In this document: piece after piece, positions 1 through 64,000 of the stretch
How positions within the stretch are numbered: position 1 is the first letter of the stretch
How the letters are laid out: each line of letters starts with the position of its first letter
Assembly (NCBI RefSeq): GCF_003344885.1
Contig: NZ_CP031155.1
Coordinates: 1,516,001-1,580,000 of the forward strand
From: Altererythrobacter sp. ZODW24
GTDB taxonomy: Bacteria > Pseudomonadota > Alphaproteobacteria > Sphingomonadales > Sphingomonadaceae
DNA: 64,000 nt
Direction: 5' to 3'
Translations under genes and position numbers: made by a program
The notes under the pieces: model-generated
Database searches by the model: none
The model's input: only the letters and a program-made list of their open reading frames with translations
Told to the model about the DNA's origin: nothing

Positions 1-117
1 GTTGGCATCGTTGGGCTCAGTCTCGCGCGCCTCGGCAAACCACGTGGCACATAGGGCGAAGGGATCGCTCGACGGGATGGCGCTGGTCGTTTGAAGCAGT
101 TCTGGCGTGTCAGTCAT
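1..117 (-). CDS. pdxH: Pyridoxamine 5'-phosphate oxidase, 5' end only
   Basis: Only the first 39 codons are present; the gene runs off the left edge. The start is the ATG whose complement lies at 115-117. The visible N-terminus contains DPFALCATWFAEAR followed by ETEPNDAN, which matches the conserved opening of PdxH, where the first helix precedes the FMN-binding barrel. PdxH oxidises pyridoxine or pyridoxamine 5'-phosphate to pyridoxal 5'-phosphate with FMN and oxygen, in the cytoplasm. It is divergent from the DnaJ-like gene across about 80 bases. No catalytic residue can be checked because the rest lies outside the window. Identification is from the N-terminal motif alone. Confidence 0.8.
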   Translation of the reverse strand, partial: MTDTPELLQTTSAIPSSDPFALCATWFAEARETEPNDAN

Positions 118-199
118 GCGCCTCATCTACCCATGCAAATCGCTTGAGGAAAGCCTACTACGCTTGCGCGAAGCCACCGCATTACCTAGCTAATACGCT

Positions 200-1150
200 A
201 TGGCTGATCCGTATTCGATTCTGGGTGTTGCGCGCACGGCGAGCGACAAGGACATAAAGTCCGCCTATCGCACCCTTGCAAAAAAGCTCCACCCGGATGC
301 CAACAAAGATAATCCCAAGGCTTCGGAAAAGTTCTCCGAGGTAACCAACGCCTACGATCTGCTGTCTGACAAGGACAAGCGCGCCCAGTTCGACCGCGGC
401 GAAATCGACATGGATGGCAATCCGAAGATGCCCTTTGGTGGCGGCTTTGGCGGCGGTGGAGGCGGTAGATCAGGCGGCGGTTTTAGCGGGGCGCAGGATT
501 TTCGCGGCTTTGGCGGCGCCGAGGAAATGGACCTCGGCGACATTTTCGAGGGGCTGTTCGGTGGCGGCGGAGCCCGCTCGCAACCGGGCGGCGCTGGTTT
601 CGGTCGGCGGCCCCCGCCACCACCACCGCGCAAAGGCGCCAATGTAAACTACAAACTCAATGTCCCCTTCACTGACGCAGCCTCGCGCCGGGACCAACGC
701 ATTACGCTGGCCGACGGCAAGACGATCGACCTGAAACTGTCCGCTGGTGTCGAAGAAGGCACGCAAATGCGGCTGAAGGGCAAAGGCGATCCCGGCCCCG
801 GCGGAAATGGTGATGCAACCGTGACGATCCACGTCCAGCCGCACGCGTTTTTCCGCCGCGATGGTTATGATGTACGGCTCGACCTGCCAATTACGCTCGA
901 TGAAGCTATTCACGGTGCCAAGGTTAAGGTGCCCACTGTCGACGGAGCGGTCATGCTAACCGTGGCGCCGGGCAGTAGCTCGGGCATGGTCCTGCGCCTC
1001 AAGGGCAAGGGCTTTTCCAAGAAAAACGGACAGCGCGGCGACCAGCTGGCAACTGTCGAAATCGTTCTGCCCGAGGATATGACGGACCTTGCAAAGCGAT
1101 TGGAAGGCTGGAAGGACGGCGGCAGCCCGCGCGATGAATTAGGCGTTTGA
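200..1150 (+). CDS. DnaJ C-terminal domain co-chaperone (type II, CbpA-like)
   Basis: A 316-residue Hsp40. The J domain occupies roughly residues 1-68 with the HPD motif at 31-33, which stimulates DnaK ATPase. A Gly/Phe-rich linker follows (about residues 78-125), then a Pro-rich hinge (PPPPPP) and the two beta-sandwich substrate-binding domains. The CxxCxGxG zinc-finger repeats of canonical DnaJ are absent, so this is a type II (CbpA-like) protein and not the main dnaJ. No clear Shine-Dalgarno sequence precedes the ATG. The downstream YihY gene begins within about 15 bases of the stop, so the two may be co-transcribed. The role is inferred to be a DnaK partner in protein folding or stress. 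Confidence 0.9.
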
Positions 1151-1164
1151 GCTTCAGGAGCGAA

Positions 1165-2192
1165 ATGCCCGAATCCGACCTACCCGATCCCGAACAGCGC
1201 ATAGTCCGGTTTCATTCACCTGAGGCACGGCGCGAAGAGGCGTTGGAGCAGGGGGAGCTCGGAGAGCAAGGGACCCCAGCTCGCCGGAAAATCAATCTTC
1301 CACGGCGCGTGATCCAAGTGACAAAGCGCGTCGCAGTCGGCGCCTATAATGACGGCTTCATCCATGCTGGCAATCTCGCCTACATGTCGATGCTCGCGAT
1401 TTTCCCGTTCTTCATAACGGGTGCGGCGATCTTCTCCGCCATCGGAGAGGAAAGCGAACGCGCCGCAACGGTCAATGCCGTGCTCTATGCCCTGCCGCCG
1501 GTTGTGGCTGACGTGATCGGGCCGGTTGCGCGCAATGTAATCGAGGCTCGCAATGGCTGGCTGCTATGGGTCGGCGGATTGATCGGCCTGTGGACCGTCG
1601 GTAGCTTGATTGAGACCATCCGCGATATCTTGCGCCGCGCCTATGGCACCGAGGCCACTTATTCGTTCTGGACATACCGCCTGCTGTCGAGCGGCATAAT
1701 CATCGCTGCCGTCGTCTTATTGATGACCAGCCTGATCCTGCAGTTCCTGATCGGCGCTGCGCAGGAAGTGATCGAGGCTTACATCCCGCAGTTCACCAAT
1801 GCGATGTCTGAACTTTCGCTCAGCAGGCTTGTCTCCGGACTCGGCCTGTTTGGATCGATGTATTTGCTATTCTACACGCTAACTCCCAGCGCATACCGCC
1901 ACCGGCGTTACCCGAAATGGCCCGGCGCATTGGCAGTGACCGCATGGTGGATCGGCGTAACGCTGCTTCTGCCCAAGGTGCTCAGCAACCTATTCAGCTA
2001 TGATCTGACCTACGGCAGCCTTGCCGGAATGATGATCGCGCTTTTCTTTTTCTGGCTGGTCGGCCTAGGGGTGGTCGTGGGTGCGGAATTGAACGCCGCC
2101 CTTGCCGAAACGCCCGAAGAAGAAGATCTCGCCGGGCAAGCTGACAATCGCACGCGAGAAAACCGCGGCAAAGCAGAAGAAGGTACAAGTTC

Positions 2193-2196
<4 letters not shown>
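1165..2196 (+). CDS. YihY/virulence factor BrkB family membrane protein
   Basis: A protein of about 343 residues with a charged N-terminus, then several hydrophobic segments in a YihY/BrkB (formerly RNase BN) pattern: NLAYMSMLAIFPFF, the GWLLWVGGLIGLWTVGS segment, and the C-terminal helices ending VVVGAELNAALAE, a conserved family signature. The function of the family is unsettled; it is an inner-membrane protein. An in-frame TTG at 1147 overlaps the dnaJ-like stop, but the ATG at 1165 has AGGAG four bases upstream and is preferred. The 3' end overlaps fabI by four bases (ATGA), suggesting translational coupling. The C-terminal tail is acidic and basic, probably cytoplasmic. Confidence 0.88.
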
Positions 2197-2999
<803 letters not shown>

Positions 3000-3008
3000 T
3001 TGCCCGGC

Positions 3009-4910
3009 TTATGCGCAGTCGCTCGCAGAAATCTTCTCTTGGGCAAATTCAGGCACAAGCCTCTCGAGCAATGCGATAGCTTCGTCACGTCCTCGGCACT
3101 GCGTCAGTTCATTCAGAATCGGCTCAAGCTCTTGCCTCGACAGAAAGGCTTCGCGCGCCATGAATATCCGCTCATGCGTTGTGCCTATTGGGTCATTGCC
3201 GATGAGCAGTTCTTCATAGAGCTTCTCGCCGGGTCTCAACCCAACTTCTGTGATGGCGATGTCCCCGCTACTATCGGCGTCGGTCTTAACCGTCAGGCCG
3301 GACAGCCGGATCATCGTTTCAGCAAGATCACCAATCCGGACCGGCTCACCCATGTCGAGCACGAAGACTTCACCGCCCTTGGCAAGGCCAGCCGCCTGGA
3401 TCACCAAGTCAGCGGCTTCTGGGATGGTCATGAAATAACGCGTCACATCCTTGTGTGTCAGCGTGATGGGCCCGCCAGCAGCGATTTGTTGGCGGAATAG
3501 AGGAACAACAGAACCCGAGCTCCCGAGAACATTGCCAAACCGGACCATCGAATATTTTGTTGGTCCACCGCGTTCTGCATAGGATTGAAGAACCAATTCG
3601 GCGCAACGCTTTGTCGTACCCATGATGTTGGTGGGGCGGACTGCTTTGTCGGTGCTGATCAAAATGAAATCGGACACCTCGAACTTCTCGGCTGCACGGA
3701 CAGCCTCAAGCGTGCCAAAAACATTGTTGCGGATGCCCTCGACCGGATTCGCTTCTACTAGCGGAACATGCTTGTACGCAGCCGCATGATAGACAGTATC
3801 GGGGTGATATGTACTAAAGACATAGTCGAGCCGCGGCGCGTCCGTAACCGAACCCAAGAGCGGTATGATTTCCGCATTTGCGCCACTTTCCTCCAGGAAC
3901 TGCCGCAATTCCGATTCAATGGAATAGAGCGCAAACTCGCTGCGTTCGTATAGCAATAGTCGCGCGGCCTGCATCGTTGCGATCCGGCGACAAAGCTCGC
4001 TGCCAATTGATCCGCCTGCTCCGGTGACCAAAACTGTTTTTCCGACCACAGTCCGGCCGAGCAAAAGCTCATTAGGTGCCACCGGCTCGCGGCCGAGAAG
4101 ATCCTGAATGTCGAGATCACGGATTTCATTGATAGTAATCTTGCCTTCGACCAGATCAGTCATCTGCGGCAGGGTTTGGACGTGTAGTGGGTGATCCTCT
4201 AGGCGTTCAACAATAGCGCGGCGCTCAGCACGCGACAGACGCGGGATCGCAAGAAACAAATCGGTCGCACCACGTGACTTTGTCACCTGAGCGAGTTTTA
4301 CGGCCGAATATACCCGTATCCCGTCGAGCTTTTGGCCATCAAGGCGCTTGTCATCATCGATATACCCGATGAGCCGCATACTCGGCTCTGAGGCAATCGA
4401 GGCCGCCAATTGCTGCCCTGCGGTTCCTGCGCCGTAGATGAGAACATGCCTGATCTCACCGCGAAACTTGCCTCGGCCCAAAAGGTCGAGAAACAAGTAT
4501 CGGGCGGTAATTCGGGACAATGCGACTAGGCCGAAGAATATGATCGGCTGCATGATGCCTAGCGAACGGGGCACCCCAGCGATGCCGATTGCGCTGAATA
4601 TCCCAGCGACAACCAGCCCATAAAAAGCGAAGCTGCGGGCCAACGTGGCCATCATGCCCATTCCCGCGAACCGGAAAACGGCGCGATAGACACCTGTTAT
4701 CCAAAAAACCGCAACGCTGGCCGGCAAAGCAACCGCTAACAGCAGCCCTATGCCGTCATTCCAATAGGTTAAGTACTCCATCCGGAGCGTCCAAGCGATC
4801 AACGCAGCCAGAAAGCACAGGGTCATGTCGCCAAGAATGACGACAAGCTGCTTCCGGCCACGCGGCCACCCGGCAAACCAGCTCAGCGCAGCAAACAAGC
4901 TCTTGATCAT
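3009..4910 (-). CDS. Membrane-anchored nucleotide-sugar 4,6-dehydratase (FlaA1/PglF/WbpM-like)
   Basis: About 633 residues. The N-terminus carries four hydrophobic segments, followed by a CoA-binding-like region (VLIYGAGTAGQQL) and a C-terminal SDR domain with TGAGGSIGSELCR as the nucleotide-binding loop. The catalytic STDKAVRPTNIMGTTKR motif is typical of the large WbpM/PglF dehydratases, in which Tyr is replaced by a TDK motif. These enzymes convert UDP-GlcNAc to UDP-2-acetamido-2,6-dideoxy-4-ketohexose. The frame stays open up to 5042, but the 44 extra residues look non-coding and the ATG at 4910 begins a normal N-terminus. It is the natural partner of the DegT aminotransferase at 23077. 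It is divergent from the export operon beginning at 5164. Confidence 0.9.
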   Translation of the reverse strand: MIKSLFAALSWFAGWPRGRKQLVVILGDMTLCFLAALIAWTLRMEYLTYWNDGIGLLLAVALPASVAVFWITGVYRAVFRFAGMGMMATLARSFAFYGLVVAGIFSAIGIAGVPRSLGIMQPIIFFGLVALSRITARYLFLDLLGRGKFRGEIRHVLIYGAGTAGQQLAASIASEPSMRLIGYIDDDKRLDGQKLDGIRVYSAVKLAQVTKSRGATDLFLAIPRLSRAERRAIVERLEDHPLHVQTLPQMTDLVEGKITINEIRDLDIQDLLGREPVAPNELLLGRTVVGKTVLVTGAGGSIGSELCRRIATMQAARLLLYERSEFALYSIESELRQFLEESGANAEIIPLLGSVTDAPRLDYVFSTYHPDTVYHAAAYKHVPLVEANPVEGIRNNVFGTLEAVRAAEKFEVSDFILISTDKAVRPTNIMGTTKRCAELVLQSYAERGGPTKYSMVRFGNVLGSSGSVVPLFRQQIAAGGPITLTHKDVTRYFMTIPEAADLVIQAAGLAKGGEVFVLDMGEPVRIGDLAETMIRLSGLTVKTDADSSGDIAITEVGLRPGEKLYEELLIGNDPIGTTHERIFMAREAFLSRQELEPILNELTQCRGRDEAIALLERLVPEFAQEKISASDCA

Positions 4911-4913
4911 GTG

Positions 4914-4925
4914 GTCGGGCCCGAC
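4914..4925. promoter_or_regulatory. 12-bp perfect palindrome next to the dehydratase start
   Basis: GTCGGGCCCGAC lies four bases upstream of the dehydratase ATG (minus strand). It is self-complementary over all 12 bases. It could be a protein-binding site or could fold in the mRNA close to the ribosome-binding region. This is a sequence observation only; chance occurrence in GC-rich DNA is possible. Confidence 0.3.
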
Positions 4926-5087
4926 TTTGCAAACAAAAAATCTCTCACTACGTGAATTCCTATAGCGTTCCTGCCGGATTTCGCGAATCGTATTCACCGC
5001 ACGACCGCAACGTTGTGGCTGTTCCCGGCAGAGACAATGCAAAAAGGTTGCAATTGCAGCTTTTCAACCACGTCCGAAGCTATTACC

Positions 5088-5132
5088 CCGCTCAAAGCGT
5101 CTGCACAGCATAGCGAAGGTCAGTTTGAGCGG
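5088..5132. promoter_or_regulatory. 9-bp inverted repeat in the divergent upstream region
   Basis: CCGCTCAAA at 5088-5096 and its exact complement TTTGAGCGG at 5124-5132 are separated by 27 bases. They lie between the divergent dehydratase and polysaccharide export operon. A separate 10-bp palindrome, TGCAATTGCA, is at 5049-5058. These may be regulator sites or an mRNA leader structure for the export operon. I could not assign a promoter with confidence. Confidence 0.35.
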
Positions 5133-5156
5133 CCGTCAAGACCCGGAAGGCAACCC

Positions 5157-5189
5157 ATGAATTTTGAGTGTACTCGGCATGCCGGTTAA
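5157..5189 (+). other. Ten-codon open frame overlapping the start of the O-antigen ligase gene
   Basis: The best-placed ribosome-binding site here, GGAAGG at 5145-5150, sits six bases before an ATG at 5157 that opens a frame of only ten codons (MNFECTRHAG, TAA). This frame overlaps the likely start of the downstream gene in another frame. It may be a short upstream frame that tunes translation, or the site may serve the TTG at 5164 with a long spacer. Confidence 0.3.
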
Positions 5190-6606
5190 TAGTGCTTTGC
5201 GTGACAAAAGCGTTCTTGGATTGCTGGCATTCCTTCTATTCGCCTTTATTCTGGGCGGCGGGTCGCGATATGACATCCTTTCGTTGCCCATCTTACGCGG
5301 CGGAGCGATCCTGTTTGCTGCAGCTGCGCTTTATTCAATAACCCGCAGTGATTTGAGCGCCTACCGGTCCTTGGTGATCCTCTTTGGCATGTATACGCTT
5401 TGGATGATCATTCAGCTTATACCCCTGCCGCCTGGCATCTGGACGGCAATGCCGGGCCGCGAACTGGAAGTGCAAGCCGCCGAGGCAGTTGGGCTCGCTC
5501 AGCCATGGCGCCCGATCAATACGGTCCCTTGGCGCGGGACCAATGCTCTCCTTGCTCTGACCGTTCCATGGGCTTTGATTCTGATAGCCGCACGAACACA
5601 GCTGTCGCGCCAGAACCCTATTTATCTCGCTATCGCCTGTATTGGGATCTTCAGCGCCGTGATGGGCTTCTTACAAATTCTGGGGCCGCCGAGTGGGCCG
5701 CTCTATCCATATCGGATCACAAGTGGCGACAGTGCAAACGGCCTATTTTCAAATCGTAATCATCATGCAGCGTTCCTCGCATGCTGCCTGCCAATGATCA
5801 CATTACTTGTTCTTCAGAAAACACAATCGAGTGAAAAGAAGCGGACGCCAAAAGGCCGCGGCTTGAAGATCGACCCGTCAATCATCATTGCGGCCATGGC
5901 TGCCTTCTTGATTGTCGCAGGAATTCTGACCACCGGCTCACGGGGCGGAATGCTGGTAGGTATATTGGCCATCGTCGCCTCCTTCGGCTTATTCATTACC
6001 GACAACCGCAGGCGTGGAGCGCTTACTGGCCGCAAGTTCGGTGCGATTTTGTTCGGGTTCGGCGGTATCATGACGTTAGCTATGATTGCAGGATACGTCC
6101 GGCTTAACGTAGGCGTGCAACGTCTGACCGAACTTGACCAGTCGAGTGAACTGCGGTTCAAAGTGTGGCAGCCAATTGCCAACATCGCGGGTCAATATAT
6201 CCCGTTGGGATCCGGTTTCGGCAGCTTTGTCGAAGTCTACGAGATATCCGAACCCGAGGCTCTGTTAGGCCCCAGCTATCTCAATCACGCTCACAACGAC
6301 TATCTGGAGGTCGCGATGACCGGCGGACTTCCCGCTCTCGCAATCTTGGCCGTCGCAATGGTCCTTTTCCTGCGTACGACTTGGCGCACGCTGCGCAGCG
6401 CCCGCGGCGTACTGGTAGATCGGACCCTTGCACTAATGTCGGCGATTAACATCGCCATTCTGGCCATATTCAGCCTGTTCGACTATCCCCTAAGAACCCC
6501 ATCCCTATCGGCTTTCTTTGTCCTATCCGTTATGTGCCTAATTTGGGCATCTCGCGATAAACACGAGGTCAGGGAAAACAGTAATTCAAGGATCGCAACT
6601 TCGTGA
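5164..6606 (+). CDS. O-antigen ligase/polymerase family protein (Wzy/WaaL-like)
   Basis: A 480-residue polytopic inner-membrane protein with about ten hydrophobic segments. It shows the O-antigen ligase family (PF04932) signatures: TGSRGGMLVGILA in the middle and the periplasmic-loop motif NHAHNDYLEV near residues 375-385. Members polymerise polysaccharide repeat units or ligate chains to an acceptor. The start is uncertain: TTG at 5164 is the first in-frame start, and ATG at 5179 is an alternative. It opens a plus-strand operon; the next gene (Wza-like) starts at a GTGA overlap. A second polymerase-like gene exists at 16684, so one of the two may act as a ligase. Confidence 0.85.
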   Translation: MSVLGMPVNSALRDKSVLGLLAFLLFAFILGGGSRYDILSLPILRGGAILFAAAALYSITRSDLSAYRSLVILFGMYTLWMIIQLIPLPPGIWTAMPGRELEVQAAEAVGLAQPWRPINTVPWRGTNALLALTVPWALILIAARTQLSRQNPIYLAIACIGIFSAVMGFLQILGPPSGPLYPYRITSGDSANGLFSNRNHHAAFLACCLPMITLLVLQKTQSSEKKRTPKGRGLKIDPSIIIAAMAAFLIVAGILTTGSRGGMLVGILAIVASFGLFITDNRRRGALTGRKFGAILFGFGGIMTLAMIAGYVRLNVGVQRLTELDQSSELRFKVWQPIANIAGQYIPLGSGFGSFVEVYEISEPEALLGPSYLNHAHNDYLEVAMTGGLPALAILAVAMVLFLRTTWRTLRSARGVLVDRTLALMSAINIAILAIFSLFDYPLRTPSLSAFFVLSVMCLIWASRDKHEVRENSNSRIATS

Positions 6607-7337
6607 CGACACCTTCAGGTTTTTCGGCAACAAAGCTTCTTTTGATCAGTGCCTTGTGTGTATTCGCCAGCGGCTGCGCCAGAGATCGGGTCTATGCCGG
6701 CTCGCCCGCAATTGAAGCGATCGACGGCGACACTTTGCCCGCCCCTACGCGCGCCGATGTGGCGGCGGGTGAGCGCCCCTATCTGATGGGGGCCTTCGAT
6801 ATTCTGACAATCGACGTCTTTGGAATCGACGAACTCAAGCAGCGCAAGGTCCAGGTCGATGCGAGTGGCAGGATCAGTTTTCCGCTGATCGGCGGCGTTC
6901 AAGCCGCTGGACTGACGCCTGTCGAACTTGCCCGTGAAATAGAATCGCGCCTTCGCGGCGAGTTCATCCGCGACCCGCAAGTAACGATCAACCTCGATGA
7001 AACCGTCAGTCAGGTTATCACTGTAGATGGTCAAGTTAACCGACCAGGCCTTTATCCAGTGGTTGGTCGAATGACCTTGATCCGCGCTGTGGCACGAGCT
7101 GGCGGCACTGGTGAATTCGCTAAGCTCGAAGATGTGGTGATCCAGCGCAACGTCGATGGCCAGAAGTACATCGCGCTCTACAATCTTCAGGCCATTCGTC
7201 AGGGCAATTATGGTGATCCGGAGGTTTTTGCCCATGATATTGTAATTGTTGGCGATTCCCCAAGCCGCAGGCTCTTTCGCGACGTTATCAGCGCATCCGG
7301 CCTAATCGTTGGGCCAATCGTTGCTATTCTACGCTGA
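6603..7337 (+). CDS. Polysaccharide export lipoprotein (Wza-like)
   Basis: A 244-residue protein with a lipoprotein signal peptide ending in the lipobox ASGC, predicting an outer-membrane or periplasmic lipoprotein. A polysaccharide biosynthesis/export domain begins near residue 58 (YLMGAFDILTIDVFG) and is followed by an SLBB-like beta-grasp segment (VITVDGQVNRPGLYPV). Members form the periplasmic/outer-membrane conduit for capsular or exopolysaccharide. It is shorter than E. coli Wza, as is common in alphaproteobacteria. The start is a GTG that overlaps the upstream stop by four bases. The tyrosine-kinase copolymerase gene follows after 33 bases. Confidence 0.92.
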   Translation: MTTPSGFSATKLLLISALCVFASGCARDRVYAGSPAIEAIDGDTLPAPTRADVAAGERPYLMGAFDILTIDVFGIDELKQRKVQVDASGRISFPLIGGVQAAGLTPVELAREIESRLRGEFIRDPQVTINLDETVSQVITVDGQVNRPGLYPVVGRMTLIRAVARAGGTGEFAKLEDVVIQRNVDGQKYIALYNLQAIRQGNYGDPEVFAHDIVIVGDSPSRRLFRDVISASGLIVGPIVAILR

Positions 7338-7370
7338 TCGCCGAAACATTACGCTACAGGCATTTACCTA

Positions 7371-9557
7371 ATGAACCAGACAACCAACCTTCCCGCGCCA
7401 ATCACCGATAGCGAAATGAACGGCGAATATGGTGGGCGCGATCAGCTGCCGTTGCTGCTGACCTATTGGCAAATCATTAAGCGGCGCAAATGGCTAATCG
7501 CGGCGGTCTTGCTGCTTGCTCTGGCTGCTGGTGTGGTGCTTACACTGCTGGCAACACCGACATATACAGCCAAAGCGCGGATCGAGATCCAACGCGAACA
7601 GCAAAACGTAACCAACGTTGAAACGCTGGAAGACTCAACCGGCGGCAACAGTCTGGAATTCTATCAGACGCAATATGCATTGCTGCAATCTCGCAATTTG
7701 GCGGAGCGCGTTGCGCGCCAATTGCGGCTGGCGGACAATCAAGCCTTCTTCGAAGCGCACGGTTCCGACCTGACGGTGCCAGAGGTTGGAACCGGTCGCC
7801 GTGACAGCAATCGCCGGCTCGACCGCGCCACTCGTATCCTGCTCAACAACATCAGCGTCGATCCGGTGCGCGGCTCCAGTCTTGTCGACGTCAGCTATAA
7901 CAGCGCGACACCGGCAATTTCTCAGCAAGTCGCCAATGTTTGGGCAGAGCAGTTTATCGAAGAGAGCATTGCGCGCCGCTTCGAATCAAGTGCGGATGCG
8001 CGCAAGTTTCTTGAAACGCGGCTTGCAGATCTTCGTTCGAAACTGGAAGATTCAGAACGGGCGCTCGTCACCTATGCCGATCAGAAAGGTATCGTGACTG
8101 TCGGCACGTCAACTGCCGGCGCAGAAAACAACTCAACGAACCGTAGAACGCTTACCTCCGATGATCTGGTCGCGCTGAACACTTCGCTCGCTCAAGCAAC
8201 CGCTGATCGGATCGCTGCGCAGAGCCGTTTAGCCAATAGCAGCAACAGCGCCGAGGCACTATCCAACCCGACCCTTACCGGTTTGCGCCAACGGCTCGCA
8301 GTTCTCGAGGCGCAATACGACGAAATGATGGTGCGCTTCGAACCTGGCTATCCCGCGGCACGGGCGTTGGACGAACAGATCAAATCCATTCGAAACTCTA
8401 TGGTCCGCGAGGAATCGCGAATTGCCGGATCGATCCGCAGTCAATTGCGTGAATCTCAAGCCCGTGAGAGTGGGCTGAAGGCCCAAGTGACAGCATTGAA
8501 GCAGGAAACGATGTCGGAACGCAATGACGGCATCCAATACAATATTTACCAGCGCGAAGCCGATACCAACCGCCAGCTCTATGATGCCTTGCTGCAACGC
8601 TACAAGGAATTGGGCGTAGCGGGCGTAGGCGTCAGCAACATCGCGATTGTTGACGAAGCAGAACGCCCCGGCAGCCCATCGTCGCCAAACCTGATGTTCA
8701 ATTTGATCCTCTCATTGCTAGCAGGAACAGTGCTCGCAGGCGCCGGCGTTTTGGCGCTCCAGCAGGTTGACGAAGGACTGCGTGAACCAAACGACGTTAA
8801 AACCCGCCTTGGTCTTGGCTTGCTGGGTGCTACACCAAGCACAGTAGAGGGCCGCGACGAGATCGTCGAAGAGCTGCTTGACCCCAAATCCGGGCTCTAT
8901 GAGGCCTATCTTACGATTAAGTCGAACCTTGGATTTGCGACGGATCACGGTGTGCCGCGCAGTATTATGGTCACCAGTACACGCGAATCAGAAGGTAAGA
9001 GCACGAGCTCCCTAGCGATTGCAACTGTGCTGGCGCGAACAGGGTCGAGCGTAATTCTGATCGATAGCGACATGCGTTCGCCATCCCTGCAAACGCTGCT
9101 CAAGACCGAAAATACGCAAGGGTTGAGCAACTATCTGTCGGGTCAGGACGATTGGCGCGATCTAGTAGAAACAAGCGAAATCAATAACTTGTCCATAATG
9201 ATGGCTGGACCCATGCCGCCAAACGCAGCCGAGCTGCTCAGCGGTTCGCGTATCAGTCAGATAGTCAAAGAACTTGGCGAGCACTTTGACCATGTAGTCA
9301 TCGACGCACCGCCGTTGCTGGGTCTGGCCGATGCCACATTGATCGCCCAATCGGTCGAAGGCAGCGTGGTTGTCATCGAATATGACCGAGTGCCCATCCG
9401 CGGCTTGCAGCAAGCAATCGACAGATTGCGCGGAGCGAGACGTCCAATCTTTGGCGCAATCGTAACCAAAATGTCCGAATCAGATTCTGCTTACGGATAT
9501 GGATATGGATACGGATACGGATACGGATCTGACAGAGACGAGACCGACGAAAAATGA
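7371..9557 (+). CDS. Polysaccharide copolymerase with tyrosine autokinase domain (Wzc/ExoP-like)
   Basis: A 728-residue BY-kinase. The N-terminus has a Wzz domain with a first membrane helix near residues 38-58 and long periplasmic coiled coils (about 190-410). A second membrane helix near 440-465 precedes a cytoplasmic kinase. Walker A (ESEGKSTSSLA, near residue 540), Walker A' (VILIDSDMRSP) and Walker B (VVIDAPPLLG) are all visible. The C-terminus carries six Tyr-Gly repeats (708-719), the probable autophosphorylation cluster. Wzc proteins control chain length and export through cycles of phosphorylation. It is coupled to the next gene by an ATGA overlap. No dedicated Wzb-type phosphatase is seen nearby. 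Confidence 0.94.
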   Translation: MNQTTNLPAPITDSEMNGEYGGRDQLPLLLTYWQIIKRRKWLIAAVLLLALAAGVVLTLLATPTYTAKARIEIQREQQNVTNVETLEDSTGGNSLEFYQTQYALLQSRNLAERVARQLRLADNQAFFEAHGSDLTVPEVGTGRRDSNRRLDRATRILLNNISVDPVRGSSLVDVSYNSATPAISQQVANVWAEQFIEESIARRFESSADARKFLETRLADLRSKLEDSERALVTYADQKGIVTVGTSTAGAENNSTNRRTLTSDDLVALNTSLAQATADRIAAQSRLANSSNSAEALSNPTLTGLRQRLAVLEAQYDEMMVRFEPGYPAARALDEQIKSIRNSMVREESRIAGSIRSQLRESQARESGLKAQVTALKQETMSERNDGIQYNIYQREADTNRQLYDALLQRYKELGVAGVGVSNIAIVDEAERPGSPSSPNLMFNLILSLLAGTVLAGAGVLALQQVDEGLREPNDVKTRLGLGLLGATPSTVEGRDEIVEELLDPKSGLYEAYLTIKSNLGFATDHGVPRSIMVTSTRESEGKSTSSLAIATVLARTGSSVILIDSDMRSPSLQTLLKTENTQGLSNYLSGQDDWRDLVETSEINNLSIMMAGPMPPNAAELLSGSRISQIVKELGEHFDHVVIDAPPLLGLADATLIAQSVEGSVVVIEYDRVPIRGLQQAIDRLRGARRPIFGAIVTKMSESDSAYGYGYGYGYGYGSDRDETDEK
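9492..9527 (+). repeat. Six tandem Tyr-Gly codon pairs at the kinase C-terminus
   Basis: Six consecutive 6-bp units of the form TAY-GGA encode (YG)6 at residues 708-719 of the Wzc-like kinase. The units differ only in the third base of the Tyr codon. Tyrosine clusters at this position are the autophosphorylation sites of BY-kinases. The near-identical hexamers make the array liable to slip-strand length change, which would alter the number of phosphorylatable tyrosines without shifting the frame. Confidence 0.85.
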
Positions 9558-10771
9558 ACCTGAAGTTCTTCCGGAGCGCGTCATCCAAGGGGCAAAAGCA
9601 CAAGGGTAGCTGGTTGAAGGTAGCCGTCTGTGCGATCGCCGCATTAACCGCTTCAGTCACCACCGCAGCCCTCACGTACCGCCAAACCGCGCAGAAAACT
9701 TCGCCTCTGATCGCCCTGTGGATGTCACCGGGCAACGCCAAGGCCAACAACGTTATGGCCAAGCTGGTTCTGCGCGAAGGTGGCTTGGAAACTGATCCCA
9801 AGGCCCTCGCCTCCTTCTCGCAACGGTCAATAGAAACGCTAGCCCTCAACCCGGAGGCATTGAGCGTTGCCGGGATTGCCGACACGTTCGCAGGAAAAAC
9901 CGATGCTGCACGAGAAAAGTTTCGCCTGAGCGAAAAGATGAGTCGCCGCTACGGTATTACGAGCATTTGGTTGTTCGAGGACCAAATTAAGGCTGGGAAT
10001 ATTTCCGAGGGCCTGGCCTTGCTGGATCGTGCTTTACGCATCCAAGACAGCCTCCAGGCCACCGTCTTTCCGACTCTCATTCCAGTCATAAGCAATCCAG
10101 GTGCAGGCGCAGAGATTGCTCCATTGCTCGCCGAAGGGTCCGATTGGACCCAGGATTTCGGCGCCTATGCTGCAGTGACACCAGCAGCCGCCCCTGCACT
10201 GGCCAAATTGGTAGAAGCGCATCCGGAAAGCGCAGTAATTCTTGACGACACACGTCGCCGGCAAATCGTAGAAACACTTTTCACGGCAGATGAATTTGCC
10301 TTGGCGGGTCAGATGTACGACCGCTTCAATGGCAGCAAGCGATCAGGTCTAAGTTTCGCCGACCGGGGTGATTGGCGACCGTTCGATTGGGAATTAGGTG
10401 CCAGCGGCACATTGTCCGTATTCGATCAGTCAGGCCGAAAGGGCATTGAATTTACAATCGATGGAGGGGGCGAGCAACTGATCGCCTCCCGGATGCTCAC
10501 ACTTAGTGCTGGCCAATACACCTTTTCCGCTCGTGCCGCAGTGCAGGAACGTGATTTGGCACAGCTAGGGCTGCGGGTTCGGCTATCTTGCGCAAGCCAG
10601 CCATCAAACCGAATCGCGCAATTCAGCTGGTCAAGCGGCACCGCTCAGACATTAAGCACCGCTTTTACCGTCCCCAGCGGTTGTCCACTGCAGGCGATTG
10701 AAGTGATCTCTTTGGGGCAGCGTAGCAGCACCAGTGGCAGCCTGTCAGATCTGATCATTGATCCAGTCTAA
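9554..10771 (+). CDS. Unrecognised membrane-anchored protein, helical repeats plus C-terminal beta-sandwich
   Basis: A 405-residue protein I cannot assign to a named family. It has a basic N-terminus and one hydrophobic segment near residues 20-42, suggesting an inner-membrane anchor with the rest in the periplasm. Residues about 65-160 look like TPR-type helical pairs (LALNPEALSVAGIADTFAG, then LALLDRALRIQ). The C-terminal third (about 275-405) is beta-rich, with WRPFDWELG, a LSAGQYTFSARA strand pair and two cysteines, resembling a carbohydrate-binding jelly roll. It overlaps the Wzc-like gene by four bases and shares a TAATG with the sulfotransferase that follows. Context suggests a role in polymer assembly or modification; this is inference. 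Confidence 0.75.
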   Translation: MNLKFFRSASSKGQKHKGSWLKVAVCAIAALTASVTTAALTYRQTAQKTSPLIALWMSPGNAKANNVMAKLVLREGGLETDPKALASFSQRSIETLALNPEALSVAGIADTFAGKTDAAREKFRLSEKMSRRYGITSIWLFEDQIKAGNISEGLALLDRALRIQDSLQATVFPTLIPVISNPGAGAEIAPLLAEGSDWTQDFGAYAAVTPAAAPALAKLVEAHPESAVILDDTRRRQIVETLFTADEFALAGQMYDRFNGSKRSGLSFADRGDWRPFDWELGASGTLSVFDQSGRKGIEFTIDGGGEQLIASRMLTLSAGQYTFSARAAVQERDLAQLGLRVRLSCASQPSNRIAQFSWSSGTAQTLSTAFTVPSGCPLQAIEVISLGQRSSTSGSLSDLIIDPV

Positions 10772-11544
10772 TGATTGTTTCTGACGACCGTAATTTTATC
10801 TATGCTCGGATTCCCAAGACTGCCAGCACGAGCGTCTCTGCCGCTCTTGAGCCATACCGGCGCAAGGCTGACGCCGCATTAGTTGGGCGGATTGGCCGCA
10901 GATTACTGCCAAAATCGGCGCATCCAGCTCTGGTCAATTTTCGCGCGCATTCGCATTGGGGTTTGCAGGCCGCGCGCGAGGTTATGGGCGAAGAGTTCTT
11001 CTCACGCGCGACAAAATTCACAGTAGCGAGGCATCCGTTTGCTTGGATCACTTCGCTCTATAATCACGTTCTCCGCATGGAGAACGATGCGGACTTCAAG
11101 CGTGTATTCGCACCTGTTTTTGAGCAGAGCCAGAGCCTGAATACGTTCATCGGATCGCTGGAAAGTCGTCCGATCCCGCCGCAATCTGCGCTACTGGTGG
11201 ATTACGACGGGAATATGCTCGCCGATCACGTCGCCCGGGTAGAACTGCTGGAGGACGAAATTCGTCCGATCTTCGCCGCTTGCGGAATCGAGGCAGCGAT
11301 ACCTGCGCTCAACCGCGGCACATATAGCGCGGCGGAGGGTCTGTCGGCACATTCGATGACCCTGATAAAAAGCATCTATGCAGTGGACTTCGAGATGTTC
11401 GGTTATGACAATCAGGGCCCAGATGGCCCAGTGACGCTGTCGAGCACCCTTGCCAAGCCGCTTGGCCGCCACCTGCGATCAATGGGCGCGCTGGATTTCA
11501 GCCCTTGGGAGCCGATGGCCAGCTTGCAAGTCGCTGCGGATTGA
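10771..11544 (+). CDS. Sulfotransferase family 2-type protein (first of five)
   Basis: A 257-residue cytoplasmic-type sulfotransferase. The PAPS 5'-phosphosulfate loop is IPKTASTS (residues 14-21) and the 3'-phosphate segment is ARHPFAWITSLYNHV (86-100). The C-terminal IKSIYAVDFEMFGYD matches the YxxDFExFGY ending of sulfotransferase family 2. These enzymes transfer sulfate from PAPS to sugar hydroxyls or amines. The start shares a base with the upstream stop (TAATG), so the gene is the last of the export operon starting at 5164. Its acceptor cannot be read from the sequence; an exopolysaccharide sugar is the simplest inference. Confidence 0.85.
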   Translation: MIVSDDRNFIYARIPKTASTSVSAALEPYRRKADAALVGRIGRRLLPKSAHPALVNFRAHSHWGLQAAREVMGEEFFSRATKFTVARHPFAWITSLYNHVLRMENDADFKRVFAPVFEQSQSLNTFIGSLESRPIPPQSALLVDYDGNMLADHVARVELLEDEIRPIFAACGIEAAIPALNRGTYSAAEGLSAHSMTLIKSIYAVDFEMFGYDNQGPDGPVTLSSTLAKPLGRHLRSMGALDFSPWEPMASLQVAAD

Positions 11545-11557
11545 TCTTCACCCGCTA

Positions 11558-12622
11558 CTAGCTGAGCGAATAGTCTGGCAGTCCCAGCGCAGCTAGCATC
11601 TCACGCGCTCTGGTAGCATAGCTGTATTCCGGTATCGTCCGCTCCATGGCCTTGGCTGTCATGGTTCTGCGCAGATCAGGCCGCTCCAAGTAGTAGGTTA
11701 CCTTTTCAGCCATTTCTTCGATTGAAGAGAACACATCAATTTCTGTTCCAACATCGTATAATTCACGAATTTCAGCATTATCTACATGGAGCATAAAGCC
11801 GCCGCATGCCGGGATTTCGAATGTGCGGGTAGAGACGAGATCAGACCAGCCGTCGTCCACAATTCCGTAGTGAAATGCGAGGTTGATTTTGCTGCGTTGA
11901 ACAAATTGAGCAAAGCCGACGTTGCGGCGTTCTCGCCCATCGATACGCGATGCAAGCTTTAGCCAACCCTGCATATTTTGCCAATTGGGGCCAGTAACGC
12001 CAAGGTCTAAATCAGGCAGTAAATTCAGCAGGCCGCCGAGCTGATCCGCTTTGTAGCGAGAGTGATTGCCGGCATATCCGACATCGAAGAGATAATCCGC
12101 TTCGGCCAACTTCGAATAGACGGGCTGGTGGACCAACCCACAATAACCGTGATGAACGAAATGGACCCCGCCCCTTTCGCGGTGCTCTTCCAACCAGTCG
12201 ATTTGAAAACTCTTGGTCGTGACGAAGTGATCGTACGCTTGCACCGTTTCTTCGTCAAAACTCGCATGATTGAAGTTCACGTCAGGGTAGTAATTACAGG
12301 TTGTGATCCCCATCGCTGAGATCGCATTCAAGGTCGCGACATCCAGATCCGCCCCTTTTACTGTCAGAAACAGATCCGGCTGCACTGTCGCGCAATCATC
12401 GATCACACGGTGGCGATATAGCTGCCCCGAGTAAGTCCGTTGAATGCGTCGCATAATGCGAGAAACGACGGTATTGCCTGGCTGCCCCTTATAGGCACGG
12501 ATATCGATTTCGTGGACAAGCCAGCCCGCGGCCCGCAATCCGTCACATAACCCTGTGCCGGTCGCCCCTGTCCAGAACTCTGCAGCACAAACCGCAACGG
12601 GGCGACGATTAGTTTGGGTCAA
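11558..12622 (-). CDS. CgeB-like glycosyltransferase
   Basis: About 354 residues. The C-terminal half has the spore-protein CgeB/Glyco_trans_1_2 pattern: STRTFEIPACGGFMLHVDN, then IDVFSSIEEMAEKVTYYL and a terminal helix with YSYATRAREML. Members are GT-B-fold transferases acting on surface glycans. The frame is open to a GTG at 12733, but a TTG at 12622 has GGAG six bases upstream and starts directly before the family-like first strand (RPVAVCAAEFWTGATG), so I prefer it. The gene converges with the sulfotransferase at 10771 and diverges from the FkbM gene. Donor and acceptor are unknown. Confidence 0.78.
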   Translation of the reverse strand: MTQTNRRPVAVCAAEFWTGATGTGLCDGLRAAGWLVHEIDIRAYKGQPGNTVVSRIMRRIQRTYSGQLYRHRVIDDCATVQPDLFLTVKGADLDVATLNAISAMGITTCNYYPDVNFNHASFDEETVQAYDHFVTTKSFQIDWLEEHRERGGVHFVHHGYCGLVHQPVYSKLAEADYLFDVGYAGNHSRYKADQLGGLLNLLPDLDLGVTGPNWQNMQGWLKLASRIDGRERRNVGFAQFVQRSKINLAFHYGIVDDGWSDLVSTRTFEIPACGGFMLHVDNAEIRELYDVGTEIDVFSSIEEMAEKVTYYLERPDLRRTMTAKAMERTIPEYSYATRAREMLAALGLPDYSLS

Positions 12623-12785
12623 AAGGAACTCCAGCTCAATTGCGGGTGTGCGAAACAGGTAGGCGATTAGTAACGGTGCAGGCTCATGTCCACCACCAGC
12701 AGCACTGCAGGGCAAAAGCGCTAGTCTTGGCACGCCGAAACAGTTAGTGGGCCATAATTAGCCAATCCGGTCCGGCGGGAAGAAT

Positions 12786-13649
12786 TTGTCCAAAAAACTG
12801 AAAATATACTCAGCGTTAGAGAGTGTGGTTCCTCGCCGTACACTTTGGCAACTTGGAAGGTTCCTCTATCAAGGTGCCCGTAGAGAGCTGCTCAATGCCC
12901 CAGATCGCAATGGCGAGTATGAATTACTCCTCAAATTGGCGCCGCATTGGCAAAAGGCCTCTGGTGAGTTGCGCTTTCTCGACGTGGGAGCGAACTTCGC
13001 CGATTGGAGCGTCGAGCTTCTAAGAGCGCTCGGCGATGATGCCTCGCGTGCACGCATCTCGGCATTCGAACCTGCGCCTGCTCAAGCGGGTCGGGCAGAA
13101 AGAGCGATAGCCGCTGCTGCGGGCGACAGCGGATTGGCGACAGTATTGCGCAGCGCAGTCGGGGCGCATACTGGCGAAGTCAGTTTCATGATCACGGGTG
13201 ACGCAACCGGCAACAGCAGCATTGCCGCGGATCAGACCGAAACTGGCGGTACAATCACCGTACCTTGCACCACCCTGGACGCATTCATCCCCGCCGATTG
13301 CCTTGCGATTCACATGATTAAAGTCGACACTGAAGGTAACGATTTTAATGTGATCGAAGGTGCGAAGGCGCTCTTCGAAGCCAAGAAAATTGAAGTACTG
13401 CAGTTCGAATACAACTCGTGCTGGATCGCTTTTCATCGTCATCTACGTGACGTTTTCGAACTCATGGCGGGTACAGGCTACGTCATTGGCAATCTGTCTT
13501 ACTCAGGCATCGAATTGCACCGCGAGTGGCATCCTGAACTGGAGCGCTTCTTCGAGACGAATTTCGTGATTCTTCGCGAAGATTTGATTGCCCCTTCAGG
13601 AGCCAAATACGTCAAGTTTAACGATAGCAACGTCCTGATATCCGCGTGA
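12786..13649 (+). CDS. FkbM family methyltransferase
   Basis: A 287-residue SAM-dependent O-methyltransferase of the FkbM family. Motif I is LRFLDVGANFADWS near residues 61-74, followed by ISAFEPAPAQAG and the later IHMIKVDTEGNDFNVIEGA, which is the diagnostic FkbM segment. In polysaccharide loci these enzymes usually O-methylate sugar residues. The start is TTG with a purine stretch (GGGAAGAA) just before it; no in-frame ATG lies close by. It overlaps the next sulfotransferase by four bases (GTGA), implying a two-gene unit that caps or decorates the polymer. Substrate is inferred from context. Confidence 0.88.
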   Translation: MSKKLKIYSALESVVPRRTLWQLGRFLYQGARRELLNAPDRNGEYELLLKLAPHWQKASGELRFLDVGANFADWSVELLRALGDDASRARISAFEPAPAQAGRAERAIAAAAGDSGLATVLRSAVGAHTGEVSFMITGDATGNSSIAADQTETGGTITVPCTTLDAFIPADCLAIHMIKVDTEGNDFNVIEGAKALFEAKKIEVLQFEYNSCWIAFHRHLRDVFELMAGTGYVIGNLSYSGIELHREWHPELERFFETNFVILREDLIAPSGAKYVKFNDSNVLISA

Positions 13650-14401
13650 TCAAAGCTGATGGCCTCCATCTTCTGGTTCTCGGCAGCCCGCGCTCCGGGA
13701 CCACTTTGCTATCTGCCATGCTAAGCTGCCATCCGGATGTTTCGCTATTGAACGAGGAGCTTTCCGGTGCGTCTTTGCGGATTTTCTCCAAGCCAGTTCA
13801 GGGCGTGAAGCTCTGCGCGCCGCACCAGATCGAGTTGGAGCACTCCTCCACGATGAAGGCGAAGAATTTCGCCAGTGGGCAAATACGCAAACTGACAAAT
13901 GTTGTGCGCAAAGCGATGAGCAGGCCCATACCCAAGGGCGGCTTTCGAAAATCCGCTCTGTCGATCCGTGAGTATCAACAATGGACCGAGCAAATGGTCG
14001 TACTCGGGATCATCCGCAGCCCTGGGCAAGTAATCGAATCGATCATGAAGCGCGGCAACCAAAGCCGCGCAAAAGCGGAGTATCGCTGGCGGCGGCTGAT
14101 CGAGATGCTCTATGAGCTGTCACAGGACGGCGGTACGCACACGCAAGTGAAGATCGTCCATTTCGATCAGCTCGTGCGTGACCCAGCCGGCACACTGGAA
14201 AAGGCACTCGCCTCATTGGGCCAGGATTTCGACCCCGCGGTGATGGAGGGCTTCCAGCATACTCCGCAGTATCGAGGGCGGACTTCGATCGATCCAACAC
14301 GGGCAGGACCGGGTCTGGAGGCGGATATGCGGCACTCACTATTGCAGCAGGATCCCGAGCTCGCGGCGAAATACAAATCTCTGTGCGAAGCAGCACTCTA
14401 A
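13646..14401 (+). CDS. Sulfotransferase family protein (second of five)
   Basis: A 251-residue protein with the PAPS loop GSPRSGTTLL at residues 13-22 and a 3'-phosphate-binding IIRSPGQVIESIMKRG segment around residues 122-137. A late HTPQYRGRT element and a terminal QDPELAAKYKSLCEA helix fit bacterial sulfotransferases of the Sulfotransfer_3 type. It is translationally coupled to the FkbM methyltransferase gene by a GTGA overlap. Sulfation and methylation of the same glycan is a reasonable inference. Its stop is followed within about 20 bases by the converging sulfotransferase at 14422, so two unrelated-looking sulfotransferase genes face each other. Confidence 0.83.
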   Translation: MIKADGLHLLVLGSPRSGTTLLSAMLSCHPDVSLLNEELSGASLRIFSKPVQGVKLCAPHQIELEHSSTMKAKNFASGQIRKLTNVVRKAMSRPIPKGGFRKSALSIREYQQWTEQMVVLGIIRSPGQVIESIMKRGNQSRAKAEYRWRRLIEMLYELSQDGGTHTQVKIVHFDQLVRDPAGTLEKALASLGQDFDPAVMEGFQHTPQYRGRTSIDPTRAGPGLEADMRHSLLQQDPELAAKYKSLCEAAL

Positions 14402-14421
14402 CAGCCGGAAGCGGCCTTGCG

Positions 14422-15234
14422 CTATCTCGGGAACGTATATCCGTGCGCTTCGATAACAGCCCGGTCAAGCTGCGACACTAATGCGATAGAAGCATCATCG
14501 TAGTAATAGTCAGCTGGCTTGTGGCTTGAGCTGTTTGTCCGGCTAATGCGCAGACTCTCAGCGGTCTCTGATATTCCCATCGCGGCCAACGCCTCCGCAA
14601 CATCAGCCTCGAGAGATTCGGTGCGGACGAAGTGGTTCGCTGCCAAATATTTGGCTCGGTAAGCTGCGGCATCATCCACTGATCTGATCTCTGCGCGATG
14701 CTGAGTCCAATCTGACGCGCGGCTACCAACTTCAAGATAGCGGGCAGTCATTAAGCCGCAGCTGTCGGCAACCGGCAGTGCCGAGAAATCTTCTCCCGTT
14801 TGACGCGAGCCAGGACGGGAATGAAGATGCGCAAGCCATGCCCGGAAAGCGATCGGATCTTCGGCATCCTGGTAAAATTCACGCCACACATCTGCAGACT
14901 TTCCGGGGATCGCAGCCAAATGCGCAGCCGCCAAGCCCCATGTAGAAGGCCGAGCGCCATGCCGGCCGATAATCTCTTTGATGGAAGCGCTTCGCTCTGA
15001 GGTGAGATATGACCATATCGAACCCTCGTTTTGGCAGCCGTAAGCCCATAACGAGACGTACCAATCCCAAGGATTGCGTATACCGAACAATACATGAGGG
15101 CGCTCGAACCCATCAGCGATGCCGTTATGCTTGCCGTGCTTGGTGAGTTGATAGTGCCGGCTGAGCAACTTCGCGACGTGGTTGCCGCCGGTCTTCTGCA
15201 GATGAAGAAAGATAAAATCGTCAGAATATAACAT
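14422..15234 (-). CDS. Sulfotransferase-like protein (third of five)
   Basis: A 270-residue protein. The N-terminal FLHLQKTGGNHV (residues 9-20) is the PAPS-loop variant of the sulfotransferase family 2 group, and GIRNPWDWYVSLWAYG (51-66) is the 3'-phosphate segment. The C-terminus (YYYDDASIALVSQLDRAVIE, then HGYTFPR) matches the YYDDE-FGYEF ending of that group. It is the last gene of the long minus-strand operon that begins at 25124, 31 bases after the flippase. Acceptor unknown; sulfation of the repeat unit is inferred. Confidence 0.8.
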   Translation of the reverse strand: MLYSDDFIFLHLQKTGGNHVAKLLSRHYQLTKHGKHNGIADGFERPHVLFGIRNPWDWYVSLWAYGCQNEGSIWSYLTSERSASIKEIIGRHGARPSTWGLAAAHLAAIPGKSADVWREFYQDAEDPIAFRAWLAHLHSRPGSRQTGEDFSALPVADSCGLMTARYLEVGSRASDWTQHRAEIRSVDDAAAYRAKYLAANHFVRTESLEADVAEALAAMGISETAESLRISRTNSSSHKPADYYYDDASIALVSQLDRAVIEAHGYTFPR

Positions 15235-15265
15235 GGGCGCTCTGTCTTGGGGTTGCCACGCGCCC

Positions 15266-16675
15266 CTAGTCTATTGGCTTCACGGGGTCCACGGCTCCAT
15301 CATCGGGCCGCATCGGATCCCTTCGTGATGTCACCGGCGGCATCGCTTGGACAGGGGTTCTTATATGCACCACAGCCGAGAAAATGTCGCTGCGGACGCC
15401 GATCAATCGCCTCACCATCCACCAACGCTGCATCTGAATAACAACCAATGTAACGCTGCTTGCGATCGCTGCGCCCATGGCAAGCATACTCGGGATCAAG
15501 GCAAAGTTGATCGAGACATTGATGACTGCTGCCACCACCCCGGTCTGCAAGGTCCGCTTTTCAAAGCGAGACATATTCAGGAGCAAGGCGGTGGGGCCCA
15601 TGAATGCGCTGAACAGTTGCCCGATGCAGAGCACCAGAATGACGGGATAGACGTCACCATATTGCCCGCCGAACATGCGGCCAATCAGCCACGGGCCGAA
15701 GATCACGATCCCGACTACCGTGGCAATCGCAAATCCCGTCGAAGCGAGTGTCGCCAAAGCAATACTGCGCTGCATCTCGGCCGTATCGCCGCGCTCATGG
15801 GCGAAGGCGATACGGGGAGCAATCACGCTGTTCAAAACCGTTTGAGCAACGAGGATCAGGCTAACGATTTGCACGGCGATATTATATCCAGCAACAGCAA
15901 TGGTAGTGCTGAGAAAGCCGATCATTGCGATATCAATCCGGCGATTGATGATCCGCACCCCCTTTACCAGACTGATCGGGATAAGGCTCTTGATCCAAGG
16001 GCTGATATCCATATCTGCACGGGAAAATTCAAAACTACCGATCTGCCGCCTGACGATCCTGAATGCCCCGACCGCAGACCAGACGAAGCACAAAGCCACA
16101 GCAAGCACATGTGCCGCCATCACATAGGGCGCGCTGACGTTCCCCGAATAGGCCAGCATCGCCACAAAGGTGAGCAATAGAGCAGGCCGGAAGATACTGT
16201 CGGGCAGCGCGAATTGAACGGGCTTTTCAAAGCCGAGCAATATGCCGCGCGCCCAGTTCATCAGAGCAAGCGGCAGCAGCAAAGCCAAGGTCCATATCTG
16301 CAGAGAGAATCCGATTTTCTCGGATGGAATACCTAGCCCCCAGTATATCATCGCCGCGGCCAGCGTCAGCGCGAATGTCCCCAGCACCAAGGCGAGAACC
16401 CAGACAGCGATGGCGATGATAGCCCGATGGTTTTCACTGGCGCGGTAGCGGGCAATTTCCCGCATCATCAAGGTCGGCAGCCCCATCTCAATAGGTAAGG
16501 CTATGATATTGGCGATCCCAAACGCGAAAATATAAGAACCATATTCGGCCGCCGGGAGAATATTGGCGAGCAACACCGTGGTGATGAAGCCAATCCCAAT
16601 GTTGGTGAACCCGATCACCAGCATCGCCACTGAAGCGCGGCGGCGGAGCAGCTGTTTCAACGCATTTTGAAACAT
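15266..16675 (-). CDS. Oligosaccharide flippase (Wzx-like, PST/MOP superfamily)
   Basis: A 469-residue polytopic protein with about 12-14 hydrophobic segments. The N-terminal region (IGFTNIGIGFITTVLLANIL, then AAEYGSYIFAFGIAN) is typical of polysaccharide transporters of the MOP superfamily, and IDIAMIGFLSTTIAVAGYN matches the central conserved loop. It should move lipid-linked repeat units to the periplasmic face. It is the only flippase in the window, so it probably serves the whole locus. The polymerase-like gene ends eight bases upstream and the sulfotransferase at 14422 follows downstream. Confidence 0.9.
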   Translation of the reverse strand: MFQNALKQLLRRRASVAMLVIGFTNIGIGFITTVLLANILPAAEYGSYIFAFGIANIIALPIEMGLPTLMMREIARYRASENHRAIIAIAVWVLALVLGTFALTLAAAMIYWGLGIPSEKIGFSLQIWTLALLLPLALMNWARGILLGFEKPVQFALPDSIFRPALLLTFVAMLAYSGNVSAPYVMAAHVLAVALCFVWSAVGAFRIVRRQIGSFEFSRADMDISPWIKSLIPISLVKGVRIINRRIDIAMIGFLSTTIAVAGYNIAVQIVSLILVAQTVLNSVIAPRIAFAHERGDTAEMQRSIALATLASTGFAIATVVGIVIFGPWLIGRMFGGQYGDVYPVILVLCIGQLFSAFMGPTALLLNMSRFEKRTLQTGVVAAVINVSINFALIPSMLAMGAAIASSVTLVVIQMQRWWMVRRLIGVRSDIFSAVVHIRTPVQAMPPVTSRRDPMRPDDGAVDPVKPID

Positions 16676-16683
16676 TTACCGGC

Positions 16684-18210
16684 TCAGCTTGGCGCCAGAA
16701 TTGGCGCCGAACGCCCGAGCGCCCGACCTCCGTACCTGTCGACTTGTTTAATGATGTAGAGATAGATGAAGAAGATCGGCACTGCCGTCACAAACCCGTT
16801 GATCAAATAGCCATTGGCCCCAATCAATGCCAACTGCATGCCGATCAGAACGGCAGGGAAGTAGACGAAGTTCTCTCGCCTCATTTCCGGCATTATCAAC
16901 TTCACCATTAAGGCGAGAATGGCGCCAATTATCGGCGTGCCGAACAGGATGCCCAGCCAACCGAATTGCCAATATAAATCGCCATATATACTGATGGGCA
17001 TGTTGTTGTTCATTCGCCCGGTCACGAGAAAATAGAATTTCTTACCCGGTGGTTCGATGATAGGTTTGTCTGGCCAGATTACGCGCGGAATAAAGATAAT
17101 CGGCAGTGAATCTAACGAATGCGACTTCTCTCCGCTGTCGTGCAGTTGCATCGCGAAGGCTTGCCTGCCGCTGGCATCAAGCCGTGTCCACCAACGCTGC
17201 GATCCTTCATAAATACTGCGCTGCGAGACCTCGGGCCGGTCAACCACATATTCTGTAACGATTGCAGCACGTTTCGAAAAATCGAGCGCTGCGTCATCTG
17301 AACCACCAGCATAGCGGGCAAAGGTCACCATTGGCTGTGCCATGACGTATGCGGCGACAATAATTGCCGCAAAAACAGTGGTCATTATGATGTTACGCCG
17401 CGCCAAGTAGTAGCCAGCTAGCGGGAACACCATCGCCAGAACGATCCAACGCTTTGAAAAGGCAAGTGTGGTCAGACCGAGATCAACCGACCAGAACAGA
17501 AGGAATATCGCAATTGCTGTGGGTCCGCTGCGAATAGCTACATAGGCCCAAAGCCCGAACCCGATCGCAGCAAGAGCATTAATCTGTGTCAAAATACCCG
17601 GTACCGTCAGGTCAATCAGACCCCAGATTGACGGGAAGTAGATCAGATATTTGAACGCCAACCCTGCACCGGTGAACACAGCCGCGAGAACAGTCGGCGA
17701 AAACATGATCGCTCTTGTGCCTTTTACGGAAGCGGTGAACCTGTCCGACTTTGCTCCGAACATAAAAGCCATACCCACATAGATGCCGAGCTGTCCGGCC
17801 AAACTCAGGGTGTTCGCCTGATTGACCTGCCACGCATCAGCAGCTGGCGCGCGCAGCGCAAGGTAGGTCTTTGTGCCTTCATTGCCGAAATTGTAAGCCA
17901 GCGGTCCAAAGCCCAAAAACACGGCTGACGAAAGCAGAAACAGGGTGGATGGCGCCCACACATTGTACGCATCGAACTTGATCAGCGAATATGCGCTTGC
18001 CGAACTCAGCAAGAGGAAACCGATCAGCACAGCCGCGTTGAAATTCATCATCGCTTCGCGCGAAAGGTCGATGAGTGACCCGGCGCTGGCAATGACGAGC
18101 AGGATCGCTACGCCAATTGATTGAATGGTAAATACACGGGCCGATTTTGCGAGGTACTCGGTTTCGCTAGAGGCTGAACTGGAACGGCGGTTCTTCGCGA
18201 TTGCGGTCAT
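16684..18210 (-). CDS. Polysaccharide polymerase-like membrane protein (Wzy type)
   Basis: A 508-residue protein with about 11-12 membrane segments and a large periplasmic loop near residues 300-390 (YAGGSDDAALDFSKRAAIV, then SLPIIFIPRVIWPDKP and ISIYGDLYWQFGW). The IPRxIWPDKP and GDLYxxFG elements are typical of oligosaccharide repeat-unit polymerases. The position between a sulfotransferase and the flippase supports Wzy function. Wzy proteins are too divergent for a firm call from sequence alone. The start overlaps the upstream sulfotransferase stop by four bases (ATGA). Confidence 0.78.
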   Translation of the reverse strand: MTAIAKNRRSSSASSETEYLAKSARVFTIQSIGVAILLVIASAGSLIDLSREAMMNFNAAVLIGFLLLSSASAYSLIKFDAYNVWAPSTLFLLSSAVFLGFGPLAYNFGNEGTKTYLALRAPAADAWQVNQANTLSLAGQLGIYVGMAFMFGAKSDRFTASVKGTRAIMFSPTVLAAVFTGAGLAFKYLIYFPSIWGLIDLTVPGILTQINALAAIGFGLWAYVAIRSGPTAIAIFLLFWSVDLGLTTLAFSKRWIVLAMVFPLAGYYLARRNIIMTTVFAAIIVAAYVMAQPMVTFARYAGGSDDAALDFSKRAAIVTEYVVDRPEVSQRSIYEGSQRWWTRLDASGRQAFAMQLHDSGEKSHSLDSLPIIFIPRVIWPDKPIIEPPGKKFYFLVTGRMNNNMPISIYGDLYWQFGWLGILFGTPIIGAILALMVKLIMPEMRRENFVYFPAVLIGMQLALIGANGYLINGFVTAVPIFFIYLYIIKQVDRYGGRALGRSAPILAPS

Positions 18211-18926
18211 ATCGCGGCCTCCAGCAATCTGGCGTAGCTACCTTCGGCGCGCGCTCTGGCAGATGCGTTCGTTGCCGAAAGATAAAATTCGCTCATGCGA
18301 TCCTTGATCAGGTCCCGTTCCGGACTCGGCGACAGATGCTTCTTTGTAGTGCTGAAAATTTCTGCAACATCTTCCGGTGTGTCGGAGAAGCGCGCAAACT
18401 CGGTGCCAAATTTTTCGTTCAGAGCATCGACTACCTTGCCGAAATTTTTGGTCGTCGTCGCAAATTCCGAGACGATCAACGCGTCCCGCTGCCTCAGCAC
18501 AAAGTCATGATACTTCGCATAATATTCTGTCTTGTCCGTCACAAACCTCTGGATTGTCTGATCGCTCGAGGGGCGCGAGGCAAAATGGAGGGCAGCGAGC
18601 GACGTGATGGCTTTGTCCGGTTCACGAAAAAAGATGGCTGTAGGCAGGCCGTAACGAACAGCCAATGCAACTTGTGCAACGCGGTGTGCGTGGGTCGCAA
18701 TTGCCCATGCCTGAACACGGCGATTTGCAAAAACAAAGGCACGCTCGGCGAAGCTGTTACCGCAGCGCGGAAACCCTTCAAGCACGAGATCATGCTCCGG
18801 CGTTACCAGCTTGCGCAGAACGCGAGAATTCCTGAACCTGAAGACCTGAGTCAGATGCCAAAGGTCGGGCTGTGCATCGAGCGCATCGCCCATCCGGCGA
18901 CGCAGCGTATCACGGTCGAGCATCAA
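18207..18926 (-). CDS. Sulfotransferase-like P-loop protein (fourth of five)
   Basis: A 239-residue protein. LVLEGFPRCGNSFAERAF (residues 48-65) has the shape of a PAPS-binding loop with CGNS in place of the usual SGTT. AIFFREPDKAITSLAALHF (97-115) fits the 3'-phosphate segment with Arg101. The family is less certain than for the other four, but loop, spacing and length agree. Two alternative starts, adjacent ATGs at 18926 and 18923, differ by one residue. It is separated by 86 bases from the GT4 gene upstream and coupled to the polymerase downstream. Confidence 0.7.
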   Translation of the reverse strand: MMLDRDTLRRRMGDALDAQPDLWHLTQVFRFRNSRVLRKLVTPEHDLVLEGFPRCGNSFAERAFVFANRRVQAWAIATHAHRVAQVALAVRYGLPTAIFFREPDKAITSLAALHFASRPSSDQTIQRFVTDKTEYYAKYHDFVLRQRDALIVSEFATTTKNFGKVVDALNEKFGTEFARFSDTPEDVAEIFSTTKKHLSPSPERDLIKDRMSEFYLSATNASARARAEGSYARLLEAAI

Positions 18927-19012
18927 TCAAGCCCTTCCAGTCCACTTCCGGCAATCAAGCTTAACATCGACGTCTTTGACATTGGGAGCAATTGGCCTGC
19001 CATGAATGGGTT

Positions 19013-20203
19013 TCAGCTTTCCAGAGCCATAGCAGCTTTGAACATATCGCGACACGCCGCTATTGCTTCGTGATTGCTCCCTGCCGTTTTCACATATTCC
19101 GCGCAAGCCAAATGGCGCTCATGCATGGCCTCGTCGCCAAGCAGAGCCAGTTCATCGAGAGCTTGGGCAAATGGCGCCGTATTCTCCAGCGACAGGTCCC
19201 AGCCAACACCGCTATCTTCAAGATTCCGCCAAGGTGTCTGGTCGCTGATCACCGCGGGCAGTCCCGCCCCTAGCGCCTCGGAGATCGCATGGCCGAAGTT
19301 TTCACCTAACGATGGCAATAGGAAACAATCATACGCGGCCAGTATTTGGGGGATCGACGATGGTTCTACCGCACCTATCTCTCGCACAGATTTATCTGCA
19401 GGCAGCTCTGCTATCTGTTCTTCGCAAAGGCGCCAGTAATCTGCATCTTCTGACGGCCCGATAAGATCGAGACTGGCAGGTTGCTGCATGCCGGCCACCG
19501 CGCGAATTGCGAAGGTTATATTCTTCATCGGAGAAATCCGACCAAGGAGCGCAATCCGCAAGGGACTGCCAGCCTGTCGCGATTGCCAGTCTTTCACGGC
19601 AGGGTTGTCGGAATGGGCAATATTGGGGACAATCGCAATCTGCCCGCCACTTTTCGTAATAAAGCGCCGGCTCACTGCATTCTCGATGGCGGTGCGTTCA
19701 GCAGTCGCAGTGGCCTGCCACACCAGCCGGTTCAGCAAGCCAGAGGCCTTCAGCCCCGCAAGATACGCGCGTTTGGGCATTGCCTTGAGACCAAGGGCGC
19801 CCGGATTTAGCTGTCCCCTGACGGCGAGCACAGTAGGAATCCTTGCAATTCGCCCAAGGCGCCCGAGAGCCAAGACGCGGACCGGGAAATATGTGTCCAT
19901 CAGGCTATTAAGATAGAGAACGTCGGGCCCGGTTTCGGCAATAAGACTTTGCAAACGCGCCATTGTCACTGTCTCGGGCGGTAGGTAGATAACGCGACCC
20001 TTACCGACCGCTGTCCAGCGATCAGGCTCGACATCCGGATAGACCTCTTCGGCACGGAAATCGCGATCTAGTGTGACTATCCGGAAGTCAAATTCATCGC
20101 CGAGTGCCTCAACGAGATTGGAAAGCGTGCGCACAGGTCCGCCAGCGCGGTAGCCCGGCAGATATGTCCGGCAAAACACCATAATTATCGGGCGAAAACT
20201 CAT
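19013..20203 (-). CDS. Glycosyltransferase family 4 protein
   Basis: A 396-residue GT-B enzyme. The N-terminus has a glycine-rich acceptor loop (YLPGYRAGGPVRTLSNL) and the C-terminal half has the GT4 nucleotide-sugar site: LGRISPMKNITFAIRA and SLGENFGHAISEALGAGLP, where the EX7E motif is seen. It should transfer a sugar from a nucleotide donor to the lipid-linked repeat unit on the cytoplasmic face. The start overlaps the preceding GT stop by four bases. Donor specificity cannot be read. Confidence 0.9.
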   Translation of the reverse strand: MSFRPIIMVFCRTYLPGYRAGGPVRTLSNLVEALGDEFDFRIVTLDRDFRAEEVYPDVEPDRWTAVGKGRVIYLPPETVTMARLQSLIAETGPDVLYLNSLMDTYFPVRVLALGRLGRIARIPTVLAVRGQLNPGALGLKAMPKRAYLAGLKASGLLNRLVWQATATAERTAIENAVSRRFITKSGGQIAIVPNIAHSDNPAVKDWQSRQAGSPLRIALLGRISPMKNITFAIRAVAGMQQPASLDLIGPSEDADYWRLCEEQIAELPADKSVREIGAVEPSSIPQILAAYDCFLLPSLGENFGHAISEALGAGLPAVISDQTPWRNLEDSGVGWDLSLENTAPFAQALDELALLGDEAMHERHLACAEYVKTAGSNHEAIAACRDMFKAAMALES

Positions 20204-21195
20204 GATGAGGCCGCGACTCTGCGATAAAGTTCAGCATAGAGCCCGGCGATATGTTCAGGCGAATAGCGACTGACATTGATATCGCCGTCACGCACCAACT
20301 GAGCTCGCAAGTCCGGCTCTTCGATCACCTTCATCACGGCGCTGCGAATATCTTGTTCGCTGCTGGGATCAACCAGAATGGCTCCGTCACCCGCAACTTC
20401 AGGCATCGACGAGCAATTGCTGGTGATGACCGGGATTCCAGCCGATTGCGCTTCTAAAATTGGCAGGCCGAAGCCTTCTACCGTCGATGCAAACAGCAGT
20501 AGATCGCACCCGGCATAGAGGCCTGCTAGTTCAGCCTCGTCCAAATCGGCCGGATTGCTCCATTCGAGACCTGAACCGTCCAACACTTCATGTTGCCGTG
20601 CCGTCATCCTGCCGAGAATAACCAACTCGATATCGAGTCCCGCAAGAGCCGCAACATGACGGTCAAGGTTCTTGTTGGCTTTGGTCCCGACATGCAGAAT
20701 GCGTGGGCGTACTGCGTTAAATGGCTGCGATTTGCGATCCATTTGCGAGGTAAGCGGGTTCGGAATCGTCACCAGCTTCCCGTCATCGACCGAGATTACG
20801 CGGTGCAGCGCTGCGCGCGTGGCTTCCGAAATGACAACAATCTTTGCGCTTCTCCAAACAGGCAGGCGAAACCAGAACAGCCAAAGTAAGAAACGCTTGA
20901 TGCCGCTCGATCGCTCGAGGCTCTCGGTATCGTGGACGGTCAGAACAGTCCGCGAGGCGCCGAGAAAAAACGTCAGATAGTGCGCGTCGCCTGTGACATG
21001 ATTGACCGCGCCCTGTTCTTTCCAGGCGGCCATGGCATCGCGCAGCCTTGGGAGAACGCCCTTGCTGGGATGCTCACATGACCACACGCGTGCCTCAATA
21101 TCCTGCGGCAATGCACCGCGCACCGCCGCATAAAGACGTTCCATGCTGAACAGATGCGGGCGCGGATGGCGCAGGAAATGGGTGACACGCAACAT
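20200..21195 (-). CDS. Glycosyltransferase family 4 protein
   Basis: A 331-residue GT-B enzyme. Visible are ILHVGTKANKNLDRHVAAL (donor-domain first strand and loop) and ASTVEGFGLPILEAQSAGIP, the canonical EX7E motif near residues 245-262. The length is at the short end for GT4. Its ATG shares a base with the stop of the preceding GT gene (TAATG), and its stop overlaps the next one by four bases, so the three GT genes form a tightly coupled block. Likely role: extension of the repeat unit. Confidence 0.9.
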   Translation of the reverse strand: MLRVTHFLRHPRPHLFSMERLYAAVRGALPQDIEARVWSCEHPSKGVLPRLRDAMAAWKEQGAVNHVTGDAHYLTFFLGASRTVLTVHDTESLERSSGIKRFLLWLFWFRLPVWRSAKIVVISEATRAALHRVISVDDGKLVTIPNPLTSQMDRKSQPFNAVRPRILHVGTKANKNLDRHVAALAGLDIELVILGRMTARQHEVLDGSGLEWSNPADLDEAELAGLYAGCDLLLFASTVEGFGLPILEAQSAGIPVITSNCSSMPEVAGDGAILVDPSSEQDIRSAVMKVIEEPDLRAQLVRDGDINVSRYSPEHIAGLYAELYRRVAASS

Positions 21196-22394
21196 TATCG
21201 CCCGACTTCCAGCAACAAGTCGTTCCAGCGGGCAAATATCGCGTCGCGCGCCAACGACCGCTGGTGATAGCTGCGAACCCGTGCGCAGATTTCATCGCGG
21301 TGGTCCTGTGCGGCGATTGCGCGATACATTTGAGCCACTGCCTCCGGAGTGGCAGCTTCGGCCACTTCGCCGAGCCCTTCCGAACGCACCATTTGTGCAA
21401 GCTCGCTCTTGGATTCGACCACCAGTGCCAGCGGCACACCAAGGCCGAGGTAGGTGAATGTCTTCGACGGGTAAGAAACAGACACAACGCCTTCCGCCAA
21501 GGAAACCAATCCGGCATCGGCATCAGCGATGACATGCCGCGCCTCAGCATAGGGTAACAGATCGTGGAAAATCACGTTCCCAAGCCCCGCCGCAGCGGCT
21601 TTCAAGCCAGCTTCGGAATCGCCATTGCCAAGGAACATCAATTGAAAGTGCGGCAGCTCGCTTTCGACTATCTTTGCCGCTTCAACGAACAGACCAAGAT
21701 TCTGAAACCGGCCCAAATTTCCCGCGAAAATCAACCGCGTCGCACCTGCCTGCTTCAATGGCAGGCCTGACCTGCCGCCCTCGCTTGCAAAGCTCGCGAT
21801 TTCGAAATTATTGATAATCGCAATCTTGTCCCGAGCAGGCGGACGTGGGCGCGCCATAATGGTTGCCGCCATGTCGCCTGACAACACAACGATCCGCGCC
21901 GCGCGGCGCATGGTTTGCATGTCCAGCCACCGGAGCAGGCGGAACAGAAAACCGCGGCCCAACCGCGAGCCGCTGACCCGGGCAACTTCGGGATGAATAT
22001 CCTGTAAATGGTAGATGAACTGCTTCCCGCTCAACTGCGCGGCAAGCGACGCAGTCCAACCGGCGAAAACCGGTGGAAAGCTTGCTGCAGTCACGATCTC
22101 GGCACGGCTGAGAAGGACGTGGAAGAACAATTGGACGCAGTAAATTGCTACGTTCACACCGCGGATCAGCGGGCGTTCTTTCGCTTCCCTAAAGGTACGA
22201 ACGCGTTTGACGCTGAAGCCGTCAATTTCCTCAGCCGCGGCGGTGAGCCGTGCATCGGCAGCATAACTCGGCTGCCCAGCAAAGACCGATACGCCATGCT
22301 TGTCGGCCGCCATTGCCCCCGCAAGCGAACGCAACATGGCGCCATATGGCGGCGAATCTGGCCAGAAGTAGCGATGGGTGAATAGAATTTTCAC
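21195..22394 (-). CDS. Glycosyltransferase family 4 protein (WbuB-like)
   Basis: A 399-residue enzyme resembling WbuB-type GT4 transferases: it starts ILFTHRYFWPDSPPYGAMLR, has FIYHLQDIHPEVA in the acceptor domain and RLIFAGNLGRFQNLG in the donor domain. The usual EX7E is replaced by EGVVSVSYPSKTFTYLGLG, as in WbuB, where SYPSK binds the donor. WbuB transfers L-FucNAc in E. coli O26, which is notable because UDP-L-FucNAc synthesis genes lie at 27768-31072; the link is inference. It overlaps the phosphoglycosyltransferase stop by four bases. Confidence 0.88.
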   Translation of the reverse strand: MKILFTHRYFWPDSPPYGAMLRSLAGAMAADKHGVSVFAGQPSYAADARLTAAAEEIDGFSVKRVRTFREAKERPLIRGVNVAIYCVQLFFHVLLSRAEIVTAASFPPVFAGWTASLAAQLSGKQFIYHLQDIHPEVARVSGSRLGRGFLFRLLRWLDMQTMRRAARIVVLSGDMAATIMARPRPPARDKIAIINNFEIASFASEGGRSGLPLKQAGATRLIFAGNLGRFQNLGLFVEAAKIVESELPHFQLMFLGNGDSEAGLKAAAAGLGNVIFHDLLPYAEARHVIADADAGLVSLAEGVVSVSYPSKTFTYLGLGVPLALVVESKSELAQMVRSEGLGEVAEAATPEAVAQMYRAIAAQDHRDEICARVRSYHQRSLARDAIFARWNDLLLEVGR

Positions 22395-23074
22395 ACCGCA
22401 CCGACGTCCATGTCGCTAAAGTCGAACCAAGGCTCTGCTTGGTCGGCTTCGCGCGGAAGAGGGAAGTTGCGCCGGCCGATCACGATTGCGATGATTACTG
22501 CTGCTGTCCGCACCATCACACCAACATCGCTAAGCAGCGTCCGGTGCTCCAGATAGGCGCGCTCAAGCGCGAGCTTTGGCTGCAAGACATGGTCACGGTA
22601 ACTGCCCTCCGGATCATCATCAGACAGCAACGCATTGGCATGCGTATAGCCGAATATCGCGCCCGGGCTGGTTACGCCGGGTCGGATCGCGAGCGTCTCC
22701 TTCATCCAAGGGGTGTAATCACGCTCGACGATTACAACGGATTCTGGCCTTGGCCCAACAATCGCCATTTCACCGCGAATTACATTGAGGAGTTGGGGCA
22801 ACTCATCGATCTTACTGCCGCGCAAAAATCGTGCGAGCGGAAAGACACGCGTATCGCCAGGCGCCGTAATCTCGGATCCAGCCTCTTGCCGGATATGCAT
22901 GGTGCGGAATTTGTACATTCCGTATGGCTGCCCGTTCAGGCCCATCCGCTGGGCGCTATACAGCACCGGACCTGGAGAGGAGAGTTTGATCCCGAGCGCG
23001 GCAAGCACCGACAACGGCAAAGTCAGTACTAGGACCACCGCAGCTATAACAATGTCGAGCAGCCGGCTTATCAT
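22391..23074 (-). CDS. Initiating sugar phosphotransferase (PglC/WcaJ C-terminal type)
   Basis: A 227-residue monotopic phosphoglycosyltransferase with one N-terminal membrane helix (about residues 8-28). Conserved elements are SSPGPVLYSAQRMGLNGQPY, YKFRTMH, SKIDELPQLLNVIRGEMAIV and GPRPES; the DE of KIDELPQ is the catalytic dyad. It transfers a sugar 1-phosphate to undecaprenyl phosphate and so starts the repeat unit. It is the short PglC-type form lacking the four extra helices of WcaJ/WbaP. It lies two bases after the DegT aminotransferase gene, suggesting the aminotransferase makes its donor sugar. The C-terminal tail (about 150-227) is longer than in PglC. Confidence 0.92.
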   Translation of the reverse strand: MISRLLDIVIAAVVLVLTLPLSVLAALGIKLSSPGPVLYSAQRMGLNGQPYGMYKFRTMHIRQEAGSEITAPGDTRVFPLARFLRGSKIDELPQLLNVIRGEMAIVGPRPESVVIVERDYTPWMKETLAIRPGVTSPGAIFGYTHANALLSDDDPEGSYRDHVLQPKLALERAYLEHRTLLSDVGVMVRTAAVIIAIVIGRRNFPLPREADQAEPWFDFSDMDVGAV

Positions 23075-23076
23075 GA

Positions 23077-24234
23077 TCAGGCCGACATGATCTCACGCAC
23101 TGCGGCAATCACTATGTCCTGTTCTTCGTTACTCATAGCCATGAAGAGCGGCAGACTGACACAGCTCGACCCAATCGCTTCGGAGTTGGGAAAGTCTGCT
23201 TTCTCAAGACCGCAACTTTCGCGCCAATAGCTCATCGAATGCAGAGGCGTGTAATGGACCGATGTGCCGATATTGCGATCCTGCAATCCTGCAATCAATC
23301 TGTCCCGGTCGACCGGCGAGGCATCGGTTGTGCGGACGATATAGAGATGCCTGCTATGCTGATCACCGCTCGGGGCAGACGCTGGCAAGATAAGAGGCAA
23401 GTCCGCAAACGCCGCGTCAAAGCGCGCGCATAACTCGGTCCGGCGGTCCAAAAACTCAGGCACACGCCGTAACTGGTGCAAGCCCAGAGCGGCGGCAATG
23501 TCAGTCATATTGTACTTAAAACCGGGTGCGACGATATCATAGCGCCAACTGGCTTTGGTGTCTGTGAACCGGTTGAAGACATCGCGGCTGATGCCGTGCA
23601 GGCGCATGGTTCTTGCCCGCGCGGCGATCTCCGGGTTGCGGGTAACCAACATCCCGCCCTCGCCCGTAGTCATCGTCTTGTTGGCGTAGAAGCTGAACGC
23701 CGTCACATCGGCATCCCCTGTACCGATCGATACGCCATTTTGCGCCGCTGGCAGTGCATGCGCGGCGTCATCGACAACTTTGATACCGTGCTGTTTGGCG
23801 AGGCTGCACATGCCTTCCATATCGCAAGGCAATCCGGCGAAATGCACAGGCATGACGGCCTTTGTACGCGGGGTAATTGCTGCCTCCACCTGATCAGGGC
23901 GGATGTTGAAAGTGGCGAGATCACAATCGATGAAAACCGGCTGCGCGCCCATATACCGGATCACTTCGGCGGTGGCGGTGAAAGTATAGCTGGGCACGAT
24001 GACTTCATCGCCGGGACCTATTTCCAATGCCTCGAGAGCCAAATGCATCGCCGCCGTCGCGCTGTTCACAGCGACTGCGTGTAGGTCGCCGCCAAGAAAC
24101 TCGGCAAAGTCTTTCTCAAATTGCATTGTCTTGGGGCCAGTGGTCAGCCAGCCGCTGCGAAGGCTATCGACGACTTCGGCTATCTCGGCTTCGCCGATAG
24201 ACGGACGAAAAAATGGAACCATTTGCCCGCTCAC
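23077..24234 (-). CDS. DegT/DnrJ/EryC1/StrS family aminotransferase (PglE-like)
   Basis: A 385-residue PLP enzyme of the sugar aminotransferase family. The PLP lysine is Lys186 in SFYANKTMTTGEGG, and VVDDAAHA (153-160) supplies the aspartate to the pyridine nitrogen. The N-terminus PFFRPSIGEAEIAEV and LRSGWLTTGPKTMQFE match the PglE/PseC-type 4-aminotransferases that act on UDP-4-keto-6-deoxy-HexNAc. The product of the dehydratase at 3009 would be its substrate. The dedicated acetyltransferase of the bacillosamine route (PglD) is not present next to it. It is coupled to the upstream sulfotransferase (ATGA) and precedes the phosphoglycosyltransferase by two bases. Confidence 0.92.
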   Translation of the reverse strand: MSGQMVPFFRPSIGEAEIAEVVDSLRSGWLTTGPKTMQFEKDFAEFLGGDLHAVAVNSATAAMHLALEALEIGPGDEVIVPSYTFTATAEVIRYMGAQPVFIDCDLATFNIRPDQVEAAITPRTKAVMPVHFAGLPCDMEGMCSLAKQHGIKVVDDAAHALPAAQNGVSIGTGDADVTAFSFYANKTMTTGEGGMLVTRNPEIAARARTMRLHGISRDVFNRFTDTKASWRYDIVAPGFKYNMTDIAAALGLHQLRRVPEFLDRRTELCARFDAAFADLPLILPASAPSGDQHSRHLYIVRTTDASPVDRDRLIAGLQDRNIGTSVHYTPLHSMSYWRESCGLEKADFPNSEAIGSSCVSLPLFMAMSNEEQDIVIAAVREIMSA

Positions 24235-25124
24235 TGTGCTGACTCTAACGTGTTTCCGTAGTTTAACTTAACCAACAAAGGTTCAATTTCTCGCATCATT
24301 TCCGCCTGTTGTTCCGCGCTCATGGATTCGCGCCACTTTTCTGCGGTGCTTCGGTCGACTTTGCTCATATGCCGCGCTGCAACTGCATCAACATCCGGCA
24401 AGCCGCAGAAATCGCAAAGCCGCCTAATCTCTGTATCGCCATCGACGAGCTCTTCATAACGCACTGTACAAACACGATCAGGGTCGACTTCTTGCAGATG
24501 ATTTTGCGCCATTGCGACTGAAGCAGCCCATTGTTTCGCGCTGATAGTGGTTACGCTGGCACCGGCTGCAAGGTCGTCATCGATGCCGGGATAGCGTGGG
24601 CCCCAAACTTTACCTCCGCCGCGCCCAGAGCCGAGGCCGGCAAAGTAGTTCTTGGCAAACCACAACACATAACTCGCATTGCGTAGCGGCATGCCGCGCA
24701 GCTTTTCGATCAAACGACCCCAATTCGGGGGCTCACTCCATTGCCGGGAGGCACTTTCGGTCACCGAACGGCCATCACGCAAGAGATGGATATAGAGGGC
24801 ATCTGGATAGACCGCGTCGACGAAGGGCAGCCGGAGGCTGTTGCCCACCGTTTTCTCGAGAAGCACGGATGCGCCCGGCGTGCCGGCACCCGCGAGGCGT
24901 TCAATCTGGGCGCGAATGAACTTGCGTACCTTGCCTGTCGCACATTCAGGCGGAATGGCATCGTCAGGCCATGTTTCGTTATAGGCCCGCCAGATGTAGT
25001 TGATATCGTAAGGCACCTTGCAGGCAGCATCGCTCGAGCCGAGAATGTCGCGAAGGTATTTAGTACCGGAACGGGCGGCCCCGATAATGATAACCGGCCT
25101 TACTGTGGGACTGTCATGTGACAT
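24231..25124 (-). CDS. Sulfotransferase family protein (fifth of five)
   Basis: A 297-residue sulfotransferase. The PAPS loop is IIIGAARSGTKYLRDIL (residues 12-28) and the 3'-phosphate segment is IHLLRDGRSVTESASRQW. VRYEELVDGDTEIRRLCDF is the later conserved element of Sulfotransfer_3 proteins. It is the first gene of the ten-gene minus-strand operon, coupled to the DegT gene by ATGA, so a sulfotransferase is the promoter-proximal product of the assembly operon. The acceptor is unknown. About 130 bases separate it from the divergent DUF1800 gene and should contain both promoters; I could not place them. Confidence 0.87.
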   Translation of the reverse strand: MSHDSPTVRPVIIIGAARSGTKYLRDILGSSDAACKVPYDINYIWRAYNETWPDDAIPPECATGKVRKFIRAQIERLAGAGTPGASVLLEKTVGNSLRLPFVDAVYPDALYIHLLRDGRSVTESASRQWSEPPNWGRLIEKLRGMPLRNASYVLWFAKNYFAGLGSGRGGGKVWGPRYPGIDDDLAAGASVTTISAKQWAASVAMAQNHLQEVDPDRVCTVRYEELVDGDTEIRRLCDFCGLPDVDAVAARHMSKVDRSTAEKWRESMSAEQQAEMMREIEPLLVKLNYGNTLESAQ

Positions 25125-25253
25125 GGCGCTGCCCTTTAGCGTAAATTCCCTTCGGGGCGATAGCGAAACGTTACTTTGGCCGCCTCAAAACCTGTTCAGG
25201 CGCAGAAAAGGTAATGGCTGCCATAATCTCCCCTCAATGTGTAAAGCTACAGA

Positions 25254-26597
25254 ATGACCCTGCTGCATGATCAGCTTACCGCGCATAATCGGTTCGGTTT
25301 CGGCTTGGCGCCGGGCGAGGCACCCGCGCAGGATCCGCGCGACTGGCTGCGCAGCCAGGTCGGCCGTTTCGATCCAAAACCGGCAAGCCTTAGCAGGGCA
25401 AAGGGTCCCGCTCCGCTTGATCTGCTGCTGGGTGAGACTGGCGCCGATAAGACAGAGCGGAAGAAATTCTACGACGCCTTTCGTGCACAAATTGCTGACC
25501 GCCTGGAAACCGCACGCCTGAGCGATACGCCCTTCATGGAACGGCTCGTCCATTTTTGGAGCAACCATTTCGCTGTCTCGGCCGACAAGCGGGCGACTGC
25601 CGCACTATCCGCGGGCTTTGAGTTCGAGGGCATCCGCCCGCATATTACCGGCAAATTCATCGACCTGCTCGAATCCGCAGCAACCCATCCAGCAATGCTG
25701 CTCTATCTCGATCAGTCACGCTCAATCGGGCCAAACAGTTCGGTTGGCAGGAGTCGCGCCGACAGGCAGCGTCGCAATTCCGGGCTCAACGAGAATCTCG
25801 CCCGCGAAATTCTCGAATTGCATTCAATGGGTGTCCGGTCAGGCTATTCTCAGGATGATATCGAGGAATTGGCGCGCGCGCTTACAGGATACACTGTTGC
25901 AAGCATGCGAGGCGGCCCGGCAAATACTGCAGCTGCGGGCTCGTTCGTGTTCGTCCCGGCCCGGCATGAACCGGGTACCCGCCGCTTACTAGGCAAGAGG
26001 TTCCCGCAGGCCGGGCGCGATCAGGCAAGGCAAATGCTGCAAGAAATTGCTCGGCAGCCCGCGACTGCCGAATTTATTGCTACAAAGCTTGCCAGACATT
26101 TCATCGCTGACAATCCTCCGGCTGCAAGCATTGCTCGTATCGCGACCGCTTTTCGCGGCTCAGACGGAGATTTGCCTACAGTTTACCGCGCGCTGATCAA
26201 TGAAGAGGCGGCGTGGCGACCAGCCAAAGCGAAGTTCAAGCAGCCTTGGGAATGGACGGTGTCCGCCATGCGAAGCGGCGGGATATCAGCGCAGGAACCA
26301 CGGTTTCTGGCGCGCATGTTACAGGGCCTCGGGCAAAAGATTTGGGCCCCTGGTTCCCCGGCTGGCTTTCCCGATGAAGAAGCACGGTGGCTTGCGCCGG
26401 ACGCGCTAATCAGGCGTGCCGATGCGGCACTGCAATTGGCCACCCGCCACCCGGGTGCGCTTGATGCCCGGATGATCGCTGATCACGCGTTTCAGGGCGA
26501 ATTGGCGGATGACAGCAGGGGAGCAATCGCGGGAGCGAGTGACCCGGATCAGGCCTTCGCTCTCTTTGCGATGAGCCCGGAGTTCTTATGGCGATGA
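25254..26597 (+). CDS. DUF1800 domain-containing protein
   Basis: A 447-residue protein of the DUF1800 family (PF08811), of unknown biochemical function. The hallmark segments are present: an N-terminal HNRFGFGLAPGE, ERLVHFWSNHFAVS near residue 100, NENLAREILELHSMGV near 180 and LARALTGYTV. No signal peptide is obvious at this start. Family members nearly always sit beside a DUF1501 gene, as here, where the two overlap by ten bases. The pair sits inside the polysaccharide region between a sulfotransferase and the UDP-FucNAc genes. The family is helical and predicted to be exported in some bacteria. Confidence 0.9.
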   Translation: MTLLHDQLTAHNRFGFGLAPGEAPAQDPRDWLRSQVGRFDPKPASLSRAKGPAPLDLLLGETGADKTERKKFYDAFRAQIADRLETARLSDTPFMERLVHFWSNHFAVSADKRATAALSAGFEFEGIRPHITGKFIDLLESAATHPAMLLYLDQSRSIGPNSSVGRSRADRQRRNSGLNENLAREILELHSMGVRSGYSQDDIEELARALTGYTVASMRGGPANTAAAGSFVFVPARHEPGTRRLLGKRFPQAGRDQARQMLQEIARQPATAEFIATKLARHFIADNPPAASIARIATAFRGSDGDLPTVYRALINEEAAWRPAKAKFKQPWEWTVSAMRSGGISAQEPRFLARMLQGLGQKIWAPGSPAGFPDEEARWLAPDALIRRADAALQLATRHPGALDARMIADHAFQGELADDSRGAIAGASDPDQAFALFAMSPEFLWR

Positions 26598-27751
26598 ATC
26601 CTCTTTTCAGCCGCCGACAGTTGCTGGCAGCGAGCGCGACTACAGCGCTCTCGGCAGTGGCCTGCAGCCCAGTCTCGGCGATTTCAAGTCAGGCAGTCAA
26701 AGGCCGCAAGATTGTGCTCGTCCTGCTGCGCGGTGCAGCGGATGGCTTATCGCTTCTCGCCCCGGTAGGCGATCCCGGCTTTGCTGGGGCACGCGGCTCC
26801 TTGTCGAGTGAAGACGGACGGCACAAATTAAACGACATGTTTGCGCTGCACCCCGAATTTGGGACGATGGCCGAACTTGCCAAAAAGAAACAGGGGCTGT
26901 TCTTTCATGCTGTCGGGTTGAGCAATCCGACTCGGTCGCATTTCGATGCTCAGAACTTGCTCGAAACGGGTGGGCGCGAGCCCTACAGACAGAACGTCGG
27001 CATTCTCAACCGCGTCATGCCGCTAGGCGTACAGCCGCGCAGCGCCCTAGCCCTTGCTCAAACTGTGCCGCCTGCATTGTTAGGCCCCCAGGAAGTCGCC
27101 TCCTTTGCACCGACTGCTGTGCGGGACGTCAATCACGACCTCTATGACCGCATCGCAGGAATGTATGACGGCGAAAATCCGCGCCTATCCGGAATTTGGC
27201 GCGGCGCCGTCGAGACACGCGCAGCCGGCGTAGAAGCTGGGCGCGGGATCGACAGCCCTGCCGGACGAATCGGTGCCCTGGCCGCAAAATTCCTGACCGG
27301 TGAAACTTCGCCGGACATTGTCATGATCGAAAGCACGGGTTGGGACACGCATAGCAACCAATTGGGCAGATTGGCCCGTCAGGCACGCAATCTCGACGGC
27401 ACGCTGGCTGCATTACACCGTGGCTTGGGCGAAATGTGGGCCGACACCCTCGTTATTGTCGCTAGCGAGTTCGGACGCACAGTAGCCACGAATGGCAATG
27501 GCGGGAGCGATCATGGGACCGGCGGGGCCCTGTTCGCGCTTGGCGGCGCTTTGACGAGAACGGGCGTGATAACGGACTGGCCGGGCCTTCGCAGCGGTCA
27601 GCTATTCGAAAACCGCGACCTTATGGTCACCACTCCGGTCGAAAGCGTTATCGCCGGACTGGTCGCGGCGCATCTTGGCATTGACGCAGCAGAGGCAGTC
27701 CGGGCTATCTATCCAGACTTAGCCGGCCTGAAGGGTGTAGTTCTCACCTGA
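26588..27751 (+). CDS. DUF1501 domain-containing protein with Tat-type signal
   Basis: A 387-residue protein of the DUF1501 family, related to the alkaline phosphatase/sulfatase fold. The N-terminus has a twin-arginine signal (SRRQLLAASATTALSAVA), predicting folded export to the periplasm. Family elements include VLVLLRGAADGLSLLAPVGD, FFHAVGLSNPTRSHFDAQ, ESTGWDTHSNQ and VIVASEFGRTVATNGNGGSD followed by HGTGGALFALGG. Two starts are possible: ATG at 26588 with GGAG five bases upstream, or ATG at 26594, which forms an ATGA with the DUF1800 stop. Family function is undescribed; a periplasmic role on phosphate or sulfate esters is possible but unproven. Confidence 0.9.
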   Translation: MAMNPLFSRRQLLAASATTALSAVACSPVSAISSQAVKGRKIVLVLLRGAADGLSLLAPVGDPGFAGARGSLSSEDGRHKLNDMFALHPEFGTMAELAKKKQGLFFHAVGLSNPTRSHFDAQNLLETGGREPYRQNVGILNRVMPLGVQPRSALALAQTVPPALLGPQEVASFAPTAVRDVNHDLYDRIAGMYDGENPRLSGIWRGAVETRAAGVEAGRGIDSPAGRIGALAAKFLTGETSPDIVMIESTGWDTHSNQLGRLARQARNLDGTLAALHRGLGEMWADTLVIVASEFGRTVATNGNGGSDHGTGGALFALGGALTRTGVITDWPGLRSGQLFENRDLMVTTPVESVIAGLVAAHLGIDAAEAVRAIYPDLAGLKGVVLT

Positions 27752-27767
27752 TCGGTGCAGGCATATC

Positions 27768-28916
27768 TCAAATATAGTCATGCATCCGGATACCGTCCCA
27801 GCTGTTTGACAGGCGGGCCGTCCCGGCAATCAGCTTCACCACGCGTTCCGAGGTATCGGTGATCTGGTAATCTTCTGGCCCTGGCCGCTCACCGCCGTGG
27901 GCTAAACGCTCGCCATGCATCTTCGTGACTAGGGAAACCGCCTCGGCAATTGCATCCGCATCCAGACCCGTGACAACGATATCGCCCGTGTCGAGCGCTT
28001 CAGGCCGTTCGATCGCGTCGCGAGGTGTAATCGCGGCAAAGTCCAGAATCGCGCTTTCCTCCGCGATCGTGCCGCTGTCACTAATCGCGCAAAACGCATT
28101 CATTTGTAGATGGTTATAGTCGTGAAATCCGAAGGGCTTCAGATCGCGGATGCGGGAATCTAGTTTCAGTCCCTCGATCGCGTCCAACCGGTTGCGCGTG
28201 CGTGGGTGAGTCGAGACGATCACGGGAAAGTCATAGGTTTCCGCAAGTCCGTTAAGTGCGCTAACCAGCTGCGCCAACCGTTCACTACTGTCGACGTTCT
28301 CTTCCCGGTGGAGCGAAGCGATGAAGTATTTGCCCTTCTCTAGGCCGAGTTCACTTAACACTCCGGAGGCGTCGATCTGCGGGCGGTAATATTCCAGCAC
28401 TTCCCGCATCGGAGAACCGGTCAGATATGTGCGACGATGCTCTAACCCTTCACTCAGCAAGTGCCGCCTGGCGTGTTCGGTATACACCAGATTAAAATCG
28501 CTGATGTGGTCGACAAGACGGCGATTGGTTTCTTCCGGCACATTGCGGTCGAAGCTGCGGTTGCCCGCCTCCATATGATAGATCGGGATCTTCATCCGCC
28601 GCGCCATGATCGCAGCCAGTGCGGAGTTGGTATCACCCAAAACCACAACAGCATCAGGACGGTTGGCTTTGAACTCCTGTTCAATTCCGACGAGAATACC
28701 GCCCAGCACAGCGCCGAGGCTGGAAGTGTCCACGCCAAGAAAGTTGTCCGGTTTGCGCACATCCAAATCGCTGAAGAACACTTCGTTCAGCTCATAATCC
28801 CAATTCTGGCCTGTGTGGACGATCCGGTGGTCAGTATGTGCGTCCAGCGCTGCCATCACGCGTGAGAGGCGAATGATTTCGGGTCTTGTGCCCAGAACGG
28901 TGGTGACTTTCAGCAT
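27768..28916 (-). CDS. fnlC: UDP-N-acetyl sugar 2-epimerase, FnlC/CapG/WbjD-like
   Basis: A 382-residue non-hydrolysing 2-epimerase. It starts with TVLGTRPEIIRLSRVM, contains HMEAGNRSFDRNVPEETNRR and VISTHPRTRNRLD, and ends with the C-terminal extension SNSWDGIRMHDYI that is seen in the CapG/WbjD group and not in WecB. This enzyme converts the UDP-2-acetamido-2,6-dideoxy-L-talose made by FnlA and FnlB to UDP-L-FucNAc. It is 12 bases downstream of the FnlB-like gene, the usual order. It is paralogous to the WecB-type gene at 32576, and the two should not be merged functionally. Confidence 0.9.
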   Translation of the reverse strand: MLKVTTVLGTRPEIIRLSRVMAALDAHTDHRIVHTGQNWDYELNEVFFSDLDVRKPDNFLGVDTSSLGAVLGGILVGIEQEFKANRPDAVVVLGDTNSALAAIMARRMKIPIYHMEAGNRSFDRNVPEETNRRLVDHISDFNLVYTEHARRHLLSEGLEHRRTYLTGSPMREVLEYYRPQIDASGVLSELGLEKGKYFIASLHREENVDSSERLAQLVSALNGLAETYDFPVIVSTHPRTRNRLDAIEGLKLDSRIRDLKPFGFHDYNHLQMNAFCAISDSGTIAEESAILDFAAITPRDAIERPEALDTGDIVVTGLDADAIAEAVSLVTKMHGERLAHGGERPGPEDYQITDTSERVVKLIAGTARLSNSWDGIRMHDYI

Positions 28917-28928
28917 GGCTCAATATCC

Positions 28929-30044
28929 TCAGACAGGATCAGCAAATGTGTCGGGGTCGGCGGGGTCGAACATCTTGTGCGACCAGAAAAAAGTGACCAG
29001 TTCGCCGTCGCCCACGTTTTCGATATTATGGGTGTGTAGAGGAATCTGATCGATCGCCACCGGCGTCTCGCCCGAAACGCGGAATTCATGGACTTCATCG
29101 GTCAAGACACGACGGATACGAATGACAGCTTCGCCCGATACGACCAAAAACCGCTCTACCAAACCCAAATGGAAATGGTCGCCGCGCACTTGGCCCGGAT
29201 GTGTCGTCGACAAAAACGTGTGGCTGGCGTTGCCGCCCTTCGCGCTTTCGAACAGCCGCCCGCGTTGATCCTCGTTGATCTTGAGCGGGCGCGGATAATG
29301 CGCCGGATATGCAGCGCTGCGATAAGAATTGAACAGCGCGAGATCGAAGGGATCAGAAAGGTCAGGAAAGATGCTTTCTATGTAAAGCTCGTGAAAGCCG
29401 CGCAACTTTGTATCGAGTTCGACAACCGAGACATCGCGGCTATCCGGCGCAATTTTGCCAGTCTTACCGGTCAACACGACATCAATCGCCACCTGTGCAG
29501 CCGCGCCGGCATGCAGCAAGGACACACGGCCCTCGGCATCAAGCTGCGGCACCGTGTCATTCCAAACATGGTCGATGAGCGTGGCAGTGACATTGTTATA
29601 ATTCGGCCGCGCACATTCACCGAAAATATGCGGCAACACCAGATCAGTGTAGCGCGGCGCAAATTCGCCGAGCAGCTCGCCCGCGATGCGTTTCGAGCGG
29701 CCATAGAAATTGTCGCGCTCCGCATGGATGGAGTTGGCATAGACGACGTGGGGCTGCACACCGGCTGACTCGCAGGCTTCGATAAGTTGGCGGGCAATAG
29801 CGGGATTGGCTGCCTCGACTTCATCGGGCTCCCCGCGATTCACACCAGCAAAATGCAAGATTGCTTCGACGCCGCTGAGTGCAGCAGCCAGCTTGTCAGC
29901 ATTCGCGAAGCTAGCGCGGTTCAGCAGAACCAATTCATGCGGCGGAGCTTCGCCCTGAAACTTCGCCGCGCAATTTACGGCGTGAATCCGCCCTGCAGCA
30001 TGCCAACCAAGCAAGCCTGCTGAGCCGGTAACGGCAATCTTCAT
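28929..30044 (-). CDS. fnlB: Bifunctional epimerase/reductase with C-terminal cupin, FnlB/CapF/WbjC-like
   Basis: A 371-residue two-domain enzyme. The N-terminal SDR domain begins IAVTGSAGLLGWHAAG and includes LHFAGVNRG and the NFYGRSKRIAGELL Y-x3-K segment. The C-terminal cupin (about residues 250-371) has VRGDHFHLGLVERFLVVSGE with metal-binding histidines and IPLHTHNIENVG. In CapF the cupin carries the 3-epimerisation and the SDR the NADPH reduction, together giving UDP-6-deoxy-L-TalNAc. It overlaps FnlA by four bases (ATGA). The domain pair is diagnostic of this pathway. Confidence 0.93.
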   Translation of the reverse strand: MKIAVTGSAGLLGWHAAGRIHAVNCAAKFQGEAPPHELVLLNRASFANADKLAAALSGVEAILHFAGVNRGEPDEVEAANPAIARQLIEACESAGVQPHVVYANSIHAERDNFYGRSKRIAGELLGEFAPRYTDLVLPHIFGECARPNYNNVTATLIDHVWNDTVPQLDAEGRVSLLHAGAAAQVAIDVVLTGKTGKIAPDSRDVSVVELDTKLRGFHELYIESIFPDLSDPFDLALFNSYRSAAYPAHYPRPLKINEDQRGRLFESAKGGNASHTFLSTTHPGQVRGDHFHLGLVERFLVVSGEAVIRIRRVLTDEVHEFRVSGETPVAIDQIPLHTHNIENVGDGELVTFFWSHKMFDPADPDTFADPV

Positions 30045-31072
30045 GCTTGTTCGGCCTGCCAGCTCGCCAATTCGGCCTGCACTTCAGGCAATGACAGGAG
30101 CAACTCCTTGACCCCTTCGACGCTCAACCGTTCGGTATTATGCGAATGGAAATCTTCGCTTGGTGGCGGGGTCTCGTTACCTTCATTGAAATAGGCGTTA
30201 TAATTGAGGTCGCGATTGTCGATCTGCAGCCGCCAGTAATCGCCCATGTCCTCCGCGCCCTCCAGCTCCTGTTGGGTTGCGAGAGTTTCAAACAGCTTTT
30301 CAGAATGTCGCCAGCCGATAGTCTTTACTTCGTGCCCGGCCACACCAAACAATTCGAGCAATGCGGTTACCAGATCACCAATCGTCGCAGCGGGGGCTTT
30401 GCGCACAAAGAGATCGCCCTGACGCGAATGTTCCAACGCGAATAGCACCAGCGAGACGCTGTCACGCAGCGGCATAAGGAAGCGGGTCATTTCAGGTTCG
30501 GTGATGGTGATCGGCAGACCGGATCTTATCTGTTTGATAAATAGTGGTATTACGCTGCCACGCGAATACATCACATTGCCATAACGAACGCTCGACAGGA
30601 TCGTTTTAGCATCTGGTCCAATTTCGCGGGCCCGGCTCTGCACCAGCTTTTCCATCATGGCTTTCGACATACCCATCGCATTGATCGGCAACACCGCCTT
30701 ATCGGTAGACAGGCAAACCAATCGCCGAACATCGTGCTGAATCGCCGAGCGAATAACATTTTCAGAACCGAGGATATTTGTTCGCACCGCTTCGAGCGGG
30801 AAGAATTCGCAACTCGGTACCTGTTTCAATGCTGCTGCGTGAAACACCGCATCAACGCCGTTGGTTGCGCGGTCGACGCTGTCACGTTCGCGCACATCGC
30901 CGACATAGAACCGTACGCGGGAATCAGCGAGCTGCGTTCTAAGCGCATCTTGCTTCTCTTCGTCGCGGCTGAGGATACGAATTTCGGAAACCCCGCTATC
31001 GAGCAGGCCCCGCAGCATCGTTTTCCCGAAAGAGCCGGTACCGCCGGTGATCAAAACTTTGTCGAGAGCCAT
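30041..31072 (-). CDS. fnlA: UDP-GlcNAc 5-inverting 4,6-dehydratase, FnlA/CapE/WbjB-like
   Basis: About 343 residues. An SDR enzyme with TGGTGSFGKTM at the N-terminus and the CLSTDKAVLPINAMGMSKAMMEKLVQ catalytic region (read here in two parts: STDKAVLPINAMG and MSKAMMEKL), as in CapE/FnlA and FlaA1. It dehydrates UDP-GlcNAc with C5 inversion, the first step to UDP-L-FucNAc. The ATG at 31072 is chosen; nine further upstream residues are open but lack the normal strand. It follows wecC after 99 bases and is coupled to the FnlB-like gene. CapE and FlaA1-type inverting dehydratases are hard to separate, but the FnlB and FnlC neighbours settle it. Confidence 0.9.
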   Translation of the reverse strand: MALDKVLITGGTGSFGKTMLRGLLDSGVSEIRILSRDEEKQDALRTQLADSRVRFYVGDVRERDSVDRATNGVDAVFHAAALKQVPSCEFFPLEAVRTNILGSENVIRSAIQHDVRRLVCLSTDKAVLPINAMGMSKAMMEKLVQSRAREIGPDAKTILSSVRYGNVMYSRGSVIPLFIKQIRSGLPITITEPEMTRFLMPLRDSVSLVLFALEHSRQGDLFVRKAPAATIGDLVTALLELFGVAGHEVKTIGWRHSEKLFETLATQQELEGAEDMGDYWRLQIDNRDLNYNAYFNEGNETPPPSEDFHSHNTERLSVEGVKELLLSLPEVQAELASWQAEQA

Positions 31073-31171
31073 TAAGTTTCCGTGCCAATCCGCAAGCAAT
31101 GAGAGTGCGACAGGGCGTTACCGCCTGCACGCCCGCGATGCAAAGCCAAGTTTGACAACGTATCTCGTAGA

Positions 31172-32476
31172 TCAGCCCGCTAGGCGAAGATTGTCCTTGC
31201 CGGCCTGCGGAACGGGCTGGTCAGGCCAGATACCGCGCGTGTCATAGGCGATGATGTGGCTGCGTTCCTCAGCGGGAATCACGCGGAATACGTCGTGATC
31301 CACCAGAACAATCATGATGCCGCAGCTTTCCAGCGCCGTGTCGACGTCAACCAGCTTTGCTCCGGTATCGTCAAATTCGCGCGGTAGCTCTTGCGCATAA
31401 GGTTCGACTACATTGATCCGTTCACCGAATTTGCGCGCCAAGCTGGCCGCCACAAAACGCGCCGGACTTTCGCGGAAGTCATCGATATTCGCTTTGAAGG
31501 CTAGCCCGAGGCACGCGACCGGTACGCCGGGATTGTTTTCGACCAGCTCTATTGCGCGGGCAATGACATGGTGCATCTTGGCGTCGTTCACTTCGCGGGC
31601 CGTGCGGATCATGCGTGATGTTTCGGGCGCGCCATGAACGATAAACCATGGATCGACGGCGATGCAGTGTCCGCCAACGCCCGGGCCCGGCTGCAAGATA
31701 TTCACACGCGGATGGCGATTGGCCAGCTTGATAACTTCCCAGACATCGAGGCCGGTTTCATCGGCGATCATCGACAGCTCATTGGCAAAAGCAATGTTGG
31801 TGTCACGGTAGGCATTTTCGACCAGCTTGGTCATTTCGGCACTGCGGGCATCGGTCACAACACAAGTTCCGCGTACGAAACGCTTGTAGAATGCCAGTGC
31901 CTTGCGGGCGCAGCGCGGGGTGATTCCGCCGATCGAGCGATCATTGTTGGTCAGTTCTTCGATAATATGGCCCGGCAGCACACGCTCGGGGCAATAGGCA
32001 ATCGAAACATCAGGCGTTTCGCCTGCAATGCCCGGCATCTTAAGGTCAGGGCGAAGACCAGCGATCAAATCGCGCATCTTCTCGGTCGTGCCGACAGGAG
32101 ACGTAGACTCAAGGATAATCGTATCGCCCGCCTTCAGAACACCGGCAACTTCGGTCGCAGCGCTGAGGACGTAGGAATCGTCCGGCGTGTGATTACCGTC
32201 CTTCTCAAACGGCGTCGGCACAGCGATGACGAACACGTCTGCAGGGCGAACCTGTGTGGTCGCCGTAAGCAATCCGCGTTTGACGGCAGCATGAACCAGC
32301 CCGTCCAGATCCGCCTCTTCAATATGGATTTCCCCGCGGTTGATCGTATCGACCACGCTTTGCGTCACGTCGACGCCGTGCACACGCACACCGGCGCGGG
32401 CGATAACGGCAGCTGTTGGCAGGCCAATATAGCCGAGGCCAACAACACAGGTTTCAATAGATGCTTCGCCGCGCAT
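31172..32476 (-). CDS. wecC: UDP-N-acetyl-D-mannosamine dehydrogenase
   Basis: A 434-residue UDP-glucose/GDP-mannose dehydrogenase family enzyme. The N-terminal Rossmann loop is VVGLGYIGLPTAAVIA; the catalytic cysteine is in GVGGHCIAVDPWF; the central helix has LVENAYRDTNIAFANEL. The sequence matches the WecC group, which oxidises UDP-ManNAc to UDP-ManNAcA with two NAD. It follows the WecB-type epimerase after 99 bases, and together they give the complete UDP-ManNAcA branch. A paralogous dehydrogenase of another subgroup is at 37043. Confidence 0.92.
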   Translation of the reverse strand: MRGEASIETCVVGLGYIGLPTAAVIARAGVRVHGVDVTQSVVDTINRGEIHIEEADLDGLVHAAVKRGLLTATTQVRPADVFVIAVPTPFEKDGNHTPDDSYVLSAATEVAGVLKAGDTIILESTSPVGTTEKMRDLIAGLRPDLKMPGIAGETPDVSIAYCPERVLPGHIIEELTNNDRSIGGITPRCARKALAFYKRFVRGTCVVTDARSAEMTKLVENAYRDTNIAFANELSMIADETGLDVWEVIKLANRHPRVNILQPGPGVGGHCIAVDPWFIVHGAPETSRMIRTAREVNDAKMHHVIARAIELVENNPGVPVACLGLAFKANIDDFRESPARFVAASLARKFGERINVVEPYAQELPREFDDTGAKLVDVDTALESCGIMIVLVDHDVFRVIPAEERSHIIAYDTRGIWPDQPVPQAGKDNLRLAG

Positions 32477-32488
32477 GGCAGACCTTCT

Positions 32489-32507
32489 TTCGCGTAAGTT
32501 TCGCGAA
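32489..32507. promoter_or_regulatory. Inverted repeat between wecB and wecC
   Basis: TTCGCG and CGCGAA flank a seven-base loop in the 99-bp wecB-wecC gap, 13 bases before the wecC start. It may be a short mRNA hairpin controlling wecC or an operator. No T-run makes it a terminator. Confidence 0.3.
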
Positions 32508-32575
32508 CGGTCTTGGCAGGGAGCGGTAAATATAGCGGTAACGATAGGCGGTAATTCGGCAGCTAAATGCCAAAA

Positions 32576-33697
32576 TCAGCTGGAAGCGAGCAAATCCGCG
32601 ATCCGCGCCGAAGAATTTCCATCGCCAAACGGGTTATGAGCGCGCGCCATTGCCGAATAGGCAGCCTCATCATCGAGCAGTCGATTGGCCTCTGCAACAA
32701 TCACATCAGCATCTGTTCCGACGAGTTTTGCCGTGCCCGCTTCAATGCCTTCAGGGCGCTCGGTCGTCTCGCGCATCACCAACACTGGCTTGCCAAGCGC
32801 AGGCGCTTCTTCCTGCACGCCGCCGCTATCGGTTAGCATCAGAGTACAAATATCGAGCAGCCGGGCAAAATGCGGGTAATCGAGCGGTTCGATCAACGCG
32901 ACATTGTTCAAGCCTTCGAGCGCACCATTCATTACGGCCCGCACATTCGGATTGGGGTGCACGGGGAAGACCAGCGCAATATCGTCGCGCGCGGCGAGGC
33001 GGCGAACAGCATCCGCGATAGCTTCAAGCCCGCCGCCGAAATTCTCACGCCGGTGGCTCGTCACGCCGACAATGCGCTTACCTGCGAAGCGCGCCTCGAT
33101 ATCCGCAAGACCGGTTGCTAGCGAAGGCTCGTCGCCAATACGTTTGGTCACCCATTGCAACGCGTCAATGATCGTATTGCCGGTCACATGCACGGTTGCG
33201 GGATCAACATTCTCGCGGGTGAGTGCAGCGGCAGAGGTTTCGGTTGGCGCACAATGCAGCCTAGCAATCGTGCCAATGACCTTGCGGTTCACTTCCTCAG
33301 GCCACGGATGGTAGATATTGCCGCTGCGCAAGCCTGCCTCGACATGGCAGACCGGGATTTGGCGGTAATAGGCCGCCAATGCGCCCGACATGGCAGTGGC
33401 AGTGTCGCCTTGCACGACCACCCAATCAGGTTTTTCCTCGTCCATTACCTTGCCAAGACCGGTAAGCAGCGCGGCGGTAAGGCCATCGAGCGTCTGATCT
33501 GGGCGCATCAGGTTGAGATCGTGATCGGGCACGACACCCGCAATCTGCAGAACCTGGTCGAGAATATCGCGGTGCTGCGCCGAAACGCAGATGCGCGAAA
33601 CAAACCTCTCATCAGCGTCCAGCGCATGCGCCAGCGGGAATAGTTTGATGGCTTCGGGACGGGTCCCGAAAATGGTGAGGATCTTTCGCGCGGTCAT
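32576..33697 (-). CDS. wecB: UDP-N-acetylglucosamine 2-epimerase (non-hydrolysing)
   Basis: A 373-residue enzyme of the WecB group: IFGTRPEAIKLFPLAHAL at the N-terminus, VQGDTATAMSGALAAYY, HVEAGLRSGNIYHPWPEE, the VTSHRRENFGGG motif and LTDSGGVQEEAPALGKP. It interconverts UDP-GlcNAc and UDP-ManNAc. It is the first gene of the wecB-wecC-fnlABC run. The ATG start is preceded by a modest site. Length and motifs are normal, so it is probably functional. Confidence 0.94.
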   Translation of the reverse strand: MTARKILTIFGTRPEAIKLFPLAHALDADERFVSRICVSAQHRDILDQVLQIAGVVPDHDLNLMRPDQTLDGLTAALLTGLGKVMDEEKPDWVVVQGDTATAMSGALAAYYRQIPVCHVEAGLRSGNIYHPWPEEVNRKVIGTIARLHCAPTETSAAALTRENVDPATVHVTGNTIIDALQWVTKRIGDEPSLATGLADIEARFAGKRIVGVTSHRRENFGGGLEAIADAVRRLAARDDIALVFPVHPNPNVRAVMNGALEGLNNVALIEPLDYPHFARLLDICTLMLTDSGGVQEEAPALGKPVLVMRETTERPEGIEAGTAKLVGTDADVIVAEANRLLDDEAAYSAMARAHNPFGDGNSSARIADLLASS

Positions 33698-33742
33698 GCA
33701 ATGCCCCTTAGCAGAGGCTGGTTAAGACTGCGTTTGCTTTAA

Positions 33743-34339
33743 TCAGCCTTCCGGCGCGTTTTCGTCCGTATCGGCGGCTGGCTCAGCGGCTGGCACGATG
33801 GCCGGCGACGTTTCGGCTTCTTCGCCCGGCAGAGTGCCTGCACGTTCGTGTTCCAGCCGTTCCATATATTGGCGTTCGAGCGATTCGACGCGGCGCTGTG
33901 TTTCTGCAGCTTCCTCATCGATGGTTTCAAGGCGCTCAGCGCGCGCTTCTTCGATAAGCCGGCCGAAGCGGACGCTGTCTGCAGTCGCCTTTTCGCCGTA
34001 AGCCTGCTGGATCATCGCCTGGGTGCAACCAGTTTCGCCGCCTGAACCAACGGGTGAGCATGACATGATACCAGTGGCAGTCAGCATCTCAAATGCCTGA
34101 ACCCGCTCGGCCCATGGCTTGTTCGCCGGATCGCTGCTTTGGCGCAAATTGGACGGAATGCGGTACTGATCTTCCATCCGCACGCAAATGGTCACCATAG
34201 TGTCAGTCGATTGCGGGCATTCCTGCTCGCCATAAACGACCAGCTGATTGACCGAATAATCTTCATCCTGAGCATATGCGACCGAAGGGGCGGCAATGGC
34301 GGACGCTGCAAGGATAGCGGCAGAAATCGAACGATACAT
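33743..34339 (-). CDS. Exported protein of unknown function
   Basis: About 198 residues. The chosen ATG at 34339 has AGAGG six bases upstream and opens a clear Sec signal peptide (MYRSISAAILAASAIAAPS) ending at VAYA-QD. The mature part has a cysteine-containing segment (YGEQECPQSTDTMVTICVRM), two further cysteines (MSCSPVGSGGETGCTQ), a coiled coil rich in Glu and Arg (about 125-165) and a Pro/Ala/Glu-rich tail. I do not recognise a named family. The open frame continues 26 residues upstream, but that part lacks signal-peptide character. It lies between wecB and coq7 on the same strand. Confidence 0.75.
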   Translation of the reverse strand: MYRSISAAILAASAIAAPSVAYAQDEDYSVNQLVVYGEQECPQSTDTMVTICVRMEDQYRIPSNLRQSSDPANKPWAERVQAFEMLTATGIMSCSPVGSGGETGCTQAMIQQAYGEKATADSVRFGRLIEEARAERLETIDEEAAETQRRVESLERQYMERLEHERAGTLPGEEAETSPAIVPAAEPAADTDENAPEG

Positions 34340-34413
34340 ATTGGGCCTCTTGGTCAAACTGGTGTTTGTTTGGCGCTTCTGGCGCTGAATATAGACTGAA
34401 GCACTGACGGCGA

Positions 34414-34956
34414 TCAAATTTGTTCAGAAACCTTGATCGCGGCGCGGCACCCGGCGCGGATAAGCCCCGACAGCAGCGGATAGGCAGGTGCCTGTTCTGC
34501 TCCAGCAGCGATTGCCGCCGCGTGGTGCTCGCGCTCATCTTCGCGGAATTCGGCAATCATGCCGGCCAGCTCTGGATCTTCATTGGTGGCTTCAAGCTCG
34601 TCCAGCTGGGCTGAATAATGCAAATCAATTTCTGTCTCGACCGCAGCAGTACAGGCCATCGCGGCCTTTGGACCGATCAGCGCCGTCGCCGCGCCGAGCG
34701 CATAGCCAGCCGCAGACCAGAATGGCTGCAAGGCAGTTGGGCGAACGCCGCGCCGCGCCATCAGCGCATCGAATTTTTCACGGTGGACGGCCTCTTGTGC
34801 GGCCATCCCTTCGATTTCCTGTGAGTTGGGTCCGCGCGTGCCCATTACCGCCAGTTGGCCGGCGTAAATCCGCGTCGCACCAAATTCGCCAGCCTGATCC
34901 ACACGGATCATCCGGTCGATAGCGGCTTTTCGGTCTGGCCGGTTCTGGTCAGTCAT
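34414..34956 (-). CDS. coq7: Demethoxyubiquinone hydroxylase (Coq7 family)
   Basis: About 180 residues. A di-iron carboxylate protein with the two EX(n)H elements: MIRVDQAGEFGATRIYAGQ, AAQEAVHREKFDALMARR and EREHHAAAIAAGA. It hydroxylates 2-polyprenyl-3-methyl-6-methoxy-1,4-benzoquinol in ubiquinone synthesis and is membrane-associated. The start at 34956 (MTDQNRPDRKAAID) overlaps the dsbB stop by four bases (ATGA); 31 upstream residues in the same frame would lie within dsbB and are rejected. Alphaproteobacteria commonly use Coq7 in place of UbiF. Confidence 0.93.
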   Translation of the reverse strand: MTDQNRPDRKAAIDRMIRVDQAGEFGATRIYAGQLAVMGTRGPNSQEIEGMAAQEAVHREKFDALMARRGVRPTALQPFWSAAGYALGAATALIGPKAAMACTAAVETEIDLHYSAQLDELEATNEDPELAGMIAEFREDEREHHAAAIAAGAEQAPAYPLLSGLIRAGCRAAIKVSEQI

Positions 34957-35420
34957 TTGCTTTTCCCAAGGAGGATAAAGATGGCAATCGCGGTTCCAGT
35001 GGAGACGATAAAGTTCCACCCTGCCAATGAAACGCCCAACAGGTCCCATGGTGCCCGGTCGCAGCGTACTAGAGGCGCATTTATAACCGCATCAAGTGCA
35101 TTTGCGCCCTCCGGCACGGTAGTTGTGCAACCGGTAATGCCTTCCCACCAGCCATATTCAACGCCAGCGTGGAAACCTCCGATGAGGCCCGAAACCAAGA
35201 TACCGATTGCAGCGAGCGCGATCCACATCCGCTTCGGCGCGGCGATCATGCCTAGCGCTGCGAATATCACCGCAGCAAAATGCGGCCAGCGCTGCCACCA
35301 GCACATTTCGCAAGGGTAAAGCCCGAAACCATATTGCGAAATATAGGCTCCGGCGAGCAGCAGCACAGGCACGACCAGTGCAAGGCGCTTTGCCAGCTTC
35401 AGCGAGGAATTGTCAGGCAC
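34953..35420 (-). CDS. dsbB: Disulfide bond formation protein B
   Basis: A 155-residue four-helix membrane protein that re-oxidises DsbA and passes electrons to quinone. The first periplasmic loop has the CEMC redox pair (LYPCEMCWWQRWPH), and the second loop holds a cysteine in GCTTTV and another in LVRCDRAPWDL. Length matches the short alphaproteobacterial DsbB. It is coupled to coq7 by ATGA, and the shared link to quinone chemistry is plausible. Its start lies 18 bases after the ctpA stop, so the three genes are probably one operon. Confidence 0.93.
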   Translation of the reverse strand: MPDNSSLKLAKRLALVVPVLLLAGAYISQYGFGLYPCEMCWWQRWPHFAAVIFAALGMIAAPKRMWIALAAIGILVSGLIGGFHAGVEYGWWEGITGCTTTVPEGANALDAVINAPLVRCDRAPWDLLGVSLAGWNFIVSTGTAIAIFILLGKSK

Positions 35421-35438
35421 TCTGATTGTGAGCCTTGA

Positions 35439-36776
35439 TTACTTAGCAGCGGCGACAGCAGCGCTGCCGGTGCGGCGTAGGGTCTTCAGCGCATAATGCA
35501 GCTGGAAGTCCTCAATGCCCTGCTCCTTCAGCTCTTCGGAAGTCTGGGTGAAGCGCGGATCATCCGCCTTATCCTTCTCCAGCTCCTTGTCCTCAATGCC
35601 CAGTTCGTTGACGAGGTGGCCACGAAGATCGCTTTCGCGCATCGCATATTTCGCGCGCTTGGCGGCATCAGGATCGGAAAGCTGCGGAACCTTGATATCA
35701 GGGCTGATGCCGCCTTCCTGTACTGACCGGCCCGACGGCGTGAAGTAGCGCGCGGTTGTCAGCTTCAAGGCACTATCGCGCGAGATTGGAAGCAGCGTCT
35801 GAACGCTGCCCTTACCAAAGCTACGCTCGCCCATGACCAGCGCCCGGCGCTGATCCTGCAAGGCGCCTGCGACAATCTCAGATGCGGAGGCGGAGCCTGC
35901 GTCGATCAGCACGATGATTGGTGTGCCCTCGGCAATATCGCCACGGAACATCGATTCGGCTTCGTAATAGATGTTCTCGCTCTTCACGCGCCCGCGCTGC
36001 GACACGATGCGCCCCTTATCGAGGAACAGGTCAGACAGAGCGACCGCTTCGTCGAGCGAACCGCCCGGATTGCGGCGCAAGTCGAGAACTAAGCCGTTCA
36101 TGCGGCCCGCCGCTTCACGCTTGAGATCCGTCCATGCCTCATAGACATCACGGCCAACGTCGCGTGAGAACTCATTCACAGCGATCACACCGATGTTACC
36201 ACTCGCAAGTTCATGCGTAACCGGCTCCAGTTCAATCACACCGCGTGTCACAGACACATCGAATGGCTCATCACGGCCAGGGCGGAAGACGGTCAGGCGA
36301 ATGCTTGTCCCAGCCTGCCCACGCATTTCCTTCACTGCATCATCCAGATCGCCGCCATAAATCAAGCGTCCGTCGAGATGCGTAATGTAATCACCGGCCT
36401 TGATCCCGGCCTTATCCGCTGGGCTGCCGCGAAATGGCGAAATGATCTTTACGGCGCCGTCATCCATAATGACTGACAGGCCGAGGCCCGAGTAATTGCC
36501 GTCGATCATTGTTTCCATTTTCTGGAGATCAGAACCGTCGAGGAATGACGAATGCGGATCGAGCGATGCCAGCATCCCGTCGATCGCGCCGCGAATCAGC
36601 TTTTCATCATCCACCGGCTCAACATAGCTTGCCTTAACCCGCTGGTATGTCGCGAATAGTTTGGCAAATTCAGGTCCGGCGCGGCCATCGACCTGTGCGA
36701 AACCAGCCGTAGTGGCGGGAATGAGCGCAACGGCTGTAACCAAAGCAGCAGAACGTGCGAGAGCAGCAAATTTCAT
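35439..36776 (-). CDS. Carboxyl-terminal processing protease (S41 family, CtpA-like)
   Basis: About 445 residues. A signal peptide (MKFAALARSAALVTAVALIP) precedes an N-terminal helical region, a PDZ domain (about 85-170: VIMDDGAVKIISPFRGSPAD followed by GIKAGDYITHLDG) and the S41 peptidase core. The catalytic Ser is in GSASASEIVAG and the Lys in ERSFGKGSVQTLL. It degrades or trims periplasmic proteins, in other bacteria including murein hydrolases. The ATG at 36776 is preferred over one 11 codons upstream because it begins the signal peptide. It is divergent from the inserted sugar dehydrogenase gene; normally an EnvC-like gene would be directly upstream. Confidence 0.93.
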   Translation of the reverse strand: MKFAALARSAALVTAVALIPATTAGFAQVDGRAGPEFAKLFATYQRVKASYVEPVDDEKLIRGAIDGMLASLDPHSSFLDGSDLQKMETMIDGNYSGLGLSVIMDDGAVKIISPFRGSPADKAGIKAGDYITHLDGRLIYGGDLDDAVKEMRGQAGTSIRLTVFRPGRDEPFDVSVTRGVIELEPVTHELASGNIGVIAVNEFSRDVGRDVYEAWTDLKREAAGRMNGLVLDLRRNPGGSLDEAVALSDLFLDKGRIVSQRGRVKSENIYYEAESMFRGDIAEGTPIIVLIDAGSASASEIVAGALQDQRRALVMGERSFGKGSVQTLLPISRDSALKLTTARYFTPSGRSVQEGGISPDIKVPQLSDPDAAKRAKYAMRESDLRGHLVNELGIEDKELEKDKADDPRFTQTSEELKEQGIEDFQLHYALKTLRRTGSAAVAAAK

Positions 36777-37042
36777 GAGCGTACGGACCTTTTCTATCGT
36801 CAGCAGCATATATGCACGAACTGCTTAACGCTAGCTGAGTCGTAAAACCGCACCGAAGCGGGCCAGTTGGCGAGCAAATCGGCCCGACCGAACACATCGC
36901 CTCTGGCCTAATAGTTCGATAGTGGCGCAGCGACGAATAGTCGCTATTAGGCAACCTAAATGGCTAATCGGCAATACCGGCGGGCAGTCAGAGTTTATAG
37001 CGGGTGGGCATAATTTCCCGTCCGCTGAAGGATTGAACCACA
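36777..37042. promoter_or_regulatory. Divergent intergenic region with nested inverted repeats
   Basis: This 266-bp gap must hold the promoters for ctpA (minus) and the dehydrogenase at 37043 (plus). It contains AGCGAC/GTCGCT around a five-base loop (36929-36945), and CTAATAG (36908-36914) with its complement CTATTAG (36944-36950). The two pairings overlap, so they are mutually exclusive as RNA. I cannot place a convincing -35/-10 pair. Confidence 0.35.
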
Positions 37043-38314
37043 ATGAATTCGGCGAATATGCGCGTCACAATCATCGGGCTGGGCTATGTCGGGTTACCGC
37101 TGGCTGTAGTGATGGCACAGAAATTCCAGACAACGGGGTTCGATGTCGATCAAAGCCGGATCGCGGAATTGCGGGGTGGTCATGACCGTACAGACGAGAT
37201 TTCTAGCGATAGGCTAGCAGAAAGTACGCTGCTGCTGACCGGCAACGAAGCGGATTGTCTGCCGTCCGATTTCTATATCGTGACTGTCCCGACACCGATT
37301 GACGATGACAAACGTCCAGACCTTTCGATTGTCGAATCTGCTTCGCGCACCGTCGGTAAAATGCTTGTAAGCGCCGTTGCCGAGGGCCGCACACCGACCG
37401 TGATCTATGAAAGCACCGTCTATCCCGGTGTCACAGAAGAAATTTGTGGTCCGATATTGGAGCAAATCAGCGGCCTAACCTGCGGCAAAGACTTCTTCCT
37501 CGCCTACAGTCCAGAGCGCATAAATCCCGGCGACCGCGAACATACTATCGACAAGATCACCAAAGTTGTTTCCGGGCAAACGCCCGCCGTTCTTGAAGAC
37601 GTTGCGAATCTCTACGACGCGATCACCAGTGGCGGGGTTTTCCGCGCGGCTTCGATCCGTGCGGCGGAAGCTGCGAAGGTCATCGAGAATGCCCAGCGCG
37701 ACATCAACATCGCCTTTATGAACGAGATTGCGCAGATCTTTGGCCGGATGGATCTGTCCACTTGGGACGTGCTGGAAGCCGCCCGGACAAAGTGGAATTT
37801 CCTGCCTTTTTCTCCCGGCTTGGTCGGCGGACATTGTATCGGTGTGGACCCCTATTACCTCGCGCATCGCGCAGAAGAACTTGGTCACGACCCCAAGGTG
37901 ATTTTGGCGGGCCGCGATGTGAATGACGCGATGGCTGACTGGGTTGCTGACAGGCTCTACAAGGCATGCGGCGAACAGAGCGGAACCGCTCTAGTTCTCG
38001 GCTTGACGTTCAAAGAAAACGTCCCTGACTTGCGCAATAGCAAGGTGGCGGACCTTATCACTGGCCTCAAAGATCGCGGCTATGATGTTACACCTCACGA
38101 TGCCTACGCTGATCCTGCCGAGGCACTGCGGGAATATGACCTAAGCCTGAATGCCAACGCCCTTAAGCGCAGCTATGATCTAGTCGTTCTGGCTGTGCCG
38201 CATAAGGCCTATCTCGATTTGGGCGCTGCCGAATTGCGCGCCCTAACCAATTCGGGCGGCATTCTCGCCGATCTCAAGGGAGCGCTGGGCGGCGCTGCCG
38301 ATTGGACATTATAA
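37043..38314 (+). CDS. Nucleotide-sugar dehydrogenase (TviB/WbpO-like)
   Basis: A 423-residue UDP-sugar 6-dehydrogenase. The Rossmann loop is TIIGLGYVGLPLAVVMAQ, the catalytic cysteine is in GLVGGHCIGVDPYY, and AKVIENAQRDINIAFMNE is the central helix. IYESTVYPGVTEEI and AYSPERINPGDREHT match the TviB/WbpO/VipA subgroup, which oxidises UDP-GlcNAc or UDP-GalNAc to the uronic acid, more than UDP-glucose dehydrogenase. Start choices are ATG 37043 or ATG 37058. The next gene is an epimerase nine bases downstream with an AAGGA site. The pair interrupts the otherwise conserved ctpA to envC-like order. Confidence 0.88.
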   Translation: MNSANMRVTIIGLGYVGLPLAVVMAQKFQTTGFDVDQSRIAELRGGHDRTDEISSDRLAESTLLLTGNEADCLPSDFYIVTVPTPIDDDKRPDLSIVESASRTVGKMLVSAVAEGRTPTVIYESTVYPGVTEEICGPILEQISGLTCGKDFFLAYSPERINPGDREHTIDKITKVVSGQTPAVLEDVANLYDAITSGGVFRAASIRAAEAAKVIENAQRDINIAFMNEIAQIFGRMDLSTWDVLEAARTKWNFLPFSPGLVGGHCIGVDPYYLAHRAEELGHDPKVILAGRDVNDAMADWVADRLYKACGEQSGTALVLGLTFKENVPDLRNSKVADLITGLKDRGYDVTPHDAYADPAEALREYDLSLNANALKRSYDLVVLAVPHKAYLDLGAAELRALTNSGGILADLKGALGGAADWTL

Positions 38315-38323
38315 GGAACTGCA

Positions 38324-39322
38324 ATGCGCGTACTCATTACCGGTGCCGCCGGATTTATCGGTTCAACCCTCGCTCACCGGCTCGCAGCGCGCGGGACGGA
38401 AGTTGTCGGAATTGACAATCTCAACGATTATTACCCCGTGGCCCTCAAGCAAGACCGCCTGAAGCGCCTGCAAAGTGAATGCGGCGACAAATTCACTTTT
38501 CACAAAGTCGACTTTTCGGACATGGGTGCTCTCAATTCAGTGCTTGCAGATGAGAAATTCGACCGGATTGTCCATCTGGGAGCGCAGGCCGGTGTGCGCT
38601 ACTCAATCGAAAACCCACATGCCTATGTTCAGGCCAACCTTGTCGGGCACCTTAATATGCTGGAGGTAGCCCGCAACCGCGAGGTTGAGCATATGGTCTA
38701 CGCCAGTTCGTCATCAGTCTATGGCGGCAATACGAAATTGCCTTTCTCCGTCGACGACCGGGTGGACCATCCGTTGTCGCTCTATGCGGCCACGAAAAAG
38801 GCCGACGAGCTGATGAGCGAGACCTACGCCAATCTGTATCGTTTGCCGCTGACAGGACTGCGCTTCTTTACCGTTTACGGTCCGTGGGGCCGCCCTGACA
38901 TGATGATGTGGATCTTCACCAAGAAGATCCTCGAGGGCGAGACAATCCCTGTGTTCAACGGCGGCAATATGTACCGCGACTTCACCTATGTGGAAGATAT
39001 CGTGTCGGGCGTGGTCGCCTGTCTCGACAATCCGCCGTCCGACGACGCGAAGCCAAAGGCCGGCGGTAGCATACAACCTCACGCGCTCTACAACATCGGC
39101 AATCATCGCTCCGAACATTTGATGAAAGTCATCGAAATTCTCGAAGCAGAGTGCGGCAAGAAAGCAGTAATGGAAATGCTGCCGATGCAAGACGGAGATG
39201 TCGAAAAGACCTACGCCGACATCGACGCAATCCAATCAGATCTGGGATATCAGCCAACCACGCCAATCGAAGTGGGAGTGCCCGCCTTCGTTGCTTGGTA
39301 CAAAGAATATAACGGGCTCTGA
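38324..39322 (+). CDS. NAD-dependent epimerase, UDP-glucuronate 4-epimerase-like (CapI/LspL)
   Basis: A 332-residue extended SDR. The nucleotide loop is TGAAGFIGSTLAHRLA, the Ser/Tyr/Lys triad is in ASSSSVYGG and SLYAATKKADELM, and VHLGAQAGVRYSIENP plus TVYGPWGRPDMMMWIF are signatures of the CapI/UDP-glucuronate 4-epimerase group, not of TviC/WbpP. It interconverts UDP-GlcA and UDP-GalA. It is paired with a TviB-type dehydrogenase, which is a slight mismatch in expected substrates. It is translated nine bases after that gene with an AAGGA site. Confidence 0.88.
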   Translation: MRVLITGAAGFIGSTLAHRLAARGTEVVGIDNLNDYYPVALKQDRLKRLQSECGDKFTFHKVDFSDMGALNSVLADEKFDRIVHLGAQAGVRYSIENPHAYVQANLVGHLNMLEVARNREVEHMVYASSSSVYGGNTKLPFSVDDRVDHPLSLYAATKKADELMSETYANLYRLPLTGLRFFTVYGPWGRPDMMMWIFTKKILEGETIPVFNGGNMYRDFTYVEDIVSGVVACLDNPPSDDAKPKAGGSIQPHALYNIGNHRSEHLMKVIEILEAECGKKAVMEMLPMQDGDVEKTYADIDAIQSDLGYQPTTPIEVGVPAFVAWYKEYNGL

Positions 39323-39338
39323 GCTGATGGCCTCAGCT
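39322..39338. terminator. Short hairpin between converging genes
   Basis: AGCTGA and TCAGCT pair around a five-base loop exactly between the stop of the epimerase (plus) and the stop of the EnvC-like gene (minus). There is no strong T-run on either side, so a bidirectional or Rho-assisted terminator is only a suggestion. Confidence 0.3.
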
Positions 39339-40572
39339 ACCGTGTAAATTCCAATGGATTGACTGGCGTTCCATCGCGCCGCAGTTCGAGGATCACCTCG
39401 GGCCGGCCCGGCTCGGCCACGCCCAATGGAGCGCCTGCAACAAGCTCCTCACCGACGGAAACATCAGTTCGGGCAAGACCGGTCACCAGGCTAGTCCAGA
39501 CGCCATTATGTTCGATAATCACGATCCGGCCATAGCCTCGATAGGTTCCCGCAAAGGCTACGCGCCCTGCTGCTGGCGCAACAACTTGCGCGCCGGCCAC
39601 TGGAGCAAGAGTGACGCCTTTTGCTGTCACACCGCCTTCAACCGGTGAGCCAAAGCCCACCAATGTGCGGCCTGCAACTGGCAGCTGATAGGGTGACGGA
39701 GCACCTGCCCTGGCGGTTTGGGAGGGCGAGGGCTCGGGTGTCACTACAGCGGCAGTTTCAGGCCGCGAGGGCCTCAGAACGGGCCCCGAAAGCTGTGCCA
39801 ATTCTTCGCGTAACTCTCCTGCCTTATCGAGTTGACCGACCAGCCCATCCAGATCACGCGCCTGTTCGGCCAACGCCAAAGCGCGCTCGGCCTCCCGGTC
39901 AGCGCTTCCGCTGGCTCGCCGCGATTCCAGCCGCTGGCGGGTCTCGAGTGCTGCCAGTTTCGTGCGCTGAGACGTCAGTGTCGTTTCGCTTTCGCGCAAT
40001 ACTGTCACGGCTTGAACTGCCTCACGCTCCAGTTGGCGCCCGCGGTCGATTTCGCCGCGAAGAGCACTCGTCCGCTCTGCAACTTGCGGCACCGTCGTCG
40101 CCAACATCGCGCGTAAATAGACCATGTCGCGTACTGATCCCGGCCTCAAAGCCGACAGAGCGAGCGGGCGGCGGGAAAGCTTCTGCAGGGCACCCGTTAA
40201 TCGAACTAGCGGCTGCTGACGGCGTGAAAGCCGAACCGTTAGCGCCTGCCTTTGCGAATCGATCAGCGAAATACGGGCTTGAGCGGCTGCAATTCCGGCC
40301 TCTGCTTGCTGAACGCGGGCAGCAAGCGCGGCAGCCTCACTTGCGGTCTTTTCTGCCGCCTTTGTGGCGCTTTCTGCCACCGCATCAAGCTTGTCAGCGC
40401 GGGTCTGCGCAGCCTTTGCCTCTGATAGAGCGCGTTGCAATTCGGCGCGGGTTTCGGCCGCGTCACTATATACGGAACCGCGCTGGGCCGAACCTTCAAC
40501 CTGCCAAATACCGAGCGCCAAAGCGGCCAGCACAGGCAGAGCGGCAAACAGAAAAGAGCGGCGTGGTTTCAT
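39337..40572 (-). CDS. EnvC-like murein hydrolase activator with degenerate LytM domain
   Basis: About 411 residues. A signal peptide or N-terminal anchor (RRSFLFAALPVLAALALG) is followed by long Ala/Glu/Arg-rich coiled coils (about 30-245) and a C-terminal LytM/M23 fold. The metal site is lost: where active enzymes have HxGxD the protein reads GVTAKGVTLAP, and where HxH is expected it reads VILELRR. This is the EnvC/NlpD condition, in which the domain activates amidases without cutting murein. The ATG at 40572 has GAGGA upstream; a 38-codon upstream extension overlaps rlmH and is rejected. It lies 23 bases after rlmH. Confidence 0.9.
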   Translation of the reverse strand: MKPRRSFLFAALPVLAALALGIWQVEGSAQRGSVYSDAAETRAELQRALSEAKAAQTRADKLDAVAESATKAAEKTASEAAALAARVQQAEAGIAAAQARISLIDSQRQALTVRLSRRQQPLVRLTGALQKLSRRPLALSALRPGSVRDMVYLRAMLATTVPQVAERTSALRGEIDRGRQLEREAVQAVTVLRESETTLTSQRTKLAALETRQRLESRRASGSADREAERALALAEQARDLDGLVGQLDKAGELREELAQLSGPVLRPSRPETAAVVTPEPSPSQTARAGAPSPYQLPVAGRTLVGFGSPVEGGVTAKGVTLAPVAGAQVVAPAAGRVAFAGTYRGYGRIVIIEHNGVWTSLVTGLARTDVSVGEELVAGAPLGVAEPGRPEVILELRRDGTPVNPLEFTR

Positions 40573-40595
40573 CACGCTTTCCTCATGCCTCAAGT

Positions 40596-41015
40596 TTAGG
40601 CCCGATGGTAGGGGTGGCCCGCGAGGATCGCCGTCGCGCGGTAGAGTTGTTCCATCAGCATCGCCCTCGCCAGCAGGTGCGGCCACGTTGCTTTGCCGTA
40701 AGCCAGCAGCAGGTCGGCGGAGGCGCGCTCCTCCTTAGAATGACCATCTGCAGCGCCCAGCACGAACCGTGCCTCGCGCACGCCATCATCGCGCCACGTG
40801 CCGAGGATTTTCGCGAATGCTTCTGAACCGAGGTCCTTGCCCCGCTCATCGAGCAACACGGTGCGAACGGGCGTCTGCGGATCGGCAATTTTGCCGCCAC
40901 TCTCAGGCAATTCAGTCAGTTTAAGCGGCCATGTGATACGTTTTTCGTAACGCGCGACCAGCTCCGCCTCGGGGGACCGAGCTATTTTGCCGCGGGCTAC
41001 AACATGGAGGAGCAT
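40596..41015 (-). CDS. rlmH: 23S rRNA pseudouridine-1915 N3-methyltransferase
   Basis: A 139-residue SPOUT-class methyltransferase. VLLDERGKDLGSEAFA, FVLGAADGHSKE and the C-terminal LMEQLYRATAILAGHPYHR are the RlmH signatures; the last element forms the knotted SAM site and catalytic tail. It methylates pseudouridine 1915 in helix 69 of 23S rRNA. It is six bases downstream of rsfS, the usual order, and upstream of the EnvC-like gene. Length is slightly short of the 155 seen in E. coli, as is normal here. Confidence 0.96.
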   Translation of the reverse strand: MLLHVVARGKIARSPEAELVARYEKRITWPLKLTELPESGGKIADPQTPVRTVLLDERGKDLGSEAFAKILGTWRDDGVREARFVLGAADGHSKEERASADLLLAYGKATWPHLLARAMLMEQLYRATAILAGHPYHRA

Positions 41016-41021
41016 GAGGGA

Positions 41022-41453
41022 TTATGTCCCTTCGTTGCGGCCCTTTTTCCAATCGTCGCTGTCGTCACCGATCGCCCACATACGCTCCAGATTGTAGAAC
41101 GTGCGAACTTCGGGGCGGAACAGGTGCAGCACTACGTCGCCAGCATCGAGCAATACCCAATCGGCAGCGGGAAGCCCTTCCAACCGAACAGGGCCAAAGC
41201 CCGCTTTCTTGACCGATTCGGCCATTTTGCTGGCAATCGAGGCGACCTGACGCGTCGAACGGCCCGACGCGATCACCATATAATCGGCGATGCTGGACTT
41301 GCCCTCGAGCGGGATCGAAACGACTTCCTGCGCCTGATCGTCATCAAGTTGCTTGAGGACGAGAGCGTGGAGTGCTTCGGGGTCGCGCTTGGCGGAGAGG
41401 TCGGCCCCTCCGGCTGCGAGACCGGCTACTGCTTTGGTTGGCGCCTGAGTCAT
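41022..41453 (-). CDS. rsfS: Ribosome silencing factor
   Basis: A 143-residue RsfS/YbeB protein. The core runs from LHALVLKQLDDDQAQEVVSI through SSIADYMVIASGRSTRQVAS to EGLPAADWVLLDAGDVVLHLF and VRTFYNLERMW, which are the family's conserved segments. RsfS binds L14 on the 50S subunit and blocks subunit joining in stationary phase. There is an N-terminal extension of about 25 residues with low complexity. It lies between nadD and rlmH as in many proteobacteria. Confidence 0.96.
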   Translation of the reverse strand: MTQAPTKAVAGLAAGGADLSAKRDPEALHALVLKQLDDDQAQEVVSIPLEGKSSIADYMVIASGRSTRQVASIASKMAESVKKAGFGPVRLEGLPAADWVLLDAGDVVLHLFRPEVRTFYNLERMWAIGDDSDDWKKGRNEGT

Positions 41454-41511
41454 AGGCGGTTGGCGAGCTCCTGAAAATTTGGCTTTAAATACAAATAGGT
41501 GGCTCGGCAGG

Positions 41512-42165
41512 TCATGCCGGACCGTCTTCTTGTAAAAATGGAATGGGGTTGCGCGTAACGTGGTCCCTGGGCGGCGCGCCTGCGAAGCGGCTGGCCCAGT
41601 CTGGATCTGCTCGGCGGATAGCCGTGGCAGAACGGGAATCGGGATCGAAACGTAATTGGACCAGTGTCGGTGCGCTCCATCGATGCGCGGCGGAAAAGCT
41701 GGCGGCGGGCACGCGGTAGCGCCTCAGCCAGGCCGTCGCGGGGTTCGCGATAGCATGCGCCTCATAGCTGGGCCTTGCGATAACCGCAATCGGCATGGTG
41801 CGCGCTATATCGCGCCACCGCCTCCACCGGTGGAATTGCGCGAGATTATCGGATCCCATCAGCCATACGAAGTCACGTTTCGCGAATCGCCGTTGCAACG
41901 CCGCTAGCGTATCTACCGTGTAGGGAGAGCCCAATTCGCGTTCGATAGCGGTCACTTTGATCGGTGCGCCCCGGGCCATCTGCTGCGCCGCTTTCACCCG
42001 CGCAGCTAGCGGAGCCATACCCTTCTTCGGCTTCAGCGGATTGCCGGGCGAGACCAACCACCACAGCTCGTCCAGCCCGAGCGCTTCCATCGCAAACAGA
42101 CTGATTCGCCGGTGGCCGCCATGCGCGGGATTGAAGCTACCTCCTAGGAGGCCCGTTCTAATCAT
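41512..42165 (-). CDS. nadD: Nicotinate-nucleotide adenylyltransferase
   Basis: A 217-residue enzyme that adenylates nicotinate mononucleotide in NAD synthesis. The N-terminal nucleotidyltransferase motif LLGGSFNPAHGGHRRIS and the LWWLVSPGNPLKP and PYTVDTLAAL segments are diagnostic. WLMGSDNLAQFHRW provides the second substrate loop. The C-terminal SATAIR (of the usual ISSTxIR motif) is present. The gene stands between proA and rsfS in the usual arrangement. The start is ATG at 42165 with AGGAGG close upstream. Confidence 0.95.
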   Translation of the reverse strand: MIRTGLLGGSFNPAHGGHRRISLFAMEALGLDELWWLVSPGNPLKPKKGMAPLAARVKAAQQMARGAPIKVTAIERELGSPYTVDTLAALQRRFAKRDFVWLMGSDNLAQFHRWRRWRDIARTMPIAVIARPSYEAHAIANPATAWLRRYRVPAASFSAAHRWSAPTLVQLRFDPDSRSATAIRRADPDWASRFAGAPPRDHVTRNPIPFLQEDGPA

Positions 42166-42188
42166 TGCTACGGATCATCAGGCGTATC

Positions 42189-43463
42189 TCAAGGCCGGGT
42201 CTGACCCGTTCCGCGCACTTGCCACTTATAGGTAGTTAGCCCTTCGAGCGCGACTGGCCCGCGAGCATGTAAGCGCCCAGTGGCGATGCCGATTTCTGCG
42301 CCCAAGCCGAATTCACCGCCATCAGCAAATTGGCTCGAGGCGTTGACCATCACAATGGCCGAATCGACCTCATTCAAGAATCGCTCCGCCGCCGCATCAT
42401 CTGACGTCACAATCGCATCGGTGTGGGCCGAAGAATGGCGTGCGATATGCTCCAGCGCCCCGTCCATCCCGTCGACGACCGCGACCGATAGCCGGGCCTC
42501 AAGATATTCGGTGTCCCAATCATCACCGGTTGCAGGCGTGATCCGACCGTCCAGCGAGCAAGCCCGGGCATCGCCGACCAAAGCGCAGCCCCCATCGATC
42601 AGCGCATCGAGCACGGCGCCCGAATGCGGGAATTGCGCGTCGAGCAGCAGTGTCTCCATAGCCCCGCAAATGCCGGTCCGGCGCATCTTGGCGTTGAGCG
42701 CGACATCGCGCGCCATCGCAGCCTCGGCAGCCGAATGAATGTAAGTGTGGCAAATCCCGTCGAGATGAGCGAGCACCGGAACGCGGGCATCAGCTTGGAC
42801 GCGCGCGACGAGCCCTTTGCCGCCGCGCGGAACGATCATATCGATCAGGCCCGCAGCCTTCAACATAGCGCCCACTGCGGCGCGGTCCTGTGTCGGTAGT
42901 AATTGCACAGCCTCTGCAGGAACCCCTGCGGAAACAAGCCCTTCAATAAGTGCAGCGTGAATGGCGCGATTGGAATGCACCGCTTCGCTGCCCCCTCGAA
43001 GCAGCACGGCATTGCCTGCTCGCACGCATAATGCGGCGGCATCGGCGGTGACATTGGGGCGGCTTTCATAAATGATCCCCAGCAGGCCGATTGGTACACG
43101 CACCCGGCTGAGCCGCAACCCATTGGGCCGTTCGCTACTGTCGATCACCTCGCCCACAGGGTCGGGCAGAGCGGCAACTGCATCCACCGCGTCGGCAATA
43201 CCAGCCAATCGCGCCTCATCCAAGGCAAGCCGATCGAGCATGGCAGGCGCGAGGCCCCGCTCGCGGCCAGCCGCTAAATCGCGGGCATTTGCAGCTAAAA
43301 TATCCGCCGTCGCCCCGCGCATTGCCGTTGCCGCAGAGCGCAGGGCCGCAGCCTTGTTCGTGTCACTCAGTCCTGCCAAAATCCGTTGAGCACCCCGCCC
43401 CCGGGTCGCTAGGTCGCGAACCAGTTCATCTGGCGACAAATCCACTTTGGTCGGTGCGTTCAT
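42189..43463 (-). CDS. proA: Glutamate-5-semialdehyde dehydrogenase (gamma-glutamyl phosphate reductase)
   Basis: About 424 residues. An aldehyde-dehydrogenase-like enzyme that reduces gamma-glutamyl phosphate with NADPH in proline synthesis. It has IYESRPNVTADAAALCVRAG, RGGSEAVHSNRAIH, VPRGGKGLVARV and the catalytic Cys in MRRTGICGAMETLL. The ATG at 43463 (MNAPTKVDLSPDELV) is preferred to one ten codons upstream. proB is not adjacent, since the upstream neighbour is a divergent peptidase gene. The gene heads the run proA-nadD-rsfS-rlmH-envC-like. Confidence 0.96.
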   Translation of the reverse strand: MNAPTKVDLSPDELVRDLATRGRGAQRILAGLSDTNKAAALRSAATAMRGATADILAANARDLAAGRERGLAPAMLDRLALDEARLAGIADAVDAVAALPDPVGEVIDSSERPNGLRLSRVRVPIGLLGIIYESRPNVTADAAALCVRAGNAVLLRGGSEAVHSNRAIHAALIEGLVSAGVPAEAVQLLPTQDRAAVGAMLKAAGLIDMIVPRGGKGLVARVQADARVPVLAHLDGICHTYIHSAAEAAMARDVALNAKMRRTGICGAMETLLLDAQFPHSGAVLDALIDGGCALVGDARACSLDGRITPATGDDWDTEYLEARLSVAVVDGMDGALEHIARHSSAHTDAIVTSDDAAAERFLNEVDSAIVMVNASSQFADGGEFGLGAEIGIATGRLHARGPVALEGLTTYKWQVRGTGQTRP

Positions 43464-43540
43464 GCCTGCTGTGTAGCAGCGCACCAAAGTCATGTCAGGA
43501 CAGCAAATAGGTGTTTTGATGGCGTCATGACGTCACATAA

Positions 43541-43554
43541 TTCACGCCCGTGAA
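43541..43554. promoter_or_regulatory. Palindromic site in the proA/M23 peptidase divergent region
   Basis: TTCACGCCCGTGAA is a perfect inverted repeat (six-base arms, CC spacer) in the 227-bp divergent region. Just beside it, GTCATGAC (43524-43531) and TGACGTCA (43528-43535) are overlapping palindromes. The cluster could be an operator for either gene. No consensus I know fits exactly. Confidence 0.35.
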
Positions 43555-43690
43555 ACAAAATTATCGTTTGGGAAAACGTTTCATCGCGAGACTCATTCGA
43601 CTCGGCGACTCCATTAACAGTTCGATTCGACCTATGGCCTTTCCCCTGTTAGCACGCTCATCACCCGTTGATTGACCTTGGGGGTCGCAC

Positions 43691-44854
43691 TTGACTGATA
43701 GTACTGCCGCTGGCGGCAAATTGGACCGCCTGCGTGCCTGGTTCCCTGATCGTGAGTTTTTCATGCGATCGCAGGGGCAGGTGCGTTTTATCAAAGTTTC
43801 ATCGCGTTTGCAGATGATTGCCGCGGGCGTCGCTGTTGGCGCACTTGCCTTTTGGGCCATCTCGATGGGTGCCATGGCGATTGCGCAATATGGCGCGCAA
43901 TCCGACCGGTTGGCTCTGCTGGAACGCGAAGCAAAGGTTGCCTCGTCCGAGAGCCGTTTTTCCGAATATGGTGCCGACCTCAAAGCCGTTGCCTCCGACC
44001 TTAAGCGCCGTCAGGACGTACTTGAAGAAATGTCAGCGGCAATTCCTGATGATGTCACCTCAGATGGCACTGTGAGCGATTCTTCAAGCGAAGCGGCAAA
44101 GACAGTTTCGAAAGTTAGCGCGAGCTTCCCTGAGGCAGCAAGCCTCGTCCGCATTGAAGCCCGCCAACTGGCTTATGTTGAACGCCTGACACGTTTTGCT
44201 GACAGCCGCTCGGCCCGCGCTGAACGCGCAATCCGTAAGCTTGGCCTTGATCCGAAAAGCATGATGGCTTCCGCTGGCCGCGAAGCGATGGGTGGTCCGC
44301 TGCTCAAACTGGCGACCAACAGCGACGGGTCACTTGACCCGCGCTTTGAACGCCTTGGCCTTAGCCTCGCACGCATGCAGGCGCTTGAACTTAGCCTCGA
44401 CGGTATTCCGCAATTCCGTCCCGCCAATGTTGCGGCGCTCAGCTCCAGCTTTGGCTATCGCCGTGATCCGATCACCGGCGGCGGCGCAATGCATAGCGGC
44501 ATGGACTTCAAGGGCCCGCTGGGTTCACCAATCTACTCAGCTGCTGTCGGAACGATCAGCTTCGCCGGTTACAAAGGCGGATACGGCAAGGTCATTGAAA
44601 TCGATCACGGCAATGGCTTGATGACTCGCTACGCTCACTTATCGCGCTTTTCTGCCCGGGTTGGTGACGCGGTAAATGCCGGTTCGCTAATCGGCGCAAT
44701 GGGCAGCACTGGCCGGTCGACCGGCTCGCACCTTCATTTCGAAGTGCGTATCAACAATCGCGCCGTAAACCCGCGCCCCTTCATGGAGTCTGCGCCCGAT
44801 GTTCTCAAAGAAGCCCGAAACGGAAACGCCCGAAAGGCCCGCACAGATGGCTAA
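43691..44854 (+). CDS. M23 family metallopeptidase (bactofilin-associated)
   Basis: A 387-residue membrane-anchored endopeptidase. A short cytoplasmic N-terminus precedes one membrane helix (about 42-64) and a periplasmic coiled coil (about 70-120). The C-terminal LytM domain keeps its zinc ligands: MHSGMDFKGPLG (H and D) and HLHFEVRINN, so it should cleave peptidoglycan crosslinks. The start is TTG with GGGGG upstream; no ATG is nearer than codon 24. The last 56 bases overlap the bactofilin gene, matching the known pairing of M23 peptidases with bactofilin scaffolds. The region to proA (about 227 bp) should hold its promoter. Confidence 0.92.
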   Translation: MTDSTAAGGKLDRLRAWFPDREFFMRSQGQVRFIKVSSRLQMIAAGVAVGALAFWAISMGAMAIAQYGAQSDRLALLEREAKVASSESRFSEYGADLKAVASDLKRRQDVLEEMSAAIPDDVTSDGTVSDSSSEAAKTVSKVSASFPEAASLVRIEARQLAYVERLTRFADSRSARAERAIRKLGLDPKSMMASAGREAMGGPLLKLATNSDGSLDPRFERLGLSLARMQALELSLDGIPQFRPANVAALSSSFGYRRDPITGGGAMHSGMDFKGPLGSPIYSAAVGTISFAGYKGGYGKVIEIDHGNGLMTRYAHLSRFSARVGDAVNAGSLIGAMGSTGRSTGSHLHFEVRINNRAVNPRPFMESAPDVLKEARNGNARKARTDG

Positions 44855-45269
44855 ACCTTCGAATAATGGTTCAACCTTCTCGGTAATCGGCAGCGATGTG
44901 ACCATCACTGGTAACATCAGCGCCAGTGCCGATCTGCATGTCGATGGCCGGATCGAAGGTGATATTTCTTGCACCAGCCTGGTTCAGGGCGAAGGCAGCG
45001 AAATCCTCGGAGCAATCTCCGCCGAAAGCGCCCGCCTCTCGGGCCGTGTTGTCGGATCGACCACGGCGCGCGATCTGGTTGTGTTGAAGACAGCCCACGT
45101 CGAAGGTGACGTAAATTATGACGCATTGACCATCGAACAAGGTGCAGCCGTTGAAGGTCGTTTTGCGCCGAAGAAGGCGCCTGCTGCTCCCGTAGCTGCA
45201 ACGCAGAAGAGTGCCGCCAAGCCCCCGAAAGATGATGGCGAAGAGCCTCATCTGACGCTGGCTCGCTAA
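44799..45269 (+). CDS. Bactofilin (polymer-forming cytoskeletal protein)
   Basis: A 156-residue bactofilin. The central beta-helix runs from about residue 27 to 118 with repeating strands (SVIGSDVTITGNISASADL, then VDGRIEGDI, and so on), flanked by disordered tails. Bactofilins polymerise without nucleotide at the inner face of the membrane and recruit cell-wall enzymes. The start at 44799 begins with MFSKK, a common membrane-binding bactofilin N-terminus; a second ATG at 44847 would shorten it by 16 residues and reduce the overlap. Overlap with the M23 gene supports joint expression. Confidence 0.93.
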   Translation: MFSKKPETETPERPAQMAKPSNNGSTFSVIGSDVTITGNISASADLHVDGRIEGDISCTSLVQGEGSEILGAISAESARLSGRVVGSTTARDLVVLKTAHVEGDVNYDALTIEQGAAVEGRFAPKKAPAAPVAATQKSAAKPPKDDGEEPHLTLAR

Positions 45270-45293
45270 CGAGCTCCGACAAGCCTCAGCGGT

Positions 45294-46973
45294 TTAGTCT
45301 AGCACCTCGGCGCGCAAAGCCTTGCGATCGAGTTTGCCGATCATTGTTTTGGGCAATTCATCACGAATGATAATTTCGCCCACACGCTCGTGCTTGCCGA
45401 CCTGTGGGTTGAGCCATTCTCTTAGCGCGTCACCGGTATCAGCCGCGCCATCATTTAACGTAATATAGGCGTTTGGCATTTCGCCGAGATAGTCGTCCGG
45501 CACACCAATCACGAGCGCTTCTTTCACAGCCGGATGATCGACCAAAACCGCTTCGACCCGGCTTGGGAATACTTTGAAGCCGCCGACCGCGATCATGTCC
45601 TTGCTGCGGTCGACGATCTTTATGTAGCCGTCAGGATCGATCATCGCGATATCGCCGGTGCGCAGCCAACTTTCGCCGTCTACTTCCGCAAAAGCTGATT
45701 TGGCTTCATCAGGCCGGTTCCAATAACCGCCCATTATCTGCGGGCCGCGAATGACCAGCTCACCTGGCTCGCCTGCAGGGGCCAGCTTGGTGGGATCTTC
45801 TTTATCAAGCAGTTTCACGCGCGTTTGCGGAAGGACTTGCCCGATCGTGCCCGGACGGTTTTCGCCCTGATAGGGGTTGGTCGAAACCACGCCCGCGCTT
45901 TCCGTAAGGCCGTAACCTTCCACCAGCAGCGCCTGGCTCTTTTCCTGAAAGTTCTCGCGAACCGGGGCCGGAAGCGGTGCGCCGCCCGAAATGCAAACCT
46001 CGAGCGAAGAGAAATCCGTCGTCGCAAACCCCGGATTGTCGAGCAGCGCCTGATACATCGTCGGAACGCCCGGGAATGCGGTAGCGCGCTCCTTCTCGAG
46101 CAGTTTAAGCGCCTGTCCCGCGTCGAAGCGTGGCAACATGGCGATGCATCCACCCTTGAAGACTGTGCGGTTGAGAACGCAGGTGTTGGCGAACACATGG
46201 AACATCGGCAGCACGCCGAGAATGATGTCTTCGATATCAGTAAACGGATCGATGGCATCGACTTGCCGCGCATTGGCGCTGAGATTCTGATGCGTCAGCA
46301 TGGCGCCCTTGGGCGTGCCCGTGGTGCCGCCAGTATATTGCAGCAGCGCCAAATCGCCTGCCTCAACTCGCACTGGCTCAGGCGTACCGCCCGCAAAATC
46401 GGACCAGCGCAAGACGTCCCTGCGCGCAGGAATCGGTGAGAGTTGCTTACGGCCCAGCAAGCGCAACGCGATGCCTTTGATCGCGGGCAACATTTCGGAC
46501 AGTCTGCCGACCAACAGCGCTTCAAGCGACGACCCATCAAGCACTTCCAACGCTGTCGGAAGCAACGCCTTCACATCCATTGTTACGAGTATCTTCGTGC
46601 CGGAATCCTCAACCTGTTGGGCAAGCTCCTCCGCACTATAGAGCGGCGAGAAGTTCACCACGACGCAGCCAGCAATCATGGCGCCATAATACGCCGCGGG
46701 ATAAATCGGAACGTTGGGCAGAAACAGACCTACGCGGTCTCCGCGCGAAATCCCGTGGGCTTGCAATCCCGCCGCGAAGGCTCGGGCATCGGCCAAAACC
46801 TCCGCATAAATATGGGTGCGGCCCATAAAGCGCACCATCGCAGCATCAGGTGTATAACGAGCGCTGCTTTCCAGCATCTGTGGCAAAGTCATCGGCGGAA
46901 ACGCCATGTCCCATGCGCAAGGGTGCTGATATTGTTCCGCTGTCGGATGTTCGGGGGCGCTACTTACATTCAT
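45294..46973 (-). CDS. Long-chain-fatty-acid-CoA ligase (FadD-like)
   Basis: A 559-residue ANL-superfamily acyl-CoA synthetase. The AMP-binding P-loop is LLQYTGGTTGTPKGAML, with VEGYGLTESAGVVS, GELVIRGPQIMGGYWNRP, WLRTGDIAMIDPDGY and the C-terminal catalytic Lys in LPKTMIGKLDRKALR. The length and sequence fit FadD-type enzymes, which activate fatty acids to acyl-CoA for beta-oxidation or lipid synthesis. It converges with the bactofilin gene. Upstream there is a clear terminator of the trcR gene, so it has its own promoter. Confidence 0.93.
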   Translation of the reverse strand: MNVSSAPEHPTAEQYQHPCAWDMAFPPMTLPQMLESSARYTPDAAMVRFMGRTHIYAEVLADARAFAAGLQAHGISRGDRVGLFLPNVPIYPAAYYGAMIAGCVVVNFSPLYSAEELAQQVEDSGTKILVTMDVKALLPTALEVLDGSSLEALLVGRLSEMLPAIKGIALRLLGRKQLSPIPARRDVLRWSDFAGGTPEPVRVEAGDLALLQYTGGTTGTPKGAMLTHQNLSANARQVDAIDPFTDIEDIILGVLPMFHVFANTCVLNRTVFKGGCIAMLPRFDAGQALKLLEKERATAFPGVPTMYQALLDNPGFATTDFSSLEVCISGGAPLPAPVRENFQEKSQALLVEGYGLTESAGVVSTNPYQGENRPGTIGQVLPQTRVKLLDKEDPTKLAPAGEPGELVIRGPQIMGGYWNRPDEAKSAFAEVDGESWLRTGDIAMIDPDGYIKIVDRSKDMIAVGGFKVFPSRVEAVLVDHPAVKEALVIGVPDDYLGEMPNAYITLNDGAADTGDALREWLNPQVGKHERVGEIIIRDELPKTMIGKLDRKALRAEVLD

Positions 46974-47060
46974 GTAAATATTGTGGCGTAGCGGCCCGAA
47001 CAGGGCAAGCGATTATTCGGATGAAATCGTGCTGGCAGAGTAGTTGCAGCCTCAAACGAA

Positions 47061-47092
47061 ACGGGGCCACACAGCATACTGTGCGGCCCCGT
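47061..47092 (-). terminator. Rho-independent terminator of trcR
   Basis: ACGGGGCC-A-CACAG, loop CATA, CTGTG-C-GGCCCCGT: a 13-pair stem with one internal mismatch. Read on the minus strand it is followed by the T-rich TTCGTTT. It lies about 20 bases downstream of the trcR stop and is the clearest terminator in the window. Confidence 0.85.
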
Positions 47093-47111
47093 CAAAAACC
47101 TGTTTGAAAAG

Positions 47112-47849
47112 TTATTCGCTTGGCGGCGGCGCAGGCTCTTCAGGAGCAGCTTCGCCCTCATCAGATGTGCCGGCCTGCTTGGCCTCAAGCCAGGCAGCAG
47201 CTTCCGCTTCCTGAGCCGCAACAACAGCCGCTTCCGCCGCGTCGACGCGCTCTTGCTTCAATTCGGCGATCAACGCTTCCTTGTCGCTGCCGAGACGAGC
47301 GTCAGCGGGTACTTCGTCGACGATACCAGCCTTCTTAGCGGCCTTGGCCACAACCGCATCAAGCTCACGCTGCGCGCAAAGCCCCAGAGTTACTGGATCC
47401 TTTGGCTGAATGTTCTGGATGTTCCAGTGCGAACGGTCACGAATAGCGTTGATCGTGTTGCGAGTCGTACCGATCAGCTTGGAAATCTGCGCATCGGAGA
47501 TTTCAGGGTGGCTCTTCAGAATCCAAGCGATACCATCAGGCTTATCCTGACGCTTGGAAACAGGCGTATAACGCGGGCCCTTTGTCCGACTGACCTGAAC
47601 TGGGGCCTTCTGCATGACGAGGCTATAGCTCGGATCAGCTTGGCCCTTTTCAATTTCGGCAAGCGTCAATTCACCCGAATGGAGCGGGTCGCGGCCAGTG
47701 TATTTGCTGCTCGCAAGATCGTCGGCCATCGCCTGAACTTCGAGGATATGCAGGCCGCAGAACTCTGCGATCTGTTCGAAGCCAAGTGCGGTATTATCAA
47801 CCAGCCATGAGGCGGTTGCATGCGGCATAAGCGGGGCTGGTTGGGACAA
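47112..47849 (-). CDS. trcR: Cell-cycle transcriptional regulator TrcR family (DUF1013)
   Basis: A 245-residue DUF1013 protein. The N-terminus PHATASWLVDNTALGFEQIA and the FCGLHILEVQAMADD helix, then LKSHPEISDAQISKLIG and TRNTINAIRDRSHWN (a helix-turn-helix-like segment), are the hallmark regions. In Caulobacter the homologue is a cell-cycle regulator that binds RNA polymerase. The C-terminus (about 175-245) is an Ala/Glu/Lys-rich tail ending with a Pro-rich stretch. The start is a TTG with GGAG seven bases upstream. The terminator at 47061 lies directly downstream. A stem-loop (47875) lies just upstream of the ribosome-binding site. Confidence 0.9.
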   Translation of the reverse strand: MSQPAPLMPHATASWLVDNTALGFEQIAEFCGLHILEVQAMADDLASSKYTGRDPLHSGELTLAEIEKGQADPSYSLVMQKAPVQVSRTKGPRYTPVSKRQDKPDGIAWILKSHPEISDAQISKLIGTTRNTINAIRDRSHWNIQNIQPKDPVTLGLCAQRELDAVVAKAAKKAGIVDEVPADARLGSDKEALIAELKQERVDAAEAAVVAAQEAEAAAWLEAKQAGTSDEGEAAPEEPAPPPSE

Positions 47850-47874
47850 GTGTCGTCTCCGTAGAAAATATAAG

Positions 47875-47896
47875 GGCCGCCCCTTTCGGAGCGGCC
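47875..47896 (-). terminator. Stem-loop before trcR
   Basis: GGCCGC and GCGGCC pair around an inner GG/CC and a TTTC loop. On the minus strand it is followed by CTTATATTTTC. It is 67 bases downstream of the small minus-strand gene ending at 47963 and 15 bases upstream of the trcR Shine-Dalgarno, so it is either that gene's terminator or an attenuator in the trcR leader. Confidence 0.55.
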
Positions 47897-47962
47897 TGTG
47901 CCGGAACGATGTAGGCGAACACGTGCCTTACGGCAAGCATTTACGCATCGGATGTTAGTCAG

Positions 47963-48133
47963 TCAGGCGAGACGCTTCTTCCAGAACATTAGCCAACGTG
48001 CCGTGGCAATCTCCCCGACGGGAATGGAATCAAGTGCCGGATAGTCTGTTAGTCGTCCGCCGAGGAACTGACGCTCGCCAGTATGAAAGGCATCAATTGC
48101 ATGGGGAATTGAGCGGGTGCGGTCATCAAACAT
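47963..48133 (-). CDS. Small hypothetical protein (56 aa)
   Basis: A 56-residue open frame (MFDDRTRSIPHAIDAF at the N-terminus, WLMFWKKRLA at the C-terminus). The ATG at 48133 has AAAGGG eight bases upstream; an upstream ATG at 48178 would add 15 residues. A terminator-like stem-loop at 47875-47896 follows on the same strand, which argues that it is transcribed. I recognise no family. The basic C-terminal WKKR could touch membrane or nucleic acid. It fills a stretch that would otherwise be about 500 bases without a gene. Could be spurious. Confidence 0.4.
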   Translation of the reverse strand: MFDDRTRSIPHAIDAFHTGERQFLGGRLTDYPALDSIPVGEIATARWLMFWKKRLA

Positions 48134-48327
48134 GGTTTTGGCCCTTTGCCGTGAGTGATTTGAACTCGCGAAGAGCATTAGCGAGACATTGTTACAGACG
48201 AATCACAACTGCATGACAGTTTGAAGAAACAGGGCCGCACCCAAAACGGTCGCCGACCCCTTTGGGAAAACCATTTATTAGGGCTGGCGCTCTAAAATTC
48301 CCCATAACCACCGGGGAAGGGAGACCC

Positions 48328-48357
48328 ATGTTACGTTTGATTTTGCCGCTGTCATGA
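48328..48357 (+). other. Signal-peptide-like leader frame overlapping the next ATG
   Basis: A good ribosome-binding site (GGGAAGGGAG) precedes an ATG at 48328 that reads only MLRLILPLS before a TGA. The TGA overlaps the ATG at 48354 (ATGA). The leader residues look like the n- and h-region of a lipoprotein signal peptide that continues in the other frame as MTMALTACGGD. Either one base is missing here (mutation or sequence error), or the frame shifts or restarts. Confidence 0.5.
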
Positions 48358-49034
48358 CGATGGCACTCACCGCCTGCGGAGGTGACGAATTTTCTGTCGA
48401 TGTCGCCCAACCGGCGCATAAGACAATGTCGGATTTGGGCACATTCCGTTCTGGCTCGATGGTTCAAATGTTGAGCGCCCGCCCGCTGAGCAAAAGCAAG
48501 CCGGACAAACGGTCGGTGCTTTACACAATGGGTGAAAAAGACAGCCAGGCGACGGTACTGATACGTGTCGAGAGCGTGGATGCGAACAATTCGCGCGCTC
48601 ATTTTGTCATCGATATGCCCGGCAAAAGCATGAATTTCGGCGGAAAAGCGATGATTATCGACGAATATAAGGTCAAGCGCGGCTTTAAGAGCAGCATGCA
48701 ATCTTACGCTGGCAAGGTGAGCACCGGAGGCAGCAAGAGCACACCATTGGCCGCTATATCGTCCCTGCTCGATACCGTCACGGTAATGGTCGACCAGTCG
48801 AGCATAGATTTTGCCCAGCGGCTGGAAGACGATCCCCGACTGGCCTCCGAACTCGCCGGATCGATGGGTAGCTGGAATGACGGAAACACATCCACGGACC
48901 GAGCAATCCGCGCTGCGTCGGCGCCCTCAGCCGATACGCGTCCGATGGATGATGCATCAGGCTGGGAGCCGGAAGCAATGGACGACACAAGCGGAGCGTC
49001 CACCGACCCGAATGCTTACGACGACGGCTGGTGA
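48354..49034 (+). CDS. Lipoprotein-like hypothetical protein with displaced signal peptide
   Basis: A 226-residue frame. The first ATG gives MTMALTACGGDEFSVD: a lipobox (LTAC) with almost no hydrophobic stretch, while the missing stretch is found in the overlapping frame at 48328. If joined by a one-base shift it would be a normal exported lipoprotein (MLRLILPLS plus MTMALTAC). The mature part has no family I recognise; it has repeated Met/Lys/Ser-rich segments, a VMVDQSSIDFAQRLED helix and an acidic, Asp/Thr-rich tail. Its stop is two bases from the stop of the converging oxidoreductase. Function unknown. Confidence 0.65.
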   Translation: MTMALTACGGDEFSVDVAQPAHKTMSDLGTFRSGSMVQMLSARPLSKSKPDKRSVLYTMGEKDSQATVLIRVESVDANNSRAHFVIDMPGKSMNFGGKAMIIDEYKVKRGFKSSMQSYAGKVSTGGSKSTPLAAISSLLDTVTVMVDQSSIDFAQRLEDDPRLASELAGSMGSWNDGNTSTDRAIRAASAPSADTRPMDDASGWEPEAMDDTSGASTDPNAYDDGW

Positions 49035-49035
49035 A

Positions 49036-50037
49036 TTAGGCCTGCAGCACGATCTTCCCGATATGGTCGCCTGCTTCCATCCGCGCATGGGCCGCAGCGG
49101 CCTCGGCAAGAGGGAATACTTGATCCATCTCCGGTCGCAGCTGACCACTGGCGGCAAAGTCCCAGACATTTTGATGAATCTCATCCGCCAACAGCGTTTT
49201 GAAGTCATCCGGCCGCGCGCGCAGCGTCGAACCCGTCAGAGTCAGGCGGCGTGACATGATCACGGCCATATTAAGCTCTGCCACCATTCCGCCAAGCACC
49301 GCGATGGTCACATGGCGGCCGTCTTCGGCGAGGCATTTAAGGTTGCGCGGGACATAATCGCCCGAAACCATATCGAGCACGATCTCGACACCGCGCCCCG
49401 AAGTGATCCGCTTCACCTCTTCGACAAAATCGGCGGTTTTGTAATTAATCGCGTGGCTCGCGCCGATGGCCTTTGCTGCCGCGCATTTCTCGTCGCTGCC
49501 GCATGTCACGATGGTTTTGATACCAAACAGCCGCGCCAGCTTGATCGCCATAGTGCCAATCCCGCTGGTGCCACCATGGACTAGCAATGTTTCGCCTTCA
49601 CAGGCCCATCCGCGTTCGAACACATTGTGCCAAACGGTGAAGAGCGTTTCGGGAATGGCGGCGGCTTCAGCGAGCGACATTCCTTCGGGCACGGGCAGAC
49701 AATGATCCGCCTTGGCGAGGCAATATTCGGCATAGCCGCCGCCTGTGACCAGTGCGCAAACCTTTTGCCCAATAGTAATGTTTTGCGCGCCTTCACCAGA
49801 CGCCACGACGTCGCCCGCAATTTCGAGACCCGGAATCGGTGACGCACCGGGAGGCGGCGGATATTTGCCTTGACGCTGGATCACATCAGGCCGGTTCACC
49901 CCTGCATAAGCGACCTTCACCAGAACCTCGCCAGCACCGGGCTTAGGCACAGGCACCGTCTCAGCGCGCAGGACCTCAGGTCCGCCTGGCGCGTCATAGC
50001 CAATTGCCGTCATTGTTTCCGGTATTTCGCCTGCCAT
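49036..50037 (-). CDS. NAD(P)H-quinone oxidoreductase (zinc-independent MDR, PIG3-type)
   Basis: About 333 residues of the medium-chain reductase superfamily. VLVKVAYAGVNRPDVIQRQG and PGLEIAGDVVASGEG occur in the catalytic half, and LVHGGTSGIGTMAIKLA is the nucleotide-binding loop of the quinone-reductase/PIG3 branch; zinc-ligand cysteines of alcohol dehydrogenases are absent. It probably reduces quinones or enals with NADPH. The ATG at 50037 has AGGGGG close upstream; 32 upstream residues in frame are rejected. It is divergent from the DUF1192 gene, an arrangement typical for sphingomonads in my recollection. Confidence 0.9.
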   Translation of the reverse strand: MAGEIPETMTAIGYDAPGGPEVLRAETVPVPKPGAGEVLVKVAYAGVNRPDVIQRQGKYPPPPGASPIPGLEIAGDVVASGEGAQNITIGQKVCALVTGGGYAEYCLAKADHCLPVPEGMSLAEAAAIPETLFTVWHNVFERGWACEGETLLVHGGTSGIGTMAIKLARLFGIKTIVTCGSDEKCAAAKAIGASHAINYKTADFVEEVKRITSGRGVEIVLDMVSGDYVPRNLKCLAEDGRHVTIAVLGGMVAELNMAVIMSRRLTLTGSTLRARPDDFKTLLADEIHQNVWDFAASGQLRPEMDQVFPLAEAAAAHARMEAGDHIGKIVLQA

Positions 50038-50141
50038 TATACCCCCTGCTTTCCGCAAATGTTGCGGATGCGTCACGCCCGGCGAACAACTAGCGCTGCA
50101 GTCCATTGACAGCAAGCCGCCACAGCATGACACTGCCCACG

Positions 50142-50342
50142 ATGAATGAAGACGACGCCCCCCGCGCTAAAGGTGACGCTGCCGGGAAGCTTTCCGGCGA
50201 GGAGCTCGATAGCTATTCACTCCATGAATTGGATGAGCGTGTCGCCATGTTGAAAGCGGAGATCGCCCGGGTCGAGGCGCACCGCGAAAAAGCCGCCTCT
50301 CACCGCAGCGCAGCAGACGCCCTTTTTGGTGGCGGCAGTTAA
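50142..50342 (+). CDS. DUF1192 family small protein
   Basis: About 66 residues. The pattern MNEDDAPRAKGDAAGKL, then DSYSLHELDERVAMLKAEIARVEAH, then SAADALFGG matches DUF1192, a small alphaproteobacterial coiled-coil family of unknown function. The in-frame TTG at 50106 and ATG at 50127 are possible but the family start is MxEDD, so I choose 50142. The central helix (LxxRIxxLKxEIxRxE) should form a short coiled coil. A hairpin at 50398 lies downstream. Confidence 0.85.
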   Translation: MNEDDAPRAKGDAAGKLSGEELDSYSLHELDERVAMLKAEIARVEAHREKAASHRSAADALFGGGS

Positions 50343-50397
50343 TGACGAATTGCCCCTCTCGAAATCCCGATAGCGATACCCATATCACTGGTAAGTC

Positions 50398-50416
50398 AGG
50401 CAGGATTAACCTGCCT
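50398..50416 (+). terminator. Terminator-like hairpin after the DUF1192 gene
   Basis: AGGCAGG and CCTGCCT pair around ATTAA, followed by CCCTCATTCTTTGG. The stem is strong but the T-run is weak. It sits in the 142-bp gap between the DUF1192 gene and clpA and would separate their transcripts. Confidence 0.45.
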
Positions 50417-50484
50417 CCCTCATTCTTTGGCTTTGCGGATAGTTCCCACACCGCAGACAGCCCGCCTCCAAAGAAAGCGATTTA

Positions 50485-52890
50485 ATGCCAAGTTTCGCAC
50501 AGAACCTCGAAAAGACGCTCCACGCCGCGCTGACTAACGCGTCCGACCGGAGCCATGAATATGCTACGCTGGAGCATTTGCTGCTGGCGCTGGTGGAAGA
50601 CAGCGATGCCGCACAGGTCATGACCGCATGCGGCGTTGATCTGGGCGAGCTGCGCGAAGCGGTGAAGCAATATCTCGATCAGGAATATCAGTCGCTCAAA
50701 ACCGAAGACGGGGCCGATCCGCAGCCGACCGCCGGTTTCCAGCGGGTTATCCAGCGCGCGATCCTGCATGTCCAGTCCTCCGGCAAAGACACGGTGACGG
50801 GCGCAAATGTGCTGGTCGCACTATTCTCTGAACGCGACAGCTACGCAGTCTATTTCCTGCAACAGCAGGATATGAGCCGCCTCGATGCAGTTAGCTTCAT
50901 CAGTCACGGCATTGGCAAGGGTGGCCGCCAAATCGAAGACCAGAGCCCGGCCGGCACAGAAGAAGCGCAGGACAATAGTGACCTCCCCGGCGGGGAGAAG
51001 GGCAAGAAGGAATCTGCACTCGACCAGTTCACCGTGAACCTGAACAAGAAGGCCGAAGATGGGCGGATCGATCCACTGATCGGCCGCGGTCCCGAAGTCG
51101 ACCGGACAATCCAAATCCTTTGCCGCCGTTCGAAGAATAACCCACTTTATGTGGGCGACCCGGGTGTTGGTAAAACCGCCATTGCCGAGGGGCTCGCACG
51201 CAAAATCGTCGAGGGCCAAGTGCCCGAGGTGCTGCAGGATGCAGTGATCTACTCGCTCGACATGGGCGCGTTGCTGGCCGGCACCCGCTATCGCGGCGAT
51301 TTCGAGGAGCGGCTGAAGCAGGTCGTGAATGAACTCGAGAAGATGCCTGAAGCGGTGCTCTTTATCGACGAAATTCATACAGTTATAGGTGCTGGTGCAA
51401 CCAGCGGCGGGGCAATGGATGCCTCCAACTTGCTCAAGCCTGCGCTTTCAAGCGGTGCGATCCGCTGCGTTGGCTCAACCACTTATAAGGAATTCCGCAA
51501 CCACTTCGAGAAGGACCGCGCTCTGCTGCGCCGCTTCCAGAAGATCGATGTGAACGAGCCGACAATCGAAGACACGATCAAGATCCTCAAGGGTCTGCGC
51601 AGCGCGTTCGAGGAACATCACGGCGTTCGCTACACGCCCGATGCGCTGAAGACCGCCGTCGAACTGTCGAGCCGTTATATCAATGACCGCAAGCTGCCCG
51701 ATAAGGCCATCGACGTGATTGATGAAGTTGGCGCGATGCAGATGCTCGTTCCGCCTAGCCGCCGCAAGAAGAAGATCACGGCGCGCGAAATCGAGCAAGT
51801 TATCGCGACTATGGCGCGCATTCCGGCGAAGTCGGTGTCGAAGGACGACAAGCGCGTTCTCCAGCACCTCGACCGCGACCTGAAACAGGTCGTGTTTGGC
51901 CAGGACGCAGCGGTTGAGCGCCTCTCGACCGCCATGAAGCTTAGCCGCGCCGGTTTGCGTGATCCAGATAAGCCGATCGGCTCATTCCTGTTCAGCGGCC
52001 CTACAGGCGTCGGTAAGACCGAAGTTGCACGCCAACTCGCCAGCATCATGGGCATCGAACTCAAACGCTTCGATATGTCCGAATATATGGAACGCCACAG
52101 CGTTTCGCGCCTGATCGGCGCACCTCCCGGCTATGTCGGTTATGATCAGGGCGGCCTGCTGACCGATGCGATCGACCAGAACCCGCATTGCGTGCTGCTG
52201 CTCGACGAAATCGAGAAGGCACATCCCGATCTGTTCAACATCCTGCTGCAAGTAATGGATAATGGCCGCCTGACAGACCACCACGGCAAGACGGTTGATT
52301 TCCGCAATGTCGTGTTGGTGATGACCACCAATGCCGGCGCGGCCGATATGGCAAGTAGCGGCATCGGCTTCGGCGATGTGTCGAAGGAAGATGCGGGCGA
52401 AGAAGCAGTGAAGAAGATGTTCTCGCCAGAATTCCGCAACCGCCTCGATGCGATCGTCCCGTTCGCCTATCTGGGAACAAGTACTGTCAGCCGCGTCGTC
52501 GACAAGTTCATCCTACAGCTGGAACTCCAGCTGGCCGAACAAGACGTGCATATCCAGTTCGACGGCGACGCCCGCGAATGGCTCGCCAAGAAGGGCTACG
52601 ACAAAATGTATGGCGCTCGGCCTATGGCCCGCCTGATCCAGGACAAGATCAAGCAACCACTCGCCGAAGAACTTCTGTTCGGTAAGCTAGTGGGCGGCGG
52701 CGAAGTGCATGTGACCGTGAAGGACGGCAAGCCATCATTCGAAGTCACGCCGGCACCGCCAAAGACACCTGCGGCGAAGAAGAAAAAGCCGGCAACTAAG
52801 AAACCTGCCGCCAAGAAACCCGCGCCAAAGAAGCCGGATGCCGAAGCTGGCGACAGCAAGGGCAGTAAAGACAAAGGCGGCAAAGACTAA
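50485..52890 (+). CDS. clpA: ATP-dependent Clp protease ATP-binding subunit ClpA
   Basis: An 801-residue AAA+ unfoldase. The N-terminal Clp_N repeat domain is at about 1-150 (EYATLEHLLLALVEDSDA). The first AAA module has GDPGVGKTAIAEGLA and the second GPTGVGKTEVARQLA; the GIGFGD loop, which docks onto ClpP, is in the second module. It unfolds substrates and feeds them to ClpP, with ClpS as adaptor. No clpS is adjacent, unlike the common clpS-clpA arrangement. The C-terminus carries an unusual Lys/Ala/Pro-rich tail of about 48 residues (KKP repeats, then Gly/Lys/Asp). The Shine-Dalgarno is weak. Confidence 0.95.
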   Translation: MPSFAQNLEKTLHAALTNASDRSHEYATLEHLLLALVEDSDAAQVMTACGVDLGELREAVKQYLDQEYQSLKTEDGADPQPTAGFQRVIQRAILHVQSSGKDTVTGANVLVALFSERDSYAVYFLQQQDMSRLDAVSFISHGIGKGGRQIEDQSPAGTEEAQDNSDLPGGEKGKKESALDQFTVNLNKKAEDGRIDPLIGRGPEVDRTIQILCRRSKNNPLYVGDPGVGKTAIAEGLARKIVEGQVPEVLQDAVIYSLDMGALLAGTRYRGDFEERLKQVVNELEKMPEAVLFIDEIHTVIGAGATSGGAMDASNLLKPALSSGAIRCVGSTTYKEFRNHFEKDRALLRRFQKIDVNEPTIEDTIKILKGLRSAFEEHHGVRYTPDALKTAVELSSRYINDRKLPDKAIDVIDEVGAMQMLVPPSRRKKKITAREIEQVIATMARIPAKSVSKDDKRVLQHLDRDLKQVVFGQDAAVERLSTAMKLSRAGLRDPDKPIGSFLFSGPTGVGKTEVARQLASIMGIELKRFDMSEYMERHSVSRLIGAPPGYVGYDQGGLLTDAIDQNPHCVLLLDEIEKAHPDLFNILLQVMDNGRLTDHHGKTVDFRNVVLVMTTNAGAADMASSGIGFGDVSKEDAGEEAVKKMFSPEFRNRLDAIVPFAYLGTSTVSRVVDKFILQLELQLAEQDVHIQFDGDAREWLAKKGYDKMYGARPMARLIQDKIKQPLAEELLFGKLVGGGEVHVTVKDGKPSFEVTPAPPKTPAAKKKKPATKKPAAKKPAPKKPDAEAGDSKGSKDKGGKD
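52744..52887 (+). repeat. Lys/Ala/Pro-rich repeat tail of ClpA
   Basis: About 48 codons at the 3' end of clpA encode PAPPKTPAAKKKKP, then TKKPAAKKPAPKKPDAE and a Gly/Ser/Lys/Asp end. The KKP-type repeats are histone-H1-like and low in complexity. The tail lies outside the AAA+ fold. Confidence 0.8.
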
Positions 52891-52918
52891 ACGCACGGGG
52901 CATAGTTTGGGGGCAAAT

Positions 52919-54661
52919 ATGGGGAATGTGATGGGTTTCAGGATTGTGCAGCGCTTGGCGGCGTCTCTTTCGGTAATAGCATTGGCCAGCGGTTCAGTGG
53001 GCGCGGCGGCACAGGATGCACCGGTATTAGCCGAGCGAACGAAGGACAGCGGCCTGCCGCTGACCGAGAACCAGTCCCGGACCCAGCTTCCTTATCTTGC
53101 CCTCGCCCTGAAGGTCGATCCGGACACGAAGAGTATTACCGGTAAGGCGGATTACAAAATCCTCGCCACAGGTGATGTGACCAAGGCCGAGTTCGACCTC
53201 GATCCGCGCTTTGCGATCTCGGCGATTGCCGTGAACGGCACTGCGATTGGCTCAGATGGATGGAGCAATCCCGAAGGCCTTCTTTCCATCGACCTGCCGG
53301 ACGCACTCTCTGCCGGTGAAACAGCCGAAGTCAGCATTGCATATTCGGGCAAACCGCATGTCGCGGTAAACGCGCCGTGGGATGGCGGCTTCGTCTGGGA
53401 ATATACCCGCCGCGATGGCGCAGCATGGGTCTCCACCGCAGTCCAGATGCAAGGTTGCGACATTTTCTGGCCATGCATGGATCACCCCAGCCGCGAAGTT
53501 GAACTGCTCGACAGTGCAATCACGGTACCCGCGCCGCTTGTAGCAGCGGGTAACGGAGTGCTGCAGAGCGTAGATCAAGACGGTGATTGGGTAACCTATA
53601 ATTGGCGTGCCAAAACGCCAAACAGCTACGGTGTCGCGCTCAACATCGGCCCGTATGAACTGCTCGAGTTCGATTACGCCAGCCGGTTCGGCAATACGAT
53701 ACCGATCAAATATTGGCATCTGCCCGAGAGCAAGCAGCAAGCACCGATCCTGATGGCGGAAATGCCGATTTATCTCGATTTCTTCGAAGAACTCATCGGC
53801 CCCTACCCGTTTGCGGACGAGAAAGTTGGCGTGGTCGAAACATCTCATCTCGGCATGGAACACCAGACCATCAATGCTTACGGCAACCGTTACCGCCCCA
53901 CGGCGGAGGGGTACGACACGCTGATGCAGCATGAGTTTGCGCATGAGTGGTTCGCCAACCAGCTTTCCAATGCAGAATCGGCCGATATGTGGCTGCACGA
54001 GGGTTTCGGCGCTTACATGCAGCCGCTCTATCTGTGGTGGAAAGACGGCGAGCTCGCCTATCACGCATCCATGTGGGAAGCGCGCAAGGGCTTGGTCAAC
54101 CGCTTCCCAGTCGCCCCGCGCGAACGCATCAGCAGCACCAAATACCTCGACACAGACGCCGGATGGGGCCGCGATATCTATGCCAAGGGATCGTGGGTGC
54201 TACACACATTGCGCGCGCATCTCGGCAATGAAGATTTCTTCAAGGCAACCACCCGGCTGGTCTATGGCCGAGACGATCCAAAGCCAGGCAATTTTAAGCC
54301 AGTTGTGAAAAGCACCGACGACTTCCTCGCCATCATCAATGACGTGACCGGCAAGGATTACGGCTGGTTTTTCGAAACTTACCTGCGCAGCGCCGAACTG
54401 CCAAAGCTGATCGAAAGGCGCGACGGCTCGATGCTTAGGCTCGAATGGCAGGCGCCGGGCGGCGTGTTTCCGATGCCCGTCGAAGTTCTCGTGAATGGCG
54501 AGACCAAAGTAGTAGCCATGGGCGGCGGCAAGGGTTTGATCGATCTCGGCTCAGACAGCGTCCATTACATCACCGATCCTAAGGGCAAGATCCTGAAGGA
54601 CGATCCCGATGTCACCCGCTGGCAGGAATATATGCGCAAACGGCGCGGTGGCCGCCGCTAA
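52919..54661 (+). CDS. M1 family aminopeptidase (exported)
   Basis: About 580 residues. A signal peptide (FRIVQRLAASLSVIALASG, cleavage near AAAQD) suggests periplasmic location. The zinc site is MQHEFAHEWF with the second Glu in MWLHEGF, the full HEXXH-X18-E of family M1. The substrate-binding GMEHQTINAYG replaces the usual GAMEN/GMEN loop. TRRDGAAWVSTAVQMQGCD lies in the N-terminal beta domain. The ATG at 52919 with TTTGGGGG upstream is preferred; an upstream ATG inside clpA is rejected. It follows clpA closely (28 bases). Confidence 0.9.
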   Translation: MGNVMGFRIVQRLAASLSVIALASGSVGAAAQDAPVLAERTKDSGLPLTENQSRTQLPYLALALKVDPDTKSITGKADYKILATGDVTKAEFDLDPRFAISAIAVNGTAIGSDGWSNPEGLLSIDLPDALSAGETAEVSIAYSGKPHVAVNAPWDGGFVWEYTRRDGAAWVSTAVQMQGCDIFWPCMDHPSREVELLDSAITVPAPLVAAGNGVLQSVDQDGDWVTYNWRAKTPNSYGVALNIGPYELLEFDYASRFGNTIPIKYWHLPESKQQAPILMAEMPIYLDFFEELIGPYPFADEKVGVVETSHLGMEHQTINAYGNRYRPTAEGYDTLMQHEFAHEWFANQLSNAESADMWLHEGFGAYMQPLYLWWKDGELAYHASMWEARKGLVNRFPVAPRERISSTKYLDTDAGWGRDIYAKGSWVLHTLRAHLGNEDFFKATTRLVYGRDDPKPGNFKPVVKSTDDFLAIINDVTGKDYGWFFETYLRSAELPKLIERRDGSMLRLEWQAPGGVFPMPVEVLVNGETKVVAMGGGKGLIDLGSDSVHYITDPKGKILKDDPDVTRWQEYMRKRRGGRR

Positions 54662-54706
54662 GGCGCAAAAGCGGAACACAATCATTGGGCGCGGCTTTCT
54701 TAACTG

Positions 54707-55711
54707 ATGGCCGCGCCTTTTTCATGGATTAAACCCGAGTCCCACGGGATCTATATCGCTCCGGCAGATTGCTGGGTCGATCCATCGCGTGCGGTGGACA
54801 ATGCGCTGGTGACGCATGGCCATGCAGACCATGCGCGCGGCGGGCACGGCAAAACGGTTGCGACTCCCGAGACGCTGGCGATCATGAAGCTGCGCTATCA
54901 AACCGACGATGGCGCGGTGCCGGTGCAATATGGCGAGACGCTCAGCCTGAAAGGCGGTGTCGATGCGACATATGTTCCGGCAGGCCATGTTCTGGGCAGC
55001 GCGCAAATCCTGCTCGAACATGCTGGCGAGAAGGTGATCGTCACGGGCGATTATAAACGCCGTGCCGATCCAACCTGCCCGCCTTTCGAGGTGACGCCTT
55101 GCGATATTCTGATTACCGAGGCGACATTCGGCCTGCCGCTGTTCAAGCACCCGCCGATTCAGGATGAAATCACCAAACTGCTCAAAGCGCTGACCGGCAA
55201 TCCCGATCGCTGCGTACTCGTCGGCGCTTATGCTCTAGGCAAAGCGCAACGGGTGATCGCAGAATTGCGCTCCGCGGGGCATAACCAGACGATTTACCTC
55301 CACGGCGCGATGGAGAAGATGTGCAACCTATACGAGGAATGGGGAGTCGAGCTGGGCGATCTGAAGCTGGTTGCCGATCATTCGAAGGACGAAATGCGCG
55401 GCCATATCATCATCTCGCCGCCATCGGCGCTAGCTGATCGGTGGAGCAGGCGTTTGCCCGATCCGGTCACCGCAATGGCATCAGGCTGGATGATGGTTCG
55501 CCAACGCGCTCGTCAGCGCAATGTCGAATTGCCGCTGATTATCAGCGATCATGCCGATTGGGACGAGCTAACCCGCACAATTGAAGAGGTCGAGCCGCAA
55601 GAAACCTGGGTCACACATGGCCGGGAAGAGGCGCTGCTGCGCTGGCATCAACTGACCCAACGCCGGGCAAGAGCGTTGGCCTTGGTCGGACGGGAGGATG
55701 AGGATGAATGA
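54707..55711 (+). CDS. Ligase-associated DNA damage response exonuclease (MBL fold)
   Basis: A 334-residue metallo-beta-lactamase/beta-CASP-like nuclease. The metal site is VTHGHADHARGG and later histidines are in AGHVLGSAQ and SDHADWDEL; ITEATFGLPLF and GAYALGKAQRVI are further conserved. It belongs to the family that NCBI names ligase-associated DNA damage response exonuclease. Its usual partners are an ATP-dependent DNA ligase (at 56153 here), a DEXH helicase and PdeM endonuclease. Only the ligase is nearby. It precedes a short secreted-protein gene on the opposite strand. Confidence 0.93.
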   Translation: MAAPFSWIKPESHGIYIAPADCWVDPSRAVDNALVTHGHADHARGGHGKTVATPETLAIMKLRYQTDDGAVPVQYGETLSLKGGVDATYVPAGHVLGSAQILLEHAGEKVIVTGDYKRRADPTCPPFEVTPCDILITEATFGLPLFKHPPIQDEITKLLKALTGNPDRCVLVGAYALGKAQRVIAELRSAGHNQTIYLHGAMEKMCNLYEEWGVELGDLKLVADHSKDEMRGHIIISPPSALADRWSRRLPDPVTAMASGWMMVRQRARQRNVELPLIISDHADWDELTRTIEEVEPQETWVTHGREEALLRWHQLTQRRARALALVGREDEDE

Positions 55712-55736
55712 TCCTCATGCCTCTCCATCCTGTGAT

Positions 55737-56057
55737 TTAGCCTTCAAGTGCAGCCAGATCGGCGTCAATCGCAGCCAGCATTTCGTCCGTTACCATGCCT
55801 TGCGAGAAGGGTTGGACCTGACGGAGGCTCATCGCCTTGAACTGGCCGTAAGCAGGATGCTCGGAAAGGCCCGGCATATGCTTCTCAACCACAGCGGCTG
55901 CGGCTTCGTCCGCCATCAGCGCTTCGATCGGCAGGTTGGTCGAGAACTTGGCTGCTGCTTCAGTCGCGCTTTCAGCCACTTCATCGGCCTGGGCCGATAC
56001 GGCAGTGGCGAGCAGCAGTGCAGGAGCAGCGACGCGGGCGATTGCAGTGAACTTCAT
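55737..56057 (-). CDS. Small exported helical protein of unknown function
   Basis: A 106-residue protein with a clear signal peptide (MKFTAIARVAAPALLLATAV, cleavage near SAQA-DE). The mature part (about 80 residues) is helical and acidic, with two amphipathic segments (EVAESATEAAAKFS and VTDEMLAAIDADLAALEG). I recognise no family. The ATG is preceded by GGAATTC and a GGA site. It sits, on the opposite strand, between the exonuclease and ligase genes. It may be a periplasmic protein unrelated to the repair genes. Confidence 0.75.
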   Translation of the reverse strand: MKFTAIARVAAPALLLATAVSAQADEVAESATEAAAKFSTNLPIEALMADEAAAAVVEKHMPGLSEHPAYGQFKAMSLRQVQPFSQGMVTDEMLAAIDADLAALEG

Positions 56058-56152
56058 AAGTCGAATTCCTTAAAAGGCTGGAGCGCGGAACCGCGCGTAG
56101 AACTACCCATCGGTAGCGGCGGCTTAATCGCGTGTGAAGCCGGAATGTACTG

Positions 56153-57763
56153 ATGAAACGCTTCGCTGCCCTGATCGACGCGTTGGTCTATACCAACAGC
56201 CGCAACGCCAAACTTGCGCGGATCGCGGAATATCTGCGCGACACGCCCGATCCGGACCGCGGTTGGGCACTGGCGGCGCTGACCGACGGGCTGGATTTCA
56301 AAGCGGTCAAGAGCACCACCATCCGCAACGCGATGAAGGAGCGCGTCGATCCGGTCCTGTGGTCCCTCAGCCGCGACTTTGTCGGCGATACGGCAGAAAC
56401 AGCATCGCTGCTCTGGCCCGAACCATTCGGCGAAACCGCGCCGCCACCAACCGTAAGCGAGGCTGTCGCAGCGCTCTATGCGATGAACCGCACAACGGTG
56501 GCGAGCGAGCTGCCCGCGCTGCTCGACAGGCTGGATTCCTCCGGCCGCTATGCGCTGCTGAAACTTGCGACGGGCGCAATGCGCATCGGAATTTCGGCGC
56601 GGCTGGGTAAAGTCGCCTTTGCGCAGGCCTTTGATGTCTCAGTCGATGATGTCGAGGAATATTGGCACGCGCTGACCCCGCCTTATGCCGAACTGTTCGC
56701 CTGGGCTGCCGGTGGCGCCGAGCCGCCCGACACGGAGAATGTGCCACTATTCCGGCCCTTCATGCTCGCCCATCCACTGGAAGAGACGGTGGTCGATATG
56801 AAAGATTACGCCGCCGAGTGGAAATGGGACGGCATACGGGTGCAGCTGGTCCATGTGGCTGGCGAAACGCGCATCTACTCGCGGTCGGGTGACGATATCT
56901 CGGCTACCTTCCCCGAAATGGTGGGCGCGCTCGACATTCCGGCGGTAGTCGACGGCGAATTGCTGGTGCGCGGCAATGTGCAGGGCGGCGATGCCAGCCC
57001 TGAGAAACAAGGCGGAGCGGCAAACTTCAATGCGCTGCAGCAGAGGCTGGGCCGCAAGACCGTGAGCAAGAAGATGCTTGCCGAAGCACCTGCGTTCGTC
57101 CGACTTTACGACACGCTGATCATCGATGGCGAGGATTTACGCGGTCTCGCATGGGAAAAGCGTCGCACGCATCTGGAACGGCTGATGCCGCGCCTACCGG
57201 AAAGCCATTTCGACCTCTCGCAAATCGTGCATGCGGAGACTTTCGATCAACTCGCCGAGATCCGTACCACCACGCGCGATGACGCCATCGAGGGACTAAT
57301 GCTGAAGCGCCGCGACAGCCCCTATGTGCCAGGCCGCAAGACCGGACTGTGGTACAAATGGAAGCGCGATCCGCTGCTAGTTGATTGTGTGCTGATGTAC
57401 GCCCAGCGCGGCAGCGGGAAGCGCAGCAGCTTCTTTTCAGACTACACGTTTGGCTGCTGGAACGGAGATCCTGACGAAGGTGTGGATTTGCTACCCGTTG
57501 GCAAGGCCTATTCCGGTTTTACGGACGAGGAACTGAAAAAACTCGACCGGCATGTGAGGCAAAACACGCTCAATCGCTTCGGCCCGGTGCGCGAGACGGA
57601 CAAGAGCCTGGTGTTCGAAGTAGCTTTCGACTCCGTCCATGAGAGCAAACGCCACAAATCAGGCCTCGCCATGCGCTTCCCGAGAATTCACCGCATCCGC
57701 TGGGATAAACCCCCGCATGAAGCCGATCGGATCGAGAGTCTTAGGGCGTTGATCAGAGACTAG
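56153..57763 (+). CDS. Cisplatin damage response ATP-dependent DNA ligase
   Basis: A 536-residue ATP-dependent ligase. The N-terminal domain (about 1-205) is the helical DNA-binding region; the adenylation motif KxDG is EWKWDGIRVQ near residue 223, followed by YSRSGDDIS, FDLSQIV, DDAIEGLMLKRRDSPYVPG (motif IV-like) and LWYKWKRDPLLVDCVLM (motif V). The C-terminal OB fold runs from about 420. It belongs to the family NCBI calls cisplatin damage response ligase, associated with the exonuclease upstream. It seals nicks in a repair pathway not fully defined. The helicase and PdeM partners are absent from the window. Confidence 0.94.
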   Translation: MKRFAALIDALVYTNSRNAKLARIAEYLRDTPDPDRGWALAALTDGLDFKAVKSTTIRNAMKERVDPVLWSLSRDFVGDTAETASLLWPEPFGETAPPPTVSEAVAALYAMNRTTVASELPALLDRLDSSGRYALLKLATGAMRIGISARLGKVAFAQAFDVSVDDVEEYWHALTPPYAELFAWAAGGAEPPDTENVPLFRPFMLAHPLEETVVDMKDYAAEWKWDGIRVQLVHVAGETRIYSRSGDDISATFPEMVGALDIPAVVDGELLVRGNVQGGDASPEKQGGAANFNALQQRLGRKTVSKKMLAEAPAFVRLYDTLIIDGEDLRGLAWEKRRTHLERLMPRLPESHFDLSQIVHAETFDQLAEIRTTTRDDAIEGLMLKRRDSPYVPGRKTGLWYKWKRDPLLVDCVLMYAQRGSGKRSSFFSDYTFGCWNGDPDEGVDLLPVGKAYSGFTDEELKKLDRHVRQNTLNRFGPVRETDKSLVFEVAFDSVHESKRHKSGLAMRFPRIHRIRWDKPPHEADRIESLRALIRD

Positions 57764-57777
57764 TTGCGCCGCGCAAC
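57763..57777. terminator. Hairpin between converging ligase and carbonic anhydrase genes
   Basis: GTTGCG and CGCAAC pair around CCG, starting at the last base of the ligase stop codon. No T-run follows on the plus strand. It could be a bidirectional, Rho-dependent stop. Confidence 0.35.
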
Positions 57778-57793
57778 ATGCGCCGCCTTGGCG

Positions 57794-58366
57794 TCAGGCC
57801 AAGTCTGCCGCGTCAACCGCTGCGCTATGGTGCTTCGCATTCTCGGCATAGTGGGCGACTCCGGCCCGCATTCCGGCAATCGCGGGTTCCGGTAGATCAC
57901 GAAGGAATTTCGCTGGACGGCCTGCCCATAGCTGGCGCGGCTCCATGATCTTGCCCTCGGTGAGCATTGCGCCCGCCGCAAGCATCGCGTCGCTACCAAT
58001 CCGCGATTTGTTCATGGCAATCGCGCCGAGACCGACAAAGCCGCGATCCTCGATAATACAGCCATGGATCATCGCCATATGTCCCACCAGCACATCGTCA
58101 CCGATGATGCAGGGTGAGCCGTCAGGATCGCCGGGGCGCTCCGGGTCACAATGCACCACGCTGCCGTCCTGAATATTCGTGCGTTCGCCAATCACGATCC
58201 GGCTGACATCGGCGCGCAGCACGCAATTGTACCAGATGCTACTATCTGCCCCGATCTCGACGTCCCCGATGATCCGGCAACCCGGGGCGATGAAGGCGCT
58301 ATCGTGAATGCGCGGCGTTTTCCCGTGAATCGGGATGATCGTTACGCCCGGTCGTTTGGTGGCCAT
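57794..58366 (-). CDS. Gamma-carbonic anhydrase family protein
   Basis: About 190 residues of the left-handed beta-helix CA family. The hexapeptide repeats are visible from APGCRIIGDVEIGADSSIW through ALRADVS to LVGHMAMIHGCIIEDRGFVG. The zinc histidines are the His of SVVHCDP and the two in LVGHMAMIHGC. Many gamma-CA-like proteins have low or no CA activity. The ATG at 58366 shares a base with the stop of the upstream MFS-fusion gene (TGATG). Nine upstream residues in the same frame are rejected. Confidence 0.93.
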   Translation of the reverse strand: MATKRPGVTIIPIHGKTPRIHDSAFIAPGCRIIGDVEIGADSSIWYNCVLRADVSRIVIGERTNIQDGSVVHCDPERPGDPDGSPCIIGDDVLVGHMAMIHGCIIEDRGFVGLGAIAMNKSRIGSDAMLAAGAMLTEGKIMEPRQLWAGRPAKFLRDLPEPAIAGMRAGVAHYAENAKHHSAAVDAADLA

Positions 58367-60582
58367 CAGTCGCTCCCCAGAAGGTTTTCCCATTGGATGA
58401 AGGGTATGGTGGAAGCGTAATCATCGGTCCATGCGGTTTTTGCAGGGTCGCCCAGCTTGCTCCATTGCAATTCGGTGTCGCTCAGCATCACTTTGGCCAG
58501 ACTCTCGGCATCAGGCGCCATCACCACCCAGAACGAGCCGTTGGTCATGTCATTTTTGGGCGGGTTGTCATCACGCAGAGCCGCGTACCAACCGCGCTCC
58601 TTGATTGCGGCCGAAAGCACTGGCCGCAAATCAATGTAACGGTTGGAGATATGGAACACGAGCACGCCCTCATCTGTGATCGCGCGCTCATATACATCGA
58701 GCGCCTCCATAGTGAGCAGGTGAAGCGGAATGGCGTCCGAGCTGAAAGCGTCGATCACCAGAATGTCAAATGCTTCTGCCGGCAGGGCCGCAAGTTCGAG
58801 CCTTGCATCACCAATTAGCGTCTCGGAATCCGGAGCGCATTCAGGCAAGAACGTAAACTCGCGGCGCGTCGAATATTCGAGGATAGCCGGATCGATTTCG
58901 AAGAACGTGTAGGTCTGCTGAGGTTGGCGGTAACAAGCCAGCGTACCCGTTCCGAGACCGACAATACCGACGCTGGCATCAGCGCCATAGATCGCCTCCG
59001 CAGAGCGCAGTGCAATCCCTACGCCGGAAGTTGCACCATAATAGCTCGTGGGCTTCAGCTCATCCTCTGGATCAAGGAACTGCTTGCCGTGCAGCGTGGT
59101 GCCATGCGCCAATGTACGGATGGCGGGGTCGTCATAATCGCGCACAGTGTAGACGCCAAAGTAACTTCGGCTGCGAGAATCGTCGAGCGATATGGCCAAT
59201 GTATCGATCCCGCCACGCGATGCCATCAGCACCGCGACAACAAGCACAAAGGCCCAGCGGCGGATCTTCACCGCCAGTCCGCACAATGCGATCACTAACA
59301 TCAATCCGGCGACCATCATGGAATCGCGCGATATGAGCGCCTGCCGCATTACCCAAACCAAGCCGATTGCGGCCGCGCAGAACAATCCGACGATCACAAG
59401 CTTCCGGGTCTCCGTCGAACCGATGCGCTGCATCCATCGCGGCCAGACACCGAGCGGCAGCAGCGCGGCGGCGGCAAGCACTAGCAACGGATGTTCCCAA
59501 ACCCAGTCGAACACCAGCGGTGCAATGAGGGCAGTAAACAATCCGCCCAGCACGCCGCCCGCGGACATAACCAAGTAGAACAAGGTGAGCCGCGAAGGAT
59601 CGGGCCGGTCATCGTAGAGGCGCGAGTGAAGCGCGACCGCGATGATGAAGAGCATGACGACAGCCGCCAGAGCGACCGACATATTACCGCCCCCCTCCGA
59701 CACAGCGGCCATCCCTCCTGCTAGAAGCAGGACCAATGGCGCCGGCCGGATAAATATCGCGGCCACCGAACGATCTTCGGAAAAAGCCGGCACAAAGCTA
59801 AGCAGATAAAGCCCTAGCGGGATCACCCACAGCAGCGGCATCGCGAAAATGTCCGTCGTCAGATGCGTAGTAGTTGAAAGCATCAGGCCGGAAGGCACCG
59901 CTGCCAGCGCCAGCCAATACAATATCCGCTTTAAGCCAATGGTTTCAGCAGACGTCGTGGCGTCTTCTCTGTCCATCGGGCCAGCATGCCAACGCGCCCA
60001 TGCTGTCAGGCCGACAAGGAGGAAGAGCAGGCCGTAGCCCGCGCTCCAGGCGATGCTCTGTGACTTCAGTGAGAAGTTTGGCTCAAACAGCAGCGGGTAA
60101 CTGATTAGTCCGGCAAAGCTGCCAAGATTAGATGCGGCGTAAAGCGCGTAGGGATCGCCAGCATCTGAATCAGCGGCGAACCAACGCTGCATCAACGGAG
60201 CCTGTGCGGATACGAGGAAGAATACCGGACCGATAGTGAGCGCTAACAGGGCTGGAACCCACAGGGCCTCCCAGCCCGGAGTCGGCGGAGAAAGGTTCGC
60301 CAGCGTAATCGGCAACGTCAATGCGGCCAATGCCAGAAGAGCCAGATGGATAGTTGCCTGGCGCCGCACCGCCAATTTTCCCAGCATGTGGGCATAGGCA
60401 TACCCGCCAAGCAACAATGCCTGATAGACAAGCATCGCGCTGTTCCAGACATTTGGCGCTCCGCCGAGCCTTGGCAGCGCAAGCCGCGCCACCATCGGTT
60501 GCACCAGAAACAGCAGGAAACTGCCAGTTAGAATCGCGACAACAAACAACGCGCGCCTTGATGTGCCCCCCCGAGCGTTCAT
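58366..60582 (-). CDS. Fused MFS-type membrane domain and spermidine synthase-like domain
   Basis: A 738-residue fusion. Residues 1 to about 450 form 10-12 hydrophobic segments (ALFVVAILTGSFLLFLVQPM onward). The C-terminal part is a class I methyltransferase fold of the spermidine-synthase type: VGIVGLGTGTLACY as motif I, YTFFEIDPAILEYS, LVIDAFSSDAIPLHLLT and VLVFHISNRYIDL. The specific aminopropyl donor is unproven; such fusions have unknown substrates and may link to cell-envelope or polyamine chemistry. The gamma-CA gene is coupled downstream. Confidence 0.9.
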   Translation of the reverse strand: MNARGGTSRRALFVVAILTGSFLLFLVQPMVARLALPRLGGAPNVWNSAMLVYQALLLGGYAYAHMLGKLAVRRQATIHLALLALAALTLPITLANLSPPTPGWEALWVPALLALTIGPVFFLVSAQAPLMQRWFAADSDAGDPYALYAASNLGSFAGLISYPLLFEPNFSLKSQSIAWSAGYGLLFLLVGLTAWARWHAGPMDREDATTSAETIGLKRILYWLALAAVPSGLMLSTTTHLTTDIFAMPLLWVIPLGLYLLSFVPAFSEDRSVAAIFIRPAPLVLLLAGGMAAVSEGGGNMSVALAAVVMLFIIAVALHSRLYDDRPDPSRLTLFYLVMSAGGVLGGLFTALIAPLVFDWVWEHPLLVLAAAALLPLGVWPRWMQRIGSTETRKLVIVGLFCAAAIGLVWVMRQALISRDSMMVAGLMLVIALCGLAVKIRRWAFVLVVAVLMASRGGIDTLAISLDDSRSRSYFGVYTVRDYDDPAIRTLAHGTTLHGKQFLDPEDELKPTSYYGATSGVGIALRSAEAIYGADASVGIVGLGTGTLACYRQPQQTYTFFEIDPAILEYSTRREFTFLPECAPDSETLIGDARLELAALPAEAFDILVIDAFSSDAIPLHLLTMEALDVYERAITDEGVLVFHISNRYIDLRPVLSAAIKERGWYAALRDDNPPKNDMTNGSFWVVMAPDAESLAKVMLSDTELQWSKLGDPAKTAWTDDYASTIPFIQWENLLGSD

Positions 60583-61131
60583 TTAAATTTCCTTCACATA
60601 CGTAACGTGCGGCCGAAGAGGGTCGCCGTCGGCCAATTTCGGATGATCGAAGTCCATATCCGGTCGGTATTGCATGCCCAGTCGCCCCATAAGGCCGCGG
60701 CTCGCTTGATTGATCCGCGCAGTAATTGCGACCACTCGCTCATGCGGGAAATTTGCGCCGGCCCATGCGAGACAAGCCCTCGCTGCCTCGGCAGCATAGC
60801 CCCGCCTCCAACAATCGCTGGCTATCCGCCAGCCAATCTCCAGCTCGCCCACGATCGGCCCCTCATAGCCGCGATCCAGCCCGCAGAACCCGACGACGCG
60901 CGAATCCTCTTGTCGTTCCAGCGGCCAGTAAGTGTAGCCACCGTTGCGTGCTGAACGGCCCTGCAGGTCGGCAATTAATGCAGCAGTTTCTTCCCGGGTC
61001 TTGAGTGGGCCTAGGGTGGCCATCACTTCTTGATCGACATGCAGGCGATGGAAATCATCGAGATCATCCTCGCGCCAGTCACGCATCGCCAAACGCTCGG
61101 TTTCCAAGCGAAACTCCGTCGCACCACTCAT
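60583..61131 (-). CDS. GNAT family N-acetyltransferase (RimJ/RimL-like)
   Basis: A 182-residue acetyltransferase. It starts FRLETERLAMRDWREDDLDD; the acetyl-CoA pocket is in ELEIGWRIASDCWRRGYAAEAA (read as ELEIGWRIASDCW and RRGYAAEAARA), and the C-terminal NQASRGLMGRLGMQY is the alpha-4 element. It probably acetylates an amino group of a protein or small molecule; the substrate is unknown. Its ATG forms an ATGA with the hemB stop, so it follows hemB in an operon. The next gene begins immediately after its stop. Confidence 0.9.
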   Translation of the reverse strand: MSGATEFRLETERLAMRDWREDDLDDFHRLHVDQEVMATLGPLKTREETAALIADLQGRSARNGGYTYWPLERQEDSRVVGFCGLDRGYEGPIVGELEIGWRIASDCWRRGYAAEAARACLAWAGANFPHERVVAITARINQASRGLMGRLGMQYRPDMDFDHPKLADGDPLRPHVTYVKEI

Positions 61132-62123
61132 TGGCTAAGGAGCTTAGCAGCCAACGGCGCATGGTAAGTCAAAACTCCGCTGCAGCCCGCACGCTTGAAC
61201 GCCATCAGCGTTTCGAGGACCAACGCATCGCGTTCGCCTGCTCCGGCGGCCGCGGCGGCCTCGATCATCGCATATTCGCCGCTCACTTGATAAGCAAAGG
61301 TCGGTACTTCGAAGCGTTCTTTCACCCGGCGCACAATATCGAGATAGGGCAGCCCAGGCTTCACCATTACGCTGTCGGCACCCTCGGCAATATCGAGGGC
61401 TACTTCGCGCAGCGCCTCGTCGCCATTGGCTGGGTCCATCTGGTAGCTTTTCTTGTCGCCCTTCAGCAGCCCGCCGCTGCCCACGGCATCGCGGAACGGG
61501 CCGTAGAACGCGGAAGCATATTTGGCGGCATAGGCCATGATCTGGACATTGTGGTGCTCGCCCATTTCCAGCGCCATGCGGATCGAGCGCACCCGGCCGT
61601 CCATCATGTCGGACGGGGCAATGATATCCGCTCCCGCCTCGGCCTGATTGATCGCCTGATCGACCAGAACCGCGATAGTATCGTCATTTACGACATAGCC
61701 CGCATCGTCGAGCAATCCGTCCTGACCGTGATTAGTATAAGGATCGAGCGCGACATCGGTCAGAATGCCCACATCATTCCCGCAGGCATCACGCACCGCT
61801 TTGATCGCGCGGCACATAAGATTGTCAGGGTTGAGCGCTTCTGCGCCGTCATCGCTCCGGCGATCTGCCTGCGTATTGGGAAATAGCGCGATACAGGGGA
61901 CGCCCAGTTCAGCCGCCAATTTAGCCTGCTTAGCAATGCCATCGACTGACCAGCGCGATACGCCGGGAAGCGAGCCAATCGGCTCCTCTACGCCTTTGCC
62001 CTCGGTCACGAAAAGCGGCCAGATCAGATCGGCTGGCGTCAAGACGTTCTCGCGGTGGAGCGCACGGCTCCACGCAGAAGCCCGGCTGCGGCGCATGCGA
62101 AGTGCGGGATAGGAAGCAGTCAT
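61128..62123 (-). CDS. hemB: Porphobilinogen synthase (delta-aminolevulinic acid dehydratase)
   Basis: About 331 residues. HemB condenses two 5-aminolevulinates to porphobilinogen in haem synthesis. The two active-site lysines are in YAAKYASAFYGPFRD and SVMVKPGLPYLD; the metal/allosteric region includes DVALDPYTNHGQDGL, DMMDGRVRSIRMAL and the Asp-rich DYVVND-like segment (DDAGYVVNDDT). The start MTASYPALRMRRSRAS at 62123 is chosen; 24 upstream residues in frame lack the usual HemB N-terminus. It is coupled to the GNAT gene by ATGA. Confidence 0.96.
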   Translation of the reverse strand: MTASYPALRMRRSRASAWSRALHRENVLTPADLIWPLFVTEGKGVEEPIGSLPGVSRWSVDGIAKQAKLAAELGVPCIALFPNTQADRRSDDGAEALNPDNLMCRAIKAVRDACGNDVGILTDVALDPYTNHGQDGLLDDAGYVVNDDTIAVLVDQAINQAEAGADIIAPSDMMDGRVRSIRMALEMGEHHNVQIMAYAAKYASAFYGPFRDAVGSGGLLKGDKKSYQMDPANGDEALREVALDIAEGADSVMVKPGLPYLDIVRRVKERFEVPTFAYQVSGEYAMIEAAAAAGAGERDALVLETLMAFKRAGCSGVLTYHAPLAAKLLSQ

Positions 62124-62154
62124 ACCAGCCTGTTGCCCCAATAAAGCGGTACGC

Positions 62155-63762
62155 TCAACCGACCTTCTTAGGGGCAGCAACGCGGTCAATCTCACGAACA
62201 GGCTCTTCGGCGGTCTCGATTTCGGGAACTAAACGCTCCAAAGCGGCGCCTGCAGGCACTTTTTTCAGAGCGGCTAGCTGGTTGCGGAATTTCTGCAATT
62301 CGCCGCCCGTTAGTTCAGACCGGGTGACAAATTTCACCGAGCGCGGATCAACTTTACGTGAGCCGCGATAGAGTTCGTAATGCAGATGCGGGCCCGTGCT
62401 GAGGCCTGTTGAACCGACGTAACCGATCACCTGCCCACGCCGCACATTGCTACCGCTGCGAGCGGCGATCCGGCTCATGTGGCAATAGCGCGTGGAGAGT
62501 CCTCCGCCATGCTTGATCTTAACCGCATTACCACAGCCACCCATGCGGCCAGCCGACGTCACGACGCCGTCCGTTACCGCGACAATGGGCGTGCCGTGCC
62601 GCGCTTTGAAATCGAGGCCCGAGTGCATCCGGCGATACCCAAGCACAGGATGACGGCGCATTCCGAAGCCTGAAGAAATCCGGCCCGGGACCGGCGCAAC
62701 CAGGCCGCTGCGCTGTTCACCAACGCCCGATGCTTCATAAAAACGACCATTGCTGCCCCAGCGCATCAACTGCGTCTTTGACTTCCCACCCCGGTCGATC
62801 CCGGCATAAACTACGTCACCGGCCTGTGTTTCGCCTGTTGCTGCGCGGCGGTAGCGGACGATCAGATCAAATTGGTCGGTCGATTTAATATCGCGATCGA
62901 GGTCGAGCTGACTGTCGAGCGCTTTGAGATATTGCTGCACCGCCTTTGGCGGAGCGCCAGCCGCTCGGGCCGAGCGATACAGACTGCTGCCCACCACGCC
63001 GCGGATACGCAGCGGAGTGCTATCCACCTGAATCGGCTTCCGGACCAATGCGAGGCGTCCACCCTGACGTTCGAGTGCCAGATCAAGGTCAAAACGCGCG
63101 CGAAAGCTCAGCGCATCAAGCGGGCGCGGATCGTCCGAAGACGGGCGGCGGCCCAGAGTGATATCCATCCGGGTACCGGACTCGATTTCGGAAAGTGGCA
63201 CGGCAGCGGAGATCATATTCGCAACATAGGTTGCCTCGCCACGCCCCACGCCCGCACGGCGCAACATGCGCTCGAAGCTGTCACCCTTTGCCAGCGTAGC
63301 GACCAAAGCGATGGTCGGACGTTCAGGCGCCGATTTCAATTTCACGACGGCAGACGTCGCGGCCATTCGGCGTCCGCTATCACTACCCAGCGCCAGCGGC
63401 AGAATCATCTGACTGCGAAATTCGTCCCGGGCATTTTCATCAATCCGCATCGCCGGCGCGGCCTCTAACGGAGAGAAATCAGGCCAGAATGCGAGAGCGA
63501 CCGCGGACAAGCCGAGCAATGTTCCAGCACCGCGAAACCAGCGGCGACTGCCAATTTCCTGCGCCAAGTCAGGTGTGAAATCGACCGCCTCAAGCTTCTC
63601 TGACGTGTTGGCACGCCATTCGTGCATCCGGTCGCGAAAGCTGCGAACACGTTGGAAGGTTTTCGGGCGATCTGCGGCCAGCACATGCGCAGGCTCCAGC
63701 GCCAGCATATTGCCGTCACCTGCTTCTGCGCCGATTTTTGCGTCATCGTCTGACGTAAACAA
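62155..63762 (-). CDS. M23 family metallopeptidase (large, membrane-anchored)
   Basis: A 535-residue peptidoglycan endopeptidase. A cytoplasmic N-terminus (about 1-75) with a hydrophobic helix near 78-95 is followed by OapA/LysM-like or coiled segments (RMLRRAGVGRGEATYVA) and a C-terminal LytM domain. Both zinc motifs are intact: MHSGLDFKARHG and HLHYELYRG. YCHMSRIA supplies the catalytic-type His. The C-terminal extension (about 480-535) is Lys/Arg-rich. The start is ATG at 63762. It is divergent from the Suv3-like helicase. A CtrA-box-like site lies 58 bases upstream. hemB begins 31 bases after its stop. Confidence 0.93.
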   Translation of the reverse strand: MFTSDDDAKIGAEAGDGNMLALEPAHVLAADRPKTFQRVRSFRDRMHEWRANTSEKLEAVDFTPDLAQEIGSRRWFRGAGTLLGLSAVALAFWPDFSPLEAAPAMRIDENARDEFRSQMILPLALGSDSGRRMAATSAVVKLKSAPERPTIALVATLAKGDSFERMLRRAGVGRGEATYVANMISAAVPLSEIESGTRMDITLGRRPSSDDPRPLDALSFRARFDLDLALERQGGRLALVRKPIQVDSTPLRIRGVVGSSLYRSARAAGAPPKAVQQYLKALDSQLDLDRDIKSTDQFDLIVRYRRAATGETQAGDVVYAGIDRGGKSKTQLMRWGSNGRFYEASGVGEQRSGLVAPVPGRISSGFGMRRHPVLGYRRMHSGLDFKARHGTPIVAVTDGVVTSAGRMGGCGNAVKIKHGGGLSTRYCHMSRIAARSGSNVRRGQVIGYVGSTGLSTGPHLHYELYRGSRKVDPRSVKFVTRSELTGGELQKFRNQLAALKKVPAGAALERLVPEIETAEEPVREIDRVAAPKKVG

Positions 63763-63819
63763 ACCTGATGCTCCCGTAGAATCCGTCGCCCCTATGGCGC
63801 AAAACCTCGTAATTTAAAG

Positions 63820-63834
63820 TTAACGTCGTCCTAA
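63820..63834 (-). promoter_or_regulatory. CtrA-box-like site upstream of the M23 peptidase
   Basis: TTAA-N7-CTAA occurs in the 116-bp divergent region, 58 bases upstream of the M23 gene start. The CtrA consensus in alphaproteobacteria is TTAA-N7-TTAA, so one base differs. Murein hydrolases are often under cell-cycle control; the assignment is tentative. Confidence 0.3.
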
Positions 63835-63878
63835 CTCGGGATGGTGCGACGCCTGTGCACGGTCAAGTGATTCCCCTT

Positions 63879-64000
63879 ATGCCCTGCTTGTTTCCCGCAC
63901 CGGGCGATGCCACATTGTTTGGCGTGACAGATAGTCAACTCAAGGCAGTTCTCGGGCCAACCAATACCGGCAAGACGCATCTCGCGATCGAGCGCATGTG
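63879..64000 (+). CDS. Suv3-like RNA/DNA helicase, 5' end only
   Basis: The 5' 40 codons of a helicase gene that runs off the right edge. The N-terminus reads MPCLFPAPGDATLFG and then LKAVLGPTNTGKTHLAIERM, the Walker A (GPTNTGKT) of the mitochondrial-degradosome helicase Suv3-type family that is common in sphingomonads. An in-frame GTG at 63924 is an alternative start. It is divergent from the M23 peptidase. Confidence 0.75.
   Translation, partial: MPCLFPAPGDATLFGVTDSQLKAVLGPTNTGKTHLAIERM

Follow-up and report, generated by a model that had tools for sequence, protein, structure and literature searches.

The window, that is, the whole 64,000-nucleotide stretch analysed here, encodes at positions 9554..10771 of the forward strand a 405-aa protein with an ATG start, a membrane anchor, a TPR region and a C-terminal jelly roll. 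The protein has no named family and is probably a missing piece of the machine by which a surface sugar polymer is built and exported. This assignment is based on its putative docking part, its sugar-binding-like fold and its place beside genes for polymer building and export. Stated more narrowly, the balance of the evidence leans slightly towards a periplasmic glycan-handling adaptor of one clade's Wzy-Wzc-Wza machines, with putative glycan binding.

Gene cluster and coding evidence

The gene is preceded on the forward strand by genes for a Wzy_C-type polymerase/ligase (5164..6606; Pfam PF04932, E 8.4e-18), which holds the same position in relatives and is the sole significant Wzy_C match among the scanned ORFs of the cluster; a Wza-type outer-membrane polysaccharide export protein (6603..7337; Pfam Poly_export, E 6e-23, and SLBB); and a Wzc-type co-polymerase/tyrosine autokinase (7371..9557; Pfam Wzz, GNVR and AAA_31, and NCBIfam). 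It is followed, also on the forward strand, by a sulfotransferase gene (10771..11544; Pfam PF03567, Sulfotransfer_2, E 6.8e-10), which was seen next to the gene in no genus but that of the window and is not a conserved partner. The overlaps reported in the first-pass annotation are present: ATGA, in which the Wzc-like ORF stops at 9557 and the gene starts at 9554, and TAATG, in which the sulfotransferase ORF starts at 10771, the last base of the gene.

In another genome of the same genus (G001), 322 of 405 residues are identical to those of the window protein, and the differences are distributed over the codon positions as 73/37/222. Since this pattern is as under purifying selection, and since the protein is a member of a large family, the ORF represents a real gene.

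Predicted structure

The first-pass annotation described a single helix at the N-terminus, a TPR-like stretch and a C-terminal domain rich in beta structure, and all three are present in an AlphaFold2 model of the 405-aa protein made with a 58-sequence alignment (pLDDT 88.2, pTM 0.81), which was used instead of a discarded single-sequence model (pLDDT 43.3). The helix (residues 18-49; 9605..9700, forward strand) carries a membrane anchor predicted from the model and from hydropathy across 60 members, seven of which fall below the 1.6 line. The topology signal is modest, with K/R richer before the helix in 40 of the 60 members and equal in 15; the bulk of the protein would lie on the periplasmic side.

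The TPR or alpha-solenoid region (residues 51-259; 9704..10330, forward strand) is backed by profile and fold matches as well as by the model. In VIA-align it resembles the OGT TPR (Z 16.5, rmsd 3.4 over 157); the rows of this comparison span residues 36-249 only and therefore give little information on the jelly roll. This fold match, together with the matches of profile A1 to TPR proteins in the PDB, places the region in the TPR superfamily. Some members also match Pfam TPR models, the commonest one being matched by 7 of 60, and a PDB sequence search with the window protein returned only designed PPR proteins (E 0.05-0.07).

For the C-terminal domain (residues ~277-404; 10382..10765, forward strand), previously suggested to look like a carbohydrate-binding jelly roll, structural search of the predicted model found the fold of carbohydrate-binding modules. 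Foldseek matched CBM4 structure 1gui_A (E 3.0e-6, TMt 0.60, rmsd 3.9 over 153 columns) and 2y64_A (TMt 0.61), and CBM16, CBM61 and a hyaluronan-binding module were also among the jelly-roll matches. Judged from length and strands, the C-terminal domain would be the part matched by the CBM4 structures, and the similarity of the model to these solved modules indicates a CBM4-type jelly roll. In the model this likeness is fold-level only, and no sequence-level CBM family match was found at E 0.01 in a Pfam scan of the 60 members. The top eight Foldseek rows were AspH (TPR plus oxygenase) with a TM of only 0.25-0.27 and an rmsd of ~17; therefore the whole model is unmatched by any solved protein.

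The two C-terminal cysteines noted earlier, C346 (codon 10589..10591) and C377 (codon 10682..10684), as well as W279 (codon 10388..10390), all on the forward strand, are unchanged in every one of the 60 aligned members, and a Cys346-Cys377 disulfide is probable. A third cysteine, C26, is inside the membrane helix and outside the conserved columns. Residues 113-180 are the most conserved stretch of the TPR part, in which R131 and R132 are conserved. Mean pairwise identity is 0.196 in the jelly roll versus 0.220 and 0.190 in the TPR ends; by this alignment measure, the jelly roll is conserved no better than the TPR ends.

Family assignment

The suggestion that the product is a candidate new component agrees with the searches: Pfam and NCBIfam models assigned no named family to the window protein or in the 60-member tallies, and matches to Wza, Wzb, Wzc, Wzx and Wzy families were absent from both. 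That suggestion was to be abandoned if a known export component matched clearly; such a match was looked for and none was found. PrsT (TIGR02917) is an XrtA/PEP-CTERM TPR protein of a polysaccharide/exosortase system. The window protein has no match to this model and so is not assigned to PrsT; ten of 60 relatives match it at E 0.01 (best 4e-10), and these matches probably reflect generic TPRs. The family found in this study is defined by W279, C346 and C377 together with Wzc adjacency, and the window protein fits this definition. Among the titles and abstract openings listed in a literature search, none named the family; for gellan gelM and gelN, considered as possible counterparts, the papers listed were nearly all on hydrogels.

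Gene neighbourhood in Sphingomonadaceae

Conservation beside wza/wzc homologues, which the first-pass annotation had put forward as a check, is strong across genomes of the bacterial family and at loci from outside it. Of the 60 best among 68 places found in addition to that of the window, 57 have a homologue directly behind Wzc, as have 47 of 57 named loci, at least six of which come from genomes of the 60-locus set. Nine Sphingorhabdus/Sphingopyxis-type relatives have no Wzc adjoining the gene.

Among the matches listed for 117 Sphingomonadaceae genomes, 96 Wzc belong to one clade, as divided from the rest by a 340-bit line set after inspection of the scores. A family member is found within 3 kb of 91 of them, immediately downstream of 86 (with -120 to +250 bases between the two matches) and within 40 kb of 94. 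In genome G008, two copies of Wzc go with a single listed member, so that one of the 94 is counted with a member that belongs to another Wzc; the two clade Wzc without a member both stop within ~220 bp of a contig end. Among the same listed matches, a member lies within 3 kb of none of the 38 distant, lower-scoring Wzc and within 40 kb of three of them, while two of nine Wzc at 260-340 bits have one within 3 kb; of 101 family matches, eight lie more than 3 kb from every listed Wzc. All these proximity counts cover family matches down to ~E 2e-12 and Wzc matches of at least 107 bits, and exclude two matches of G001. The start codons of the relatives were set automatically, in most cases by taking the one closest to the stop codon of Wzc, so that counts of overlaps are biased.

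Distribution and fusions to Wzy

A search with the C-terminal alignment gave matches in 78 of 117 Sphingomonadaceae genomes; among genomes drawn from the class it matched 6 of 279, and among those drawn from the phylum 25 of 349. These counts are a sounder range for the distribution than the full-alignment matches (158 of 195 and 155 of 289 genomes), many of which were set aside as generic TPR cross-hits of ~25-40 bits. The order Wza-Wzc-gene was present in all nine loci fetched from outside Sphingomonadaceae, a set that leaves out two weak matches (G411 and G737), with a Wzy relative within the stretch in eight of the nine; it was also seen in two outside loci fetched earlier (L103 and L104). 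In a viral collection, no relative was found, and none of 25 pattern stretches was confirmed.

In two single-ORF fusions, from different genera, the whole unit is located at the C-terminus of Wzy. Another apparent fusion (L072) was dropped, being really two adjacent genes, and an 853-aa frame (G023:C5, L110) was rejected for having no family match by HMM. Short versions with membrane and TPR parts lie directly behind Wzy in L177 and L178, and in distant loci such as L184, L186, L189 and L190 Wzy is the next gene downstream. The fusions, the short forms without a jelly roll and the downstream Wzy genes would all suit a protein that is Wzy's own C-terminal periplasmic module in detached form, sets the choice of acceptor or the end of the chain and works with the polymerase (or ligase) alone, with no role in Wzc/Wza export. 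Such a module appears rather doubtful, however, since the commonest immediate neighbour is Wzc, the gene lying directly downstream of 86 of 96 clade Wzc among the matches listed.

Proposed role in polymer assembly

Under the favoured adaptor model, the protein would serve one clade of Wzx/Wzy-dependent polysaccharide machines as a dedicated periplasmic subunit anchored in the inner membrane. The TPR solenoid may dock on a constant partner within the Wzy-Wzc-Wza complex, and the CBM4-like jelly roll, stapled by the putative Cys346-Cys377 disulfide, would contact the repeat unit or growing chain and hold or guide it between Wzy, the polymerase, and the channel of Wzc/Wza. A precedent for a glycan-contacting jelly roll in such a machine is the JR domain of E. 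coli Wzc, which bound glycans on an array and whose deletion lowered colanic acid (PMC12881504). The likeness to it (PMC12881504) is one of glycan recognition, with glycan contact of the window protein inferred from fold. In E. coli the JR is an insert in Wzc (residues 112-204), whereas here the jelly roll belongs to a separate protein with its own anchor and TPR solenoid. The E. coli 105-215 region has 111 residues versus 43 in the window Wzc; the JR insert is absent from the latter, and the jelly roll of ORF 9554-10771 does not lie inside Wzc.

This comparison raises another explanation, namely that the protein supplies the jelly-roll function of E. coli Wzc in trans, as a repeat-unit loading module for a Wzc that either lost its jelly roll or never had one. 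The 125 Wzc from gene-bearing loci (taken from 126 of 136 loci, one shorter than 600 aa being dropped, with at least six genomes present twice, from two collections) have 30-53 residues in place of the 111 of E. coli, the alignment gap is at the same place, and the array binding and colanic acid drop of the E. coli domain (PMC12881504) are consistent with the idea. However, 37 comparison Wzc, among them seven of intermediate score and two (L221 and L222) of the gene-bearing clade that end at contig edges, also have only 22-65 residues there, and 35 of the 37 have no gene alongside. Wzc without the gene are short at this place too, so that a missing insert says nothing about whether the gene is present. 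A replacement in trans is rather unlikely.

A broader form of the adaptor model may tentatively be considered, with less confidence than the model itself: a four-subunit machine of Wzy, Wza, Wzc and a glycan-reading adaptor in Alphaproteobacteria and some other Pseudomonadota, in which the E. coli Wzc jelly roll would be represented by a separate, TPR-docked, sometimes Wzy-fused and polymer-matched exchangeable subunit. In E. coli, the cooperation of Wzy and Wzc and chain loading are an open question (PMC12881504). A conserved unnamed subunit with putative docking and sugar-binding-like parts, fused to Wzy in two genomes, would provide a direct handle on the Wzy-Wzc loading step.

Relation to the sanxan operon

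The ssG-ssD-ssC operon of Sphingomonas sanxanigenens NX02 (PMC5399355) has the same four-gene order, and its fourth gene, NX02_02920, is a family member and almost certainly the counterpart of ORF 9554-10771. In its account of the operon, PMC5399355 names the other three genes, gives NX02_02920 no assigned function and leaves it out of the polymerisation/export proteins. The text of that paper states that deletion of the operon NX02_02920~02935 'or of each gene' resulted in the Ss- phenotype and reduced sanxan (PMC5399355), which supports the adaptor reading. The description of this operon as three export genes (ssGCD) overlooks a fourth, a point of relevance to moving or rebuilding such polymer pathways; the host group of the family makes industrial gums.

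The same account reports sanxan yield and broth viscosity, not attachment (PMC5399355), which argues against a surface-retention or ligation factor keeping the finished polymer on the cell. This role is improbable, even though Wzy_C takes its name from O-antigen ligase and Cluster B of Sphingomonas sp. LM7, with a Wzc-family autokinase, was concluded to make a cell-surface-associated polysaccharide (PMC11340318).

Sulfotransferase link

The first-pass annotation had suggested that the protein could be a periplasmic scaffold binding nascent sulfated polymer. The anchor, TPR region, CBM-like jelly roll, lack of a named family and wza/wzc neighbourhood are retained from that interpretation; the tie to sulfation is not, since a sulfotransferase relative adjoins the gene in one of 60 family loci (L031, same genus) and in none of 67 further loci, and therefore binding of sulfated polymer cannot be a general role. 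A sulfotransferase partner holding sulfated polymer is thus most improbable, even though the two genes overlap by TAATG in the window and meet at TGATG in G001, and the cluster has a second sulfotransferase.

Comparison with other polysaccharide export systems

AlgK, PelB and PgaA are periplasmic TPR scaffolds of polysaccharide export. They belong to other export systems, are lipoprotein- or barrel-attached and are not known to possess a jelly roll of this kind. The cellulose proteins resemble the window protein in that BcsB has carbohydrate-binding-like jelly rolls and BcsC has TPRs, both in the periplasm; the jelly roll of BcsB is in contact with TPR#1 of BcsC (PMC11379886). However, they form part of a cellulose synthase machine that is not Wzy-dependent, and neither the flavodoxin-like domains of BcsB nor the outer-membrane barrel of BcsC (PMC11379886) is present in the model of ORF 9554-10771. 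Among the 60 members, stray TPR profile matches link one member each to the PgaA and BcsC models.

Gene and genomic context

The 405-residue ORF at 9554-10771 (+) overlaps the Wzc-like kinase gene by ATGA and a sulfotransferase gene by TAATG, as the first-pass annotation had read it. The protein shows no significant match to Pfam or NCBIfam, and 322 of its 405 residues are identical in G001, a genome of the same genus, the genes differing mostly at third codon positions (73/37/222), which bears out the suggestion of a real, unnamed component. Its surroundings look like a Wzx/Wzy cluster, with genes for a Wzy_C protein (5164-6606), Wza (6603-7337), Wzc (7371-9557), a Polysacc_synt (Wzx-type) protein (15266-16675), an initiating Bac_transf (22391-23074), several glycosyltransferases and two sulfotransferases. 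A second homologue in the same genome lies in a second Wzy-Wza-Wzc operon (L101, G000:C1:1753500-1771500). The cluster also encodes a 508-aa protein (16684-18210, -) with no Pfam match at E 0.001, and a 270-aa protein (14422-15234, -), which neither Pfam nor NCBIfam matches significantly, is conserved in G001.

A single-protein query found homologues, hereafter members, in 64 of 197 related genomes. Searches with the C-terminal domain matched 78 of 117 genomes of the same taxonomic family. In the class-wide draw 6 of 279 genomes matched, one weakly, and in the phylum-wide draw 25 of 349 did so, including matches in other classes, G616 clear and G737 weak. Relatives in the named collection (57 loci) carry the names Sphingomonas, Novosphingobium, Erythrobacter, Porphyrobacter, Sphingorhabdus, Sphingopyxis and the like.

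Conservation of gene order

The gene is conserved next to wza and wzc homologues, in line with the coupling to the kinase proposed earlier. Of the 60 loci fetched, which are the best of 68 places beyond the window's own, 57 have Wzc directly upstream of the member; among the 56 with an assigned start the two genes overlap in 28 and lie within 40 bases in 55. Wzc is directly upstream in 47 of the 57 loci of the named set, at least six of whose genomes also occur in the 60-locus set; the remaining 10 represent the Sphingorhabdus/Sphingopyxis type, and L157 among them is truncated at a contig end. In such genomes (L155-L162, L164, L167) the member gene is intact without an adjoining Wzc, and its neighbours look unrelated in the three loci inspected (L157, L159, L164). 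Outside the taxonomic family the order Wza, Wzc, member is found in all 9 fetched loci, not always touching, with a Wzy relative also present in 8; two further loci (L103, L104) agree with this order.

The association follows the type of Wzc, as classed in the 117 genomes of the taxonomic family by bit score against the window Wzc. For the 96 Wzc scoring at least 340 bits, a member lies within 3 kb of 91, immediately downstream of 86, and within 40 kb of 94, counting a second Wzc copy of G008 that shares the member of the first; the other two are at contig ends. The corresponding figures for the 38 Wzc of 100-260 bits are none within 3 kb and three within 40 kb, and two of nine intermediate Wzc have a member within 3 kb. 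The tie to sulfation that had been proposed does not generalise, since a sulfotransferase relative adjoins the member in only 1 of the 60 loci of one set and in none of the 67 of another.

Just 3' of the member there is often a fifth operon gene, encoding a small secreted-looking protein of some 100-130 aa whose Arg/Asn-rich motif ends in RNRIDR.YDP.AN (L032, after 5598; L035, L048, L120, L121, L124, L136, L150 and others). None is found at the window, nor by one query of the window's genome.

Fusions with Wzy

In G078 and G010 a single ORF, respectively 899 and 853 residues long between stops, joins a Wzy-like N-terminal part to a C-terminus that is nearly the whole member unit (family HMM, residues 506-891 and 457-853). 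G016 and G043 carry a shorter divergent form, comprising a membrane helix and TPR without the jelly roll, directly after the Wzy gene (L177, 5296-6192, -; L178, 5239-6171, -); read from a likely internal ATG, it begins at the Wzy stop. Since the member is fused to or adjoins genes of the Wzy machinery, the two may share one complex.

Inferred correspondence with the sanxan operon

In PMC5399355 (Wu et al. 2017), the operon NX02_02920-02935 includes ssG for Wzy (02935, 459 residues), ssD for Wza (02930, 199 residues) and ssC for a one-piece Wzc (02925, 751 residues). In locus L176 of G059, ORFs read from start codons give 459, 199 and 751 residues, the 199-residue reading using one of many possible starts. 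A 412-aa member comes after them, and the next predicted ORF is on the opposite strand. The member is almost certainly NX02_02920. Deletion of the operon 'or of each gene' is reported to lower sanxan (PMC5399355); no other paper was found in a library search for NX02_02920. Yet PMC5399355 lists no more than four proteins for polymerisation and export (SsS, SsG, SsC and SsD), and a later paper terms the same operon ssGCD (PMC10884872). Strong genomic support, a good structural model and this hint from genetics argue that the member is probably a previously unnamed component of the already known Wzx/Wzy machine.

Predicted structure and proposed role

The model, built from 58 sequences (pLDDT 88.2, pTM 0.81), places a helix at 18-49, a solenoid at 51-259 and strands from 279 to 404, so that the helix, TPR and beta-rich C-terminal domain of the first-pass annotation had been guessed well. 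Foldseek rows 1-8 are AspH, which pairs TPRs with an oxygenase; their TM is 0.25-0.27 and their rmsd about 17, and therefore the two parts do not superpose jointly. Row 9 is the CBM4 module 1gui (E 3.0e-6, TMt 0.60, rmsd 3.9), and lower rows hold other CBM4, CBM16 and CBM61 modules and a hyaluronan-binding module; at the level of fold, the predicted domain thus resembles the carbohydrate-binding jelly roll anticipated. In the VIA comparison, which spans the solenoid and hardly the jelly roll, the solenoid matched the OGT TPR (Z 16.5, rmsd 3.4, 157 aligned).

W279, C346 and C377 are invariant across 60 aligned members. Positive charges are more numerous before the N-terminal helix in 40 of 60 members and a second membrane-like stretch occurs in 1 of 60; the single helix, these charges and the invariant cysteine pair suggest that the bulk of the protein is periplasmic. 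The most conserved stretch is TPR 113-180 (mean pairwise identity 0.267 versus 0.19-0.22 elsewhere), a weak argument, drawn from the alignment, for a docking face for a constant partner.

E. coli Wzc contains a periplasmic jelly roll (residues 112-204). According to PMC12881504, this domain showed glycan binding on an array, and colanic acid fell when it was deleted. The region that has 111 residues in E. coli Wzc has 43 in the window Wzc and 30-53 in 125 Wzc from member-bearing loci; these machines therefore lack that jelly roll in cis, while a predicted one comes with the next gene. That the separate jelly roll stands in for the missing one is suggestive, not decisive, because the region is short (22-65 residues) in the 37 comparison Wzc as well, of which 35 have no adjoining member. 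Only the broader reading is therefore kept, in which the protein would be a periplasmic adaptor of the Wzy-Wzc-Wza machine, the predicted TPRs docking it onto the machine and the predicted jelly roll contacting the glycan.
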